Shown: piece after piece, positions 1-64,000 of the stretch
Position numbering within the stretch: the first letter of the stretch is position 1
How the letters are laid out: every line of letters starts with the position of its first letter
NCBI GenBank assembly: GCA_009801085.1
Contig: VNWV01000026.1
Location: forward strand, 62,001 to 126,000
Reading direction: 5' to 3'
Length of the DNA: 64,000 nt
DNA from: Lasiodiplodia sp. COLG20
Lineage: Eukaryota > Ascomycota > Dothideomycetes > Botryosphaeriales > Botryosphaeriaceae
Translations under genes and position numbers: made by a program
The notes under the pieces: generated by a model
The model's input: the letters and a program-made list of their open reading frames with translations, nothing else
Database searches by the model: none
What the model was told of the DNA's origin: nothing

Positions 1-2143
<2,143 letters not shown>

Positions 2144-3143
2144 AGCTGGGGTTATATAGTTGGACGATGTGCTCACGCGGTGGAGTTTTTGGTGTTGTGC
2201 CTTTCATTCAGTCTGCACGTGGATACCTAATGGAACGTGCACTGGTGTCATGAATGAGCGTGCCTTTAAACCTCGTCTCCATCCAGGTCCAATCGCATCC
2301 TCCACATTGTAGGCGCTCCCTTAAAGGATGTAGAGAAAAGGTCCCACATGGCGATCGAGAACGAAAACGCCGACCTTTTCTGTTAGTTACCCAGCAGATT
2401 CGATTTCAGATTCCTGAGTCCTACTCACAGTTGCCATCTTAAGGTCCGTAAGAGCATGCCCCTCACCATTGTCAAGTGCGCCGCCGAGGGCACATACACC
2501 TACTATAGGCTCGAGGTCTGAGCTAAAGATTTAGTATCTAAGCCAAGCTGAACGCAGCTAAGTATCATGTAGCAATACCGTTAGTCTTAACGTGGGTCTT
2601 CAAGTGTGTTGGCGCGGTAAGATAGTAACACGATTCGCAACTCTTTTTCGAGGCCCTTACTCGTGTTCGCTGTAACATGATTTTCATATACAGGGACCCC
2701 TGCTCGTCGCTTGCATACGCAGCCGCCTACCTTCGGCTATAATACCCGATTGTGGCGGCTGCTGGTTTCAAATCTTCAGAAGGCGCGTATTTCTCTGGCG
2801 GCCCCCGTACCAAGCGGCGCTTAAACCCTTGCCCTTACCCTCCCTACCCCCCTCGGCAAGCGGAACGCTATTGGTTCCAGTGCTTAAGCGCCAATTCCCA
2901 CCGTATGCACCAGGACGAGATGAGCGGCTGAAACGTCTGGGATGGCGAAATACTTATGGCTGGAAACCCTCGTAGTCTCCTCCAGCCGTACTGTATTTCC
3001 TTCTGAATCTTACTCATCCACCAAACCCTTCTCGCGCTTCTCCTGGGCTCTTCTACTTCAAGTGAGTATTCAACCGCACCGCCCATCAACTACAGACCGC
3101 TGAACCTTCATATGCACAGCACCACCCCTGCCTCTCTTGCACC
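2144..3143. other. Intergenic region
   Basis: About 1 kb between two genes on the plus strand. I see no open frame with family features, no repeat and no RNA gene. It should hold the 3' end of the monooxygenase transcript and the promoter of the next gene. Confidence 0.5.
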
Positions 3144-3710
3144 ATGGCCCTCATCCCCACCCCACTCACCGCGGACCCCAACGACGACGACACCTCAACC
3201 ACATACACATCCGCCGCGACGCCTCCAGAGAGCGTCGTCGCCACCAGCCTCCACGACGACGACCAAGCGCGTCGCCGCTGCTGGCCAACACCGCAGCCCG
3301 GCCGCACCTGCCTGATCCGATCGGTCGCGACGGGCCAAGTACTAACACTACGCCGCGGCAAGATCATCCTCTCGCCGCCAGACGGGCGCGCATCGCACTG
3401 GGAATGCGCGGAAGCGGACGCGCCGGCGGGGGGTTGGCTGACGTTCCGGAACGGCGTGTCGGGGACGTATCTGGGGCGCGATGACCGGCTGCGGGTGTGC
3501 TGTTCGGCGGCGTGGCGCAAGGCGTGGGAGCAGTTTCGCGTGCGTGAGAGGCCTGAGGGGGTGGGGGGCAGCGTGTTGCTGATGGAGCATTGGTGGAGCC
3601 TGAGGCATGTGGGGGTGAGGGTGGAGGACGGGGTGGAGATTCTGGCGGTTATTGAGAATTGGGAGGCGGATGAGATGGTTTGGGAGTTTGTGGAGGTTTT
3701 GGACGAGTAG
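3144..3710 (+). CDS. Beta-trefoil-like hypothetical protein
   Basis: Single-exon gene of 188 residues. No signal peptide and no membrane segment, so probably intracellular. After a disordered Asp/Thr/Ser-rich N-terminus (about residues 1-55), the chain shows repeated short beta-strand units typical of a fascin- or ricin-like trefoil: TGQVLTLRRGKIILSP, WLTFRNGVSGTYLGR, LLMEHWWSLRHVGVRV and a closing WEFVEV. This pattern is common in ascomycete hypothetical proteins. Such folds often bind sugars, lipids or proteins, but no binding residues can be assigned here. The start codon is the ATG that gives the longest coherent frame; an overlapping minus-strand frame is less protein-like. The fold call is an inference from pattern. 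Confidence 0.6.
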   Translation: MALIPTPLTADPNDDDTSTTYTSAATPPESVVATSLHDDDQARRRCWPTPQPGRTCLIRSVATGQVLTLRRGKIILSPPDGRASHWECAEADAPAGGWLTFRNGVSGTYLGRDDRLRVCCSAAWRKAWEQFRVRERPEGVGGSVLLMEHWWSLRHVGVRVEDGVEILAVIENWEADEMVWEFVEVLDE

Positions 3711-4021
3711 GCAGGAGGAGTACTTCGGATGCGGCGGCGTCTTTGTGAACGAGGCTGGGAGAGTTGGATGGTTTGAGTTGACGTTGGCTTCTTCTTCCTG
3801 TTTCGTTGTAAGCCAGTCTTCGGTGCTGCTGGAATACTGAGCAGTCGAGGGGTATCTGTGAAGCTTTCCCGGTCAGACATGCTTTTCACATAACGTCACA
3901 TTCAACTATGAGACCATCCTTATAGGTGGAACAGAAATGGCTCCAGCGCTTCTCCGCTCTTACTCTAAACTCAACTAAAACAGTCTAAATCGACATCAGG
4001 TTGTGTTTCTTAGGGATTGAA
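3711..4021. other. Convergent intergenic region
   Basis: About 310 bases between two convergent genes. It should carry both 3' ends; no other structure seen. Confidence 0.5.
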
Positions 4022-6160
4022 CTAGCCCAATCTAGTCAACTGCCGCTCCAGTCTCTCCATCGGTATCTTCTCATTATACCACAGTTTGTCAACGCGGAAA
4101 ATTCCCGCGCGTTCAGTAATCCCTTCGACCTTCCAGAGTACTATAGCGTATAGGATGTTCCAACTAAGAGATCCTAAGATGACACCTGTGAAGATACGTT
4201 GTTTACGAGCTTGACTTTTGACAAAGTCTAGAAAGCCCCCGTCGTAGCCCTCAACCTCAACCCCTCGACTTGAGTCATCCACGTAGGAAGCGAATAGTCG
4301 ATCTACCGCTCCGAAAGAGGCAGCTTTGGCCTTTTGTACTCTTATCTTGATTTGTATTGTCCATGCGTCCAACCACAGGAATCGAGAGGGTGGGCAAGGA
4401 ACATATTTCAAGTATCTCCGTTTTTCGGTCTCAGCCCACGATCGAATGGTTTCATCCATCAATTCCACGTAGAGGCGGACGGGTTCGCCGTCGGTCGCTT
4501 TGTCTTCCAGATTCACTTCCAGATTCAGGCCGAAAAGAACGACCTTGGCCGCACTGAATCCAGCCCAAGACCAGCTCGGGAACCCGGCACGCCGCACGCA
4601 AGGGCTGTCCGCTTTCCACAACAGGCCGCGAAGAAATCCATCGCACAATGGCCTATTGACATCGGTAGGGCGACTCCCCTCGTCAGAACCTCGAGTCGAA
4701 AGAATCGGCACGCCCCACAAATGATACGTCGGCGGATCCATCTTCTCAAAAGCCCTCAAGATCCCCGAAAAAGCATTGAGGACGTCATCAGCCCGCGTCA
4801 ACTGCCTCTGGCTATACTCGTATATCCGCGCCGCTATCTCCGCCGGCCGACTCCCGATCCCCACAGCAGCGATTTCCTGCCACAGAAAGCCCGAGTGCAG
4901 CTGTTTCTCGAGCGAGAAGCCCGGGGTCGGCCGCCGCGTCTCCGCTCCGTGCGCGACCAGCGTCAGCCGGCACGCGAAGGACGCCTGTTCGTCGGTGAAA
5001 ACGAGGCACCTGCGCGAGAGCAAGCCTTCCTGGTACGTCCACGCTCTGGAGTTCCATTTGGATTGCGCTAGGACGTCGGATTGGTTGGGCCGGTATTCGG
5101 TCTCTGTGCCGTTGTGGAGGGCGCCGCTGAGGACGAGGAAGTTGCCGACTCTGCAGCTGGTGCGCGAGGTGCGGGGGCGCGTGCTGACGCCCGGAAGGCC
5201 GTGGTCGGCGTCGTCGCCGGCGGCGGCGATGATGGTGAAGGCGGCGGAGTGGTAGATGGAGTCCATGTTGCGGATGTGTCGGTTTTTCTCGACGGGGTTG
5301 GTGTCGTCGATGCAGTGTTTGTCGACCCAGAGGAAGGAGAAGCCCATTTCTAAAGTTACGCGGATTGCGTCTTCGATGGTGAGTTCGAGTTTGCGGGGGA
5401 GCTCTCTCGGGAATGTTGTCTTGTTGGCAGGCTGGGGTTGGGTGATTGCGTCGGCTTCGTTGAGAATGGCAGCGTTCTTGGATGCTCCATACTTCCCCCA
5501 GACGTAACTTAGAGAGACGTATTCCGTGTCATCCTCAGCCAATTCAATCATCCGGGTCTTACAGTTGATCACCTGCAAGCCTTGGATGGGCGATTTCTCC
5601 CTGGTGTTGCAATGTGTCCCATGATTTGCTAAGCAGCAGGACAGTTTGGCCTTCAAGTTTCCGAAGTTGATTTTCCATGGGTGCACGGCTTCCTGATCTT
5701 TAGAATGGATGCTGAGGTGCGCGACGTCGTCCTGAGGAGGGGCAATGGCATATTGACTCCTCATGCCGCGTAATCCGTTTTGTACGGCCACCGTGAATTT
5801 CTTCACGCGAATCGTGTCCTCCTCTGGCATTTGACGCATGTCGATACAGCTCCATATTCCCATACTATCCGCTTTGGCACGGAGCATACAACAAAGGGTG
5901 CAGTTGGACTCTTCCTCGATGGTAAAGAAATCGATTATGCCGGCTGAAGCTGCACGTAGCATTCGATCTTGGCACTCGTCGCAAGCAGTATTGAGATTCG
6001 CAGTTGGAGAAATAGGAATCAACCACTCTGGAACCGCTGCTGGTGCCGCATGTAGGACAGACTTTTGACGTTGGGTGCTGTTCTCAGCCAGCCTGAGCTC
6101 ATTGGAGGTTGGGCAAAGGGTCTGGTCCTCTTCGAGTGTGCTTCTCATTTTCTCTGACAT
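4022..6160 (-). CDS. HET-domain (heterokaryon incompatibility) protein
   Basis: Intronless gene of 712 residues. The HET domain spans roughly residues 214-375 and shows its three signature blocks: YVSLSYVWGK, then a block with MGFSFLWVDKHCIDD, then a block around IYHSAAFTIIAAAG leading to GLPGV. A fourth conserved part, WNSRAWTYQEGLLSRRCLVF, follows. Upstream are cysteine pairs (CDEC, CTLCC) that could bind metal. Proteins of this family trigger cell death on contact between genetically different hyphae, and HET is related to TIR-like domains. There is no NACHT or repeat domain, so this is a stand-alone HET protein; such copies are numerous in ascomycetes and mostly of unknown specificity. 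The start ATG is the first in frame after upstream stops. Confidence 0.9.
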   Translation of the reverse strand: MSEKMRSTLEEDQTLCPTSNELRLAENSTQRQKSVLHAAPAAVPEWLIPISPTANLNTACDECQDRMLRAASAGIIDFFTIEEESNCTLCCMLRAKADSMGIWSCIDMRQMPEEDTIRVKKFTVAVQNGLRGMRSQYAIAPPQDDVAHLSIHSKDQEAVHPWKINFGNLKAKLSCCLANHGTHCNTREKSPIQGLQVINCKTRMIELAEDDTEYVSLSYVWGKYGASKNAAILNEADAITQPQPANKTTFPRELPRKLELTIEDAIRVTLEMGFSFLWVDKHCIDDTNPVEKNRHIRNMDSIYHSAAFTIIAAAGDDADHGLPGVSTRPRTSRTSCRVGNFLVLSGALHNGTETEYRPNQSDVLAQSKWNSRAWTYQEGLLSRRCLVFTDEQASFACRLTLVAHGAETRRPTPGFSLEKQLHSGFLWQEIAAVGIGSRPAEIAARIYEYSQRQLTRADDVLNAFSGILRAFEKMDPPTYHLWGVPILSTRGSDEGSRPTDVNRPLCDGFLRGLLWKADSPCVRRAGFPSWSWAGFSAAKVVLFGLNLEVNLEDKATDGEPVRLYVELMDETIRSWAETEKRRYLKYVPCPPSRFLWLDAWTIQIKIRVQKAKAASFGAVDRLFASYVDDSSRGVEVEGYDGGFLDFVKSQARKQRIFTGVILGSLSWNILYAIVLWKVEGITERAGIFRVDKLWYNEKIPMERLERQLTRLG

Positions 6161-6913
6161 GGCCTCGTCACCATGGGCTGATCGACGCAGTTAATGTGTC
6201 CCTTGTTCTATGTTGTTGAAGCAAAAGGTAGCCCTGGCTGAGGTTCTCGACCAGATTAGTGAGAGTCACGAAAGGGGATGAATAAATAATAATGAAGAAG
6301 TTCAAGTTGTATGGGGGCTGAGGGAGCAAGTTGACGTGAGAGAGCGCAGAAGATAATATAGCTAGGATCGAAACAAGCTTTCACCGCTACATTCGTGGGG
6401 GCCAATAACAATACGTCAGTAATGCTGTGATTGCGGGAAATATTAACCGACAGTGAGTGGGTCCAGAGAGGCTAAATCCATTCTGTACTAAGAAACTTCT
6501 GAGGATTGGACTGAAGCGATAGTTTAGAATAGGTAAGTTGCTTGATTCTACTAACATACAAGATAGTGCATAAATATAGACGGCGGTGTACTTAAATCAC
6601 GTGACATTACCTCAGCAGACACCCTTCCATACGTATGCTATCAGGTTCTAAGGGAGTGGTAATGTCTGTGCTGCAGACTTCGTAGGAGAAATGGACGTCA
6701 CTGCCGGAGCACTTGCCCCTGACCGTGTTGGGAAAACGGATGGCATTGGAGGGCCTTTAAATCAGGTAGAACTTGCCACCCAACCTGCAAGCGATGGAGC
6801 GTATTCGATTTCGCAACCCTCATATCGTAGAGGGTACTAGAAAGCGTATAAGACGGGCCCAAGTAGGGCAATCGAGACCGCCGCCCAAAGCTTCACTCCA
6901 TTAGCCCACAACG
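6161..6913. other. Intergenic region
   Basis: About 750 bases holding the promoter of the HET gene and the 3' flank of the minus-strand gene that ends at 6914. No further gene or repeat seen. Confidence 0.5.
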
Positions 6914-7708
6914 TTATCCCAACATTTCAAAGACTCCACTTACAAGCGCATCCTTAACCTCCAACCCCCCACTCCCCACACTCCTCGGCGCCGCCGTCGA
7001 CGTGGACCCGGTCTCCACCGGCATCGTCGTCGTCTGCATCATCGCCCTCTGCGCCCACCACGACGCCGACACCTTCGAACAAAACCCCTCCATCGCCGCC
7101 CACGAACTCACCACATCACTCTCCACCCCCATCTCCGTCTGCACATGCTGCACGCACGACCCGTACGGCGCGTCGAACAGCGGGCCCACCCACGAATACG
7201 TCTGCGCGTCGGCGATCCAGTCGTTGCACAGGCAGGTCGCGACCGCGTCGGCGTCGCCGGAGACGAACGCGGCGCCGCTGACGCTGGCGCAGAGGGAGAA
7301 GGTTTCGAGGGCGGAGGCGCAGGTGGTGCAGAGGTCGTCGCAGGGTGCGGTGGTGCTGGCCGTGGCTGATGATGATGGGGCTGCGGAGGAGGAGGAGGAG
7401 GATGAGGACCCGAGGAAGAGATCGGATAGTTCCTCTGCGAGATCCTTGCCGGCGGGGTCCCAGGCTGAGGATGGCGCGGCGAGGATGGAGGAGGCTGCGG
7501 TCTGGGGCGGCGGTGTGATGGGCGCCGAGCCGGAGGGGATGCTGAGGGATGGCGCGGATATGCTGGTGGGCTTGCGGTTGTTGCTTAGCTTGCTCCCGAA
7601 GTTGGCGATGGAACCGGCGCCTTGGAGGGGATTCAGGCGGGGTCCGCGGGCTGCGGGGGTGAGCGTTGCTTGGAAGAGAAGCAGAATAATGAGGAGAGCT
7701 GTGTTCAT
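6914..7708 (-). CDS. Secreted serine-rich protein with eight clustered cysteines
   Basis: Intronless gene of 264 residues. An N-terminal hydrophobic stretch (MNTALLIILLLFQATLTPAA) is a clear signal peptide. A low-complexity Ser/Pro/Thr linker with a run of serines follows, then a compact domain with eight cysteines (CDDLCTTC, a single C, CLC, and two more singles), then a Thr-rich tail ending in a weakly hydrophobic stretch. The cysteine spacing does not match a CFEM domain well (no aspartate-bearing PxC pattern), so I do not call it that. It is probably an extracellular or wall protein. A function cannot be given; small cysteine-rich secreted proteins in plant-associated fungi include effectors, but nothing here proves that. 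Confidence 0.7.
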   Translation of the reverse strand: MNTALLIILLLFQATLTPAARGPRLNPLQGAGSIANFGSKLSNNRKPTSISAPSLSIPSGSAPITPPPQTAASSILAAPSSAWDPAGKDLAEELSDLFLGSSSSSSSSAAPSSSATASTTAPCDDLCTTCASALETFSLCASVSGAAFVSGDADAVATCLCNDWIADAQTYSWVGPLFDAPYGSCVQHVQTEMGVESDVVSSWAAMEGFCSKVSASWWAQRAMMQTTTMPVETGSTSTAAPRSVGSGGLEVKDALVSGVFEMLG

Positions 7709-9072
7709 GATTGAGGAAGTAGATTAGCTGTTCGCGAAAGCGCAGGCTTGGCGGTAATGGGAAGAAGGGGTCCGGCGTAGGTTGCAGTAAAATCTCGAAT
7801 GGTCATCTTGAGCAGAAAGTGCCATGATATATTACTTAGCACTTCCGCATATCAGGCCGGCGACATCTTCTCCATCATCACCAACATCGTTCTTCTAACA
7901 TAGCCGCAGGTGACGCCACGGGAAGGGGGGTGGTCGCGCGAATGAAAGAAGAATTGCGACTTTCCGTGTATGTTCCAAATCAAGTTTTTTTCAAAGGAGG
8001 AGCTGGTACACTAAAACAAGTAAGCTTTATTACAAAGCTTCTCCTCACGGCGGATGGCAACCATATTCCAAAAAACAATTGAAAAATAAGAATAAATCAA
8101 AGTATGGACGTATAATTCCTATTCTTTCTATCCACGTAGCCTTCGAATATCTACGACATCTCATTAAATAATACAAAGTAAAGATATTTGGGCCGAAGCG
8201 TGGGGTAGCTAAGCATGAGAGAAGCTTAGTGCAGACGGGCGATTAGTTTAGTAGAAAATCAAATATATTGCATTAGCTCTGGATCATCCGACGCCACTTC
8301 AGCTTCGTAATGTTGACTGATGCATAATGTGGCGTGCTGGCCGATTACCGTTTCCCGATTCTCATCCTCAAAAAGCGATGTGGTGGAGCCGAGCGTAGTG
8401 GCTGATTATGCCCTTCCACTGTTGAGCGGAGCTGTGAGAAGGCACATGTGATATCGCTCAACAAGGAATCCTTCACATCCAGATGCAAGCTTTCTGTATC
8501 TGAGATAAACTTCTCGACGTATAGAGCTGTTGGATCATCTTGGAGATAACCAGCTTCCAAATGCCATCATACCAAGTCGTAGACGAGCTGGCTACATGCA
8601 GCGATATTAAGTGCAACACGAGATTCGTTCGTACCGCGTCTCAGAAGCTGCCAGGCTGTAAAATCATTATGGACGGAGTCGCAGCTACAACACGTCAGTT
8701 GCAGATAGAAGACTAAGTCACACGGCTTTGCTTGTGCTTATCTGCAGGTCATCTCTCGCTTTCATAGGGTTATCCAGCAGCTAGCTGCAGTGCCTTGTAT
8801 GACTGTAGTAAGACGAGCGTGGCTTGTGTCGTGGTGATTGGTCGACAGCCCTTCCGGCCCCCAAAGCGCGGGGCTTAGCCGATTCCTTCGTGTGGGTGGA
8901 TTTATATAGATTATGGCCACCCCGAACATCAACGTCGTCTTATCTTCCTCATGTTTTATCGACTTCTATCGACGCCGTCCATGCAAGCACCTTAGAAAAT
9001 TTACGAAATAACTTCTAGACTTTTCGCAGCTTTATTGTCGGAGACATAGCGCACTCAGGGCAAAGCCGTCAC
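7709..9072. other. Intergenic region
   Basis: About 1.36 kb between divergent genes. There is an AT-rich stretch around 8070-8200. A 71-codon minus-strand frame at 8345-8560 has no recognisable features and is not called. Promoters of both flanking genes must lie here. Confidence 0.45.
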
Positions 9073-11634
9073 ATGGATTCTCCCATTTCCTTGTCGCCGC
9101 TTAGTCCCCGACATGGAATACCACGAACAGAAAGTCCCGATAGAGAAGATGAGATGGTATTTAGCCCCTTGTCGCCATTAATTCAAGACCAGCGATTTAC
9201 AAGGACGCGAGACAATACTATGAAGTATGAGGGCCATCAAGATATTTACGAAGGCTCCCCGGAGTTACCTACCGGCCCAAACGATGACGGTCGCAGTTGG
9301 GTTCCAAAACCGCTGCGCAAAAGCTTCACCAAGATATCCCAGCGGCTGCCAACGGGCTGGAGGCTGGGTACCTCTGGTGCAGCCCTGTTAACATTCCTCA
9401 TACTGGTAGCCAATATTTCAATAACAGCCGTCTGCTACTCCAAGATCCGCAACCAAGGCTACAAAAGCAGCATTGCACCGATCAGCACCGGCAACTGCGG
9501 CAGCATCAAGAAGCTTGGTGTTGGTATCCATCTCATCATCAACATTATCAGTACACTACTTCTTGGCGCGAGCAGTTACTGCATGCAGACCATCAGCGCT
9601 CCTACACGTGCTGATGCCGACAAAGCCCATGCAAAGGGCTCCTGGGTTGACATCGGCATACCGAGCTTCCGAAACCTCCGGTTCATCCAACGGAGAAGAC
9701 TTTTCGTTTGGGTGTGTCTTGGCTTGACGTCTATTCCTCTTCATTTGGTGTAATGCGTTCCACAGTCCCTTGCCGGCTCTTCTTCTGACTTGATTCAGAT
9801 TCAACTCTACCTTTTTCGTGTCGACCAACAACAACATGTATCAGATATACTATGCCGATGAGTCCTTTGCACGCGGTGCTCCTTTCAACGATACTTTCTT
9901 CCGGGACAAGCGAGGTGATTATTCAGTCGTCGATCCATGGAAAATACAAGACCAGCTCCTGCACACTCAAATCTACCAAAACCTCACAAACGACGAGTGC
10001 ATCGAAAGCTACGCTCAGACGCTCATGGAAGACAGAGGCACTTTAATCCTGGTAGTCGACCGGCCCGAGAACTGCAGCATCTTCCGGGACCCCAACATCC
10101 ACACCTTCCATTACGAAGACTGCGGAAACACATCGGCCACGTCCTTATACGACATGACAGTTTACAGCGTCGACATCCACCCAGCCATGGAGCCGTACGT
10201 CAGCAACTGGTACTACTGGATCTGCTCGCAAGAAGCCGCGTACCGCCGCGACGGCGGCGACCCCGAATACAACAAGCCACCAGACGAACTATGCAGCGAC
10301 GGCGCCTGGAAGAAGCAGCTCGGCGCTGACCCGTGGCTCGTGAGCGGCGGGCGCGTCAAGTACTGTCTCAGCGAGACGGTCAGCAACCAGTGCCACCTAA
10401 ACGTCGCCGTCAACCTCCTCTGGGTCGTCGTCGGCTTCAACGCCGCGAAGCTCGTCATCACCGCCGTCATGGCCGCGAGCAGCCTGATCAACCAGAACCC
10501 TCTGGTAACGACGGGCGATGCGGCGGCGTCATTCATCGAGTCGCCTGACCCGCGCACCAGGGGCATGTGTCTGTACTCGGCGGGCGAAATCATCGAAACC
10601 CGCACCGGCAAAGACGGGCCAGCGCCCGCCATCGCCCACGCCTACCACCCGCAGCAGCAACGGTGGTCCGCAGCCGTCAGCAAGCGCCGATGGATCCTCG
10701 CATCCGCCCTGTAAGGCACCCCCTTCCTCCCCTCCCCTCCCCTCCTCCCCTCCCATACCGCTAACCCCCCAGCAGCACCCTCCTCGCCCTCGCCACCATC
10801 CTCTCCCTCCTCGCCTACGCCTCCTCCATCCTGTCCCGTTGGTACTCCCGCGGCACCCTCTCCTCGCTCCTCTCCTTCGGCCTCGGCGCCATCACGCCGT
10901 ACACGCTGATCACGACCTGGGCCATCCCGCCGACCGGCAGTACCGCCGCCGTCGTGGGCGCCGTGCTCGTCGCGAACTTGCCGCAGCTGCTCTGCTCAGT
11001 CTTCTATGTCGTGCTGAATGGCGTTGTGACGAGCATGGCTGGGGCGGGGGAGTGGGCGGGGTACGGTCCCGGCGGAGAGGGAAAAGGTGGGGGAGGGGGA
11101 GGAAGAACAAAAGGAGGAGCAAAAGCGCTCCGCGTCTCCTTCCCGCAAGGCAGCCAGCGCTCGACGTATTTCCTGGCGCTGCCGTACCGGGTAGGCGTGC
11201 CGCTGATGTGCGGGTCGGCGGTGCTGCATTGGCTTGTGTCGCAGAGTATTTTCGTCGCGCAGGTGCGGCGGGTGTGGACGTATGAGGGGGACGACGTCAG
11301 GCCCGATGAGGAGGATGATCAGGGGGAGGATACGCTGACGACGTGTGCGTATTCGCCGCTGGCGATGATGCTGACGTGTGTGGTTGTTGCGGTGTTGTTC
11401 GTGGCGGTGGTCGGGCTGGGGAGGAGGAGGTTGAGGACGGGCGGCATGCCGCTGGCGGGGAGTTGTAGTTTGGCGATTGCGGCGGCGTGTCATGGGCCGG
11501 AGGGGACGTCGAGTTTGGGGGCGGTGGGGTGGGGGGTTGTGCGTGGGGAGGAGGATGGGGAGGAGGTTGTGGGGCATTGTGCGTTTTCGAATGAGCGGGT
11601 TGAGGCGCCGGTTGTGGGGAGGCTGTACGCGTGA
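9073..11634 (+). CDS. DUF6536-like multi-pass membrane protein
   Basis: Exons 9073-9749, 9799-10710 and 10773-11634 (the last acceptor could be 3 bases further on), giving 816 residues. A cytosolic Pro/Ser-rich N-terminus of about 90 residues is followed by a conserved block starting near GWRLGTSGAALLTFLILV, then NCGSIKKLGVGIHLIINI, a CMQTISAPTR motif and the segment that crosses intron 1 as PLHLVFNSTFF. This order matches the large ascomycete family carrying DUF6536 at its N-terminus. Several membrane segments follow (around NLLWVVVGFNAAKLVITAV, STLLALATILSLLAYASSI, MLTCVVVAVLFVAVVGLG). Function unknown; probably plasma membrane. The C-terminal 100 residues are encoded by GC-rich, repetitive DNA. 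Confidence 0.85.
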
Positions 11635-12204
11635 TACTTGTTTGATTGTCTTAGCCTGAGTGGGGGATGAATGGACTCATTCTACTTCAGCTCGGGCTGG
11701 AGAGAGCAAGGCTGACGGAATCGTCCACTACTAGAGTTGAAACAAAAACACCTCGGCCGCCAGATTTTCTTCAAGTCCGTCCCCCACGCTATTCTTCCCC
11801 ATATCATCTCATGAAGTCACTCAGTACAGCCAGCCTCATTGTTCGCGCCGTGCGGAATACACGTATAGTCTCATCTTCAATCGAAATCGTTGTCTCCTGC
11901 TACTGTCTGCTGCTTGTAAGGATGGCCTCGCTTATTGATAATTTTAATATATCTTATATTTCTTCTTTATAATTTTATAAAACGTATAGAAAGTAGAAAA
12001 AAGAGATACTATAAAAAATTTACAGTATTAAATTTATTTAAGGGTCGTATTCGACTATATTTAAGCGAGTATTAAGTACTTAAATGATATCGAGTCGATA
12101 CTCCGAGTGGTCAAAGGTTCTTTTATAGCCATGCTGGACAAGATTCTTAGTATATACGAAGGAAGGCGCGGAGCTAGTAATTACACCTCTACTGATTGTA
12201 ACGC
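11635..12204. other. Convergent intergenic region with AT-rich patch
   Basis: Between two convergent genes. From about 11940 to 12080 the sequence becomes strongly A+T-rich, mostly TA/AT dinucleotides, unlike the GC-rich genes on both sides. This looks like the residue of an old repeat altered by RIP (repeat-induced point mutation), but no inverted ends or target duplication could be found. Confidence 0.45.
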
Positions 12205-14658
12205 TTAATCTTTCGTAAGATTACTCACGGTACCCTCTACGCCGAACCCAATATGTTTCGACTTATTTGTACTCCCCTCGCGACATTCTTGCGTGCGGAT
12301 CTCGACGACCCCAAAGCGGAGTTTCGCCTTCGCGATGTCCTCTGGAATCGGCTGAGACCCCGTTGTCCGATCGCCTACCAATTCCCTGATCTGTGAATAA
12401 ATGATGTCAGCCGGAATTGCCTAATGCCTGCTGCGTCTCACAGTCCTCGTGCAGACTTACGTCGGAATTTTGGGTGGTGCAAATGACTGTAGACACGGCC
12501 AAGCTGTAGCTTACGCCGTTGGACCAAAACGCATGCGTACCGATACACATCATGAGTAGTGAACCGAGGGCTGCAATACCATATGCCAGAAGAAGATTTC
12601 GCGGCTCGTACGTATAGACAGTCGTTGACCGCTCACGGTTTATAGAACGTTCAATCTTCTTGCTGAAGTGTTACGCGTTATGACGGTTAAACATAGAGAG
12701 ACAGAGATGGTTGGAAGTGCGTACCTGAAGAACTCCTCGGTCATCAGATTCAGCGTTACATTTTGGCTAAACTCCTCCACCATGTCTTTGAACGGCCTGG
12801 TCGACTCTTGCACGAGACTACTATCCCAAGGATTGATTGTCCGGAACATGGCCGCATATTCGGCAGAATTGGTAAGTACAGTTTCTTGAATGCGTGACTG
12901 ACTTACAACATTCTTGAGACTACCCAAGTTCTGGGACGAGCCCACATATCCCAGAAGGTATTTTGCTACACCTATAAAGTATGTCGTATACAGCACTTGG
13001 TTTAAGTTGAGCTCCAGTGGCATGAGGTGGGCCGGGCTTGTACCCCAAGATCTGACTGGTTCATCAACTTCCCCAAGCACCTGCATATCAACCACTCGGA
13101 CGGTCTGCTCGCTATTGGTATGTGTGACATTGACGGTCCAAGTCACATTGCATAAGCGACAGGTGAGAAATGTTGAAATGGCCGTTTGCAAGTCTGGCTC
13201 ACGATGCGCAATGGCAATCCAGAGCTCGTTCTTGATTCCCGAAGCGAATCCGTTGTTTTGTTGGCTGTATGCATCGGTGGCATGCTCATCTGAAGCACCC
13301 TTGAACGGTATCATGGCAAAATAACCAATCTGTTCATTTTTTGTAGGCGATCTGCTGGTGTAATTCCCATCAGAATCATAGTGTTCATTGGCGAAGTAGT
13401 AGGTGAGGTTGTCAAAATTGATTCCAGACATACTAAACGCGGAGTTCCCTGTGTCGTTGTGGAGATATCCACGAGAGTGGATCGCGGCGATTGTCGTGTT
13501 TCGAGCCACTGTGGCGGAAGATTCTTCGCAGGAAAGCTTAGGTGCTATGAAATCTACTGAGTAGGTTGTGTTTCCAATATCAATTGGCCGATCAATTGGA
13601 AATAGTTGACCAGTGGTAGCAGTCGATAGTATTAACTCGGAAAAGCGAGCAGACACATCCGTTAGGTGAATGATATCTGCTTGATGGGAGTCTCCAGTCG
13701 TCAAAGTGGCCCACCTAGACAGTGCTTGGTCTGAAATATTGTGACTCTCCGGGTTGGATAGGTTCAGTGGAAGGTTTTGAGGCATTGTTGGAATGGGAAC
13801 AGATGTTACTAATTGGTCCGGCATTAAGACCGTCTTGACGGAAAGTGTCGCTGGAGTGATAAGGGCGATGAGCGGTATACACCTATAAAATCAGCCTTTT
13901 CCCTGTACTTCTGGGATATAAATGATGGAAAACTTCTTACCATGAGATAAGCGCTAGCAAAGCCAAGACTCTCATTCTCGAAATCATCTCCCAGTTACAG
14001 AACGAAGATAGCGTCTCCGTAGCCGCGAACGCAGCATCAATGCCCTGGATGCTAATATAATTATGCCGTAATGTCCTCCAAAGACGCTGTGTGAAGGCGA
14101 CTTGGGTTGAACCGCAATAGCAACACTTTGCAAGAAAGGCGAAGGCGCTACCGAATCTAAAAAACCAATTAGCTACTGAGTCCGGCGTGTTTAGACTAGA
14201 TGGAACTACCTCAAAGCCCACTGTTGCCTATTGGTATTTCGAACAGCTTGGCCGTCTAACCAGTGGTAGTAGAAGTGATGCCCAACCGAGAAAGCGATTC
14301 CAGCGACGAACGCAACTACCATCAGAGCTACGGCATTTTGATAGAAATTTTGTGCGTACGAAGGAGTGAGGCTGGCCGTTGTGGCTACTGTCTCGGGCTT
14401 TTGATCCTGGTTCATGAGTGGCTCGGTGCTAAGGTTCAATGATTCCGCAATGCTCGCCACCTGAGACTGGGAGTAGCTCGAGTATCTCCTGCGCAAGGGA
14501 ATAGCCATCTGGTCATTCACAACCTCTACCGAATCTGATGCAGTAGATAAGTGATCTCCATCTGCATCGACTAGCAATTGCTGAGGGTGAACTGATGGTG
14601 GAACGTTGGGCCTTGAGACGACATAGCTCCCCGGAACCAACAAGGGCGACCGTGGCAT
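12205..14658 (-). CDS. Fungal multi-pass membrane protein with large glycosylated loop
   Basis: Five exons on the minus strand: 14658-14210, 14156-13941, 13882-12725, 12662-12461 and 12390-12205, giving 736 residues. A cytosolic N-terminus (about 110 residues) leads to a first membrane segment AVALMVVAFVAGIAFSVGHH, a conserved RQQWALRFGSAFAFLAK block spanning intron 1, a second segment MRVLALLALISWCIPLIALI, then a roughly 430-residue loop with many N-x-S/T sites, and a last segment LLLAYGIAALGSLLMMCIG before a short cytosolic tail. This layout matches a family found throughout Pezizomycotina; homologs are sometimes named formylmethionine deformylase-like, a label I do not trust. Role unknown. 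All four introns are 54-70 bases with good splice signals. Confidence 0.82.
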
Positions 14659-14894
14659 GTTATCGAGCGACGTGTTGGTAACTTTGTAATAGTTGAATTC
14701 CTGGAGGGCATTTCCTCTGATTATATAGCCTTGGGCACCCTGTTAAATGACATCATCCCGAAAGCCCGTCAAAGCAGAGCTGGGCGTGAGAGGAAGGGAA
14801 TATGTGGAGGCTGTGCCCCGCTTGTATAACCACACCACGTCAGCCTCATAGCTCGATTTAGAGCCGAGTTTTGGGTGTGCCACAGATGCAGGAA
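14659..14894. other. Promoter region of the minus-strand membrane protein
   Basis: Short upstream region of the gene starting at 14658; it ends at the AT-rich inserted element. Nothing else seen. Confidence 0.4.
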
Positions 14895-15139
14895 GGGGTA
14901 ATTACTAAAAGCGATCCTTTTATCTAAATCTACTAAAATCTACCTTCTTTAAAGCGCTATAGAACTTTAATAAAATAGATATTTTAAAATTTCTTCATAT
15001 TAATAGTATAAAGGTATCTAATATAATAAGAAATAAATACTATTAACGCGAAAATGTTACTTTTTAAAATCAAAATATCGCTTTTAGGCTAGTAGTGTCG
15101 CAACTGGGGTTTTTAAGTGTCGCTTTTCGTAATTACCCC
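14895..15139. mobile_element. AT-rich MITE-like element with terminal inverted repeats
   Basis: A 245-base non-coding element. Its left end reads GGGGTAATTACTAAAAGCGA and its right end, on the other strand, GGGGTAATTACGAAAAGCGA: one mismatch in 20. It is flanked by the direct duplication ATGCAGGAA (14886-14894) and ATGTAGGAA (15140-15148), nine bases with one C/T difference. A 9-base target site fits the Mutator-like (MULE) superfamily. The interior is very A+T-rich and has no open frame, as expected for a RIP-mutated non-autonomous copy. The C-to-T difference in the target site also fits RIP or simple age. Confidence 0.75.
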
Positions 15140-15148
15140 ATGTAGGAA

Positions 15149-16310
15149 ACGACTCCCTTCCGGAGCTGGGGCCGAGAGGACGTATGAACCATCTGCAGCC
15201 ATCTCAGTGTGGAACGAAAATTAGCGCAGCCAGGCTTTCAGTTTTAAGCCGTAGCGATGCTATGCATGACAACGGGTGGTTAGATGTACTTCATGTAGTT
15301 TGGAATCTCCTAATTATAGCGAGCTCCAGATGATTGTGGGATAGCAATAGCCGAAACATGGCTCTGGGAACCGTCTAATAATAGATAGTAAAGCATCGGC
15401 TACCGTATCTTCCCTCAGCTTCGGCCACTATGCTTCTCTCTTTCACAGCACTTCACAGAATCCTTCAACGCCCTGAGCCTCGTCTGCGCCTTGCAAAATG
15501 CATATACAGCCCCTTCATGCAGCCTTGCGCTAGCTTGAAATCGCGTTTTCGTGAACACCCGTTGCTTTGGCCTATCGTGTCATGAGAACCGCGAAGCCTC
15601 CTCGGAATCGCATTCGGAATTCGTTATCTTCCCTCTGATAGCTAATCGCAAAATTGTACTACTGTGGCTGATGATTTACTTGGACTCTGTCCTACACACG
15701 GAACTGGTGATGGTTTCGCTTGCATGTTCAGCTCGCTTGTTTTTGCTCGCTCTACCGTTAGAGGATGAATCCTATTGCAGATGTTTGGTTTCTTATCAGG
15801 ATCTGACAGGCTACATGTGAGGCTGGCAATGTGCTACAGTCTGCTCTGGAATGCTCTTTTTAACCGCATCGGGTGAGTATAGATATTTAAAACACGTTCA
15901 TTGCAGGTGCTCGGCTGTCCGGAAAAGTCATTTCAGGGGTCTTCCCGTCCCGGAAATCTAATTTACAAATGTAAGTCTTCTTTGTGTGTGAATCTTCTTT
16001 GTGTGTGAAACCATCCAGAATCGTCGATCGTATTTAGCATTTATTACCATCCCTTGCAGTGGTAACGACACCTTCCTTGCCTCCTGCAACAGCCACATTG
16101 ATGAGTGGCGCGACGAACACAAATCGCAAACCCATATTGGGGCTTGCTGTATCGCTTAGCCTTGTGCGAAAAAGCACAATGTTTCAGTTGTTTATAAATG
16201 ACTAAGCTTGCCGCTCCAATACCATGTTTTGAAAGGACAGAATTATTATGTCCCATCACCCATATTTATTTACAACAAACGCCTTCTAGATAGCTTCCTT
16301 TACTGCAAAG
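15149..16310. other. Intergenic region
   Basis: About 1.2 kb between the inserted element and the decayed membrane protein gene. A short protein-like open stretch occurs near 16060-16150 (reads GNDTFLASCNSHIDEW) but has no start, signal or partner exon that I can place. Nothing else apart from the short tandem repeat listed separately. Confidence 0.4.
15976..16009. repeat. 17-base tandem duplication
   Basis: The unit TCTTCTTTGTGTGTGAA occurs twice in perfect tandem. It lies in non-coding sequence and is probably a replication-slippage product. Confidence 0.85.
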
Positions 16311-18520
16311 ATGAGTTATCAGCAACCACTAGATTAACCCCGGAGACCTCTCCTAGCCATGATGGCCCAAGGCAAGTAAACATTAAAATTGAAATGAAAT
16401 ATGATAGTAATCTAAACTTCCGATTCAGGTTCGTTCTGATGAAAACCTGGCTCAAAAGGCTCCAGAATCTCTCAACGAATCTAGGGCTTCTACAATCAAA
16501 CGCCTGATTCCGCAGTTCCTCTTACTCATTATCCCAGCGTGTTTCATCGATTTGGAGCTTTAATACCCCCTGCCATTGCCCCATGGCTGATATACTTTCC
16601 AGTTTTGGGAGGTTGTATCGCCATGATAAATGGAAAGGCTGAATCCAAGGCTGGGAGGGCCATTGCGCAAGCGGCAACAGTGTCGGCTACCTTGTGGCCA
16701 ATTGCCTTCGCTGCCGTTGTTGGACCAATGGTCAAGACCATTGCCTTGCATTCAGCTGAGAGAAGAACTAGCCTCGGTGTAAGAGGTTCCGTGTAGGCGC
16801 CCTTGCCGCATAAGTCCTCCAGCTCATGTTTCTTTTAGACACTCGAGGTAGTTTTCGCAAGCCAGACACTAGTGAGACTCTCCGCGGATGCATTAGTCTC
16901 AAGATATTCAGTCTGTGGACTCTTGAAATTGCTGCAATATGGAAACTGAGCCCAATAGGCGGTCAGGGCGTCTCCAGAGCTGTGGAATTGCGCAAGAATC
17001 GAAATTCATCTGAGATCAGTATCCAATCTTTCCCTATTAACAACCTTTAATATAGCGGAGCTTCCTTTCAGGGTGCATTGACGACGTCGTCGTTATTCAA
17101 TCAATGGAGTGGGATTTCAGTGGCGGCGATGTTAAGGCCAGATACCCGTCTCATGCATTCAAATGGATCCAGCAGCAATTTCCAGCAAGCCGTGCAGCGA
17201 GCTGGGGGTTACACACTAGCAATTGAATCCACCCGCAGCGATCTATGGAGGAATGTGCGAATACCAATTCTGCAAGTACTTCCGGGCTACCAAGCAAGCC
17301 GGCCATTTGAATGGGTGAGTACGCCCTCGGACACGATCCCCCCTTACGAATCCTTGATAGGAATGCCATCAGGCATTAAAGGCAATGGGACGACTGTTAT
17401 CCGCTCGTATTAGCATTATCTCTCTGCAAGTGTAACTTCCGAAACCAACTTTTCAGGTCTTGTGTGTGGACTAACAGAATCCTCAAGTGCTCTCCTTGGG
17501 AGAATCGGACAGAGTGGCTGCTCAATAATCCTAATAGCCTTCCTTCAATACCTGTCGTAGATGGAAACCTCAATTTCTCTTCGTCTGAAAGCTGGCTTCC
17601 TGGACATCCGAAAATATTCATTGATGTTTTGAACGATTACCCTGCTCGACTTCACTTGTCAGCTTACTGTCCATTAATGAAGCCGAGTCGCAAGCAAGTT
17701 TTAGTGTTCGGCGACAGATATTACTTCCATGGCAATATCACTTTCTGCGAAATCACAACTTCGTACGTCGACAGTAAGATAGGCTGCACGAGGCTCTCTG
17801 ATGACGGGGAAATTAAATGCGCAGCTAAAGCGGTCCGACACACCAAGAACCGTCCTGTGTCGGGGAACTTGACTGCCTTCGATATAGGACTAAACTGGAT
17901 GATGCTCAGGGATATCCCTTTCATTTTGCGCAGCCTCCAAACACATTCAGAAACACCCGTATTCCTCGAATCATTTCTGAAAACCCCTCCCTCGACTTTC
18001 ACTACCACATTCGACAGTAAGTAGTACTTTGGAGATGTTCCGCTTGAAGTATTTTCAGCCCGCCTCAGCATGCTCATCAATACATTTCTTCGCGCAACGC
18101 TAGACATGTCAAGCCTGATTGGCATAAGAAGCACGACCTTGGACAATGACACGAATAGGGCCAACACGACTGCTGTCTGGACAGTTTTCACCGCGGATAT
18201 CTATGATGTCAAAAAGCCTTGGTTACGCTTTACATGGCCTCGACCATTGTCATAACTCTCTGCGCGCTGGTCAACATCGTTCTTCGGGGCATGACACGAG
18301 CTCCGGATTTCCTTGGTAGCATCTCAGCACTAACGCGAGACTAGCCTTTCGTTGATGCCCTACTGGTGGTAGCGTTATGGATGGAACGGAGCGCGCAAGA
18401 CCGCTTAAGGACAAGTGGGTCAGGATTCAAGATGTGAAGCCCGATGAAGATGTTGGCAGGATTGCTTTCAGTGACGCGAAGGGTTCGGGGCGTTTGAGGG
18501 TGGACAGGCAGTATGAGTGA
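16311..18520 (+). pseudogene. Decayed multi-pass membrane protein gene
   Basis: Successive pieces of one protein family are visible in order but in changing frames. They are: an N-terminal helix ending near 16555 (FLLLIIPACF); a block ATLWPIAFAAVVG with an intact intron 16783-16840 leading into TLEVVFASQTLV; then, in another frame, LWTLEIAAIWKLSPIGGQG; a long loop ending in TTTFDS with an intron to RLSMLINTFLRATLD; then APDFLGSISALTRD followed by an in-frame TAG at 18342-18344; and in yet another frame TGGSVMDGTERARPLKDKW to a normal stop at 18520. Frame breaks lie near 16555, 16900, 17410, 18220 and 18360. The order matches intact ascomycete transmembrane proteins of unknown function. Several breaks within 2.2 kb argue against sequencing error. 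It is a different family from the intact membrane protein at 12205-14658. Confidence 0.75.
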
Positions 18521-20927
18521 GATATCACAGGGTAAGCACGGATGTGGTGAAGTGGTGTATTCTGTCTTTACTGGTGAGTTCGACCTCCCAATCAGTACAT
18601 TGAAAATTCCATCAATATGTGAAGAGAAGCATTGCAGACTAACGCTATTCAAGATTATTTTTTTTTTTTTGGCAGTACAGGCCTGTAATCCACCAGTCGT
18701 CCTGGCACAGTCACTCCCTAGTCTCAGATTACTCTTCGCGCTAGCGTTCGGTTGCAACATCATTTTGTAGACAACATGAAAGCAAACTTCACCCATTTGC
18801 TTGGCATATCTCAGCTGCAAACAAAAGCAACCCGTGATATGCTGCTTACCTGAGCTATTCTGCACTTCATGTGATGGATTGCTGATCCTGATCTAACCCT
18901 CAAAGTACAAACGCTTCCCTCAGTGATTGGCTAACCATTGACGCCGTCAGCTCTAGGCACCCAGATACCTATTCGAGAAGCCATACCGTCATAAGCGTAA
19001 GTTTGGCCGCAAACGGCAGCCTCTGACGCCCTTTACTGACAACTCGGCAGCGGCTACGCTGTGATGTGGCTTGCAAGGTGAGATGGCTTGCCAAAAAGAA
19101 TGCACAACGTGCATCGCATGCATATGCGCCAAGGTGTTGGTTGGTTGGGAGCAGGCTCGAATCATGATCCTCGTACGAAGTCGCATCACGGGACCACATC
19201 ACCCCAGCCGCCCCAACTACTGCCAGGGCGAAAAAGCAGGGAAGCCGAGAGCATCTGGGCCGGTCTGCGCAGATCGCGTGAGGGTAATGCAAGGGGCTTA
19301 ACAAGCACGCTGCGTGCGCGATGATATTCGCCACGAGGACCTGCGCCTCAGATTGGTACCACGGTTGGTGGGGGGGCTGTTGGACGCGTGAAAGCTGTGG
19401 TCATACATATGCAGTCAGCAAAGGAAAAGCTGTGGCGCAATCCCGCGGGCTGATGATGATGATGAGCAAGAAAAAAAACCTTGTTCCTTGCTTTTTGGTG
19501 TTCTTGGGGCCAAGAGTCCACACCCACATTTAACCTTCGATGTAAGGTTGCGGCCTAAGCGGCGTAATCCGAAAAGGGCCCCCACGTGGCGTTTCTGACG
19601 GAATTGCTTGGAGGGAAAGAGATCAGCCAGGCCAAACAAAAGCAAAGTGGCTGGAATGGGAATATTGGACGCTGCTGGAAGAGGAGCAACGAGCAACGTC
19701 CCGACGTGTCATTGGGCATCACGAATAATGAGGCTTTATTTTTGGAGTAATTGGCTGACAGCCGCTCAGGCGACGTCATCAGCCTATGAGTGAGCCGTCC
19801 ACATGCAGGGCTCTGCGCTTAAGCACGACCGAAGCAGGGCGGCACATGCAGACGTACAGGTATAGCCGCCGGTCATCGGCCGAAGTCCGATGTGATGTAA
19901 GGCTTGGAGAGCCGGGGCGCTGTGGCTGAGCTGGGCAAGCACGGCTGAGCTGGTGGGCAGCGGGATTACTCCGGTGATCCTTTCATGGGTACCATATCCG
20001 GCAAACCGGCATCCCATTAGCCTGGCTCTCTCCCAAGCTTAGCACAGGGCTTAGTTTTCGCAGATCACGCAGAGGCACCAGCTCTAAACGTTCCACTTAC
20101 CTTGTACAAACTAGCTCCAACAACCGCTGCGTGTCAGTGCTTCGACGATGGATCAGCTGGTGGAGATTAGGCGGCCCTTAGAGCACTGCCGGACGTCATT
20201 AATAAGCTACAAAGTGACGACGGTGCTGCGGATCAACAACTGTTCGGAACTTCCAAAAACGGCTCACGATAGGAAGACGTAATGCATGTTGTGTTGCTAA
20301 GTGTCTGAGCCAATGCAGGCTCTGATGGCGTGGCCAGATCCTTCGTATGAGGCTCACCCAACCACGTGCTAGAGCCAACCGTTCTCCCGCTTTTGGTACC
20401 AAGCATGAATCGCTGCTGCTACCTCACGCATCCGAAGCTTGGAGTCTGAAACATGGCGGCGGTATTTCCACGCAGCATCAACTCCAGAGAGATAAACTCT
20501 AAGATATGACATGCATTCAGTCACATGTTATGGCTTGCTTTCCTGCATGCAACTGTCAAGGATCTCTAAGCTCACCCACGTTTTAGCACTGCATGAGCAC
20601 CTCTGATCTGCCGTCTTCAGACCCTTGCAGTAGCTCCACTTTGACCGAACGGTGGCGACGATCGTGAAATTGAGGGTGGTTTACTGCAGTCAGCGCGGCC
20701 CTGCATGAGTGTGGCTAAAATGATCCAAACACGATTGTCTGGTGCCTTTCAAACGGTTTGACCAGACTTCTGATCCGAGATCAAAGAAGCGTGCTTTACG
20801 GGGAGGCATTTGACGGTGGAGGGTAGATATATAACTCAGATGTGAACCTGCATGAGTGTCGATCATCATTCCCAAACCAGGGCTTTCCCAGATCTTTTTT
20901 GATCCCGCAGTAATCTTCTCGTCCAGG
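18521..20927. other. Intergenic region
   Basis: A 2.4-kb stretch without a supportable gene. Open frames of up to about 175 codons occur on both strands, but none has a signal peptide, motif or splice pattern. A T run lies near 18658-18670. The right end must hold the promoter of the S41 peptidase gene. Confidence 0.5.
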
Positions 20928-23297
20928 ATGATCGATTTAGTTTTGCTGGCTGCGGCACTCCTGTCGACAGCGTCCCTTGCATCCCCCACGGCGGACAGGA
21001 ACACCCGAGACACAGATGGATGTGCTCAGATGAACCAATGGAGCAAGGCCAATCCGAGCAAGGATGTTCCCCCGACTCTTGCGTACGGTTGTCTGAAGGC
21101 GGTGCCGGTGGACGTCAATGGCGATGCGCAGCTGGTGTCGGAAATGTCCAACATCGTGAGATGGCAGTCCACCATCGCGTATCTGAAGAATCCACCGCAG
21201 GGGTATCCCGCACCTCCTCTGGACCTCCTCGGGGGTTTGGAGGACATCAAGAATAAAATCTCCAGCAACAGCTACGAGAGCGAGTACGATGTGCAGATGG
21301 CTATTGTCAATTTGTTTAATCTTGCATGTAAGTAAACTCTAAAAATATTCCCAGCATGTAAAAAAAAAAAAAAAAAAAGACTAAAGAAATATAGATGATG
21401 GCCATCTTGGATACACACCAGACATTGCTACCACAATCGGCTTTGGCAGGGTGCCAGAGGATTCTAACCTTGTATCGGTGTCTACGGACGGAAAGTCACC
21501 ACCCAAGGTTTATTTGAAGAGTGCGTTTTCCCACAACCACAAAAGGTTTTAAACTGACACAAAATAGCGGATATCGACAAGCAGCACAACGATGGCAGTT
21601 TCATCCCTTCAGCAATCCAATCAATCAACAACCAGCCCGTCAGTGACTATCTCAAGTGGCTCTCAGACACTGACGGCTCAAGTCCGGACCCGGACACACG
21701 GTACCAAAACCTGTTCTACAACCCCGCCGGGGCATCTGAGTCCCAGAACAACGGCACTTATTTCACCGCATCTGGCATCTACGAGGGCGATTCGATCACG
21801 CTCACACACGAAGACAAAACAACGACGCAACTCCAGAACGTAGCCAACATCCAAGTGGACCTCTCCAACATCAACAGCGGCTCCACCTTCTTCAACACGT
21901 TCCTGACTGGCAAGCAATCCTCCAGCTCTTCCAAGCCGCGGTCCTCTTCTTCAAAGCCTCACCCACCCTACGGCTACCCCGCCCCGGTATGGTACACCAG
22001 CGACAACACGCTGGCAGGCTACTTCCTCACCGACACCAACTACAAAGACGTCGCCGTCATCTCCAACCCGGACTTCCAGCCCTCAGACGACGACGAATTC
22101 CGCAACACCGTCTCCTCGATCCTCGCCGACGCCGTCTCAACCAAAAAGACGCACCTAATAATCGACCTGCGGCACAACAGCGGCGGCAGCGTCGAGCTGG
22201 GCTACGACCTCTTCAAGCAGCTCTTCCCGCAACTCGAGCCCTACGGCGGCACGCGGCTGCGCGGGCTGGACACCATCAACGCGATGGGCCAAGTCGCCTC
22301 CGCACTCACCGAATCCTCGGCCTCCGACCAAAAAGCCCTCAACGACGCCCTCACCCTCACCCTCCCCGGCTCCAAGCACTCGACCTCCATCGCCGAGTTC
22401 TCCTACCACGCCGCCCTCACCTCCGCCCACACCGACTTCCCCTCGTGGGCCGCGCTGTTCGGCCCGGACACCTTCAACAACGACGCCTTCACCCGCCTCC
22501 TCCGCGCCAACCTCTCCGCCCCCGCGCTGTCCAACCTCGTCGTCTCGGGCTACGGCGCGCTGACCAACATCCCCCCTCAACCCTTCCCCGCATCCAACAT
22601 CGTCCTCCTCCTCGACGGCGCCTGCGCCTCCACCTGCGCCGTCTTCGCGGAGCTGATGCGCACGCAAGCCGGCGTGCGCAGCGTCGTCGTCGGCGGGCTG
22701 CCGTCCACCAGCGGCGCGCCGGCCGTCGGCGTCGGCGGGACGAAGGGCGCTGAGACGCTGCATTTCGACCAGGTGGCCGACAAAGCGGCTGCCGTCCGCG
22801 CGCTGCTGGACAACTCGGACGCGGACGACGGCGACTGGCAGCGGTGGAGCGGGGTGCTGGGGGGCGCGGGGGTGGACACCGTCGCGAATTCGTCGATGGT
22901 GAGGAGGAGGACGGCGAAGGATGGGGGCAGTTTGAATGCGCAGATTAACTATAGGAATAACTACAGGCAGGGAGACGATAGCGGCGTGCCGCTGCAGTTT
23001 GTGAGGGACTATGCGGACTGCAGGCTGTGGTACACGGTGCCGATGGTGTACAGCCCCGTGCCGCTGTGGGAGAAGGTGGCGGATGCGATGTGGAAGGATG
23101 GGGATGGAGGGCTGGCGGCGTGTGTGGCGGGGTCGACGGGACATGCGCAGGCGTCGCAGGCGGTTGGGAAGGCGTATACTGCCAATGCTGTCAAGACTGG
23201 GGCGGCGGCGGCGACGATGCCAGGCCGGGGCTGGCCTGGGGCTGCTGCGGCGGCGGGTGTGGCTTGTGGGGTTGCGGTTGTGATGGGGGTGTTGTAG
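20928..23297 (+). CDS. Secreted S41-family peptidase (CPAF-like), probably GPI-anchored
   Basis: Exons 20928-21327, 21395-21520 and 21568-23297 give 751 residues. The start chosen is the ATG that opens directly with a signal peptide (MIDLVLLAAALLSTASLASP); an upstream in-frame ATG would bury it. The peptidase fold is shown by LIIDLRHNSGGS (about residue 371) and the nucleophile region LLLDGACASTCAVFAEL (about residue 524), where the serine between the cysteines is the expected catalytic residue. This pattern is that of fungal S41 proteins related to bacterial CPAF/tail-specific proteases; some relatives act in RiPP pathways (UstP, PhomP types), but no precursor gene was found near by. The C-terminus ends in a short hydrophobic stretch after small residues, typical of a GPI-anchor signal. 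Intron 1 contains an A run. Confidence 0.88.
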
Positions 23298-26200
23298 ATG
23301 GCATTGTTTTTTTTTTTTAAATTCTTTATTTCCCTTTTTGGGTTTCTGGCAGCTTTGAGCGTGGAGGTTGACAAGAAGGCAATTCATCACGCTCAGTTGT
23401 TCTATACCTAAAGACATTCTATCCCACTTCATGAGACGCAAAGGACAAGGAAATGAGCAAGACAGTACTTTCCGTCTCCCAATGCAAACCTGTCCATGAA
23501 TCCAATAGTCCCGTTTTCCGCAATCAGTGAAGTCCCGTAAGGCTGTCCACGCGGGAAGGCACGTGCTGCTATTCATCACTACACCACCTCAGCCCAGGCC
23601 AGCCTCTGCCAGCGGACCGCCGGTAGTACTACGTAGTACAGGAGACCGGTGCGAGTACAAGCCACGGCGCCGCCGATGGCTGTGAGTCGCACACGATCCA
23701 AGCGTTGTTTTTTGATCCTTAGGGCTGAAATGAAATGCAGACACAGACCTCAACGCACGCACGCACGAACGCTAGTCAAAGCGTTGAGGCTGAGAATAGC
23801 GCGGCAAGGGAAAGCAGTTCGCGGTGAGAAGACCGTTGTAGGCTGGCGCGTAAGGTTGAGTAAGAGCGTAAGGGATAGAGTAGGCGGCGAGTCAAGGGCG
23901 TGCAATGTCGGTCTGGCCGAGAAGGGTGCGGTCTGCCGAGTAGACGGTCAGGTAGGGCATTGCCTGAGACCCTGCAGATGATGATGATGCTTGTTTCTGT
24001 GTAGAGGTTACGCAGGGCAAACGGCGGTGGGCTAGAACCACTGGCATTGACGGAGTTGCTGTACAATAGTGGAAGTCTATTGGTGCGTGTTTCGGGTCAT
24101 GCCGAGTTTTGGTTTGAGCTTCGCTACTCTTGTTTCAATAGGCATTATCCTTCGCCTCCGAAGTAGCAGCACTCTACACCGCATAGACGGTACTACAATA
24201 GCAGTAGTAGGCGGTGTTGTCCTCAGAGTCCTACAGGGGTTCGGACGAGGGCGAGACAGGGCGATTTCGTCCGAGTCAGGCGTGCGGCGCCAGCGCAGAG
24301 AGCTTGTTGGGCGGCGCAGGAGCTCATCATCATGCTTCCCTCGTCCTCCTCCGGCTCTTCTCTCACATCCACGACTTTAGCACTGTAACCGCCCACCGGG
24401 CCCTCTCTTCGGCCCGTGTGAGCACGGCTCGGCCGACAGTAGACACAAAACAGCGAGCTCTGGTGAAAGAGTGGACAGAGTCGCGTGCTCCGAAGCAGAG
24501 GCCACGATGCCGTACCCGTGCGCGCCATTTGGTCGCATCATCCGTCGGCCTGCCCTACGGGATATTTTTACACCCCCTTCCTTCCGCACGAGCCCCGCCG
24601 CAGCGCTTTTGCCAGCGCAGACCGCCCACCGGCGCCGGGTCTAGGTCGGGTCGGCCAATGTCAATCGCTTGCCCATTACGTCGACGAGAGAAGTCTTCTA
24701 GAAGCACGGGGCTCCTGGGGGCGACCTGGCTCGCCTCGTTGCCTTACGCCGCACCCCCGTGGTGGGCCTGCCTGCGGCTCTCGCTGTCCCACGCATCATG
24801 CAACCACGTACCCGAGCTCCCTGGGGGAACAGGAGCAGGGCTTGCGCGAGCCACGCCTCACGGCCGTTGCTGCGGTCGCTTAGGTCGCTCCTCCAGGCGC
24901 TTGGAGCCTCTCTGTTGTTCGCGTGGTGAAGCAACGGAAGGAAAAAGACTGACGATGCGTCGAAGTGTGAGATGAGATCAGGGACGAGAGCCAAGCAAGG
25001 GGGGTGTGTAGTGCGGCGCGGGCAGAGCAGCAGCAGCACCTCGTACAGGAACCCGAACCGGGGCCCCACCTTCCCTACTCGCGCGGGACGGGCGACGGTT
25101 CCGGTCGAATGCTTCTCTGCTCTCTTGTTGACTCGGTGTTTCATCGCTTCCGGGCGCCTCGTGTTGCGACAGTGAGCAATCACATGTCCCTGCGCCCGCC
25201 GCCCTGCCTATCACCAATAACACAATAATGAACACGGGCAGAGTGTTGAGACATGATCGCACACCTCCTGACTTAGATGCTAGCACCGTGTTCCCACGAA
25301 AATTTTTTCTCTTGTTGTCCCGTTGCCGACCGAAGGACCCGTCGCCGCGTGCGCGCGCACATGGCCGACCGAGTCTTGGGACCTAGCGCACGTTATTTGT
25401 AACTGCTCGGCAGTGTGTGGTGCCGATGGGCATGGCATGGCATCGTTCGGCGGTGCCTGCGGAATGGAGCCACGGGCCAGCAAGCCGGGCGACACCCAGG
25501 TGACTAGCAGCTGAGCTAACGCACGAGGGTCGCGTGGAACGTGCTTCGGCCCTAGGGTTTTGGTGTGTATTGTATTGTAACTAGACCCGTTCGTCGGCAA
25601 AGAGCACATGCTTGGAATAACCGGCAACCGGCAACGTTTATTGTTGCGGCGCCGCGCCTAAACGCTAGTCTCACCACACCAAATTTCCACCGAGCACCAA
25701 CGCCACCGCCGTCAAGTTCGTTGCAAGCTTGTCGTTGGCCTCGTGCTACGGTTCCTGCAGTCAGCAGCCTAAGCGGGCCGGCGCCACCGCGGCCGCGAGC
25801 GAGAAAAAAAGACTTCTGACTGCTGAGATCAGATCAGCCCCCAAAAAACTTCGCTATCGGATCTTCGGAACATTATTTTTCTGTGTCGCACCGCAGCATG
25901 CAGGTGCTCAGGGGTACGTGCAGCAATGCTGTGGGACCACCCATCCCCGCCCCATGTTCCTTGTGGGCTTTGATGAGACAACCGTCGTACGGGGGGGTCC
26001 CCGCCGCCGCTGCATAACACAAGCACCGCACACCGCACACACGGGTTTCGTCCAACAAAACATTCTGAATCAATTCCCCTTCCTCCGCCAGTCTAGAACG
26101 CAGGGGGACAAGAAAGGGCATATACACACGACGATAAGGGCCAATAAGCGATTGACAAGGGTGCGAGGCAGTGAGATAACGAAAGAAGAAAAAGCGCAAT

Positions 26201-26642
26201 TTCTATATCCGTGCTACGAGGAGCCCATAATCGTCTATATGCATACCCAGAAATGATGTGATGACCGCGTGCGTGAAAAGACATGAAGAGGAGAGGGAAA
26301 CTGATTGGGGTAAGAACACAGCACCCATTAGATTTGTTGGAAACACATTATTCGCCCGCCCAAACTCAGCCCCCTCAAAACGAGGAAATGCGATACCAGG
26401 ATGTGCCCCCGATAAGGAAAACCACCGTCCAATGAAAAACCGTCAGCCCGGCGCGCAAACGCCGCACACGCTTGGGGGTGATGAGGCGTTCGCAGTTAAT
26501 TAAACATCAGAAAGCTTGAACTGATAACGTTCAGCTCACTGCGTCCAACCTTCCACAAGTAGCCGCAAGCCCCCAAATGAAACACGGCGCACGCCGCGCG
26601 TCCTGCTTTTTATTTTTTTTACTTGTTGATAGGCGAGAGCGC
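23298..26642. other. Large gene-poor region
   Basis: A 3.3-kb stretch between convergent genes. Several long frames exist on both strands (for example 24214-24975), but their translations are Arg/Pro/Ser-rich, lack hydrophobic cores and have no family features, as expected from GC-rich non-coding DNA. No tRNA, inverted repeats or target duplications recognised. An unannotated non-coding RNA cannot be excluded. Confidence 0.45.
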
Positions 26643-27515
26643 TTAGAAGAGCGCGGCCAGGAGACCGGCGCCCATGAGCAGGGAGTCGACGCCGAAAACA
26701 CCTGCGGCGTTGTTACCGTCAGCGGAGCCGGAAGCAGAGGCGCTGGGAGTGCTGCCGGGGGTGCTGGCACCGGCGGCCGAGCTGGCAGCCGACGAAGCAG
26801 CAGCAGAGCCCGAAGCGGAAGCCGAAGCAGCAGCGGAGCTGGAACCCGAGCGAGAGGCGGAAGCAGAAGCCGAGGACGAACCTGCAGCGCCGGTGGACGA
26901 GGCACCGGCCGGGGTGGAGGCCGAGGAGCCGGTGGAAGCGGCGGCAGAGCCAGAGCCGGAGCCGGAGGAGGCAGAGGAAGAGCTCTCAGCGGTGGCCGAG
27001 GCGGAGGACGAAGCGGCGGCGGTCGAGGTGGCCTCGGCGGAGGTGGAGGCGGGCTTGTCCGACTTGCTGCTGCTGGTCTCGGAGGGGAGGTTGGCGCCGC
27101 AGTTGGCCGAGAAGTAGTCGTTCTGGTAGACCCAGGTGGGGCAGTAGTTCTCCTTGTAGCTGGAGTAGCAACTGTATTGGTGGTGACGTCAGTGGATGTT
27201 CGATGGGAGAGGGATGGGGCCATTGGAGGGTCAATGGCAGGTGGCACTTACGCAGACTGGTGGGACAAGACGGAGCAGGAGCACGAAGTGACGGCACCGG
27301 TGGTGCAGACGTTCATGGAACCCTGGACCTGACCGCAGGACTCGAAGAGGCTGTTCGAGATGGGTGGTCAGTGAGGAGGTTCCAATATTGCATCGATGCA
27401 CGGGGCAGTGTATAACTCACGAGATGGCGGCGGCATTGCCCTGGTTGCAGTCGGCAGCAACGACGCTGGTGAGGGCCGTGATGGCAAGAGCCTGGACGAG
27501 AGTCTTGGAGAACAT
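26643..27515 (-). CDS. Small cysteine-rich Ser/Ala-rich GPI-anchored surface protein
   Basis: Minus-strand exons 27515-27421, 27350-27252 and 27171-26643 give 240 residues. A signal peptide (MFSKTLVQALAITALTSVVA) is followed by a cysteine domain of about 75 residues with the pattern DC, ESC, NVC, SCSC, ACYSS, YC, NC. After that comes a stretch of some 120 residues made almost only of Ser, Ala, Gly and Thr, then a hydrophobic end (GVFGVDSLLMGAGLLAALF) after small residues, which is a GPI-anchor signal. The Ser/Thr-rich part is probably heavily O-glycosylated and spans the wall. Similar proteins are common in ascomycetes; role unknown. The cysteine pattern lacks the CFEM arrangement. Confidence 0.82.
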
Positions 27516-28269
27516 TGTGGATAGATGTTGTGAACAACGAAAGTGCTGTATAGCGGTGGGTGGCGTAGAGTGAACGAGCGACTACGCTTGATGATACCAC
27601 GAAATGGAGGAAATTGCTTTGACAGCCGGAAGAGCGAGCGTTGGGGCCATGGCTTTAAAGCTGGAGATTGTGCAGTGCTCGTATTGTTGCCGGAGCCTAC
27701 CGTAGGGCTGGCTGCCGCCTCTCGCGCTGCGCCTTCCGCCCACTCTGTAAAGTTGCTCGTATTATGTCACTGTCGCCCGTACCGGCGCGGAATACCATAC
27801 GAACGAGGGCGGATGGTCAAGCAGTTGGCCGGTGCGTAGGGCGCCAACGGCCAAGACCGGCCAAGGCCAGAAAAGGGGCAGCTCGCTCCGCCCAGGAGCT
27901 TAAAAATAGCCGCAGATTGGCGGCGACGCAGGTACATCACCCCATGACTGCCGGCCCTCGTGAAAGCTTCATTACCAGAACGCCGCAGATCTGGAGCGGC
28001 CACAGCATGGCCCGATGTAGTCTAGCACGCACCGCTTTGGGGCGCAATTAATTGCAATGCAAGTGAGCCACAGCTGCGGCGCGCCCGAGGGGGGCTTCTC
28101 TGCGAAACAGCACCCTACAATAAAAAGAATGTTTCTCCCCCGCGCTGACTTCTGCACCGCAAGATCCCGGCCAGTCATTCGTTACGTCTCACTCCTTTGA
28201 CCACCAACACACGCTCGTTCCCTCGTTTTTTCACGCTAGTAAATCCTTCTCACAGTCCTTATCGCAAAA
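27516..28269. other. Divergent promoter region
   Basis: About 750 bases between two divergently transcribed genes for secreted proteins. It should contain both promoters; pyrimidine-rich tracts lie just upstream of 28270. No gene seen. Confidence 0.5.
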
Positions 28270-29226
28270 ATGAAGTACTCCGCGCCCATCATCGCTCTTT
28301 TCGGCCTCCTTGGCGGCGTCTCCGCCACCATGAGCCCTGCCAACATGCAGGATACGGGCAATTCGCTCGCCCGCCAGGCTTTCGACATCAAAGATCTAGT
28401 CGTGCAGATCAACTCCACCATGAACACCGGCCCGATGCAGGTAAGTGCTCTCCGCTTCTCTCTCGTCAGCGGCCCAAGTGAGGCTGAAGGAGCATTTTTG
28501 CCCGACGTGCCCACCTATCACTGGTCCAACCCATGCTGACCATGTGGGTCGCTCCCTCGTCTAGGATGTTTTCGAGGAGATGGATGATCTGTACGATACC
28601 GTCCTGGCCAACATCCAGCTCATCATTGGCTCCGCTGCTCTTACCGAGACGAGCGAGGACACCCAGCTCGTGTACGAGGCATACTCCTACGTAAGTTATC
28701 TCCCACCGCCATCCGCCCGCATCCGCCGAGCCCGGCCGCCGCCCCAATCAACAAGGCGCCACCGCCTCCCGTGCTCCCCGTGAAATTTAATCTCTCTGCC
28801 GTGACGGTCAAAATACAATTGCCGAACGGTCGTGACCTCATAATAAAAGAGATGTGCAATCGTCGCTAACAATCCAAACAGCTCGTCCAGGGCATGTTCG
28901 AGCTGATGGACGCGCTCGCGGGCTCGGCCGACAACTTCGTGGCCATGGACGACCAGAACGAGTTCCGCGTGCCGGCGTCGATCCGCGAGGTCGGCGGCGT
29001 CGTCGACGCCTGGATGTTCAACATGATCGGCCTCTTCCCGTCCAACAGCTCCTACTCGGACCAGGCGGCGAACCAGAAGAACCAGGTCGACTCGCACTTC
29101 CGCCGCTCCATCGCCGCCTACCACCTCGCCACGGCCAAGACCGCCGCCCCCTACGGCAACATCACCAGCATCGTCTCGCTCGACGCCCTCGATCTCACCA
29201 AGAAGGATGTCGAATCATCCACCTAA
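28270..29226 (+). CDS. HsbA-like secreted helical protein
   Basis: Exons 28270-28440, 28565-28690 and 28882-29226, all joined in phase 0, give 213 residues. The N-terminus is a signal peptide (MKYSAPIIALFGLLGGVSA). The mature part is predicted to be nearly all alpha-helical, with heptad-like blocks such as DIKDLVVQINSTMNTG and LVQGMFELMDALAGSADNF, and no cysteines. This resembles the hydrophobic-surface-binding protein A / cell-wall galactomannoprotein group of ascomycetes, which coat hydrophobic surfaces and can recruit hydrolases. The assignment rests on size, secretion and helical pattern, so the family is only probable. It is divergent from the GPI protein at 26643-27515. Confidence 0.6.
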
Positions 29227-30136
29227 GCAAGCCCACCGCGCCCCGCTGTATCTCATCTAGATGAGGATCTGGCTGTTTGCTGCGTTGTTCCGCGTCGCTG
29301 CCTGATTCTTTTTTGACTGCTGACGTGAGATCTGTGTGATGTGGAGAGTGGAGATGGTGTGGATGTGTGGATGTGTTGTTGGTGGTGGCTGCGAGTGGCG
29401 GTGTGAGATTAGGCTGTGGCAGCAATGAAGGAAAGTAATAGCTATTTTCTCTTCGATTGAAAATATTATTTTTGACCTTCTGCGTTGTGTAATACACTTG
29501 TAACTTTTCTCGGCCAAATGCGTTGGCCCTTTTTTTCCAATTCGTCGGTGAGAAGCGACAACAACACAGGCAGCAATTCAGCAAGTCTTTCCGACTCGTG
29601 CGAGTGCACCTCTCTCGTGTTTTGCCTGCAACCGCATTTCGCGCGCGCGTGCGAGTGCGAGCGCTGTGACTGACAATCCCCGTGTAAGAGAACACATCAC
29701 TGCCTCTTCTCGTTTTTGCCGAATCTCTTCGCTCGGGCTGCCGATTCGGGTGATGAGCGGCACGCGAATCAACCGACACGGGGGAGGGCCCGCGGCAAAT
29801 CGCCATGCAGGACCCATGGGGAATCTATCGAGCCGTCCCACCGGCCCCCTGCAAATGCTAATGTATCGACAATTTTGTTTTTGCGTGAAAGTATCGAAAT
29901 TGTGGGTATATCTCTGAACGAAGTAGATGATCGCGGAAGTAATGAAGTTCTCGACCGAACGCTCGCGTGACTCAGGTTATGTTGATCTTGGACGGAAAAC
30001 CCAAAAGACAAAAATGCAAAATGCTGCCTTCCCCAATATGCGTGCGTGTGTTCTGATATATCCCCCCTTGAACGCCATTTCTCCCAATGCCTGACTAGCG
30101 CTGTCCACTAGATGCTCTCATTACATGATAAAGTTT
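29227..30136. other. Convergent intergenic region
   Basis: About 900 bases between convergent genes; contains T-rich and GT-rich tracts (29330-29400) but no supportable gene. Confidence 0.5.
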
Positions 30137-32120
30137 TTACAGAATTAAGATTACCAGGAAGACGGCGCTGAGTAGCGCCAGGCTGCTGGACTTGGCCGTG
30201 GCGGGCGCAAGCGACGACGACGACGAGCTCGAACTGTCCTCCTCGGAGCCGGATCCGCCTGTCGACGGGTTTCCGTCGTTGTCGTCGCCCTTGATCGAGA
30301 CGTCGGGGCAAATGGCAGCGAGGGTGCCGTTGAAGTAGGCCGTCGGAACCCAAATCTAAACTCCGAGTTAGCGGTTTCTCGTTCTCCCCCTATTCTCCAC
30401 AGTTTTTTTCCGAGATTTCTTACCTGCGGCTCGCCGTCGGTCAGGGTGGTGGAGAAGGTGCCGGCGTCGCCTGTGGTTTTAGTCTTGCACGTGGTAACGT
30501 CGACGATCTGCGCGCCCGCGTGGAAGTTCGTATCGCCGATCTCGAAGGGGCCAATGTCGTCGGCGTTGCTGCCCTTGTTGGTGATGACCGTGACCAAGCT
30601 CTTGTCGTAACCCTTGCGCATCACTAGCACGTCGTCGTGGGCGACGATGGCCTTGGTCTTGTGGGTCCAGTACGGGCTCCAGTAGTCGTAGGTGGCGTTG
30701 CCGACGATGGCGTTGCGCGCCCAGTTGATCTGCTTGACCAGCTGGTACAGCGGCGCCGACGTGTTGTAGCCCGACAGCCACAGCGCCTCACGGTTGCCTG
30801 GATCCTCGCCGCCGTGGAAACGCTGCTCGGTGCCATAGTACAGGATGGGAATGCCGTCGCCGAGCAGGCCGAAGACCAGGGCGTTCTTCAGGTGGGAGAG
30901 GTCGTCCGTCATGTTGGCCAGGCGGGCAACATCGTGGTTCTCAGTGAAGATACCCATGATGGTGGGGTCGTGGCAGGTCGTGTCCAGGTTGTTAATGGCG
31001 TAGGTGAGGGCCTGGACGGGGGAGGTCGAGTTCTTGAACGTGTTCATGATCGAGTACCACATGGGGTAGTTGAGGACGGCGGACACGGCGTTGATCATGT
31101 AGTTGCAGATGTACTCGGTCTGCGAGGTGAAATCCTCGCCGATGGTGTAGGTGTTGACCTTGGACTCGAACTCGCTCCAGAAGGCCTTGGGCACGTGCTT
31201 GACGGCATCGACACGGAAGCCATCGACTGCAGGGCGGTTAGATTAACTGGGGTCGCACAGCATCTCGGCAAAAGCTTACCTTGATAGTCGCTGGTCACCT
31301 TGACGCCCCAGTTCTCAAAGTACTCGATGATGTCCGGGTCTTCGGTGTTGATGTCGGGCAGCGACAGCGTATCCCTTCCGAGCCAGCACTGGGTGTCGGT
31401 TAGCTTCTGCGGAGACGAGAAGGCGGATTATACGCACGTTCTGGTAGTTGGTGGGGTTGCTGTAGTCGGTGATGTAGCAGAACTTGTGGAAAGCCGACTG
31501 GGTGTTGAAGGGCGCGGAGAAGTTGGAGTAGACGACGTCGGCGCCAGGGCCGGGCCACGCCAGGTTGTTGGCGACGAAATCAATCATCAAGTACTACGGG
31601 GAGTCAGTCGAGGTTGGAATGCGGCGGGAGCGGGGTCTGGCGCACCATGCCGCGGTCGTGGACGGCCTTGGACAAGCTCTTGAGGTCATCTTCGGTCCCA
31701 AAGTACTCGTTCAACTGGCTCGGGTCCTGCTGCCAGAAGCCGTGGTAGTTTTCACCCGCCGAGGGCCAATTGCCCTCGATACCTTTGGTGATGGGCGAGA
31801 TCCAGATCTGGTTGCGAAGTCTGGGTCAGCCGTTTTTCTGAGACACTGGTCGCGTAATGCGACAAACTCACAGCGGTGAATCCCATGCCCTGGATGTAGT
31901 CCAGCTTGTTCTCCAGGCCCTTCCATGTGCCGCCGCAGTGAATCTGTTCCTCGACGTCGCATGCGGCGGTCGTCGAGCCGTCAGTGCGGGCGTAGCGGTC
32001 GACGATGACCTGGTAGATGGAGCGCGACCGCCATTGTTCGGTCGTGGCGGCGAGGGCGGGCTGCAGCAACGAGAGTGCGCCGAGGGCGGCGATAGCGAGC
32101 GACTTGGGTTGGAGCGTCAT
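30137..32120 (-). CDS. GPI-anchored GH13 alpha-amylase-like enzyme
   Basis: Six minus-strand exons (32120-31872, 31807-31646, 31593-31438, 31388-31280, 31226-30424, 30355-30137) give 565 residues. The signal peptide is about residues 1-24. GH13 motifs are complete: DGFRVDA with nucleophile Asp232, GEDF with acid/base Glu256, and FTENHD with Asp324. The C-terminus has a Ser run (about 510-545) and a hydrophobic end ([17 protein letters not shown]), so the enzyme is probably held at the plasma membrane or wall by a GPI anchor. GPI-anchored amylases next to alpha-1,3-glucan synthase genes are known in Aspergillus (AmyD/AgtA types) and affect alpha-glucan rather than food starch; the head-to-head position here suggests the same job. 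The 49-base intron 31389-31437 was placed using a CTAAC branch site. Confidence 0.9.
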
Positions 32121-33314
32121 GACTGCGTCGAGTGCAGCAACATCAATTGCAGCACCTATTCAAACACCGCGCCGGGGAAGTTTAACGGGCTGTAGAGGAT
32201 CAAAAGCAGAGGGCCAGTCGGCAGACCGCGGGCCGACTGGCATTTGGGTGGTGGCACGGGGGGGTCCAGGAGGCTTATCCGGGCGGCGGCTTAGCTTCAT
32301 GCGACGTGCTGGGATGGTTGCTCGTATAGGTTTGATTGATGGGCGCATTACTCAGGCGAGCCGCAGGCCCGGACCGGGGGGTGCCCGATCGGGCCTGGCG
32401 CTATCGCCCAAGCGAGCGGCCTTTTTCGAACGTCGCCCACATCGCCCGCGTCCATCGCCCGCCGTCGAGGCCCATGCTCGCTGCGCACTCCGCCCTTCTC
32501 GCCGCCCGCCATGAACGCTCCCGCCCGTCGCGCACGCCGTCGCCGCGCCGCCCTGGAGCCCCTGTTCCGTCATCGCGCTGGCGCTGTTGGCACCCACCGC
32601 CCCGCGCCCGCAGTGCCTCCGTCGGCCGCAGTCCCGCCTCTCGTGTCATTCGTATCCCGGCAGCCCTGCAACATGGCCGGGGGGCGTGCGCAGCGATCCA
32701 CCGGCGTGGGGCGGCGCTCGCTTGGCGCTCGTGTCGAATTCTCGAGAAACGGCCGTGTTCTGTAACGAATCCCAATACGACGCCCGAAACGGACTCCCGT
32801 GCGCCCGCCTGAGGAATTCTGCGGCGCAACGCCCCCGTCACCACGCCTGCAGGAGCCAAGCCACTGCTCCTTCCACCGGCCTCCCGCGTTTCATTGGTGC
32901 CGCCGGCTTATTTGCCTTTGACATGAGCCTCGATCAGCCCGTGCCGGTCTGCTAGGGCTCCGACTGTGTCTATCAATAGTACTAGCCCACGGACGCTCTC
33001 CGCCGCGTGGATCCCAGCCGAGCTCCAGTCGGCTTATCTGCTTGCTAGCAAAAGTCGCCCGTTTCTTTCTCCAGCAACGTTGATTCAACAACCCAACCAG
33101 ATCCATCCCCTAACCTCTCCCCCCCTGTTCGTATTGCGGTTATGCCTTTGCCGCAGAGCAGCTACATCAGGAGCAACTAATTTGAGCGAACAAAGGCTAA
33201 AGACCGGCACGGTACTAACCGTACCTGTCAAGCTCTCCACGAAGCAGAGAGAAGTCTCCCCTCTCTTCTGCTCCCTGCAGCCCTACACTCGCTTTCTCGT
33301 TTTTTCTTTGCATT
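32121..33314. promoter_or_regulatory. Bidirectional promoter between amylase and glucan synthase genes
   Basis: A 1.2-kb GC-rich region separating two divergent genes of alpha-glucan metabolism. It should hold both promoters and could coordinate them. Short overlapping frames (for example 32336-32812) are Arg/Pro-rich and not gene-like. No specific factor sites are claimed. Confidence 0.5.
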
Positions 33315-36300
33315 ATGGCGCGGTTGGGTCTTTCGTTCGCTACTCTCGCTCTCTGCTTAATCCAGGTTTACGCTCTGCCGTACCTCGACGAGTACGCAGA
33401 CTGGAACCTTAATACCAAGCAGGGCGAAACCGACCCGACCAAATACTGGGGACAATGGGAAGACCACGACTTCCAGCCGTCGCCAGACAACTGGCGCTTC
33501 CCCTTCTACACGCTCTTCCTCGACCGCTTCGTCAACGGTGACCCCTCCAACGATAACATCAATGGCACCCTTTTCGAGGTCGACATCACCTCCAACCAGC
33601 TCCGCTATGGCGGCGACATCGAGGGCCTCATCGACACGCTGGACTACATTCAGGGCATGGGCATCAAGGTTCGTCTCCGCCTAGCGCGCCCTCCCGCAGC
33701 GCTGTGACTGACGCGCCGACAGGGCATCTACATCGCCGGCAGCCCCTTCATGAACTTGCCGTGGGCCGCAGACTCGTACTCGCCCACCGACCTGACTCTG
33801 CTCGACTGGCACTTTGGTAACATCACGACATGGCGCAACGCCATCAGCGAGATCCACGAGCGTGGCATGTACGGTACGCAATGATCTTCAACGATGCGCA
33901 CGGCGATCGGTGCTGACGCGCAAGCAGTGATCCTCGACAACACGATCGCCACCATGAGCGACCTCATCGGTTTCGAAGGCTATCTCAACGGCACCGCGCC
34001 CTTCAAGTGGGACGAACACAACGCTGTCTACAAGACGTCAAGGCGCTACTGGGATTTCGACGTGTCCAATGACCAGAATGACGACTGCGATGTGCCCAAG
34101 TTTTGGAACAAGGATGCGACCATGGTTGGATCCAACGTCACGGACAACTTCAAGACCTGCAAGAAGTCCGAGTTTGATCTGGTGAGTAATGATTTGAGCC
34201 ACTAGCGCCTCCTGTCCGCTAACCCTTCCCAGTTCGGAGACGTCGAGTCGTTCGGAACCTACCCCGAATACCAGAAGCAACTGTCCAAGTTCTCGTTCGT
34301 CCAGGACCGCTTGAAGGAATGGGACCCGACCGTGCTGAAGAAGCTGAAGCTCTATTCGTGCATTGCCATCAACATGCTGGATTTTGACGGTTTCCGTATC
34401 GACAAGCAGCTGACCATCACCCTGGAAGCCCAGGCCGAGTGGTCGCAGTCTATCCGCGAGTGCGCCGCCAAGGTTGGCAAGAAGAACTTCTTGATTTCCG
34501 GCGAAATTGTGTCGGACAACACGCTTGGATCCATCTACATTGGCAGGGGCAAGGAGCCGCAGATGAAATGGGCTACCAACGAGGAGTCTTACACGGCCAA
34601 CCTCACCTGGCCGGAAGCGCCCGCCATCTACCAGCGCAACACCAGCGCTGTCGATGCCTGGGCCTTCCACTACACGGTTTACAGAAGTCTTCTGCGTTTC
34701 TTGGGCATTGACGGTATCTACGAGGCCGAGCGCGATCTCCCCATCGACTGGGTTGACGCGTGGAACGAGATGGTCAAGACCAACGATATGATCAACGCCA
34801 ACACGGGCAAGTTTGACCCGCGCCATCTTTACGGAGCCACCAACCAGGACGTTTTCCGCTGGCCGGGTATCACGAACGGAACTGACAGGAATTTGGCTGG
34901 CCTTTTCGTTACGACCATGATTATGCCCGGTATCCCGCTCCTTTTCTTCGGTGAGGAGCAAGCTTACTACGTCCTGGAGAGTACTGCCGACAACTACATT
35001 TTCGGCAGACAGCCCCTGTCCTCGTCTCTCGCCTGGCAAGACCACGGCTGCTACAGCATTCCCTTCACCAAGTACACCAACTTCCCGCTCAACACGTCCC
35101 TGACCGGATGCAAGGACGACACCGTGAGCTACGATCACCGTGATCCCTCGAATCCCGTCAGGAACATCATCAAGCGCATGTACGAGCTGAGAGCCGCTTT
35201 CCCGACGCTCAACGATGGTTTTGAGCTGCAGAAGCTCTCGAACTTGACGTACTGGAACTATCTGCCCGGTTCGAAGGGTACTGGCACAGAAATGGGCGTT
35301 CGCAGTGTTGTGAGAATGCGCCACGAGGCCACCCAGGACTTCTCCGGTTCCGGTGCAGGTAACCTGCCCGTCTGGCTTGTGTACACCAACGATAACACCA
35401 CGACGACCTACACTTTCGACTGTTCGGACAAGAACAAGTCTTTGATCGCGCCCTACGATTCTGGAACCACGGTCAAGAACCTGTTCTATCCCTACGAAGA
35501 GTACACGCTCAAGTCGTCGCCCCTGGAGCTTGGCCTGGAAGACCAGACTGGCTCCAACGGCTGCTTGGATGAGCTCGAGATGAAGCAGTGGGGTTTCAAG
35601 GCTTTCGTGCCCGTTGACGATTTCGTCGATCCCAACCCCGTCATTACCAAGTTTGTGCCCGGTCATGACGCCCGCGTCAAGGCGACGGCGGAGAAGGAGT
35701 CGGTTGACATCGAGATCCACTTCTCCCACGAGATGAGCTGCGACTCGCTCACGAAGGCCATTTCCTTTACCTCGGATTCCGCCGACGGCTCGTCTCCAAC
35801 CATTTCCAACGCGCAATGCACCACTATGAGCAACGCCACTGAACATGACTACAATGGCGCTATTCCCAGCGCTTGGAAGTACGCGGCAACGCTGACGGAC
35901 GTGGCTCACGGTGTCCACCGCATTACCATCACCAACGCGACCACCACGGCAGGACTGAAGACCGGAACCAAGGATCACTTCATGATCCGCGTGGGTGACG
36001 AGAAGAACCCTATCACTTTCCCCAGGACTGCCAAGTTCTCGTCTACTCTTGTGGGCGGATCGAGCGACAATCTGATTGTTTCCCACAACGCGGCCGGTGC
36101 CACCAAGTTCCGCGCGTCGAGAGATTGGGGTTCGACCTGGACCGAGTGGCTTGAATACACGGGCGAGAACTACACGATGCCTGCGTTGAAGTGGACCGGT
36201 ACCAGCGACCAGAAGTGGGATGGCGAGCACGTCATTGTGCAGTACTGGGGTCGTCTTGTTTCCAGCAGTGCCCACCAGCAGGAGGGTGATTTGAACAGCG

Positions 36301-39300
36301 AGTCGACGCGTGCCTTCCCGCACATTTTCGTCAACGGTCCTTACAACCAGTACGGCTACGACGGTGGTCTGCACAACCTGGCGACCTTGAACACGACTGG
36401 CGGTGGCGGTTACCACTTCGATCTCGCCACCGAATGGCCGGCCAAGGTCCAGTTCAACATCTGGGGCATGAATCCAGATGGCAAGCCTGACCAGTCTTTC
36501 ATCTACGGTGATATCGACGGTGACGGTGTCCTTGACCGCCTTCCCCCGTCTTCGCTGACGTCCAACACGGTGAACATCTCGAGCCTTCCGTCCAGCCCCT
36601 ACACGGCGTACAGGCTTGCCGTTTCTTACGATGGCAAGTCCCTGACTCTCCAGCCTACCGGCCACATGGGCTACCAGCTTACGCTGTTCATTCTGCTCTG
36701 GGTCATTCCCGTCCTGACTGCCGCGGCCGTCATTTGGCTCTACATGAAGTCGTTCTACCAGGTCAAGTTCAACACCAACGGTGTTGCGCAAGCAGCGAAG
36801 GCATCGATTCCTCTTGCTCTTCGTCGCAGGATGAAGCGCAAGGCCGAGTACGAGAAGGCGGCTATGGAGTCTACTCCCAACCTACAGGTCACCACTGCGC
36901 CCGGCTCTCCTGGCGAGGTTTCTGCTCTCGCTGCCGCAGCTGGTCATGGAAAGCGCCGCGCCGTTCTCATTGCCACCATGGAGTACGATATTGAGGATTG
37001 GAACATCAAGATTAAGATTGGTGGTCTCGGTGTCATGGCGCAGCTCATGGGCAAGTCCCTTGGTCACCAGGATCTGATCTGGGTCGTTCCCTGCGTTGGT
37101 GGTGTCGACTACCCCGTCGACGAGGTCGCCGAGCCCATGTTCATTACCATCATGGACAAGGTCTACCAGATCAACGTCGGTATCCACAAGCTCCGCAACA
37201 TCACCTACGTTCTCCTCGACGCCCCCGTCTTCCGCCAGCAGACCAAGTCTGAGCCTTACCCGCCTCGTATGGACGACCTCGACAGTGGTATCTACTACTC
37301 TGCTTGGAACCAGTGTATCGCCGAGACGGTCAAGCGTTTCCCCCAGATCGACCTGTACCACATCAACGATTACCACGGAGCCCTGGCGCCGCTGTACCTC
37401 CTGCCTAACCTCATTCCTTGCGCTCTCTCGCTCCACAACGCCGAGTTCCAGGGTCTCTGGCCCATGAGGACGCACGCTCAGGTCAAGGAAGTTTGCTCGG
37501 TCTTCAATTTGGATGAGGAAATCGCCAAGCGCTACGTGCAGTTCGGTGAAGTCTTCAACTTGCTCCACGCCGCCGCCAGTTATCTGCGTATTCACCAGAA
37601 GGGTTTCGGTGCCGTCGGTGTCTCTAGGAAGTACGGTAAGCGTTCGTTTGCTCGTTACCCCATTTTCTGGGGTCTGCCGAACATTGGTTCTCTCCCCAAC
37701 CCCGATCCTACCGATACCGGCGAGTGGGACAGGAATGAGAAGGTTGATGGCGATGTTCCCGTTGATCCGGCCTACGAGGCCAGCCGTGGCGAATTGAAGA
37801 GGCAGGCGCAAGAATGGGCCGGCCTGAACCAGGATCCCGAGGCTGAGCTTTTCGTGTTCGTCGGTCGTTGGTCTATGCAAAAGGGTGTCGATCTCATCGC
37901 CGACGTGTTCCCCTCGGTTCTCAAGAACTACCCCAAGGTTCAGCTCATCGCCATCGGTCCCGTCATCGATCTGTACGGCCGTTTCGCGGCCATCAAGCTG
38001 CAGAAGATCATGGAACTGTTCCCCGGCCGCGTCTACTCCAAGCCCGAGTTCACTGCTCTCCCGCCTTTCATCTTCTCCGGTGCTGAGTTCGCTCTGATTC
38101 CGTCCCGTGACGAGCCCTTCGGTCTGGTCGCTGTCGAGTTTGGTCGTAAGGGTGCTCTTGGTGTCGGTGCGCGTGTCGGTGGTCTGGGTCAGATGCCTGG
38201 TTGGTGGTTCACCGTCGAGTCGATGACTCCCAAGCATTTGATCCGCCAGTTCAAGTCTGCCATTCACGACGCTCTCGCCTCCGACACCCCGACCAGGGCC
38301 CAGATGCGTGCTCGTTCGGCCAAGCAGCGTTTCCCCGTCGCCCAGTGGGTCGAGGATTTGGAGACTCTCCAGTCGACGTGTATCAAGATCAACCACGAGA
38401 ACGCTGGCAAGCACAGGGGCCTTGGTCTCTCCTCGCCTTCTATGCTCAGTCTCTTCGGCAAGTCTCCCAAGCTCTCGCCCAATGCCTCGCAACTTTCGTT
38501 CGGCATGGGCACGCCAACTGGCTCCCGTCCCGTCTCGGCCGCTCACCTGTCCGTTCCTCCGCACTCGCCTGGCCAACCTTCTCCTCGTCCCGACGACATC
38601 TACTCGCCCGCACTCAACTCTCCCGCCTCGTCTCCCGGCCAGCACGACGTTCTGCTGCCCCCTCCCCCGCTTTTGGGCGCCAACCTCGTTGGTGGTGGTC
38701 CCGACAGAGGAAGTATAGCAAGTTTCAACACCACCTTCAGCAACTCGTCGGTTCTCAGTTTGGACACGGTTGTTGGCTCGCGGCACGACATGGCTCTCCA
38801 GAAGGTCGACCCGTCCTTCACTGACGCCAATGGCTACTTCTCGAGAGAGTTCGAGCAAAAGCTGGAGAAGCTCAACCCGAGCACATCGGAGAACCAGCTG
38901 TGCATTGAGGACATCCTGGTCAAGAGCGAGAAGAAGTGGCACAACAATTACCGCGATGCCAAGCTGGGCAAGACGCTGGACGATAGCTCTATGCTCTCGC
39001 TCGGCCTTCCCAACACGCGCCCTTCGAGTCCTGCTCCTTCTGCTCTCAGATCGGCCAGTGGCAGAGACAGCCCCTTCGGCGGCCGCGATACCATGACCGA
39101 GATGGACGACGCCAGCGGCAGCTACTCTTCGTACGACGACATGCACCCGCTGGGCAATGGCTACGACACGCCGACGGGAATCAAGAAGTTCATGATGATC
39201 AAGCTTGGCGATTGGCCCATCTACTCGCTCTTCCTGGCTCTTGGTCAGACTATCGCGGCAAACTCGTACCAGGTGTCTCTGCTTTCCGGTGAAATCGGTC

Positions 39301-40542
39301 AGTCGGCCACTACTCTGTACATCATCGCGACCATTTTCGCCGTCTCTTCGTTGATATGGTGGTACCTGTTCAGAAGGATAAAGTCTTACTATGTCCTCTC
39401 TCTGCCGTTTGTTTTGTACGGCGCGGCTTTCTTCTGCGTTGGCGTTGCTCCTTTCGCCACTTCGTCGATTGGAAAGACGTGGGCGCAGCGTGTGGGCTCG
39501 GGTCTCTATTCGGTCGCATCTGCCAGTGGTTCCATCTACTTTGCCCAGAACTTTGGTGACGAAGGTAAGCAATACATGCACTCTAATCTTGCAGGCAGGA
39601 CTAACCGTTTCTATAGGTGGTGCTCCCATCAAGACCTGGATTCTCCGCGCCTGTCTCGTTCAGGGTACCCAGCAGATCTACATTAGTGCCCTCTGGTACT
39701 GGGGATCTGCCCTCACTCAGCTTTCGGACTCAGGTGTCGAGACGCAAACATCTACCCCCACGGCCGTCATTGCCGGTGTCTGTCTTCCGCTGGCCGTTAT
39801 CTTGTGGGCTATCGCTGCCCTCGTCTACCTTGGACTTCCCAGCTACTACCGCCAGATCCCCGGTGATGTGCCCGACTTCTACCGCTCCCTGTACCGCCGT
39901 AAGATCATCATGTGGTTCTTTATCACCGTCTTCGTCCAGAACTACTGGCTCGCCGCGCCTTACGGCCGCAACTGGCGCTTCCTCTGGACGACCAACCACG
40001 CCAGCGCTTGGCAGATCGCCATCCTCGTCATCTTCTTCTTCATCATCCTCTGGGCCGCCGCCTTCTGGTACCTCGGCCGCCTCTCCAAGTCACACTCGTG
40101 GATCCTCCCCATGTTCGCCATCGGTGTCGGCGCCCCCCGCTGGGCGCAGATGCTCTGGGGTGTTTCGGGCATCGCCAACTACATGCCCTGGATCGGCAAC
40201 CAGACGGCCTCGGCCCTCGTCGCGCGCGCCCTGTGGCTGTGGCTCGGCGTTCTGGACGCCCTTCAGGGTGTCGGCTTCGGTATGATGCTGCTGCAGACGA
40301 TGACGCGTTTCCACAACACCTTCTCCCTCATCGCCGCCCAGTTCATCGGTTCGGTAGCGACCATCCTCGGCCGCGCGACGGCGCCGGATCGTCTCGGCCC
40401 TGGACCCGTTTTCCCCAACTTCGCCGTTGTTGGTGCCTCGGGTTTGGCGAACGCCAGCTTTTGGATTTGCTTGTTGATGCAGCTCGGCATCTGCGTCGGC
40501 TTCGCGACCTTCTTCAGAAAGGAGCAGCTCATGAAGCCGTAA
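33315..40542 (+). CDS. ags1: Cell-wall alpha-1,3-glucan synthase
   Basis: Exons 33315-33668, 33723-33873, 33928-34181, 34233-39564 and 39617-40542 give 2338 residues, close to the usual 2400. Order of parts: signal peptide (residues 1-20); extracellular GH13 amylase-like domain with DGFRID and SGEI catalytic motifs; a membrane segment (LTLFILLWVIPVLTAAAVIW, about 1075-1095); a cytosolic GT5 glycogen-synthase-like domain starting at KIKIGGLGVMAQL (about 1180) with the DEPFGLVAVEFGRKG donor-site motif; a Ser/Pro-rich linker; and a multi-pass C-terminal domain (from about 1910) that probably exports the chain. The enzyme makes alpha-1,3-glucan at the plasma membrane from UDP-glucose. It is divergent from the GPI amylase, and a GH71 glucanase lies 19 kb downstream. 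Strong GC-ending codon use makes long antisense frames, which are not genes. Confidence 0.97.
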
Positions 40543-43442
40543 AAAAGAATCATCACCTTATACCACCATATTATGCGACGCGACGCACGCGATTTTGTCA
40601 CGGCCATGGCACAAGAGTTTTTTCCTTATTTTTGTCGAGTTTTTGAGCATCTCTCTCAAAGAAGCATTGCGGTTTTTGGAATTTTGTCTTTTGCGTCTTT
40701 TTTCTAACGGTTCGAAACAACATCCGATACCTTGTACATAGACCTCTCTACATCCGAGAGCGACCGATTCGACCATCTCATCAATCAGTCGACTACCTAC
40801 CATCTAGAACAAAAAAGGTTTATATATAATGAGGGCGGAACTAACTATTTACGGAGAGGGTTTTGTCACACATATATCATCCGGTTTGGTGTTTGTTTTT
40901 GTGGTGTGAAGAGAGATAATCGTTTTTTGTTTTTTGTCTAGCATCTGGTTTTTTTTTTTATTGATGAGGAACAAATCGAGATACCCTCTATTCTTCTCTT
41001 CGCTTTTGAATTTCTTTGTCTGCTTTTCGTGCTTCATCCTCTTTGTTGCTTTCGTCTTTTCGCATTCAGTTCATGTGGATGCTGTTGAGGCGCGTGAGGG
41101 AGTTTGGCGAATGGCTGTGGAAATGCGGTTTGTGTTGGGAATTAGCCTACGTCACGTGATGTGATGTGACTTTTCTGCAGTTGAAGCGCGTCGTCACCTC
41201 GCAGCGCAGGGGGTGGCTCCCTGCACACTTGCTGCTGTTTTACATTCTGAATTGAAAAAAACTCTTTTCAAAACACATTATTCAATGCCGCCGACTGCTG
41301 AATCTGAAGGCTACTTCCTATCGTGAACGTGTGTGGCGCGTGCGTCGTCATCGCCGTCGCCAGCGTCGTCGTCATCGTTATCGTCGGATATCTTTGGTCC
41401 AGACCTGCCCATTATGGATAGCGCGAACGGCTGCATGCGGCTGTTGTGGTAGTGTCAAGGTTGTTCCTCGCTCGATTTGAGACAAGCAAGGTGGATGAGT
41501 TGACGGTAGTGGGTGAGGTGGGGTGCTTTTGCGATAATTATAGTGATTGTGGGTTGTTCAATATTTTTTTTTCTGCACGCTAAGAGTGGTGGGTTGCGTG
41601 GTCGAAGATGGATCTGGGCTGGGCTGGGCTGGGGAGGGCGTGGTAGGGTAGGCGGGCAGCGTAGAAATCCCAGTTCGGCACCTTGCATATTTTCTCTCAT
41701 GATCGATCATGGCGCCTTTTTTAGACCTGCGCGTCGCGCGAATGGTTGAGACATTGGTACTGCGTCTGTGTGCAGCCGCGTGTTTGGTATGCAGCAGAGA
41801 TGGTAATCGAACTGCTTGTTTGTTAGCTGTTTTGCGGCTTTTCGGAGAATGATGTCTTCTACCTACCAGGGGGAAGCCACCACTCAGGTTCGCTTCGAGT
41901 ACCTTTTTTGTCTCTTCCTACCGGGATCAACTCAACCAATTCTGGAATGCTTCTATCGGTTGCTGGGTGGATCACAGACGTGCAATGGCTTCGAGGCCCG
42001 CGTGGCGATGCGAAGGCTTTTGTTATGCTGGTGGGACTGTCGGAGTCCATTGCGCTAGATGCTACGCCTTCTCCTGACTAGAGTTTCAAAGTAGTGGCGT
42101 AAAGCGTTGCGGAGTGTCCCGAATATGATGATGGGATTTAATATGGTGCAATGTCAGTGGTGGATCGAAGTGTTTCCAGATATTTCGTACCTCTACATTA
42201 GCTTTCAATTAGTATCAGGTTCTTGGTACATTGTTCGAGCTATTTACGCGCACGACAATTGTCGGAGCTCCGTGTTCAAATGATGTTGGCTTGTTTGGTG
42301 GCCGCTTCGTATGAAATATACTTCTACTACCCACATGTGTCGTCCCTCGCGACTAAATTACTGAGTGAGGCATACTTGGCTTTGTTTTAGGGTCTGCTAT
42401 TGTTCGTGTTAGCCTCCGGCTGCCGAATCCTTGTATGATCGTCCCAAGACAGTAGTTTCTTCTCGAAATGCCCGAGGTCACTGTGCATCTACATGCGTAA
42501 TCAATACTCAACGTTTCAGTACTAACTGGTATGAGTCGGATGGTGAAATTCAATGATTTTCATGATGGGGAAATGGTGGGAGCCAACCATTAGCGTCCAC
42601 GTTTCTACGAAAGGAAACAGGGATGTCATCCTGGGTCACTAAGCTATGCTAATAAACCAGAGCAGGAATGTCGTGGTGTCTATCTTGCCGCAAGATTTGA
42701 AGTAGTTGTGGGGAACAGTGGGACGGCCATTCTGTGCACCCTGTGACTGTTCATCGGATGCCTTAAATGGACGACATATGTTCCGTGTTTCGACAATGAC
42801 GAATGCTAAAATGCCAATACGCCAGGTATCAATTTCCAATCTATTTGTAATACTGTGATCAGGAGATCCTCTAAGCATTGAGCTCAACATTGGACCGTTT
42901 CTACCTTCGTGGTCCCGTAAAGCTGGCCCCCACGCGAGGGTCGCTGTACGGGATCCCTGTAGGACCCACGGGAGCGAACAGCTTTCCCCACATGCTCGGA
43001 TATCTCAAGCGGCTGACTAGAGATGCCGGCCAATTGCCAAAAGCAGAATGTCCAATTGCCAAAAGCAGAATGTGCCAGGAGAGTCTACCTATCATGTCGT
43101 CTGTATATAGGTAATGCCCTATTCTGAAACCCTGCTATTCTCCGCGACAAGCAGTAAGCCAAGCAGCTCCCCTCTGTAAGCCCTTTATGCCTCACGAATA
43201 TGGAAAGTGCTGGTTCCAAGACCCCGCTATGATACCCCGGTGCCGCCCCACAATAGCATCTGATCATGTCCAAAAATGTGGATTAGGCAGCACATGAGGA
43301 CCCAAGCACCCCAATGCGGCTCAAGCATCATGCGTTAGCTGTCGGTGCAGCCGCGTACTATATGAACGGACGAACAGAATGCTTTCATTTTTTTTCTTTG
43401 TTCCAGCAATAGACCGGTTCACGCCACCGGCCAACCAAAAGC
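40543..43442. other. Gene-poor region after the glucan synthase
   Basis: A 2.9-kb region. The first few hundred bases are T-rich and fit the 3' end of the long synthase transcript. The rest shows no gene with family features on either strand. It marks the change from the cell-wall block to the accessory block. It contains one perfect 22-base tandem duplication (listed separately). Confidence 0.5.
43030..43073. repeat. 22-base tandem duplication
   Basis: Two perfect adjacent copies of a 22-base unit beginning CCAATTGCCAAAAGC, about 370 bases upstream of the O-methyltransferase start. If it lies in the promoter it duplicates a CCAAT-like box. Confidence 0.85.
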
Positions 43443-44876
43443 ATGGTTTCCACAATCGAACCTTTGCTCTCTGAGCTGAATATCGCAGTTGGCCAGGCGA
43501 AGGATGGGATCCTTCCAGAACAAGCCAGAATGGAAGCGTTGCAAGCCGCAACCAAGCTTGCTGCCGCGCTCGAGAAGCCGGAGGATGCTCTACTGAAGAT
43601 TGCTTACAGTGTACGTTCCTCCCCTCTTAATCATGGTGCAGTCCCTGATGGAAATCTAGCCAGTGATCTGCATGGCCATCCGTTGCGGTGTCCAGATGGA
43701 CATATTCTCCGTGCTTTCGGAGAAAGAAGAGACGTCGGCTCAGGAACTTGCGAGAAGGTCTGGTGCCAATGAAGTGTTAATCCGTATGTCCATCGGGCTC
43801 CTTGCTCAGGCAGATGATATAGCTGATACACCCCAAAGGACGGCTTCTGCGCCCTCTCACTGCTGCAGGCTACATTGCCGAGAAGGGCCCCGGGGTGTAC
43901 GGCCCTACCGCCATTTCTAGACAACTGCACCAGAGGGTAACAGAGGGAATGGTGAAGTTCATGTAAGCCATACGCAAAGATATCATACCCAGGCATTTTT
44001 CAAAACTAACGAACGTCTTCGGAACAAAGCTGGGACCTCGGCATGCCCTCCATCACCGCCGCACCCCACTGGTTGAGCCAGCACGGCTGGCAGCTCAACC
44101 CCACCGACGCAACCAATGGACCCTTTCAAGCCGGCCACAAGACGGACCTGGATATGTTCGACTTCGCCCTCGCCAACAAAGAGAAGTTCTGGGACGACAT
44201 GAACACCTTTTTCGAAGGCGACCGCGGCAGCCGGCCTCATTGGGCTGAGTGGTTTCCGGTGCAGGACAAACTGCTCGGTAGTAATGTCCTGAAGCCCGAT
44301 GCTCCGGTGATCGTAGATGTTGGTGGGGGCCGCGGCCATGATATTGCTGGATTCAGGAAGCACTTCCCAGACCTGCCGGGGAGGCTTGTGTTGCAGGATC
44401 AGCAGCCTGTGCTGGATAGCATCGTCGCGATGGATCCAGTCATTGAAAAGCGTGCGTTGGATTTCTTCAATGAGGCGCCGGTGCCAGGTATGGTTTCTGT
44501 CTTTTCGTTTTGAGTTCCTAAAGCCCGCTCACCTTTGCTCGTAGGTGCGCGGATCTACTTTCTGAAGTTCATCATGCACGACTGGTCGGATGAGGATTGT
44601 CTTCGGATTCTGGAGAATGTGAAGCTTGCGATGGAAGAAGGCTACTCCTACTTGGTCATCGAGGAGTTCATCCTTCCAGATGAAGGATGCTCTTTGCTTC
44701 CGGCGGAATGGGATTTGATGATGATGATTTATTTGTGCGGGATGGAAAGGACGAAAAATCATTGGACAAATCTGCTTGGAAGAGCGGATCTTGCCGTGAA
44801 TGGGTTCTACAACCCACCTGGGAATGGACAAGGCATTATCGTCGCCGAGCTCCTGGAAAGTCACTCGAATTCATAG
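43443..44876 (+). CDS. SAM-dependent O-methyltransferase
   Basis: Exons 43443-43610, 43660-43783, 43839-43962, 44030-44487 and 44545-44876 give 401 residues, the usual length of fungal plant-type O-methyltransferases. An N-terminal helical dimerisation domain (winged-helix block RRLLRPLTAAGYIAEKGPG) precedes the methyltransferase fold. The SAM motif is IVDVGGGRGHDIAGF, followed by the acidic LQDQQ motif, and the catalytic histidine is in FIMHDWSDEDC. It should methylate a phenolic hydroxyl, as the aflatoxin/sterigmatocystin-pathway enzymes do. No synthase, P450 or transporter gene is adjacent, so the substrate is unknown and the gene may be an orphan. The second and third introns were placed by restoring the conserved LIRRLLRPL and WDLGMP blocks. 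Confidence 0.92.
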
Positions 44877-45513
44877 AAAGTAAAGTAGCATTTGCTAAAA
44901 TATAGCATCCGTTAGTAAGGATAAACTGTGGAAAGGCTGTCCTATAATCAGGCTGTCGTTATTGTTGTTTTAAAAGTTTTACTACTCCGTTGCTACCATC
45001 CCTAGCAAGCTTTGATATACCATGCATATAGCTCCACTACCTAAGTTGTTGAGCAATTTCTCATTTTATCCTCAGTTAGCTACCGTAGACGACTACAGTG
45101 ATCGATAATTGCAACGAATCAAAAGCGACTGAACAAAGATATAGGCACAGATTTTTTTTACAATATTCACTTTTTACCCTAATAAAATCGGTTGTTTCTA
45201 CAAGACCGGAACGATCTAGGAACAAATAATTCGATTGATGCGCTTCTCTGACGAATGAGACGGGTGTATACCGCTGTTGCGTAAGCAAGGTTCGGGACAG
45301 CAACCTCACTAGCGAATCTCCGCGGGGGTGGCTGCAGCAGCTGACCCCACCTATATTAATAGTCTGACAAGCTCAGCTTCAGTCCCCCGCACCTCTTACG
45401 GGCGATCTTCAGTTTCCTAGCCATCTGGCCCTCCGCCAGCAAGCCATCATATTGCATTTTGCTAATAGAATACGGATAAACCGAAACACCCGCCGACGTC
45501 GATCCTCGCAGCT
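44877..45513. other. Intergenic region
   Basis: About 640 bases, A+T-rich on the left. Holds the promoter of the hydrolase-Hsp70 gene. Nothing else seen. Confidence 0.5.
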
Positions 45514-48500
45514 ATGGCGCATATACCCCATGGGCTCAGCTTGGACCCATCTTCAGCCGGTTCTCAGTCCCATGCAGCTTACAAATCTGAAGGCAGAAAT
45601 GACCTCTCAAACCAGACAGCTTTCAGGCTGCACATCCTTGGCAAGCGGAACTGGAACCCATCACAAGTCGACGAAGAGGAGGCCGAGAAGCTCGTGAGGA
45701 AGGCATTCGATGTAGAGAATGATACGGAAGTCATCATCAAGTCGCTTGCTGACCACCCTGTGAGGAGGGCAGTTGTCGCAACCTTGAACTTCTCACGGAT
45801 ACCTACCAAGATCTCTCAAACTAGCATTCTGGTGCACGAATTTGAAGAACCCGTTCAGGGACTCTCTGTGAGTCTCGATACTCATTTCCACGGATTTACT
45901 CCTGTCCACCACAGGACGAGCTCTGAATATGAGTGCGAGTAAGACCTCTCACCCAGCTATGGAAAATATGTTGACATGATTTAGCTTTGTCGCCTTATCT
46001 GGACTTGGTGGCCATGCCTTTGGGTCATTCAAGTGCAGAGGTGGTGACTACATGTGGCTTCGCGATGATCTCCCCTTTTCCGTACCAGATTCCCGATCCT
46101 TCATCTACGGATACAATACCGAACTGCACGGCAGTACTTCTTTCCAAAGCCTTTATGATCTTGGGCTTGCTTTTAAAGATGCACTCAAATCATTACTCAG
46201 TGAAGACTTGAAGGTATAATAAATCCATAGGAATTGTCGATATACAGTCTTCTATTTGTCTAACAAAGCACAGAATGGTGTTCTAAAGCCTCTGATATTC
46301 TTGGGCCACAGTCTGGGCGGTTTAGTTCTCAAAGAGGTCTGCGAGGTTATAATATAACGGCTCGGTTTAGATTGCTAACTTTTTATAGGCTTTGTGTGAC
46401 ATGTCTACCAGTCCAGGGGTGGATGACAGACTGCTCCTGAAATCGATTCGAGCCATCCTCTTTTTTGGGACACCCAACCAAGGGATAGATATCAAGTCTT
46501 TGATCCCCATGGTTGAGGGACAAGCCAACGAGGACTTTCTCCGCTCACTTCGTACCGATTCTGTGGACCTCCAACGGCAAGCGCGGCAATGGTCAGAAGC
46601 ATTCGACAGCTCTCAATCAGACCTTATCTCTACTGGTCTAGAGATAATCTCGTATTACGAGACTTCCAATTCCCCGACTGCCGTCAAAGTTGATGGCAAA
46701 TGGAAGATGTCTGGACCATCCACCACACTAGTAGACAGATCCTCAGCTACCCACGGGCGCCCTTGGGAGACTAAATGGCGCTTCGTTCAGCCAATCAGTC
46801 GAGATCATTCGGGTCTTGTGAAATTTCGCACCCGTAATGACCATCAATATGTTGACCATGTCCTATGGCGACTTCAATCTTATAGTTAGTTTTAAAAACA
46901 TTCGACAAGTTTGAATAATCTTCAATAACACATTTTAACCAGGCCGACTGCATATGCACATGACTGATGAACAGAGTAAGGAATATTTTCATACACATCC
47001 AATACGGCGGCCTATCACTGTTTTGCTAATTTCTCCTAGCTAATTCACCACCATTGAAAACTTGCGATCAAATTTTCCGACAGAATCACCAGTCGAGATC
47101 AGTAGAAGAAGAAAACAGTGAACTGAAAGCAACCGTGAAGTCTCTCGAAGAAGCACTTCAAATGGAGCGCCACAAGACCCAGGATCTCCGCAGGATATTA
47201 ACCGAGAATTACGGGCATACTCATGTTGCTCTAGATGCTGTGAAGAGAGACAAGCTTGTGATAGGGCTGGAATTTGGCGTGGAATTCAGCAGGTGATAAT
47301 GAGAATTTGCTCGTTCTACTAGTTTGAGGCAGTCTTACTAATATGTGGCTTCAGGGTTGCTTATGCAGTCGCTACGAAACCAGAACAAGTCTTCTGTATC
47401 GACACGTGGCCCGGTTCCTATGATAAGAAATTTCCGGAGGCTCCAACAGTCATCAAGTATGATGAGAAGTTGAAGACCGGTCTCAAGTGGGGCTGGAAAG
47501 TGGATCCCAAGATCAACCGGATCCATTACATCCCAATTCTGCTCGAACCCGAATATGGCAAATTCTCAGGCATGCTCGGCAAAACGTTGACCGAAATGAA
47601 GAATTCGAGCAAAGATGCCACGCAGATCACCGGAGACTACATTAACGCCATTTTCCAGCACGCTCTGCAGCAGATCAAGCAGTCATTTTTAACAGACGAC
47701 CTCGAGGGTTACGAGAAGGAGTATGTCATTTCGATGTCGGCCCTATCGTCGGATACAGCCAAAGACAAAGCGCTGCTTGTAAGAGTTTTGAACTCTTTTC
47801 TATGCGGTAATTGGCTAATTGATATCCATCACTAGGCTGCAGGAACGGCAAAATTCAGCCCTATCACTATGGTCGAAGAGTTGGAAGCAGCTGCACTATA
47901 CACTCTTCATTTCAATCGCGGAAATGGGTTGCAGGTCGGCGACGCGATCGTAGTCTGTGATGCCGGATATTCAACGGTGGATATTATCTCTTATGAGATC
48001 ATGGATCTGACGCCTTTGGAACTTGAAGAGATAATACCACGCTCATGTAATTCCCTGAAATACTTAAAACATAGAAGTGAGGCCCTAATACTACGTAGGC
48101 GGCATTGAGGGATCCACTAGGTTGGAACAACGAGTTTGTCAACGGCTGATTAACGAACTTGGCATGTCGGCTTTTGATTTGCTGACACATACGTTGGACT
48201 TTCGATTAGCGATGCAGTCATTCGAATATGAGATCAAGCCTGGATTTTGCGGGAGGGACGATGACAAGCTTGTCAGCGTCCCGATAGCTAAGCTGAAAGA
48301 CAGACAGTGGAGCGGTTCTCGCCTGGACTCCATTGACATTCCACGGTAAAATATTTTCATTTCTTACTAGGCACAGCTTCGATTTCTAACAGGCATGGCT
48401 TAGAGAGACCCTGCTCGAGATGTTTGACACTCTCATCCGAGATATCGACAAATTGGTCACAGAGCAGCTCGACAAGGTTCACATCAAACGCCTGGGTCAT

Positions 48501-48824
48501 CTCAAAGGAGAATCCGTGAAGGTACAGTCTCTCGACTCAAGCCACTAAGATCTTGTTTAATCATAATAGGCTATATTTCTTGTCGGTAGTTTCGGCTCGA
48601 GCATATATCTGAAACAGGCAATGGAAAAGTCCCACCCGGGTATTCAGATTTTACAGCCCCCTGAAGCGTAAGTTTGCGGTCATATAGGATAACGCAAATG
48701 CTAACGTGTAATACAGACGGTCTGCAATGGTAAAGTAAGTTACATAGTTACTAACATCTCAATCTGCATCTCGTCCTACTAATATATTGCTAGGGGAGCC
48801 GTTTTAAGTAAAATACTACAATAG
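45514..48824 (+). CDS. Alpha/beta-hydrolase (SERAC1/sesB-like) - Hsp70-like fusion protein
   Basis: Thirteen exons: 45514-45938, 45985-46213, 46274-46336, 46389-46884, 46943-46975, 47040-47292, 47355-47778, 47836-48046, 48099-48345, 48404-48521, 48570-48667, 48717-48734 and 48794-48824; 881 residues, every junction in phase. Residues 1-140 lead to HFHGFTPVH. Then comes a serine-hydrolase domain: DFVALSGLGGHAFGSF, YMWLRDDLPF, nucleophile Ser231 in FLGHSLGGLVLKEAL, and a late histidine in ISRDHSGLVKF. A coiled coil (about 433-465) links to an Hsp70-like ATPase fold from about 488: LVIGLEFGVEFSRVAYA, VVCDAGYSTVDIISYEI, AIFLVGSFGSSIYLKQ. The phosphate motifs are altered and the far C-terminus is short. 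Hydrolase domains of this kind head many fungal NLR-like proteins, so a signalling or cell-death role is inferred. The donor of exon 3 is GTCTGC, a weak site. Confidence 0.8.
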
Positions 48825-49117
48825 GCTTCAGTTGCATTTAGTCAGCGAGTAATACTATAATGTTACCTTTGCTTCAAATATAACATTCTTCGCGGCTAAA
48901 GTTAACCCTATTTTATCGAGAAGCGAGATGGTAGTAAGAGCCGTGAAATTAAGGCAGCTCGTTAGTTTTTCTGTAATTTAACGGGGAAAAATGGTGTTGT
49001 TGCAATTGGTGATGGAAACGAATGATATTTTCCGGACTGGATGAGTGGCATGAGAAATGAGTGGGTGGTGGTCAACCGGATAGCTTGCTCTAGATATCAG
49101 CTTATTAAAGAAAAGTT
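48825..49117. other. AT-rich spacer
   Basis: About 290 bases, A+T-rich and without a gene. It lies where the missing C-terminal part of the Hsp70 domain and the missing N-terminal part of the next, broken gene would be expected; a deletion or degraded insertion is possible. Confidence 0.4.
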
Positions 49118-49531
49118 GTGTCCGTTCAGAAGATATTACAAGTAAAAAGAAGCGACCGTTATTTCCCTCCCAAATTAACGAGAGACCTGAGTACCATGCG
49201 AAACGCATGCGACACGATGTCCTTCCGCATTGACTCGGCTACCATGCAGCGCGAGATCGAGGAGTTGGACGTCGCGGACGTGGCGAGCATCGGGTGGCTG
49301 CTCGTGAGGGTGAAGGAGCAGGTGCCCGCCGACCACGTGCTGTGCATCATCGTGGATGCGGTGAGCTGCTTCGAAGATGGTGCTCGCCGCGCGGAAATGA
49401 AGGAGGCGACGAGAGTGCTGCTGGATCTGGGCTGGAGGGAGGACGGGCCTACGTATAAGCTCCTCATGACCGCTCCCATCTCGACTGTTTCTTTATGGAG
49501 TGTATTTGGGGAGTATGAAAGCACTGGCGAG

Positions 49532-49539
49532 GCTGAAAT
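49532..49539. repeat. Left target-site duplication of the MITE
   Basis: GCTGAAAT, identical to 49875-49882 on the other side of the element. Removing the element and one copy rejoins the host frame exactly. Confidence 0.93.
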
Positions 49540-49874
49540 CAGTGTGGTCAATCGTCCGTCCGGAGGCCATTGCGCGCGCGATTAGTTCAGGATTGAAATT
49601 ATATAAGCCAATCGCGCGCGCAAAAAAGACGCGTTTGAATACAAGGGTAGCACTAGCCAAATATAGGTTGGAGTACCGGGTGGGATGTAATTAAGCACCA
49701 GCCACGGTGTTAACCGCTTTGCCCCTATTTCGTTTACCCCTTCCTTTTTATCATCATACTTTCTTTCTAAGTAATTTAATCGATACCTCGTCGAAACTCA
49801 ATCGCGTGCGCGATTGGCTCTAAATCATGCGTTCAATCGCGCGCGCCCAAATGGACGGACGATTGACCACACTG
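49540..49874. mobile_element. hAT-like MITE with 22-base terminal inverted repeats
   Basis: A 335-base non-coding element. Both ends carry the same 22-base inverted repeat without mismatch (49540-49561 and 49853-49874), beginning CAGTGTGGTCAATCG. The 8-base target duplication GCTGAAAT is perfect (49532-49539 and 49875-49882). An 8-base duplication and ends starting CAGTG are typical of the hAT superfamily. Inside the ends the sequence CAATCGCGCGCGC and near copies recur in both orientations (subterminal repeats). There is no transposase, so it must move with an enzyme coded elsewhere. Perfect ends and target site mean a fairly recent insertion without RIP. Confidence 0.93.
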
Positions 49875-49882
49875 GCTGAAAT
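49875..49882. repeat. Right target-site duplication of the MITE
   Basis: GCTGAAAT, the second copy of the 8-base host target site. Confidence 0.93.
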
Positions 49883-50167
49883 CATGGAGGTTTCGAACGT
49901 GGCGAATCACCCGGAAGGGTTTGCCGCGCTTGATTGGGAGACTTTAGGTGGTGACGGGACGAACAGTGGTGAACTCAGCTTCTAGAATTATTTGAGAACA
50001 TCACACTTCGAGTTTTGACTCGGCAGCTCACTCTCGTGAAGTATTGTTCCAGATCTATGGAATGTAAATTCGACTTGGTTGAGATAGCGCGCACTGTCGA
50101 CGAAGCTCTCAATAATTTGCACGCACAACGGAATAACCCTTTCTATCTAACTATAGCGAGAATTTAA

Positions 50168-50495
50168 GGACCAGATTGGATCTCAACGGGCAGGTTGAAG
50201 CACAGTGTCGTGGAAGGTGCTCCATCTGATGCCCTTGTTCTGGGAACGAAATGGCGCCGTGGCTTTGAGCTGCGGGAAATGCATGCAACGAGTAACAAAG
50301 CTGCCGACTAGTCTTAACGCCCATGGAAATTTTTTCGCCTATGCCAAGGTGTTCCTCGGGTGTGACAAACAAAGAGGACGGTTTCAGAACGTGAGAGAGT
50401 CTTTGTCATTGTCGTCGCGCTCCCACACAACTTCATCTCCTTTCCACGGTAGCTATTCTTTCCGCAAAACGCAGCGGAGAACTTAGTATTGCCTC
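50168..50495. other. Intergenic region
   Basis: About 330 bases upstream of the next gene; no features seen. Confidence 0.45.
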
Positions 50496-51561
50496 ATGGA
50501 TGAGCACGATTATGGAGGCCCTATGCAAATGTTATTTCAGCAAGATCCGGACCCAAATCCTATGTCGGACAGCATAGCCCGTAATGTCCTGACGAAGGTA
50601 TGTCCATGAATAACTGCCCTATTCTCTTTGAACTCGTCTAATCAAACTGAGAGTAGGTCACGGAGAATATTACGGATATCGCTGGTACTGTACGGACTCT
50701 GACACAAGTTCTCGAAGAGTCGAAACACGGCCAGGGTCAGACGTCACAAGATCTCCACAAGATGATGATCAAAGCTGTCGGGAATACCACTGCTGCTCCG
50801 AATGATCGTCAGATTCAGGCTGGGTTCGAGAAGCTTAAAGATGACATATATCAACTTGTGAAAAGGCATTTCATTGTGAGCCACGAGAGGTTCTCGCCCA
50901 CCGCTTCATCTGATGCTCCGGAGTTGATCACGCGCGCGGCAATTGCGACAAAGCTGTACGAATGCTTTTTCAACAAGCAAAGCTATATATTTGGCGTTTG
51001 GACAGAATTAGAGCAAGGTTTGGCCCGCTTTGAAAGAGAAATGTTGAACTACGCAAATGGCGCAGGTAATGTCGAAAAATAACCATGTTTTCGACTTAGC
51101 TTACTTTTAGAACAGAGGCTGAGCTGGATGAAGTATTCGAATGGCGAGCTCGCACAGTTCGGATTTGCCAAAGGTTGAAGATACCCGGCAAACAAAACCG
51201 CGTTAACTGGGCAGTAAACCAGATGTGGTCCCATGTTGGCGCGCTCTGCCGCTACCGAAAGGGTGAAGAAGCCCCTGCCGTCAAAGATATTGAAGCGCTC
51301 TGCGAGTCTGCCTTAGACCTCGCAATACTCCTCAGATCGACCAAGACAGAATTTGATTGGGAGCAGAAACCGCAATGTGCTGCCTCGGTTTCCGAGAAGA
51401 ACGTGGAGGTTCTTGGAACCTTAGGTCCAGACATGTACAAAGGCGAGGGCTACACTATTGACCGAGTTGTCTTTGGCGGGCTGGTGAGAGGTGATGCCAA
51501 AACGGGTCGGTTGACAGACGGACGAGTCCGCCTTCTCAAGTCTAGCGTCCTCATTGCTTAG
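50496..51561 (+). CDS. Hypothetical helical protein
   Basis: Exons 50496-50597, 50657-51065 and 51116-51561 give 318 residues. I do not recognise a named family. No signal peptide or membrane segment. The chain is mostly alpha-helical with a likely coiled-coil or helical-bundle part in residues 35-75 (TENITDIAGTVRTLTQVLEE) and a middle block DDIYQLVKRHF. This N-terminal pattern is reminiscent of the helical death-fold-like or bundle domains that precede NTPases in fungal STAND proteins, but there is no NTPase here. The last 60 residues are less helical (GYTIDRVVFGGLV). The third exon uses the acceptor at 51115; the nearer AG at 51110 would lead to a stop. Its position between the broken NTPase-like gene and the CorA-like gene may mean a shared pathway. 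Confidence 0.65.
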
Positions 51562-52847
51562 AAGATATTCTTTGAATCTGAGCAATTGCCGTCGTTTTGC
51601 TAAAACGTATATGTCGTACGTAGTCATTCAGATTGGGGAAAGGGATAGCTCTCCGTCAATGGTAGAAAACGTGACTTAGGCCTTAACGAGCACCGAAGCA
51701 GTTCTAAATATATGCCAGGATGCAATAGATGGGTTTTTCATCTGTTCTATAAGTACCTTTTGACAGATGTTATTATTGGAACACGAAGCAACCGCAGCGG
51801 CCATTCCGTTTGTGCGCTGCACCGCCAACCTCTCCAGCCTTGTTATCAGTCAACTTTGCGTTGTGCAGGCGACCAAACCAAACGATAGACACACACCACG
51901 TCTGGCCCTTTGAGTTGTTGAATACATGGAATGGTAGGGGCTTTGATGTCCGAACAGTTTATTCGTTCACGAATTTACTTTGACTCCTGATGTCTTGTGG
52001 GGAAGGAAGTTGTCATCCAAAGCTTACTAGCGATCAGCCCTTTAACCAGAGGCTATCTCCGAGGATCGTGTTGAAGACTGAGCACTACGGAACGGGTATG
52101 TAAGGGTGTGCAAGTCACGTGTAGTTCACATGACTTTCCCTGCTGCTACACAAAGCCCTATTGTCTTTAGATAACTGCCTCGAGTTCTGCAAGACCTTAT
52201 CTATTCATAGCTAATCAATAATGTTGTGCTAATGAGGCTCGGGCGCATGATCAGCCGTAAGACTCAGTAACACCGTAGCGGGGGTCGTGCAGAGCCTACC
52301 GCTTGAGTGAGATTGACAGCTCGTTATACGCTTTCTTTGTTTGCGATCTGATGATCCTTTGGTCCTTTGGGCCCTGTTTCCCCAATCAACTCAACTTTAG
52401 ATTCCCCTGAAGTTAATTAACCGATGGATGAAACACCAGACGCAAGTCTGACCAGACAAGTGGATAATGATTCATTGAATCGGACATGTGGATGAGATCG
52501 GGTGCTCTGTACTCCCTTGTACGACTACAGTCTGCCCCCCCACTTCCCGGTGTTCGGCGTTGCAACGCATATCGTACGGGGGCGTCAAAAGTTGCAGTTT
52601 CATGTGCGTCCCAATTGGTCAACGAACCCGGCGATCGCTGTAAGGCAGAAAGGGACTGCAAGACGAACATAGCTGAAATGCAGGATAAGCTGCCTGCGAT
52701 AATATGTGCGACGTTGAAATGCGACGTTGAGAGAAGGCAACCGCGGGGTCGAAAAACACAGCCGAACACAGCCGCATCTGCTACATATTTTGGAGCCGTA
52801 ATGCCTTATCCTCATTCTCCAAGGCTTTTCATCAAGACCTTGCCAAC
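51562..52847. other. Intergenic region
   Basis: About 1.3 kb. Overlapping frames on both strands at 52413-52962 show no family features. Nothing else recognised. Confidence 0.45.
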
Positions 52848-53250
52848 ATGTCCCACTTGCAGACCATCACTGAATCGCAGTCTGGTTATTTCTCGAAGGA
52901 AAGCTTACTCAAAGGCCTCAAAACCAAGTTCCCACACTCGAACATTAATGATTTTGCATTGAAGGTTTGCCACAGCCCCTGGACATGGCTGATTTCAACT
53001 CGCTGACAATCTTGGATCTTGTGGTAGCACAACATGGCCGCCAATCGCTGGGAGTTCACTGTGCCAGAACCGGTTGACGAGGTAAGCGCCCCTGTATTGC
53101 AGCAATATCTCTGTTGGCTTTGGCCAAGGGCGTTAATCGTATGAACAGATTACGGTGCGGTACGGATTCATGCGCCGCGACGACTGGTCTATCAGTCAGC
53201 TAATGCTATTGCATAGGTCTTGGGTGAGGAGGCAAGCCAGGAGGCGGTAG
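52848..53250 (+). CDS. Possible small three-exon gene
   Basis: Exons 52848-52964, 53028-53081 and 53149-53250 join in phase 0 and give 90 residues, with plausible GT-AG introns of 63 and 67 bases. The product starts MSHLQTITESQSGYFSKES and contains RWEFTVPEPVDE; it is polar, without signal peptide or membrane segment. I recognise no family. The last exon ends in an Arg-rich stretch that looks like read-through into non-coding DNA, so the true end may differ, or this may be the decayed front of a longer gene. It could also be unrelated open sequence. Confidence 0.35.
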
Positions 53251-53434
53251 CCTTGCGAGGCTGACGGACCTCTACGCGTCATACGCACTTACGTGCGACG
53301 GGAGGCTGAGCGGGGTATAAGACACTTGAGTTATCATGACAGCTGTCCTTATCTTTCATCCCTCGTAAATCTTTTGAGAGTCGGCTAGTATATCGTTTAA
53401 TTTTACACTGTCATCTTGGTCTTGACTTTTTCCG

Positions 53435-55183
53435 ATGACTTCATGGGTAGCGAAGACAGCCCTCTCCCGTCGGCTACCAAAACGGAGCAATGCACTTGAA
53501 TGGAAGTACCTGAAGAACAGTAGCCATGATGGCCTATTTTCCGACGAGACTTTCTGCTCTTTCATCAAAATCAGAAGCGAAGAGGCTGTCTTGGCCATGA
53601 ACCATGATAACCCAGCATCGAGCCGTGACCTTTGCCTTAAATCCATGAAGAGAGCGACGGTAGAGGACATCTCCGAACTGGAGAAATTTTTGGAGGGAGA
53701 TGATAGGCCTTCTTTCACGATTTTGTATGTGCCTCGGCCAATTACGACGCATGAGCCCACTCGAGAACGTGCTAACGGTAAAGAACACAGGTCGATGGAC
53801 CGGGAAAACCAAATGTTTCCAATAACAGCAACGGGAGAGTTTGTTCAACGTATTTTTGAGCATTATGAAGTACAACCCGAGTTTGCTCCAATCTTCACGC
53901 AATGTTCTTCTTCCTCAAACCTTGCTTGGGAAGCAGTAGATGGCCTCTCTGCTGGAATGTCTCCCAAAGGCACTTTCAGTAAGTATGCTTCTTCGCACAA
54001 ACAGCAGACCGCTAATTACAGGCTACAACTCTTAGCGGTACAATACCGATTGCGTTATTCCGAGGAAAATGGCCGTCGTAGCCCAGGGGCATCTCCATGG
54101 TCCGTTCGACAAATCGGCGTACACCACAAGTTCTCGCCAAAATTCAGAACAGGCCACATCATCTTTCTCCACCCTGTCATGCAGTCAGAGTTTCAGGATA
54201 AACTTGAAGAATCAGGGGAAGAGCTGAAACTTCTCGAATGTTGCATCGAGAAACCTCTGGGTATCCACTGTATGCTTTTTGGCCACGTTTTCGGCCAATG
54301 GAAAGCCTACTTGGATGCACAAGGCCAAGAGTTCTCTGTTTTAGTAAGTTTCCGAACCATTTGACCCAGGTTATGAGGCATACCTTAACGAGTCTCTTGA
54401 CCAGGCCGACAAGGTTTTCATGATGGACAAAGAGAAACACGCAGGGCTACGCGCCAACACCGAACTTCGTTGTATGCAACAATTGCGCCGCTTGGAAGAA
54501 AGGCTGCTACCGCTTCCTTCACTATTTCGATGTTCTCAAAACATTATTCAGTCCCTTGAAGAGCTCAACACTCAGTTATTCGAGGGTCTGTATGTTGATG
54601 AAGAAACGGCAATATTGACTTCCCGTACCCTGCGATTTCACGCCGATACAGTACGTGGACAAGCGGAGAGTATCGAGATTCTGCTGAGAAAGATCTCTGG
54701 TGCATTAGGCTTGGTATGTGTCTGACCTTCAGCTATATACTCATGCATACTAACATGCGCCATGATGACAGCTCGTTGATACCTTGGCCATACAAAATCA
54801 TGCTGTTGGGGAAAACATCAGTGAAGATATGTTGTCTTTGGCAAAGAACTCGGCTGATGACAGTGCTGCTGTCCGTATGATAACTTTCGTGACCTTGCTA
54901 TATCTACCGACAACGTTTATTGCCGTAAGCTCCTTCACAGACGCGAAGAGTACGGCTGACCATACTGACAATTTGGCAGACTGTTTTTGGCTCAAATCTT
55001 TTCAACTTCAATAATTCAGACCGTTCTTTACAGATGTCATCACAGATATGGATTTTCATTGTCATGTCCATCTGCCTGACTACAGCAACTGTCGGTTGGT
55101 GGATTTATGTGATGCGCAAGCGGCGGGTTGAGAATGGTAGAGCTGCGGATCTGGAAGCCTTTGTTCCGTACAAAAAACAGTGA
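53435..55183 (+). CDS. CorA-like membrane protein
   Basis: Exons 53435-53978, 54036-54343, 54405-54713, 54772-54924 and 54980-55183 give 505 residues. The first part is a soluble domain seen in fungal CorA-like proteins (EVQPEFAPIF, PWSVRQIGVHHKF, and a long helical stretch with LRRLEERLLPLP). The last 140 residues hold the CorA module: a long helix (LVDTLAIQNHAVGENIS), a first membrane segment around MITFVTLLYLPTTFIATVF, and a second at IWIFIVMSICLTTATVGWWI, with a basic end. CorA proteins are pentameric Mg2+ channels marked by GMN after the first membrane helix; here the motif is GSN (VFGSNLFNF), so ion selectivity is uncertain. Intron 1 is 57 bases without a stop, so unspliced reading also stays open. 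The start is uncertain and may lie upstream. Confidence 0.82.
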
Positions 55184-55455
55184 ATTGCGGCAAATTGAAC
55201 ACATTTGTTTCCTAGAGTGCGAAGAAGGCGAGTGAGCAAAGGAACGTGATGTTGAAGAGAAATGAACCTTGCTGTTCTCTGTTTCTGCCTCAAACATTGC
55301 CGGAATATTGAGTGCTCTGATCGCTTTCTTGTGAGCCCTCAATTGAACCCGAGGGAGAAAACATCCCCATGAAATTTACTCTGAGAGTGGACCTTTCGTT
55401 TGAAAAGTATCAGTGTGAAGAAAATCTCAAATGAATGGGTTGGTAAACAAAGGAC
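55184..55455. other. Convergent intergenic region
   Basis: Short spacer holding the 3' ends of the CorA-like gene and the kinase gene. Nothing else seen. Confidence 0.45.
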
Positions 55456-57195
55456 TTACGTTGTAGATGAGAAAGATTGAAATATCGGTGGTTTTGGCCT
55501 ACCTGACTCCTTCGAACCTGACTTCCGTCGTAATTCGGGTCGCGGAAATGGAAACGGAGGACGAGGTATGAGAACACGTGGTAGCGGAGTGATTGAAGGC
55601 TGATCTGGGTCCCAGACTGGCGCTTTCGTATTGCGGGACAAAGCGTAGACAGTACTATCTAGTCGGTCGGAGACCTCTTTGGAATGCAGCCTTCTCTCAG
55701 GCTTGCTTTTGGTGCATTTGTAGATGAGATCGACTGTCTGGAAGACCCAGGGATTTTCTTTTCCGAATCTAGATGTCATGTCATCCAACCAACGATCAAC
55801 CTCGAATTTTCGCACTGCTTTCCCCCCTTTGATGTCGAAGAACGGACCTTCCTTCCTGTTCTCAAATTCCAAAGCTCCAGATTGTCCGCCCAATAAGAAA
55901 GCAAGAGTCGAGGCGAGAATGCAGCCAAAGGAATAGACGTCATTCTTTGGACTAATGGCCTTCTTTCCAGTGCTCATCACGATCTCGGGAGGTGGGTACA
56001 AACCGCTTTTGTAGTATGTATCCTGAGGCACGACCGACATGTATCCAGGCAATGGCAGGGCATCCTCCCGAATGATCGAAAGTCCAAAGTCGATAACCTT
56101 CCATTCCCCTGCTGGCGACCTCTCTGTGGGTTCAGTTGCAATGACGATGTTCTTCAGATGGAGATCTCCGTGAACGCCCTCATGGTGTCGCCGAGACTCG
56201 CCTTTGATGTTCTGATGAAGATGGTAAATAGCTTCTGCCAGCTTGCTCATTTCACAGAGAATGGCTTGTAGGGCGTTCGGTGCTTGGAGGATCTTTTGAC
56301 GCATTTTTCTGCCTCGCTCCGAGTCACTGAGTAGGAGTTCGTGGAGGCTGCAGACCGCAAGCGGGAAAAGAATGCCAGCTTCTTGCCCGTAGGTCAAGTT
56401 CGCAACACTGTCCATAATGTTGTCGTGCCGCGAGTTTTCGAGTTTCTCAAGGTTTCGGAGTTCTCTCACATAGTCTCCAGGCCGTCCACTTGTGAACTTC
56501 TTCCAGGCGAATTGGTAGAGTGCATTCTGCCAGGCAAATTAAATCAGCGAGTGTTCAAGTACTGTGCTCTCTTACTTTACCTCCTGAGTAGAACCTCTAA
56601 TATCGGGTGCCAGAAACTTTCCTGGTATTGTAACTTTCATCACCGTGGAGAATGCACCAGAGCCAATCTCCTCCATGTGACTCGACAAGAATGGCGGTCG
56701 GTATCTTTCGCTTTTGAGGTTGTTGTTAGGGCCAATGATGATGGGGATGAAGGCCCACTGGTTGCGCTCAAAATGTCGGGACGTGATCTGGTCGCATCCG
56801 AGATAAATTGAGATCTTTCCTCGCTCGAGTGGTAAGCCTTCATCGACCACGGTTCCGGTACGCAAAAGAGGATATTGGACCATGCTCTTGAACTTGTCCC
56901 AATCCCTCCAATCGCAGTATACCATCACGGACAGAACGCGTAGCCTTCGGTCTCGTATATTTCCCATCGCCGTCTCGTAATCCTTCTCGAAAAGAACCTT
57001 GCACAGTATCTTCAGCCTGGAATCCCCGTCATCGTATGCCTCGGTCCAGAACTTCTTGATGTCATCCGGATGGAATATTTCTTTTTCTTCCTTGTTGACG
57101 CCCTCACATGTCCAATAAGCAACTTCTTCAAGTTCTCTCCGAAGTTTTGTGACCAGTTTGTGCGGTTTCTTTGTGAAGGTGTCGCGGATACCCAT
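55456..57195 (-). CDS. Protein kinase with unique N-terminal domain
   Basis: Two minus-strand exons, 57195-56581 and 56526-55456, give 561 residues. Residues 1-180 form a helical domain without a known name (LVTKLRRELEEVAYWTCEGV and a Trp-rich WRDWDKFK block). The kinase domain starts at EEIGSGAFSTVMKVTI (glycine loop) and continues across the intron to FAWKKF with the ATP-site lysine. The catalytic loop is VHGDLHLKNIVI, where HGD replaces HRD, the metal motif is VIDFGLS, and YPPPEIV takes the place of APE. All residues needed for phosphotransfer are present, so it is probably active. The C-terminus is Pro/Arg-rich. Such kinases occur in expanded, variable families in Pezizomycotina; substrate unknown. 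An earlier in-frame TTG is not used as start. Confidence 0.87.
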
Positions 57196-59250
57196 GGCAA
57201 TCAAACGCTTCGTGCGAATCAACGTGGGACGTGGGACAGGTGCTGTTGCAGCATGTGACGACGTGCAAAGTGTATCTATACTGAGATATACTAATTAGCT
57301 GACTATTCTATGGTTTGATCATACATGGACATGCCAGACACTCACTCAGGGATCGTGGATCGGTCCGCGGGGCAAGACCAGGTGCCGGGATTGATTAGGA
57401 AGGCGAGCCGAGCCCAAGCTTACTGTATAGTGAGTGGAAGGCACAGCGGGGAAGAGAAATTATCGACAGTGGAATGAGCCGCAGGTCGGTAATCAGTGTG
57501 GTGTTTTGAAGGACAGTTTCTGATTCTGTTCTTGCGTTTCAGCGACCGGAGAGCTGAAGAATCTCATTCTTTCGGTCACGTGGGTAACACCGCACCTTTT
57601 GCAGCAAGCCGTGTTTAGGATTAACAAGGACGAGTATCTGACTGAAAAGCAAATAGAATTCTCATAACAACAGTTCAAGACTGCAAGATGCACACGATAA
57701 TCTTTCACGTGAGACACTTCGTGCCCTAACAAGAAGAGATATGAGATGCGAATAAGCAGAAGCCAAGGAATGCAAAGTTATGTCGATTAGTAAATGCGGG
57801 GAGTGGTGGTGATACTGCTGCCAAGCGAGCAACGCTAAACCTGATTGGGAATAAACAATGGGTTGGTAGCAATAAAGGAACAAACGAAGCGAACAGAGCA
57901 AGCTTTCAATCGGCAAGCTCTTGGTCTCATGGCTCACATTGCCCGGAGGGCTGCTTGTTAAGTCGTAGTAGACTCAGCGTAGCTGACGAAGAAAAGCATC
58001 GTTCTTGACAGCAGCTCTTTAGCGGATTCGCCGCCACACGACTTCAGCGATCTTCCTAAACAATAATAGGTACTCAGTAGCTGCCGAAAATGCGTACTTT
58101 GTGGACGTACCAAAAGAAATGATCTTCCGCAATCATCCTCGAGAGCAACGGCATTCGACTTATGTAGGTAGTTAAAGCTACCATCTGGACGTTGATATAC
58201 AATTTAATAATCCCACATTTACGTTCGAACAGTTACTTCTACGAACCACCATTATCACCGTTTCCCTTCTCGCTGCTGTAAACCATCGACATCCAAACCC
58301 CTTCCTCAAACCCTCCTCCCCAAACCCCGGGGGGAGAAAGAAAAGCAAAAACCAAACCCACCCTAAAGCACCCATGAAAAGCCTCCTCCCCTCCGCCGCA
58401 AACACCAACGCCATCCACCGTCCCTCACCGCCACCGCCCGGCCCCCACCACCAACTCCCACCGCCTCCCACCGCCTCCTGCAGGGACCGAGCGCATCGCG
58501 CCGCGCCGCGCCGCGCCACAGCCACGCGCCATGCGCCATATGCGCCACAACGCACCATACACACCGGCAAACGCCACATGCCGGTGCACGTTTGCAAAAA
58601 AACGCGAAGCAGATAAGAGTCAGTATACTAGTCGAGCTAAACACTCAGCCGCACTTCTCAGCCGCATCAACAAACGCGATGATCCAGACTCGCGATCCAG
58701 ACGCGATCCAGACTCAAAAATCATGCGCGCGCGCGCGCGCGGAAACAGCCGTAGTGCAGTGCGGCGGCCATGAATCCCGCCGGCGCCGCCGAGCCGGAGC
58801 TACTACAATATACTACGCGTACGCATAAACTCTCTCGCGAAGAGACGGGGCTGAGCTGAACGCGAGCTGAGGCTGGGCGGGGGGCGAGCGCGGCGCGGCG
58901 CTGTCGTGATGGTAATACTGTAAATGCGCAATACGAACGAAGCGTACGAGTGGGGCAATTTCCGGGTCTATCCGTCAATCAATTCGAGACACTTTGCATG
59001 ACAGCATTTGCGTGAGGAGGGAAATTCGTTTATGGATTTCATCATGGACCTTTCATCAAGATGCTTTTTGTTTGGCAAACGAATGAAAAAGAGTAAAAGG
59101 TCTATAAGTCTCTGGCTGATAGAAAAAGAACGAGGGGGGCCGTTGGTAAGAAACCAACGGCAACGAAGCGAACGTGAAGAAGGTATCTCAAGAAAATAGT
59201 AGGTAAAAAATGTAAACAAGAACACCTCAAATGGGTATAGAGAAAGCGCC
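57196..59250. other. Intergenic region with low-complexity DNA
   Basis: A 2-kb region between two minus-strand genes. It contains pyrimidine-rich and C-rich tracts (58260-58480) and the repeats listed separately. Frames on both strands here are Arg/Pro-rich and not gene-like. It holds the kinase promoter and the 3' flank of the GH71 gene. Confidence 0.45.
58681..58741. repeat. GATCCAGAC triplication and (GC)n run
   Basis: Three spaced copies of GATCCAGAC between 58681 and 58715, then an uninterrupted alternating GC tract at 58725-58741. The alternating GC run could adopt Z-DNA. Low-complexity, non-coding. Confidence 0.7.
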
Positions 59251-60723
59251 TTATACGACGTGGACGACGTGGTAGTTGAAGTTGCAGAAATCCGCATCAG
59301 CCTGGACGTCCGCAGCGCTGAGACCGGCGCCCAGAACGGTACCATCAGCGCTGGCCAACTCAACCCTCTGCTTGCCCGTCGTCATGCCCATGACAGCCTG
59401 AGCGTTCAAGCCCGCCTTGCCGTCAAACGACTCGAGCAGGTTGTCGCCCGAGTAGACGTTAATCTTGATGGAACCCTCCTCGGTGTCAGCGGGGAGCATG
59501 ACAGCGAAGTTGACGGTATCCTGCGCGTTCTCCCAGCCGATGGGCTTGCCAAGGTAGTCGCCAGCGCACGATGCGTCCTTGAGCAGCGGGCGGTACCACA
59601 TGGCACCGGTGAAGTTGCCGTTGGTGGGGACGATGTCGGCAGCAGTCTTGGCACCGTTTTTGTAGGCCGAGATGAAGGGGGCGATGACGTCCTGCCAGGC
59701 CGAGTGGTCGAAATCGTCGACGTACTTCTGGGTAGCCTCGCTGGTCGAGATGGACTCGTTCCACACGTTGCCGATGTAGTGCGACTCACCCGCGTCGTTC
59801 CACGTCAGGAGCATGACGAATTCGGGCTCCAGGTCGAGGATCTGCGTCATGCGGTTGGGCAGGGTGAGCTCGCCACGGCGGTACCAGTTGCCGAGGCCGT
59901 CAATGTGCTTGAACTGGTGGGAGGAGAGGGCTAAAGATAATCACGTGAGTAGTGGTTCAGGGGAGTAAGGAGGGGGCAAAACTCACGCATCAGGTAGGAC
60001 TTGCCGGTGGCGTGGGCAGAGTCGAGGCCGATCTTGTCAGTGACGGAGCTGAGGATGCTGACGATGCCATCCTGCTCGGCGGGCCAGGCCGTCTCCCAGG
60101 AGAAAACACCATCGACGGCCGAGTAGGTCTTCAGAGAGCCCATGAGGCTCTCGGCGGCCGACGAGTCGGAGCTGCTGTACAGGCCAAAGTCGGAGACGAA
60201 GTAGGGGGTGAAGCCGTCGGCCTCGATGCTCGAGCGGAGGTTGCGGGTCCACTCGCCGCCGTTGGACATGATACCGCCGTTGAAGGTGGTGACAAAGGGC
60301 TTGCCATCGTGCTTGTAGTACGTGTCGTTGCCAGCGTACTGCTCGAAGATGGGCAGGAACGAGCTGGGGTCAGCCTCGTTCAAGACGGCCATGTCGAAGG
60401 AGAACAGCAGCTTGAAGTCATTCTCAGCAGCGGCCTGGAAGAGGTAGTCGATGGCGCTGAGAGCCCAAGAGTCGACAACATTCTGGACGTTGAGGGCGAA
60501 GGCATCAACACCCAGGGCCTTGGCGTCACGGACGTCGGTCTGAGCCTGCTCGACTGACGAAAGACCGCACACCTGTCTTGGGTCAGCTTCGGATCCAGCT
60601 GGATGGGTGCCGGGTGCATACCATGTAGTGGGCGAAGACGGCCTTGTCCTCGGCATTGACGGCGGAGATCAGGCTCAGCGCGAGGCTGGCGAGAGCACCG
60701 AAGTAGCTAGCAGTGAAACGCAT
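59251..60723 (-). CDS. GH71 alpha-1,3-glucanase (mutanase)
   Basis: Minus-strand exons 60723-60622, 60572-59987 and 59930-59251 give 455 residues. A signal peptide (MRFTASYFGALASLALSLI) is followed by the GH71 opening KAVFAHYMVCGLSSVEQ, then VDAFALNVQ, LLFSFDMAVL, GVFSWETAWP, YLMPLSSHQFKH and TWNDAGESHYIG. These blocks in this order define the family, which cuts alpha-1,3-glucan at the hyphal wall during autolysis, cell separation or remodelling. There is no C-terminal mutan-binding module; the chain ends in a beta-rich part with NFNYHVVHVV. With the alpha-1,3-glucan synthase and the GPI amylase in the same window, it may belong to one functional group. An intron separates the two halves of the conserved YLMP/LSSH block. 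Confidence 0.94.
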
Positions 60724-62274
60724 ATTGGCAACAAGGAGTGACTACTGTATCAGATACAGGAAGGAGTGGACAGCTCTTAAAGAGCAATAGTTTTCGCAAA
60801 GGAGCGGAGAACACCGCGTCAAGCCAGTGACGAGGAGTTAGATAGAGGTGCCAGCCGAAAGGTGACTAGAAAGAGGCGTTCGGGGCTGAAATCGGTTATA
60901 AAGGCAGCGCCCAGAAATGGCCCCATAGGGCGGCTGCGCACGCCAATAAAGGAAGGGCTTGGTGTTTGATGAAGGAGGAGCCCTAAGCCGGAGCGCCCTT
61001 AGTTGGGCGTTTCGAAGCGTGAATCGCTCCCCGAAACGCGTGCCGCGCCACAAGGACAGGGGCCCGTGCCGCCGTCATGATAAGCGCCTGCTGACGAGGA
61101 TCTCCTCCGTGGCGCTGCCTTTGGATGATCTGCGAGCTGAAACAAAAGGCCAGGTGTTTATACAGCGGGCTCTATGGTGTTGAGGAGCAAGACAGCCTTA
61201 GTCTCTGGGTCTTGGGGTGGTTTACGAGCATCCAGCATGCGGCGGACCGGACCGTATCGGCGGACGGTGTTTCACCAGGGGACTTCTCTGTTGTGAGGGA
61301 TTTTGATTGGTCGTATTCCTGACAAGGGCGCTTACCGTGGGTGCCGGCCTGATTCCTCCACGGGGAAAGCGGGCGATTTCGAAGCCACAGTTCCCTTGCC
61401 TCGGGGCCCACTTGGGATCCCATTGGTGGCGATGTCGATCCTCAATTTCGAACTTGACCAATTGCTGGCGAGCTGGATCTGAGTTTTTTCTTCTGTCACT
61501 GGACGCGTCGCAGCTGGAGATGCGGCCAATTGAGAAAAGCGGATAGACGGCACAGGGAAAATTAACCTTCTGCCCTACGCCGAGATGGTGTGTTGGTGGC
61601 TTCGAGAAAGCGGCGCGGATGTGCGGCTCAGCAGTCTGTGCGCAGGGCGTCCGTGTGATAGGCGAAAGAGGCGTTTTAAAACGGGCCTGGATTTCTCAGC
61701 GCTCTGCAAATTCTCATGCGGCCATGCAGTGCGTTGCTGCCAACGCAGAGGGCGTTCATCTATACATGCATGCTTCAGCTCAACAGTGGTAGACGTGGTT
61801 GTTGCTGTCTGGAGCTCGTCGTCAGCTTGCTCCGGATAGAATAGATTGCTCTATTGAAATACGAGAGATCATCTTCTTGGGCTCCACCCTGCGAAGGTGC
61901 TGAAGGCTGCTTGTAGGCGTAGACTCAGGGGCAGGCTTGGACAAGGTGATTAGACCATCTCCGAGACGGACACGGGCGAGGGATCCTGGGCGGTTGCGAA
62001 GTCGGCCAAATCCGCGCTCGGCGGGCCTCTGAGCCGTTGGCGCCGGGGGTGGAGAATGCAGGTCTTGGCCGGCGCGAAGGCGTGACGCGGACGCAGTCAG
62101 ACGGAGGAGCGGCGGAAGGTGCGGGGTCGCGCCTGCGGTGCCGGAGCTTATTCCCTCCCGCTCTTGCAAACGGAAGGCGCACCTTCCACTTGCGCTCGCC
62201 CACGATCAGCCTCTTCACCACCTTCGCGCCCCTGTCGCACACGCGTCCGCTCGTATTGTACACACACAATAATC
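60724..62274. other. Divergent intergenic region
   Basis: About 1.55 kb with the promoters of the GH71 gene and of the next plus-strand gene. No supportable gene, repeat or RNA seen. Confidence 0.5.
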
Positions 62275-62893
62275 ATGGTCTCCGGTGTGCGGGTTGCCCA
62301 GTTCGTCGGCATCACCGCCTCAATGTTTGCGGCGGGTGAGCATTCCGCCCCGCAGGTCCCCCGACACCACGCTGATCCTGCCTTGTCCAGGCCAGAATGC
62401 CACCTTCTCGACAGCTGTCGTCCCGTCACTGCGCAGACCGAGCGACGATGAAGCCCGCCTGGCCGCTCACTGGCGCACTGCCTATGTCGCTGGCTTCTAC
62501 CTGACGCCGCCACCGCTCTTCCTTTCATGCGTGTCGTTCAGCTACCTTGCCTATTCGGCCAGGTCGAGCCGCACGCTGTGTGCTCTCTATGCCGTTGCCG
62601 CTGTGATGGTTCCGGCGATCTTGCCCGTGCACACTTTCACCATCATGCGCCCCTACATTGGCGCCCTCTGTCTACGCGCCGAAAAGCTGGCCGGCCCCGG
62701 CCACGGCACTAATGCTGAACGCTTGGGAAAGGACGAGCCGGCGACGCTGCGCGCTGAGGAGAAGTACTCGACTGACGAGCTTGTGCGCCTCTGGGGCGTG
62801 CACAACGCCTATCGCACCGTCACCGGCTTCGTTGGCGCCGCACTTGGCCTTTGGGCAGCCCTGGAGCACGCGCAGATGAACATCCTGATCTAA
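62275..62893 (+). CDS. DUF1772-like membrane protein (anthrone-oxygenase-like fold)
   Basis: Exons 62275-62335 and 62391-62893 give 187 residues. Four hydrophobic segments are visible: VAQFVGITASMFAAG, FYLTPPPLFLSCVSFSYLAY, LYAVAAVMVPAILPVHTFTI and VTGFVGAALGLWAAL. The layout, the length and the late motif VRLWGVHNAYRTVTGF match the DUF1772 family. That family includes the anthrone oxygenases of anthraquinone pathways (HypC type), but most members lie outside such clusters and are uncharacterised. No polyketide synthase gene is near, so a metabolic role is not claimed. A first intron soon after the first membrane segment is typical of the family. Confidence 0.83.
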
Positions 62894-63222
62894 ACGTCAC
62901 ATCCAAGCGCCCTCAACACCCCAAATCCACCATAGCCCTATCGGCAAAGCCCCGGCGCTACCTCGTATAGCGCACGTTGCAAATGAAACGGGCCCGGCTG
63001 CGATCCGAAGACAGTCGTACCCGCCGTTGCTACACCGAAGTTCTGAGTTAGCGTATGCTGATCGCCCGCTATTTGACAAAACCCGACCAAGCGCCACTCT
63101 CTTTCACGAAGTTCCAAGCCTCCGCACTTGTGGCGCTGCTTCCAGAATGCACATTGGAATTCCCCCAAAGGTGAGGCCGTGCCACTTCTAACCGCCAGAA
63201 TACGCAGAATACGCTAACCGTG
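62894..63222. other. Intergenic region
   Basis: About 330 bases between tandem genes; no features seen. Confidence 0.45.
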
Positions 63223-64000
63223 ATGAAGTCGTCGGCACTGTCGCCCACAAGCCCGTCGCCGCGGTCGCCGTCGCCGTTGAATCCGAACGGCGGGAACTAC
63301 GTCGAATTGGGCGACATGAAGCGGGACGAGAGCCGTGGATACGCGTCCGGTGCGGGCCCAGAGCCTCAAACACCTCTCACCCCAGAGTTGCCGCCGCGTC
63401 CTGGTCCTCCCTCAGACGGCCTTACCGATGTTGTCAACAGCTGGTGGCTCTTTGAGCTTCTGGCCTGGGTTATCAGCGCCATTGCCATGGGCGTTCTCGT
63501 TGTTACTTTTATCCTCACCGACGACCATCCGCTACCCCACTGGCCCTTGAGCATCACCCTGAACTCGTTCATTTCTATCCTGGGAACCGTCGTGAAAGCG
63601 GCCATGGTTGTGCCTATTGCCGAGGGCATTAGTCAGTTGAAATGGCTATGGTTCAAAAAGGCCGGCGTCCTCAAAGACATCCAAACGTTTGACGAGGCCA
63701 GTCGAGGAATGTGGGGGAGTTTGAAGCTGCTCATGGGCACCAGAGGCGTGTATGTTGCAGCTTTGTAATGACTTCCACGCCGGATGCTGACCACGCACAG
63801 ACACCTTGCGAAGCTTGGAGCCTTTCTTACCATCTTCAGCTTGGCCGTGGACCCTTTTATTCAACAAATCGTCGCTTACCCTGTCAGGATGGTCATATCT
63901 GATGTTAATTCGACCATCCCTATTGCTCACCTCTACAATGACTATGCCCCTGGCGCAATCATGGCCCGTGAGTACTGTCAACATCTCCCAGAAGCGACGA
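63223..64000 (+). CDS. DUF3176-like membrane protein, 3' partial
   Basis: Exons 63223-63749 and 63801-63967 are visible; a donor GTGAGT at 63968 starts an intron that runs to the window edge. A Ser/Pro-rich cytosolic N-terminus of about 70 residues leads to WWLFELLAWVISAIAMG, the first membrane segment. Then come PLSITLNSFISILGTVVKAA, the signature block ISQLKWLWF, and TFDEASRGMWGSLKLLMGTR. The intron joins RG to VHLAKLGAFLTIFSLAVDPF, a strong DUF3176 match. Proteins of this family have a long extracellular loop and a C-terminal membrane segment, which lie outside the window here. Function unknown; many copies per ascomycete genome. Confidence 0.9.

Follow-up and report, generated by a model that had tools for sequence, protein, structure and literature searches.

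A gene at 45514..48824 on the forward strand of the window, by which we mean the whole 64,000-nucleotide stretch of Lasiodiplodia sp. COLG20 DNA that was analysed, is best read as one chimeric gene, in which an intact SesB-like hydrolase is joined through a coil to a degenerate, truncated HSPA12-like domain that is kept as protein, perhaps as a bait or a brake. We give this reading a probability of about 0.42. At the level of sequence, both domains are present, the hydrolase core is intact, the nucleotide loops of the Hsp70-like half are altered and its C-terminal domain is missing, the frame is open, and the pair of domains is unique among the matches examined. What is new is a known effector class with a predicted degenerate partner that is unprecedented and has been seen once.

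The exon model was rebuilt from splice sites and reading frames within 44500-50000, with four of the junctions, the product length, the number of exons and both gene ends known beforehand from the earlier note. It recovered the same extent and length as the 13-exon, in-phase model of the earlier note, with 12 GT-AG introns of 46-64 nt (n=12), all in phase, an 881-aa product and a TAG stop codon at 48822-48824.

45514-45938, 45985-46213, 46274-46336, 46389-46884 and 46943-46975, forward strand: exons 1-5 of the gene model.
47040-47292, 47355-47778, 47836-48046 and 48099-48345, forward strand: exons 6-9 of the gene model.
48404-48521, 48570-48667, 48717-48734 and 48794-48824, forward strand: exons 10-13 of the gene model.
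46885..46942, forward strand: intron 4, donor GTTAGT and acceptor AACCAG, the junction carrying the fusion.
46943..46975, forward strand: exon 5, 33 nt and phase-neutral, with in-frame ATGs at 46954 and 46960.
46976..47039, forward strand: intron 5, with good signals (CTAAT at -14, donor score 7.03, acceptor score 6.95).

Codon usage was scored after training on stop-free frames of at least 400 codons. These frames came from eight loci of this genome that are NLR-type or Hsp70-like, and some few of them may be antisense. The annotated frame gave the top score throughout exons 1-11, including exon 5 and the coil exon; the 11 codons of exon 5 scored 0.19 bits per codon in the joined frame versus -0.76 and -1.69 in the other two. 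No coding-like signal was obtained by this score for the 6 codons of exon 12 or the 10 of exon 13. A YTRAY branch-like site lies at -13 to -21 in 11 of the 12 introns, the exception being intron 4, whose single YTRAY is at -8, with an ATAAC near -17 read from the sequence. The lowest donor score belongs to intron 3 (-3.34), where an alternative in-phase donor at 46346 changes three residues and leaves the argument unaffected.

That the exons form one transcript we infer, with intron 4 as the weak point, and we put one gene rather than two at about two in three, the fusion being favoured but unproven. The alternative that survives best, though we consider it unlikely, is a pair of tandem genes: a SesB-like hydrolase gene ending at the TAG at 46887-46889, and a truncated Hsp70-like gene starting from the ATG at 46954 or 46960. 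Retention of intron 4 takes exon 4 into this stop 5 nt beyond the splice site, and exon 5 supplies the in-frame ATGs, yet a terminator, a promoter and a 5' leader would then share only the 64 nt between the hydrolase stop (46889) and the first downstream in-frame ATG (46954). The branch site of intron 4 is the weakest in the gene; against this, introns 4 and 5 both preserve phase and frame, and exon 5 is coding-like in the joined frame. In favour of two genes, some hydrolase homologs (P0012, P0017, P0025, P0034 and P0036, 520-673 aa) carry no precomputed Pfam domains, and a hydrolase match is found in 0/28 of the Hsp70-half homologs, which are 486-748 aa long; the coil that follows exon 5, however, is matched by none of the 120 homologs, not even by the relatives of the Hsp70 half. 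If the junction proved false, the locus would stand as a warning against inferring fungal gene fusions from phase alone.

The earlier note had placed a coiled coil between the two domains. A coil-like segment is indeed present there, although its match to Pfam SIKE is sub-threshold (19.8 bits, cut-off 24.3).

47040..47233, forward strand: linker and coil-like segment, about residues 416-480, a coding-like frame open for 64 codons.

These 64 codons ahead of the Hsp70 homology are stop-free, with P 0.025 under base shuffling. The genome yielded no further copy of the coil and none of the DNA at 47040-48860.

The pairing of the two domains was sought elsewhere. Two homolog searches covered proteins of about 485-1541 aa, with the best 7995 and 7996 candidates by word sharing scored. 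The earlier note had named the absence of any homolog with both domains as a result that would speak against its hypothesis, and within these searches that was the outcome: the hydrolase half was matched by 92/120 homologs, the Hsp70 half by 28/120 and both by 0/120, although a fused homolog of great length or strong divergence could escape both searches. No conservation backs the fusion, because none of the 120 homologs has both halves, and this count is equally compatible with a one-off chimera and with two neighbouring genes. When a profile was built from an alignment that mixed the two halves, 0/7997 candidates passed 1e-10; known relatives failed too, and this search is not counted as a negative. 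Elsewhere in the genome there are five HSPA12-like loci, each either 109 kb or more away from the closest hydrolase match or on a contig that lacks such matches, and the nearest other HSP70-family match to a hydrolase match, at C1:229857, is some 27 kb from C1:202556 (by eye). A recurring hydrolase-Hsp70 architecture in this genome was considered and is unsupported, an Hsp70-like partner being seen at this locus only. Among the open-licence PMC papers listed, no title or abstract opening was found for a hydrolase-Hsp70 fusion in fungi, and the main texts of the five fungal NLR or immunity papers searched there contained 0 occurrences of 'hsp70'. Rfam gave no match in the 64-kb window.

The first half of the protein is a SesB-like hydrolase whose catalytic core is preserved.

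45514..46884, forward strand: SesB-like alpha/beta hydrolase, residues 1-404, in exons 1-4 with introns 1-3, assigned from homologs.
46310-46312, 46659-46661 and 46806-46808, forward strand: codons of the predicted catalytic residues S231, E330 and H379, counted from the sequence and the gene model.

When the 881-aa protein was used as query, 92 of the 98 proteins retrieved matched this half. The top homologs are two Fusarium proteins with NLR domains, one 56% identical across 45% of the query and the other 64% across 33%; the first of these, P0001, is 60% identical over the aligned hydrolase segment. The core alignment comprised the 74 of 92 hydrolase homologs that span the core, 18 having been dropped by a coverage filter. 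The earlier note had described a SesB-like hydrolase with a GHSLGG nucleophile and a late DH motif. The nucleophile S231 and a late Asp-His-Ser containing H379 are both present, with S231 and H379 invariant in 74/74 homologs. E330 is likely the catalytic acid, because it is kept in 71/74 homologs; D355, a candidate for the same role, is Asp in just 22/74 and was dropped. Among 17 columns at least 97% conserved the query changes none, compared with an average of 1.2% for the 74 other homologs, and by this measure the hydrolase core is predicted to be intact. The Pfam family DUF676 (PF05057) scored 15.5 bits on the query, under the cut-off of 20.3, and likewise fell below it on the NLR relative P0001 (19.3). 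P0036 is a relative for which no NTPase domains are precomputed; a model of it finds alpha/beta hydrolases in the PDB at a low Foldseek TM of 0.24-0.32 (query length); this model is of low confidence (pLDDT 68) and was used for the fold alone.

The best-known role of SesB-like lipases is that of effector domain in fungal NLRs, and passages of PMC4986451 and PMC12258605 describe them as a canonical N-terminal class of these receptors; a passage of PMC9815663 links the hydrolase class 'more indirectly' to regulated cell death. Consistent with the proposal that hydrolases of this type usually front fungal NLRs, the 123 hydrolase matches in the genome group into 52 loci, this gene included, and at least 41 of the 52 have a same-strand match to an NPHP3_N-type (STAND-type) NTPase no more than 2.5 kb downstream, a lower bound given that the best 150 of 222 NPHP3_N candidates were scored. 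NLR matches also lie past the hydrolase in all five of the closest fetched paralogs (L026-L030). Among the matches listed, 11 hydrolase loci lack NPHP3_N, one being this gene and one lying at a contig edge; for this gene, no NPHP3_N was among the matches listed within 2.5 kb downstream. A Pfam search of the 881 aa returned no NTPase, giving six families at E up to 1, all under cut-off, from which ANK, TPR and WD40 repeats are absent. The hydrolase here is followed instead by an Hsp70 fold, which occupies the position of the NTPase switch, as had been proposed. Compared with fungal NLRs that have a SesB-like N-terminus (SesB-like, then NACHT or NB-ARC, then ANK, TPR or WD40), the hydrolase half is alike, with the catalytic Ser and His kept, whereas this protein continues with a coil and a pseudo-Hsp70 domain, and an NTPase or repeat domain was not found in it.

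The second half was described in the earlier note as an Hsp70-fold ATPase, and of this description the fold holds while the ATPase probably does not.

47234..48824, forward strand: HSPA12-like Hsp70 nucleotide-binding domain (NBD), residues 481-881, in exons 6-13, assigned from homologs.

The closest relatives are P0003 from Trichoglossum hirsutum (48% identity) and P0099 from Thermoascus (45%), P0099 and a few other relative records being partial. Fungal HSPA12-like proteins of this kind carry the name 'actin-like ATPase domain-containing', and one relative is called 'Heat shock 70 kDa protein 12A' by its source. We conclude that the predicted Hsp70 fold stands, because a profile of the relatives and a model of P0003 (pLDDT 88) both match DnaK, with E values of 3.4e-17 and 2.8e-22, respectively; adding the query to the profile gave a best E of 2e-15. 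The profile was needed, as a PDB search with the single Hsp70-half sequence returned nothing at E 1. Pfam HSP70 (PF00012) gave no hit on the 881 aa at E up to 1, and scored 31.6, 37.1 and 22.8 bits on P0003, P0099 and P0120, respectively. The protein shares similarity across the NBD with fungal HSPA12-like proteins, and differs from them in its three altered nucleotide loops and in lacking the beta-rich C-terminal domain.

47270..47292, forward strand: degenerate phosphate-1 loop, EFGVEFSR versus DFGTTFSG or near variants, its last codon spanning intron 6.
47959..47976, forward strand: degenerate phosphate-2 loop, DAGYST versus DAGGGT in relatives.
48579..48596, forward strand: changed adenosine loop, LVGSFG versus LVGGFG in relatives.

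Relatives with letters at these positions keep the phosphate-1 loop (DFG[TS]T) in 24/24 cases, the phosphate-2 loop in 27/27 and the adenosine loop in 28/28. In a leave-one-out count, the query is changed at 14 of 51 columns that are invariant among the 28 relatives; 21/28 relatives change none, P0118, P0100 and P0073 change one, P0099 two and P0064 three, and the most-changed, P0077 and P0120, change six each (of 57 and of 56 columns). When 24 of the 28 relatives were used, the query was changed at 14/54 columns and P0115, at an equal mean identity of 0.37, at 0/54. At columns 95% conserved the query is changed at 17/71, in the company of P0077 (16/81) and P0120 (13/77), both of which keep the three loops. 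By these alignments the general divergence of the Hsp70 half alone is not unusual, and the apparent loss of all three loops is. The Hsp70 half is probably not an ATPase, and binding of ATP or ADP is unlikely because the phosphate and adenosine motifs are altered.

The Hsp70 half is also predicted to be shortened rather than a whole Hsp70. The C-terminus of the 881-aa protein coincides with the end of the NBD in P0003, and the beta-rich domain that occupies about residues 422-583 of P0003 is missing. This raises the question of a relic, in which an Hsp70-like gene broken by rearrangement lies beside a hydrolase gene, with a joined frame that arose by chance or through a recent accident and an Hsp70 half that is being lost; we regard this as less probable still than the two tandem genes. 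The missing domain and the changes at 14/51 invariant columns would fit such a history, as would the first 9 codons after the stop. Their fit to the family profile is equalled or exceeded at a fraction 0.0028 of window positions, and it weakens with length, the fraction being 0.016 at 11 codons and 0.024 at 12. A possible remnant of the lost domain lies further downstream.

50167..50307, reverse strand: possible inverted relic of the C-terminal domain, with a match at 50271-50167 of 35 aa, 45.7% identical to P0003.

This match has a tblastn E of 1.1e-5 (about 121 kb searched) and a phmmer E of 7.4e-5, and an inversion that cut the Hsp70-like gene is possible. It was, however, obtained with only 1/20 C-terminal queries, from one relative, and the family profile is silent there (E 20). 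Two more weak C-terminal-domain matches near 50.4-50.6 kb (E 6 and 16) were taken as chance. The state of the remaining half also argues against a relic, as its 396 codons have no stop under the gene model and exons 6-11 are coding-like in codon usage. In a neutral simulation that extended the 26% amino-acid change of the invariant columns to the entire half, from which indels were left out and for which the intron model had been chosen to keep the frame, 0/300 runs remained stop-free; at 10, 15 and 20% change the stop-free fraction was 0.11, 0.03 and 0.01, respectively. Because no neutral run at 26% stayed open and exons 6-11 are coding-like, the evidence favours an Hsp70 half that is still a protein under some selection. 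The lost motifs and the lost C-terminal domain count against the chimera in so far as they also fit a decaying locus.

These data allow us to propose how the chimeric protein might work. As a one-off chimera, it would carry the pseudo-Hsp70 domain in place of the NACHT-repeat half of a fungal NLR. The coil may let the protein oligomerise, and the pseudo-Hsp70 domain, its surface probably nucleotide-free, could serve as a protein-binding platform that acts as bait or brake. A change in the partner bound by this domain would then free or cluster the hydrolase, and the freed hydrolase would act on lipids. By analogy with the integrated decoys of NLRs, the pseudo-Hsp70 domain perhaps works as a decoy for factors whose targets are Hsp70-like proteins. 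A more specific version, which we offer as a speculation with the odds well against it, is a switch-free immune executor in two parts, without NACHT or NB-ARC, where a dead Hsp70 serves as bait for an Hsp70-hijacking factor of a parasite or mycovirus and its engagement releases the fused NLR-type lipase. The earlier suggestion of an ATP-driven Hsp70 that senses misfolded or non-self protein and switches the hydrolase on is very improbable, for although an Hsp70 fold sits in the position of the NTPase switch, its phosphate and adenosine loops are degenerate and the domain that follows the NBD in relatives is gone.

If a dead Hsp70 domain does govern a SesB-like effector, an NTPase switch would not be essential to this enzyme class, chaperones would join the possible decoys in fungal immunity, and a receptor architecture would have been caught near its birth, because the combination is seen once. 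Ssz1 is a non-canonical Hsp70 that probably works through binding and not as a chaperone driven by ATP, a likeness to the pseudo-Hsp70 half; it belongs to another Hsp70 subfamily and is not known to carry a hydrolase. The abstract opening of PMC8476630 terms it an atypical Hsp70. Extra domains have been described as putative integrated decoys in fungal NLRs, among them a PKinase from CHK-2 in Sordariales (a passage of PMC12258605). Common to these and to the present protein is the attachment of a domain from a host enzyme family to an immune-type effector protein; the precedents, however, keep canonical NB and repeat domains, neither of which was found here. The genome's five further HSPA12-like loci keep EPEAA and VGGFG intact in 5/5 cases, while the phosphate-loop patterns used matched 0/5, which leaves those loops unjudged, and these loci could be the originals of the decoy domain.

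Judged from domain matches, the predicted NLR-type repertoire of the Lasiodiplodia sp. COLG20 genome (43.5 Mb) is large, with at least 155 matches to the STAND-type NTPase domain NPHP3_N and about 52 SesB-like hydrolase loci, that of the gene included. Besides the gene, 10 hydrolase matches in this genome have no NPHP3_N within 2.5 kb, among the matches listed, and these may be broken, free-standing or fused to another partner. Five of the ten lie at the following positions (contig:position).

C56:2090094
C12:3922387
C5:128716
C1:6894824
C1:7230999

The surroundings of the gene in the window contain the following features.

34206-39683, open frame of 1826 codons with glycosyltransferase domains of starch synthase type, which we take to be possibly an alpha-glucan synthase
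44514-44876, O-methyltransferase domain directly 5' of the gene (Methyltransf_2, E 9.5e-15)
49540-49874, MITE-like element downstream of the gene
55459-56538, domain of a protein kinase, encoded on the minus strand (E 9.5e-13)

The MITE-like element has perfect terminal inverted repeats of 22 nt and is flanked on both sides by the 8-nt direct repeat GCTGAAAT, from the length of which we presume it to be hAT-like. It was apparently inserted into a small ORF. Using a 94-base piece of the element as query, one more partial copy (85%) was found in the genome.
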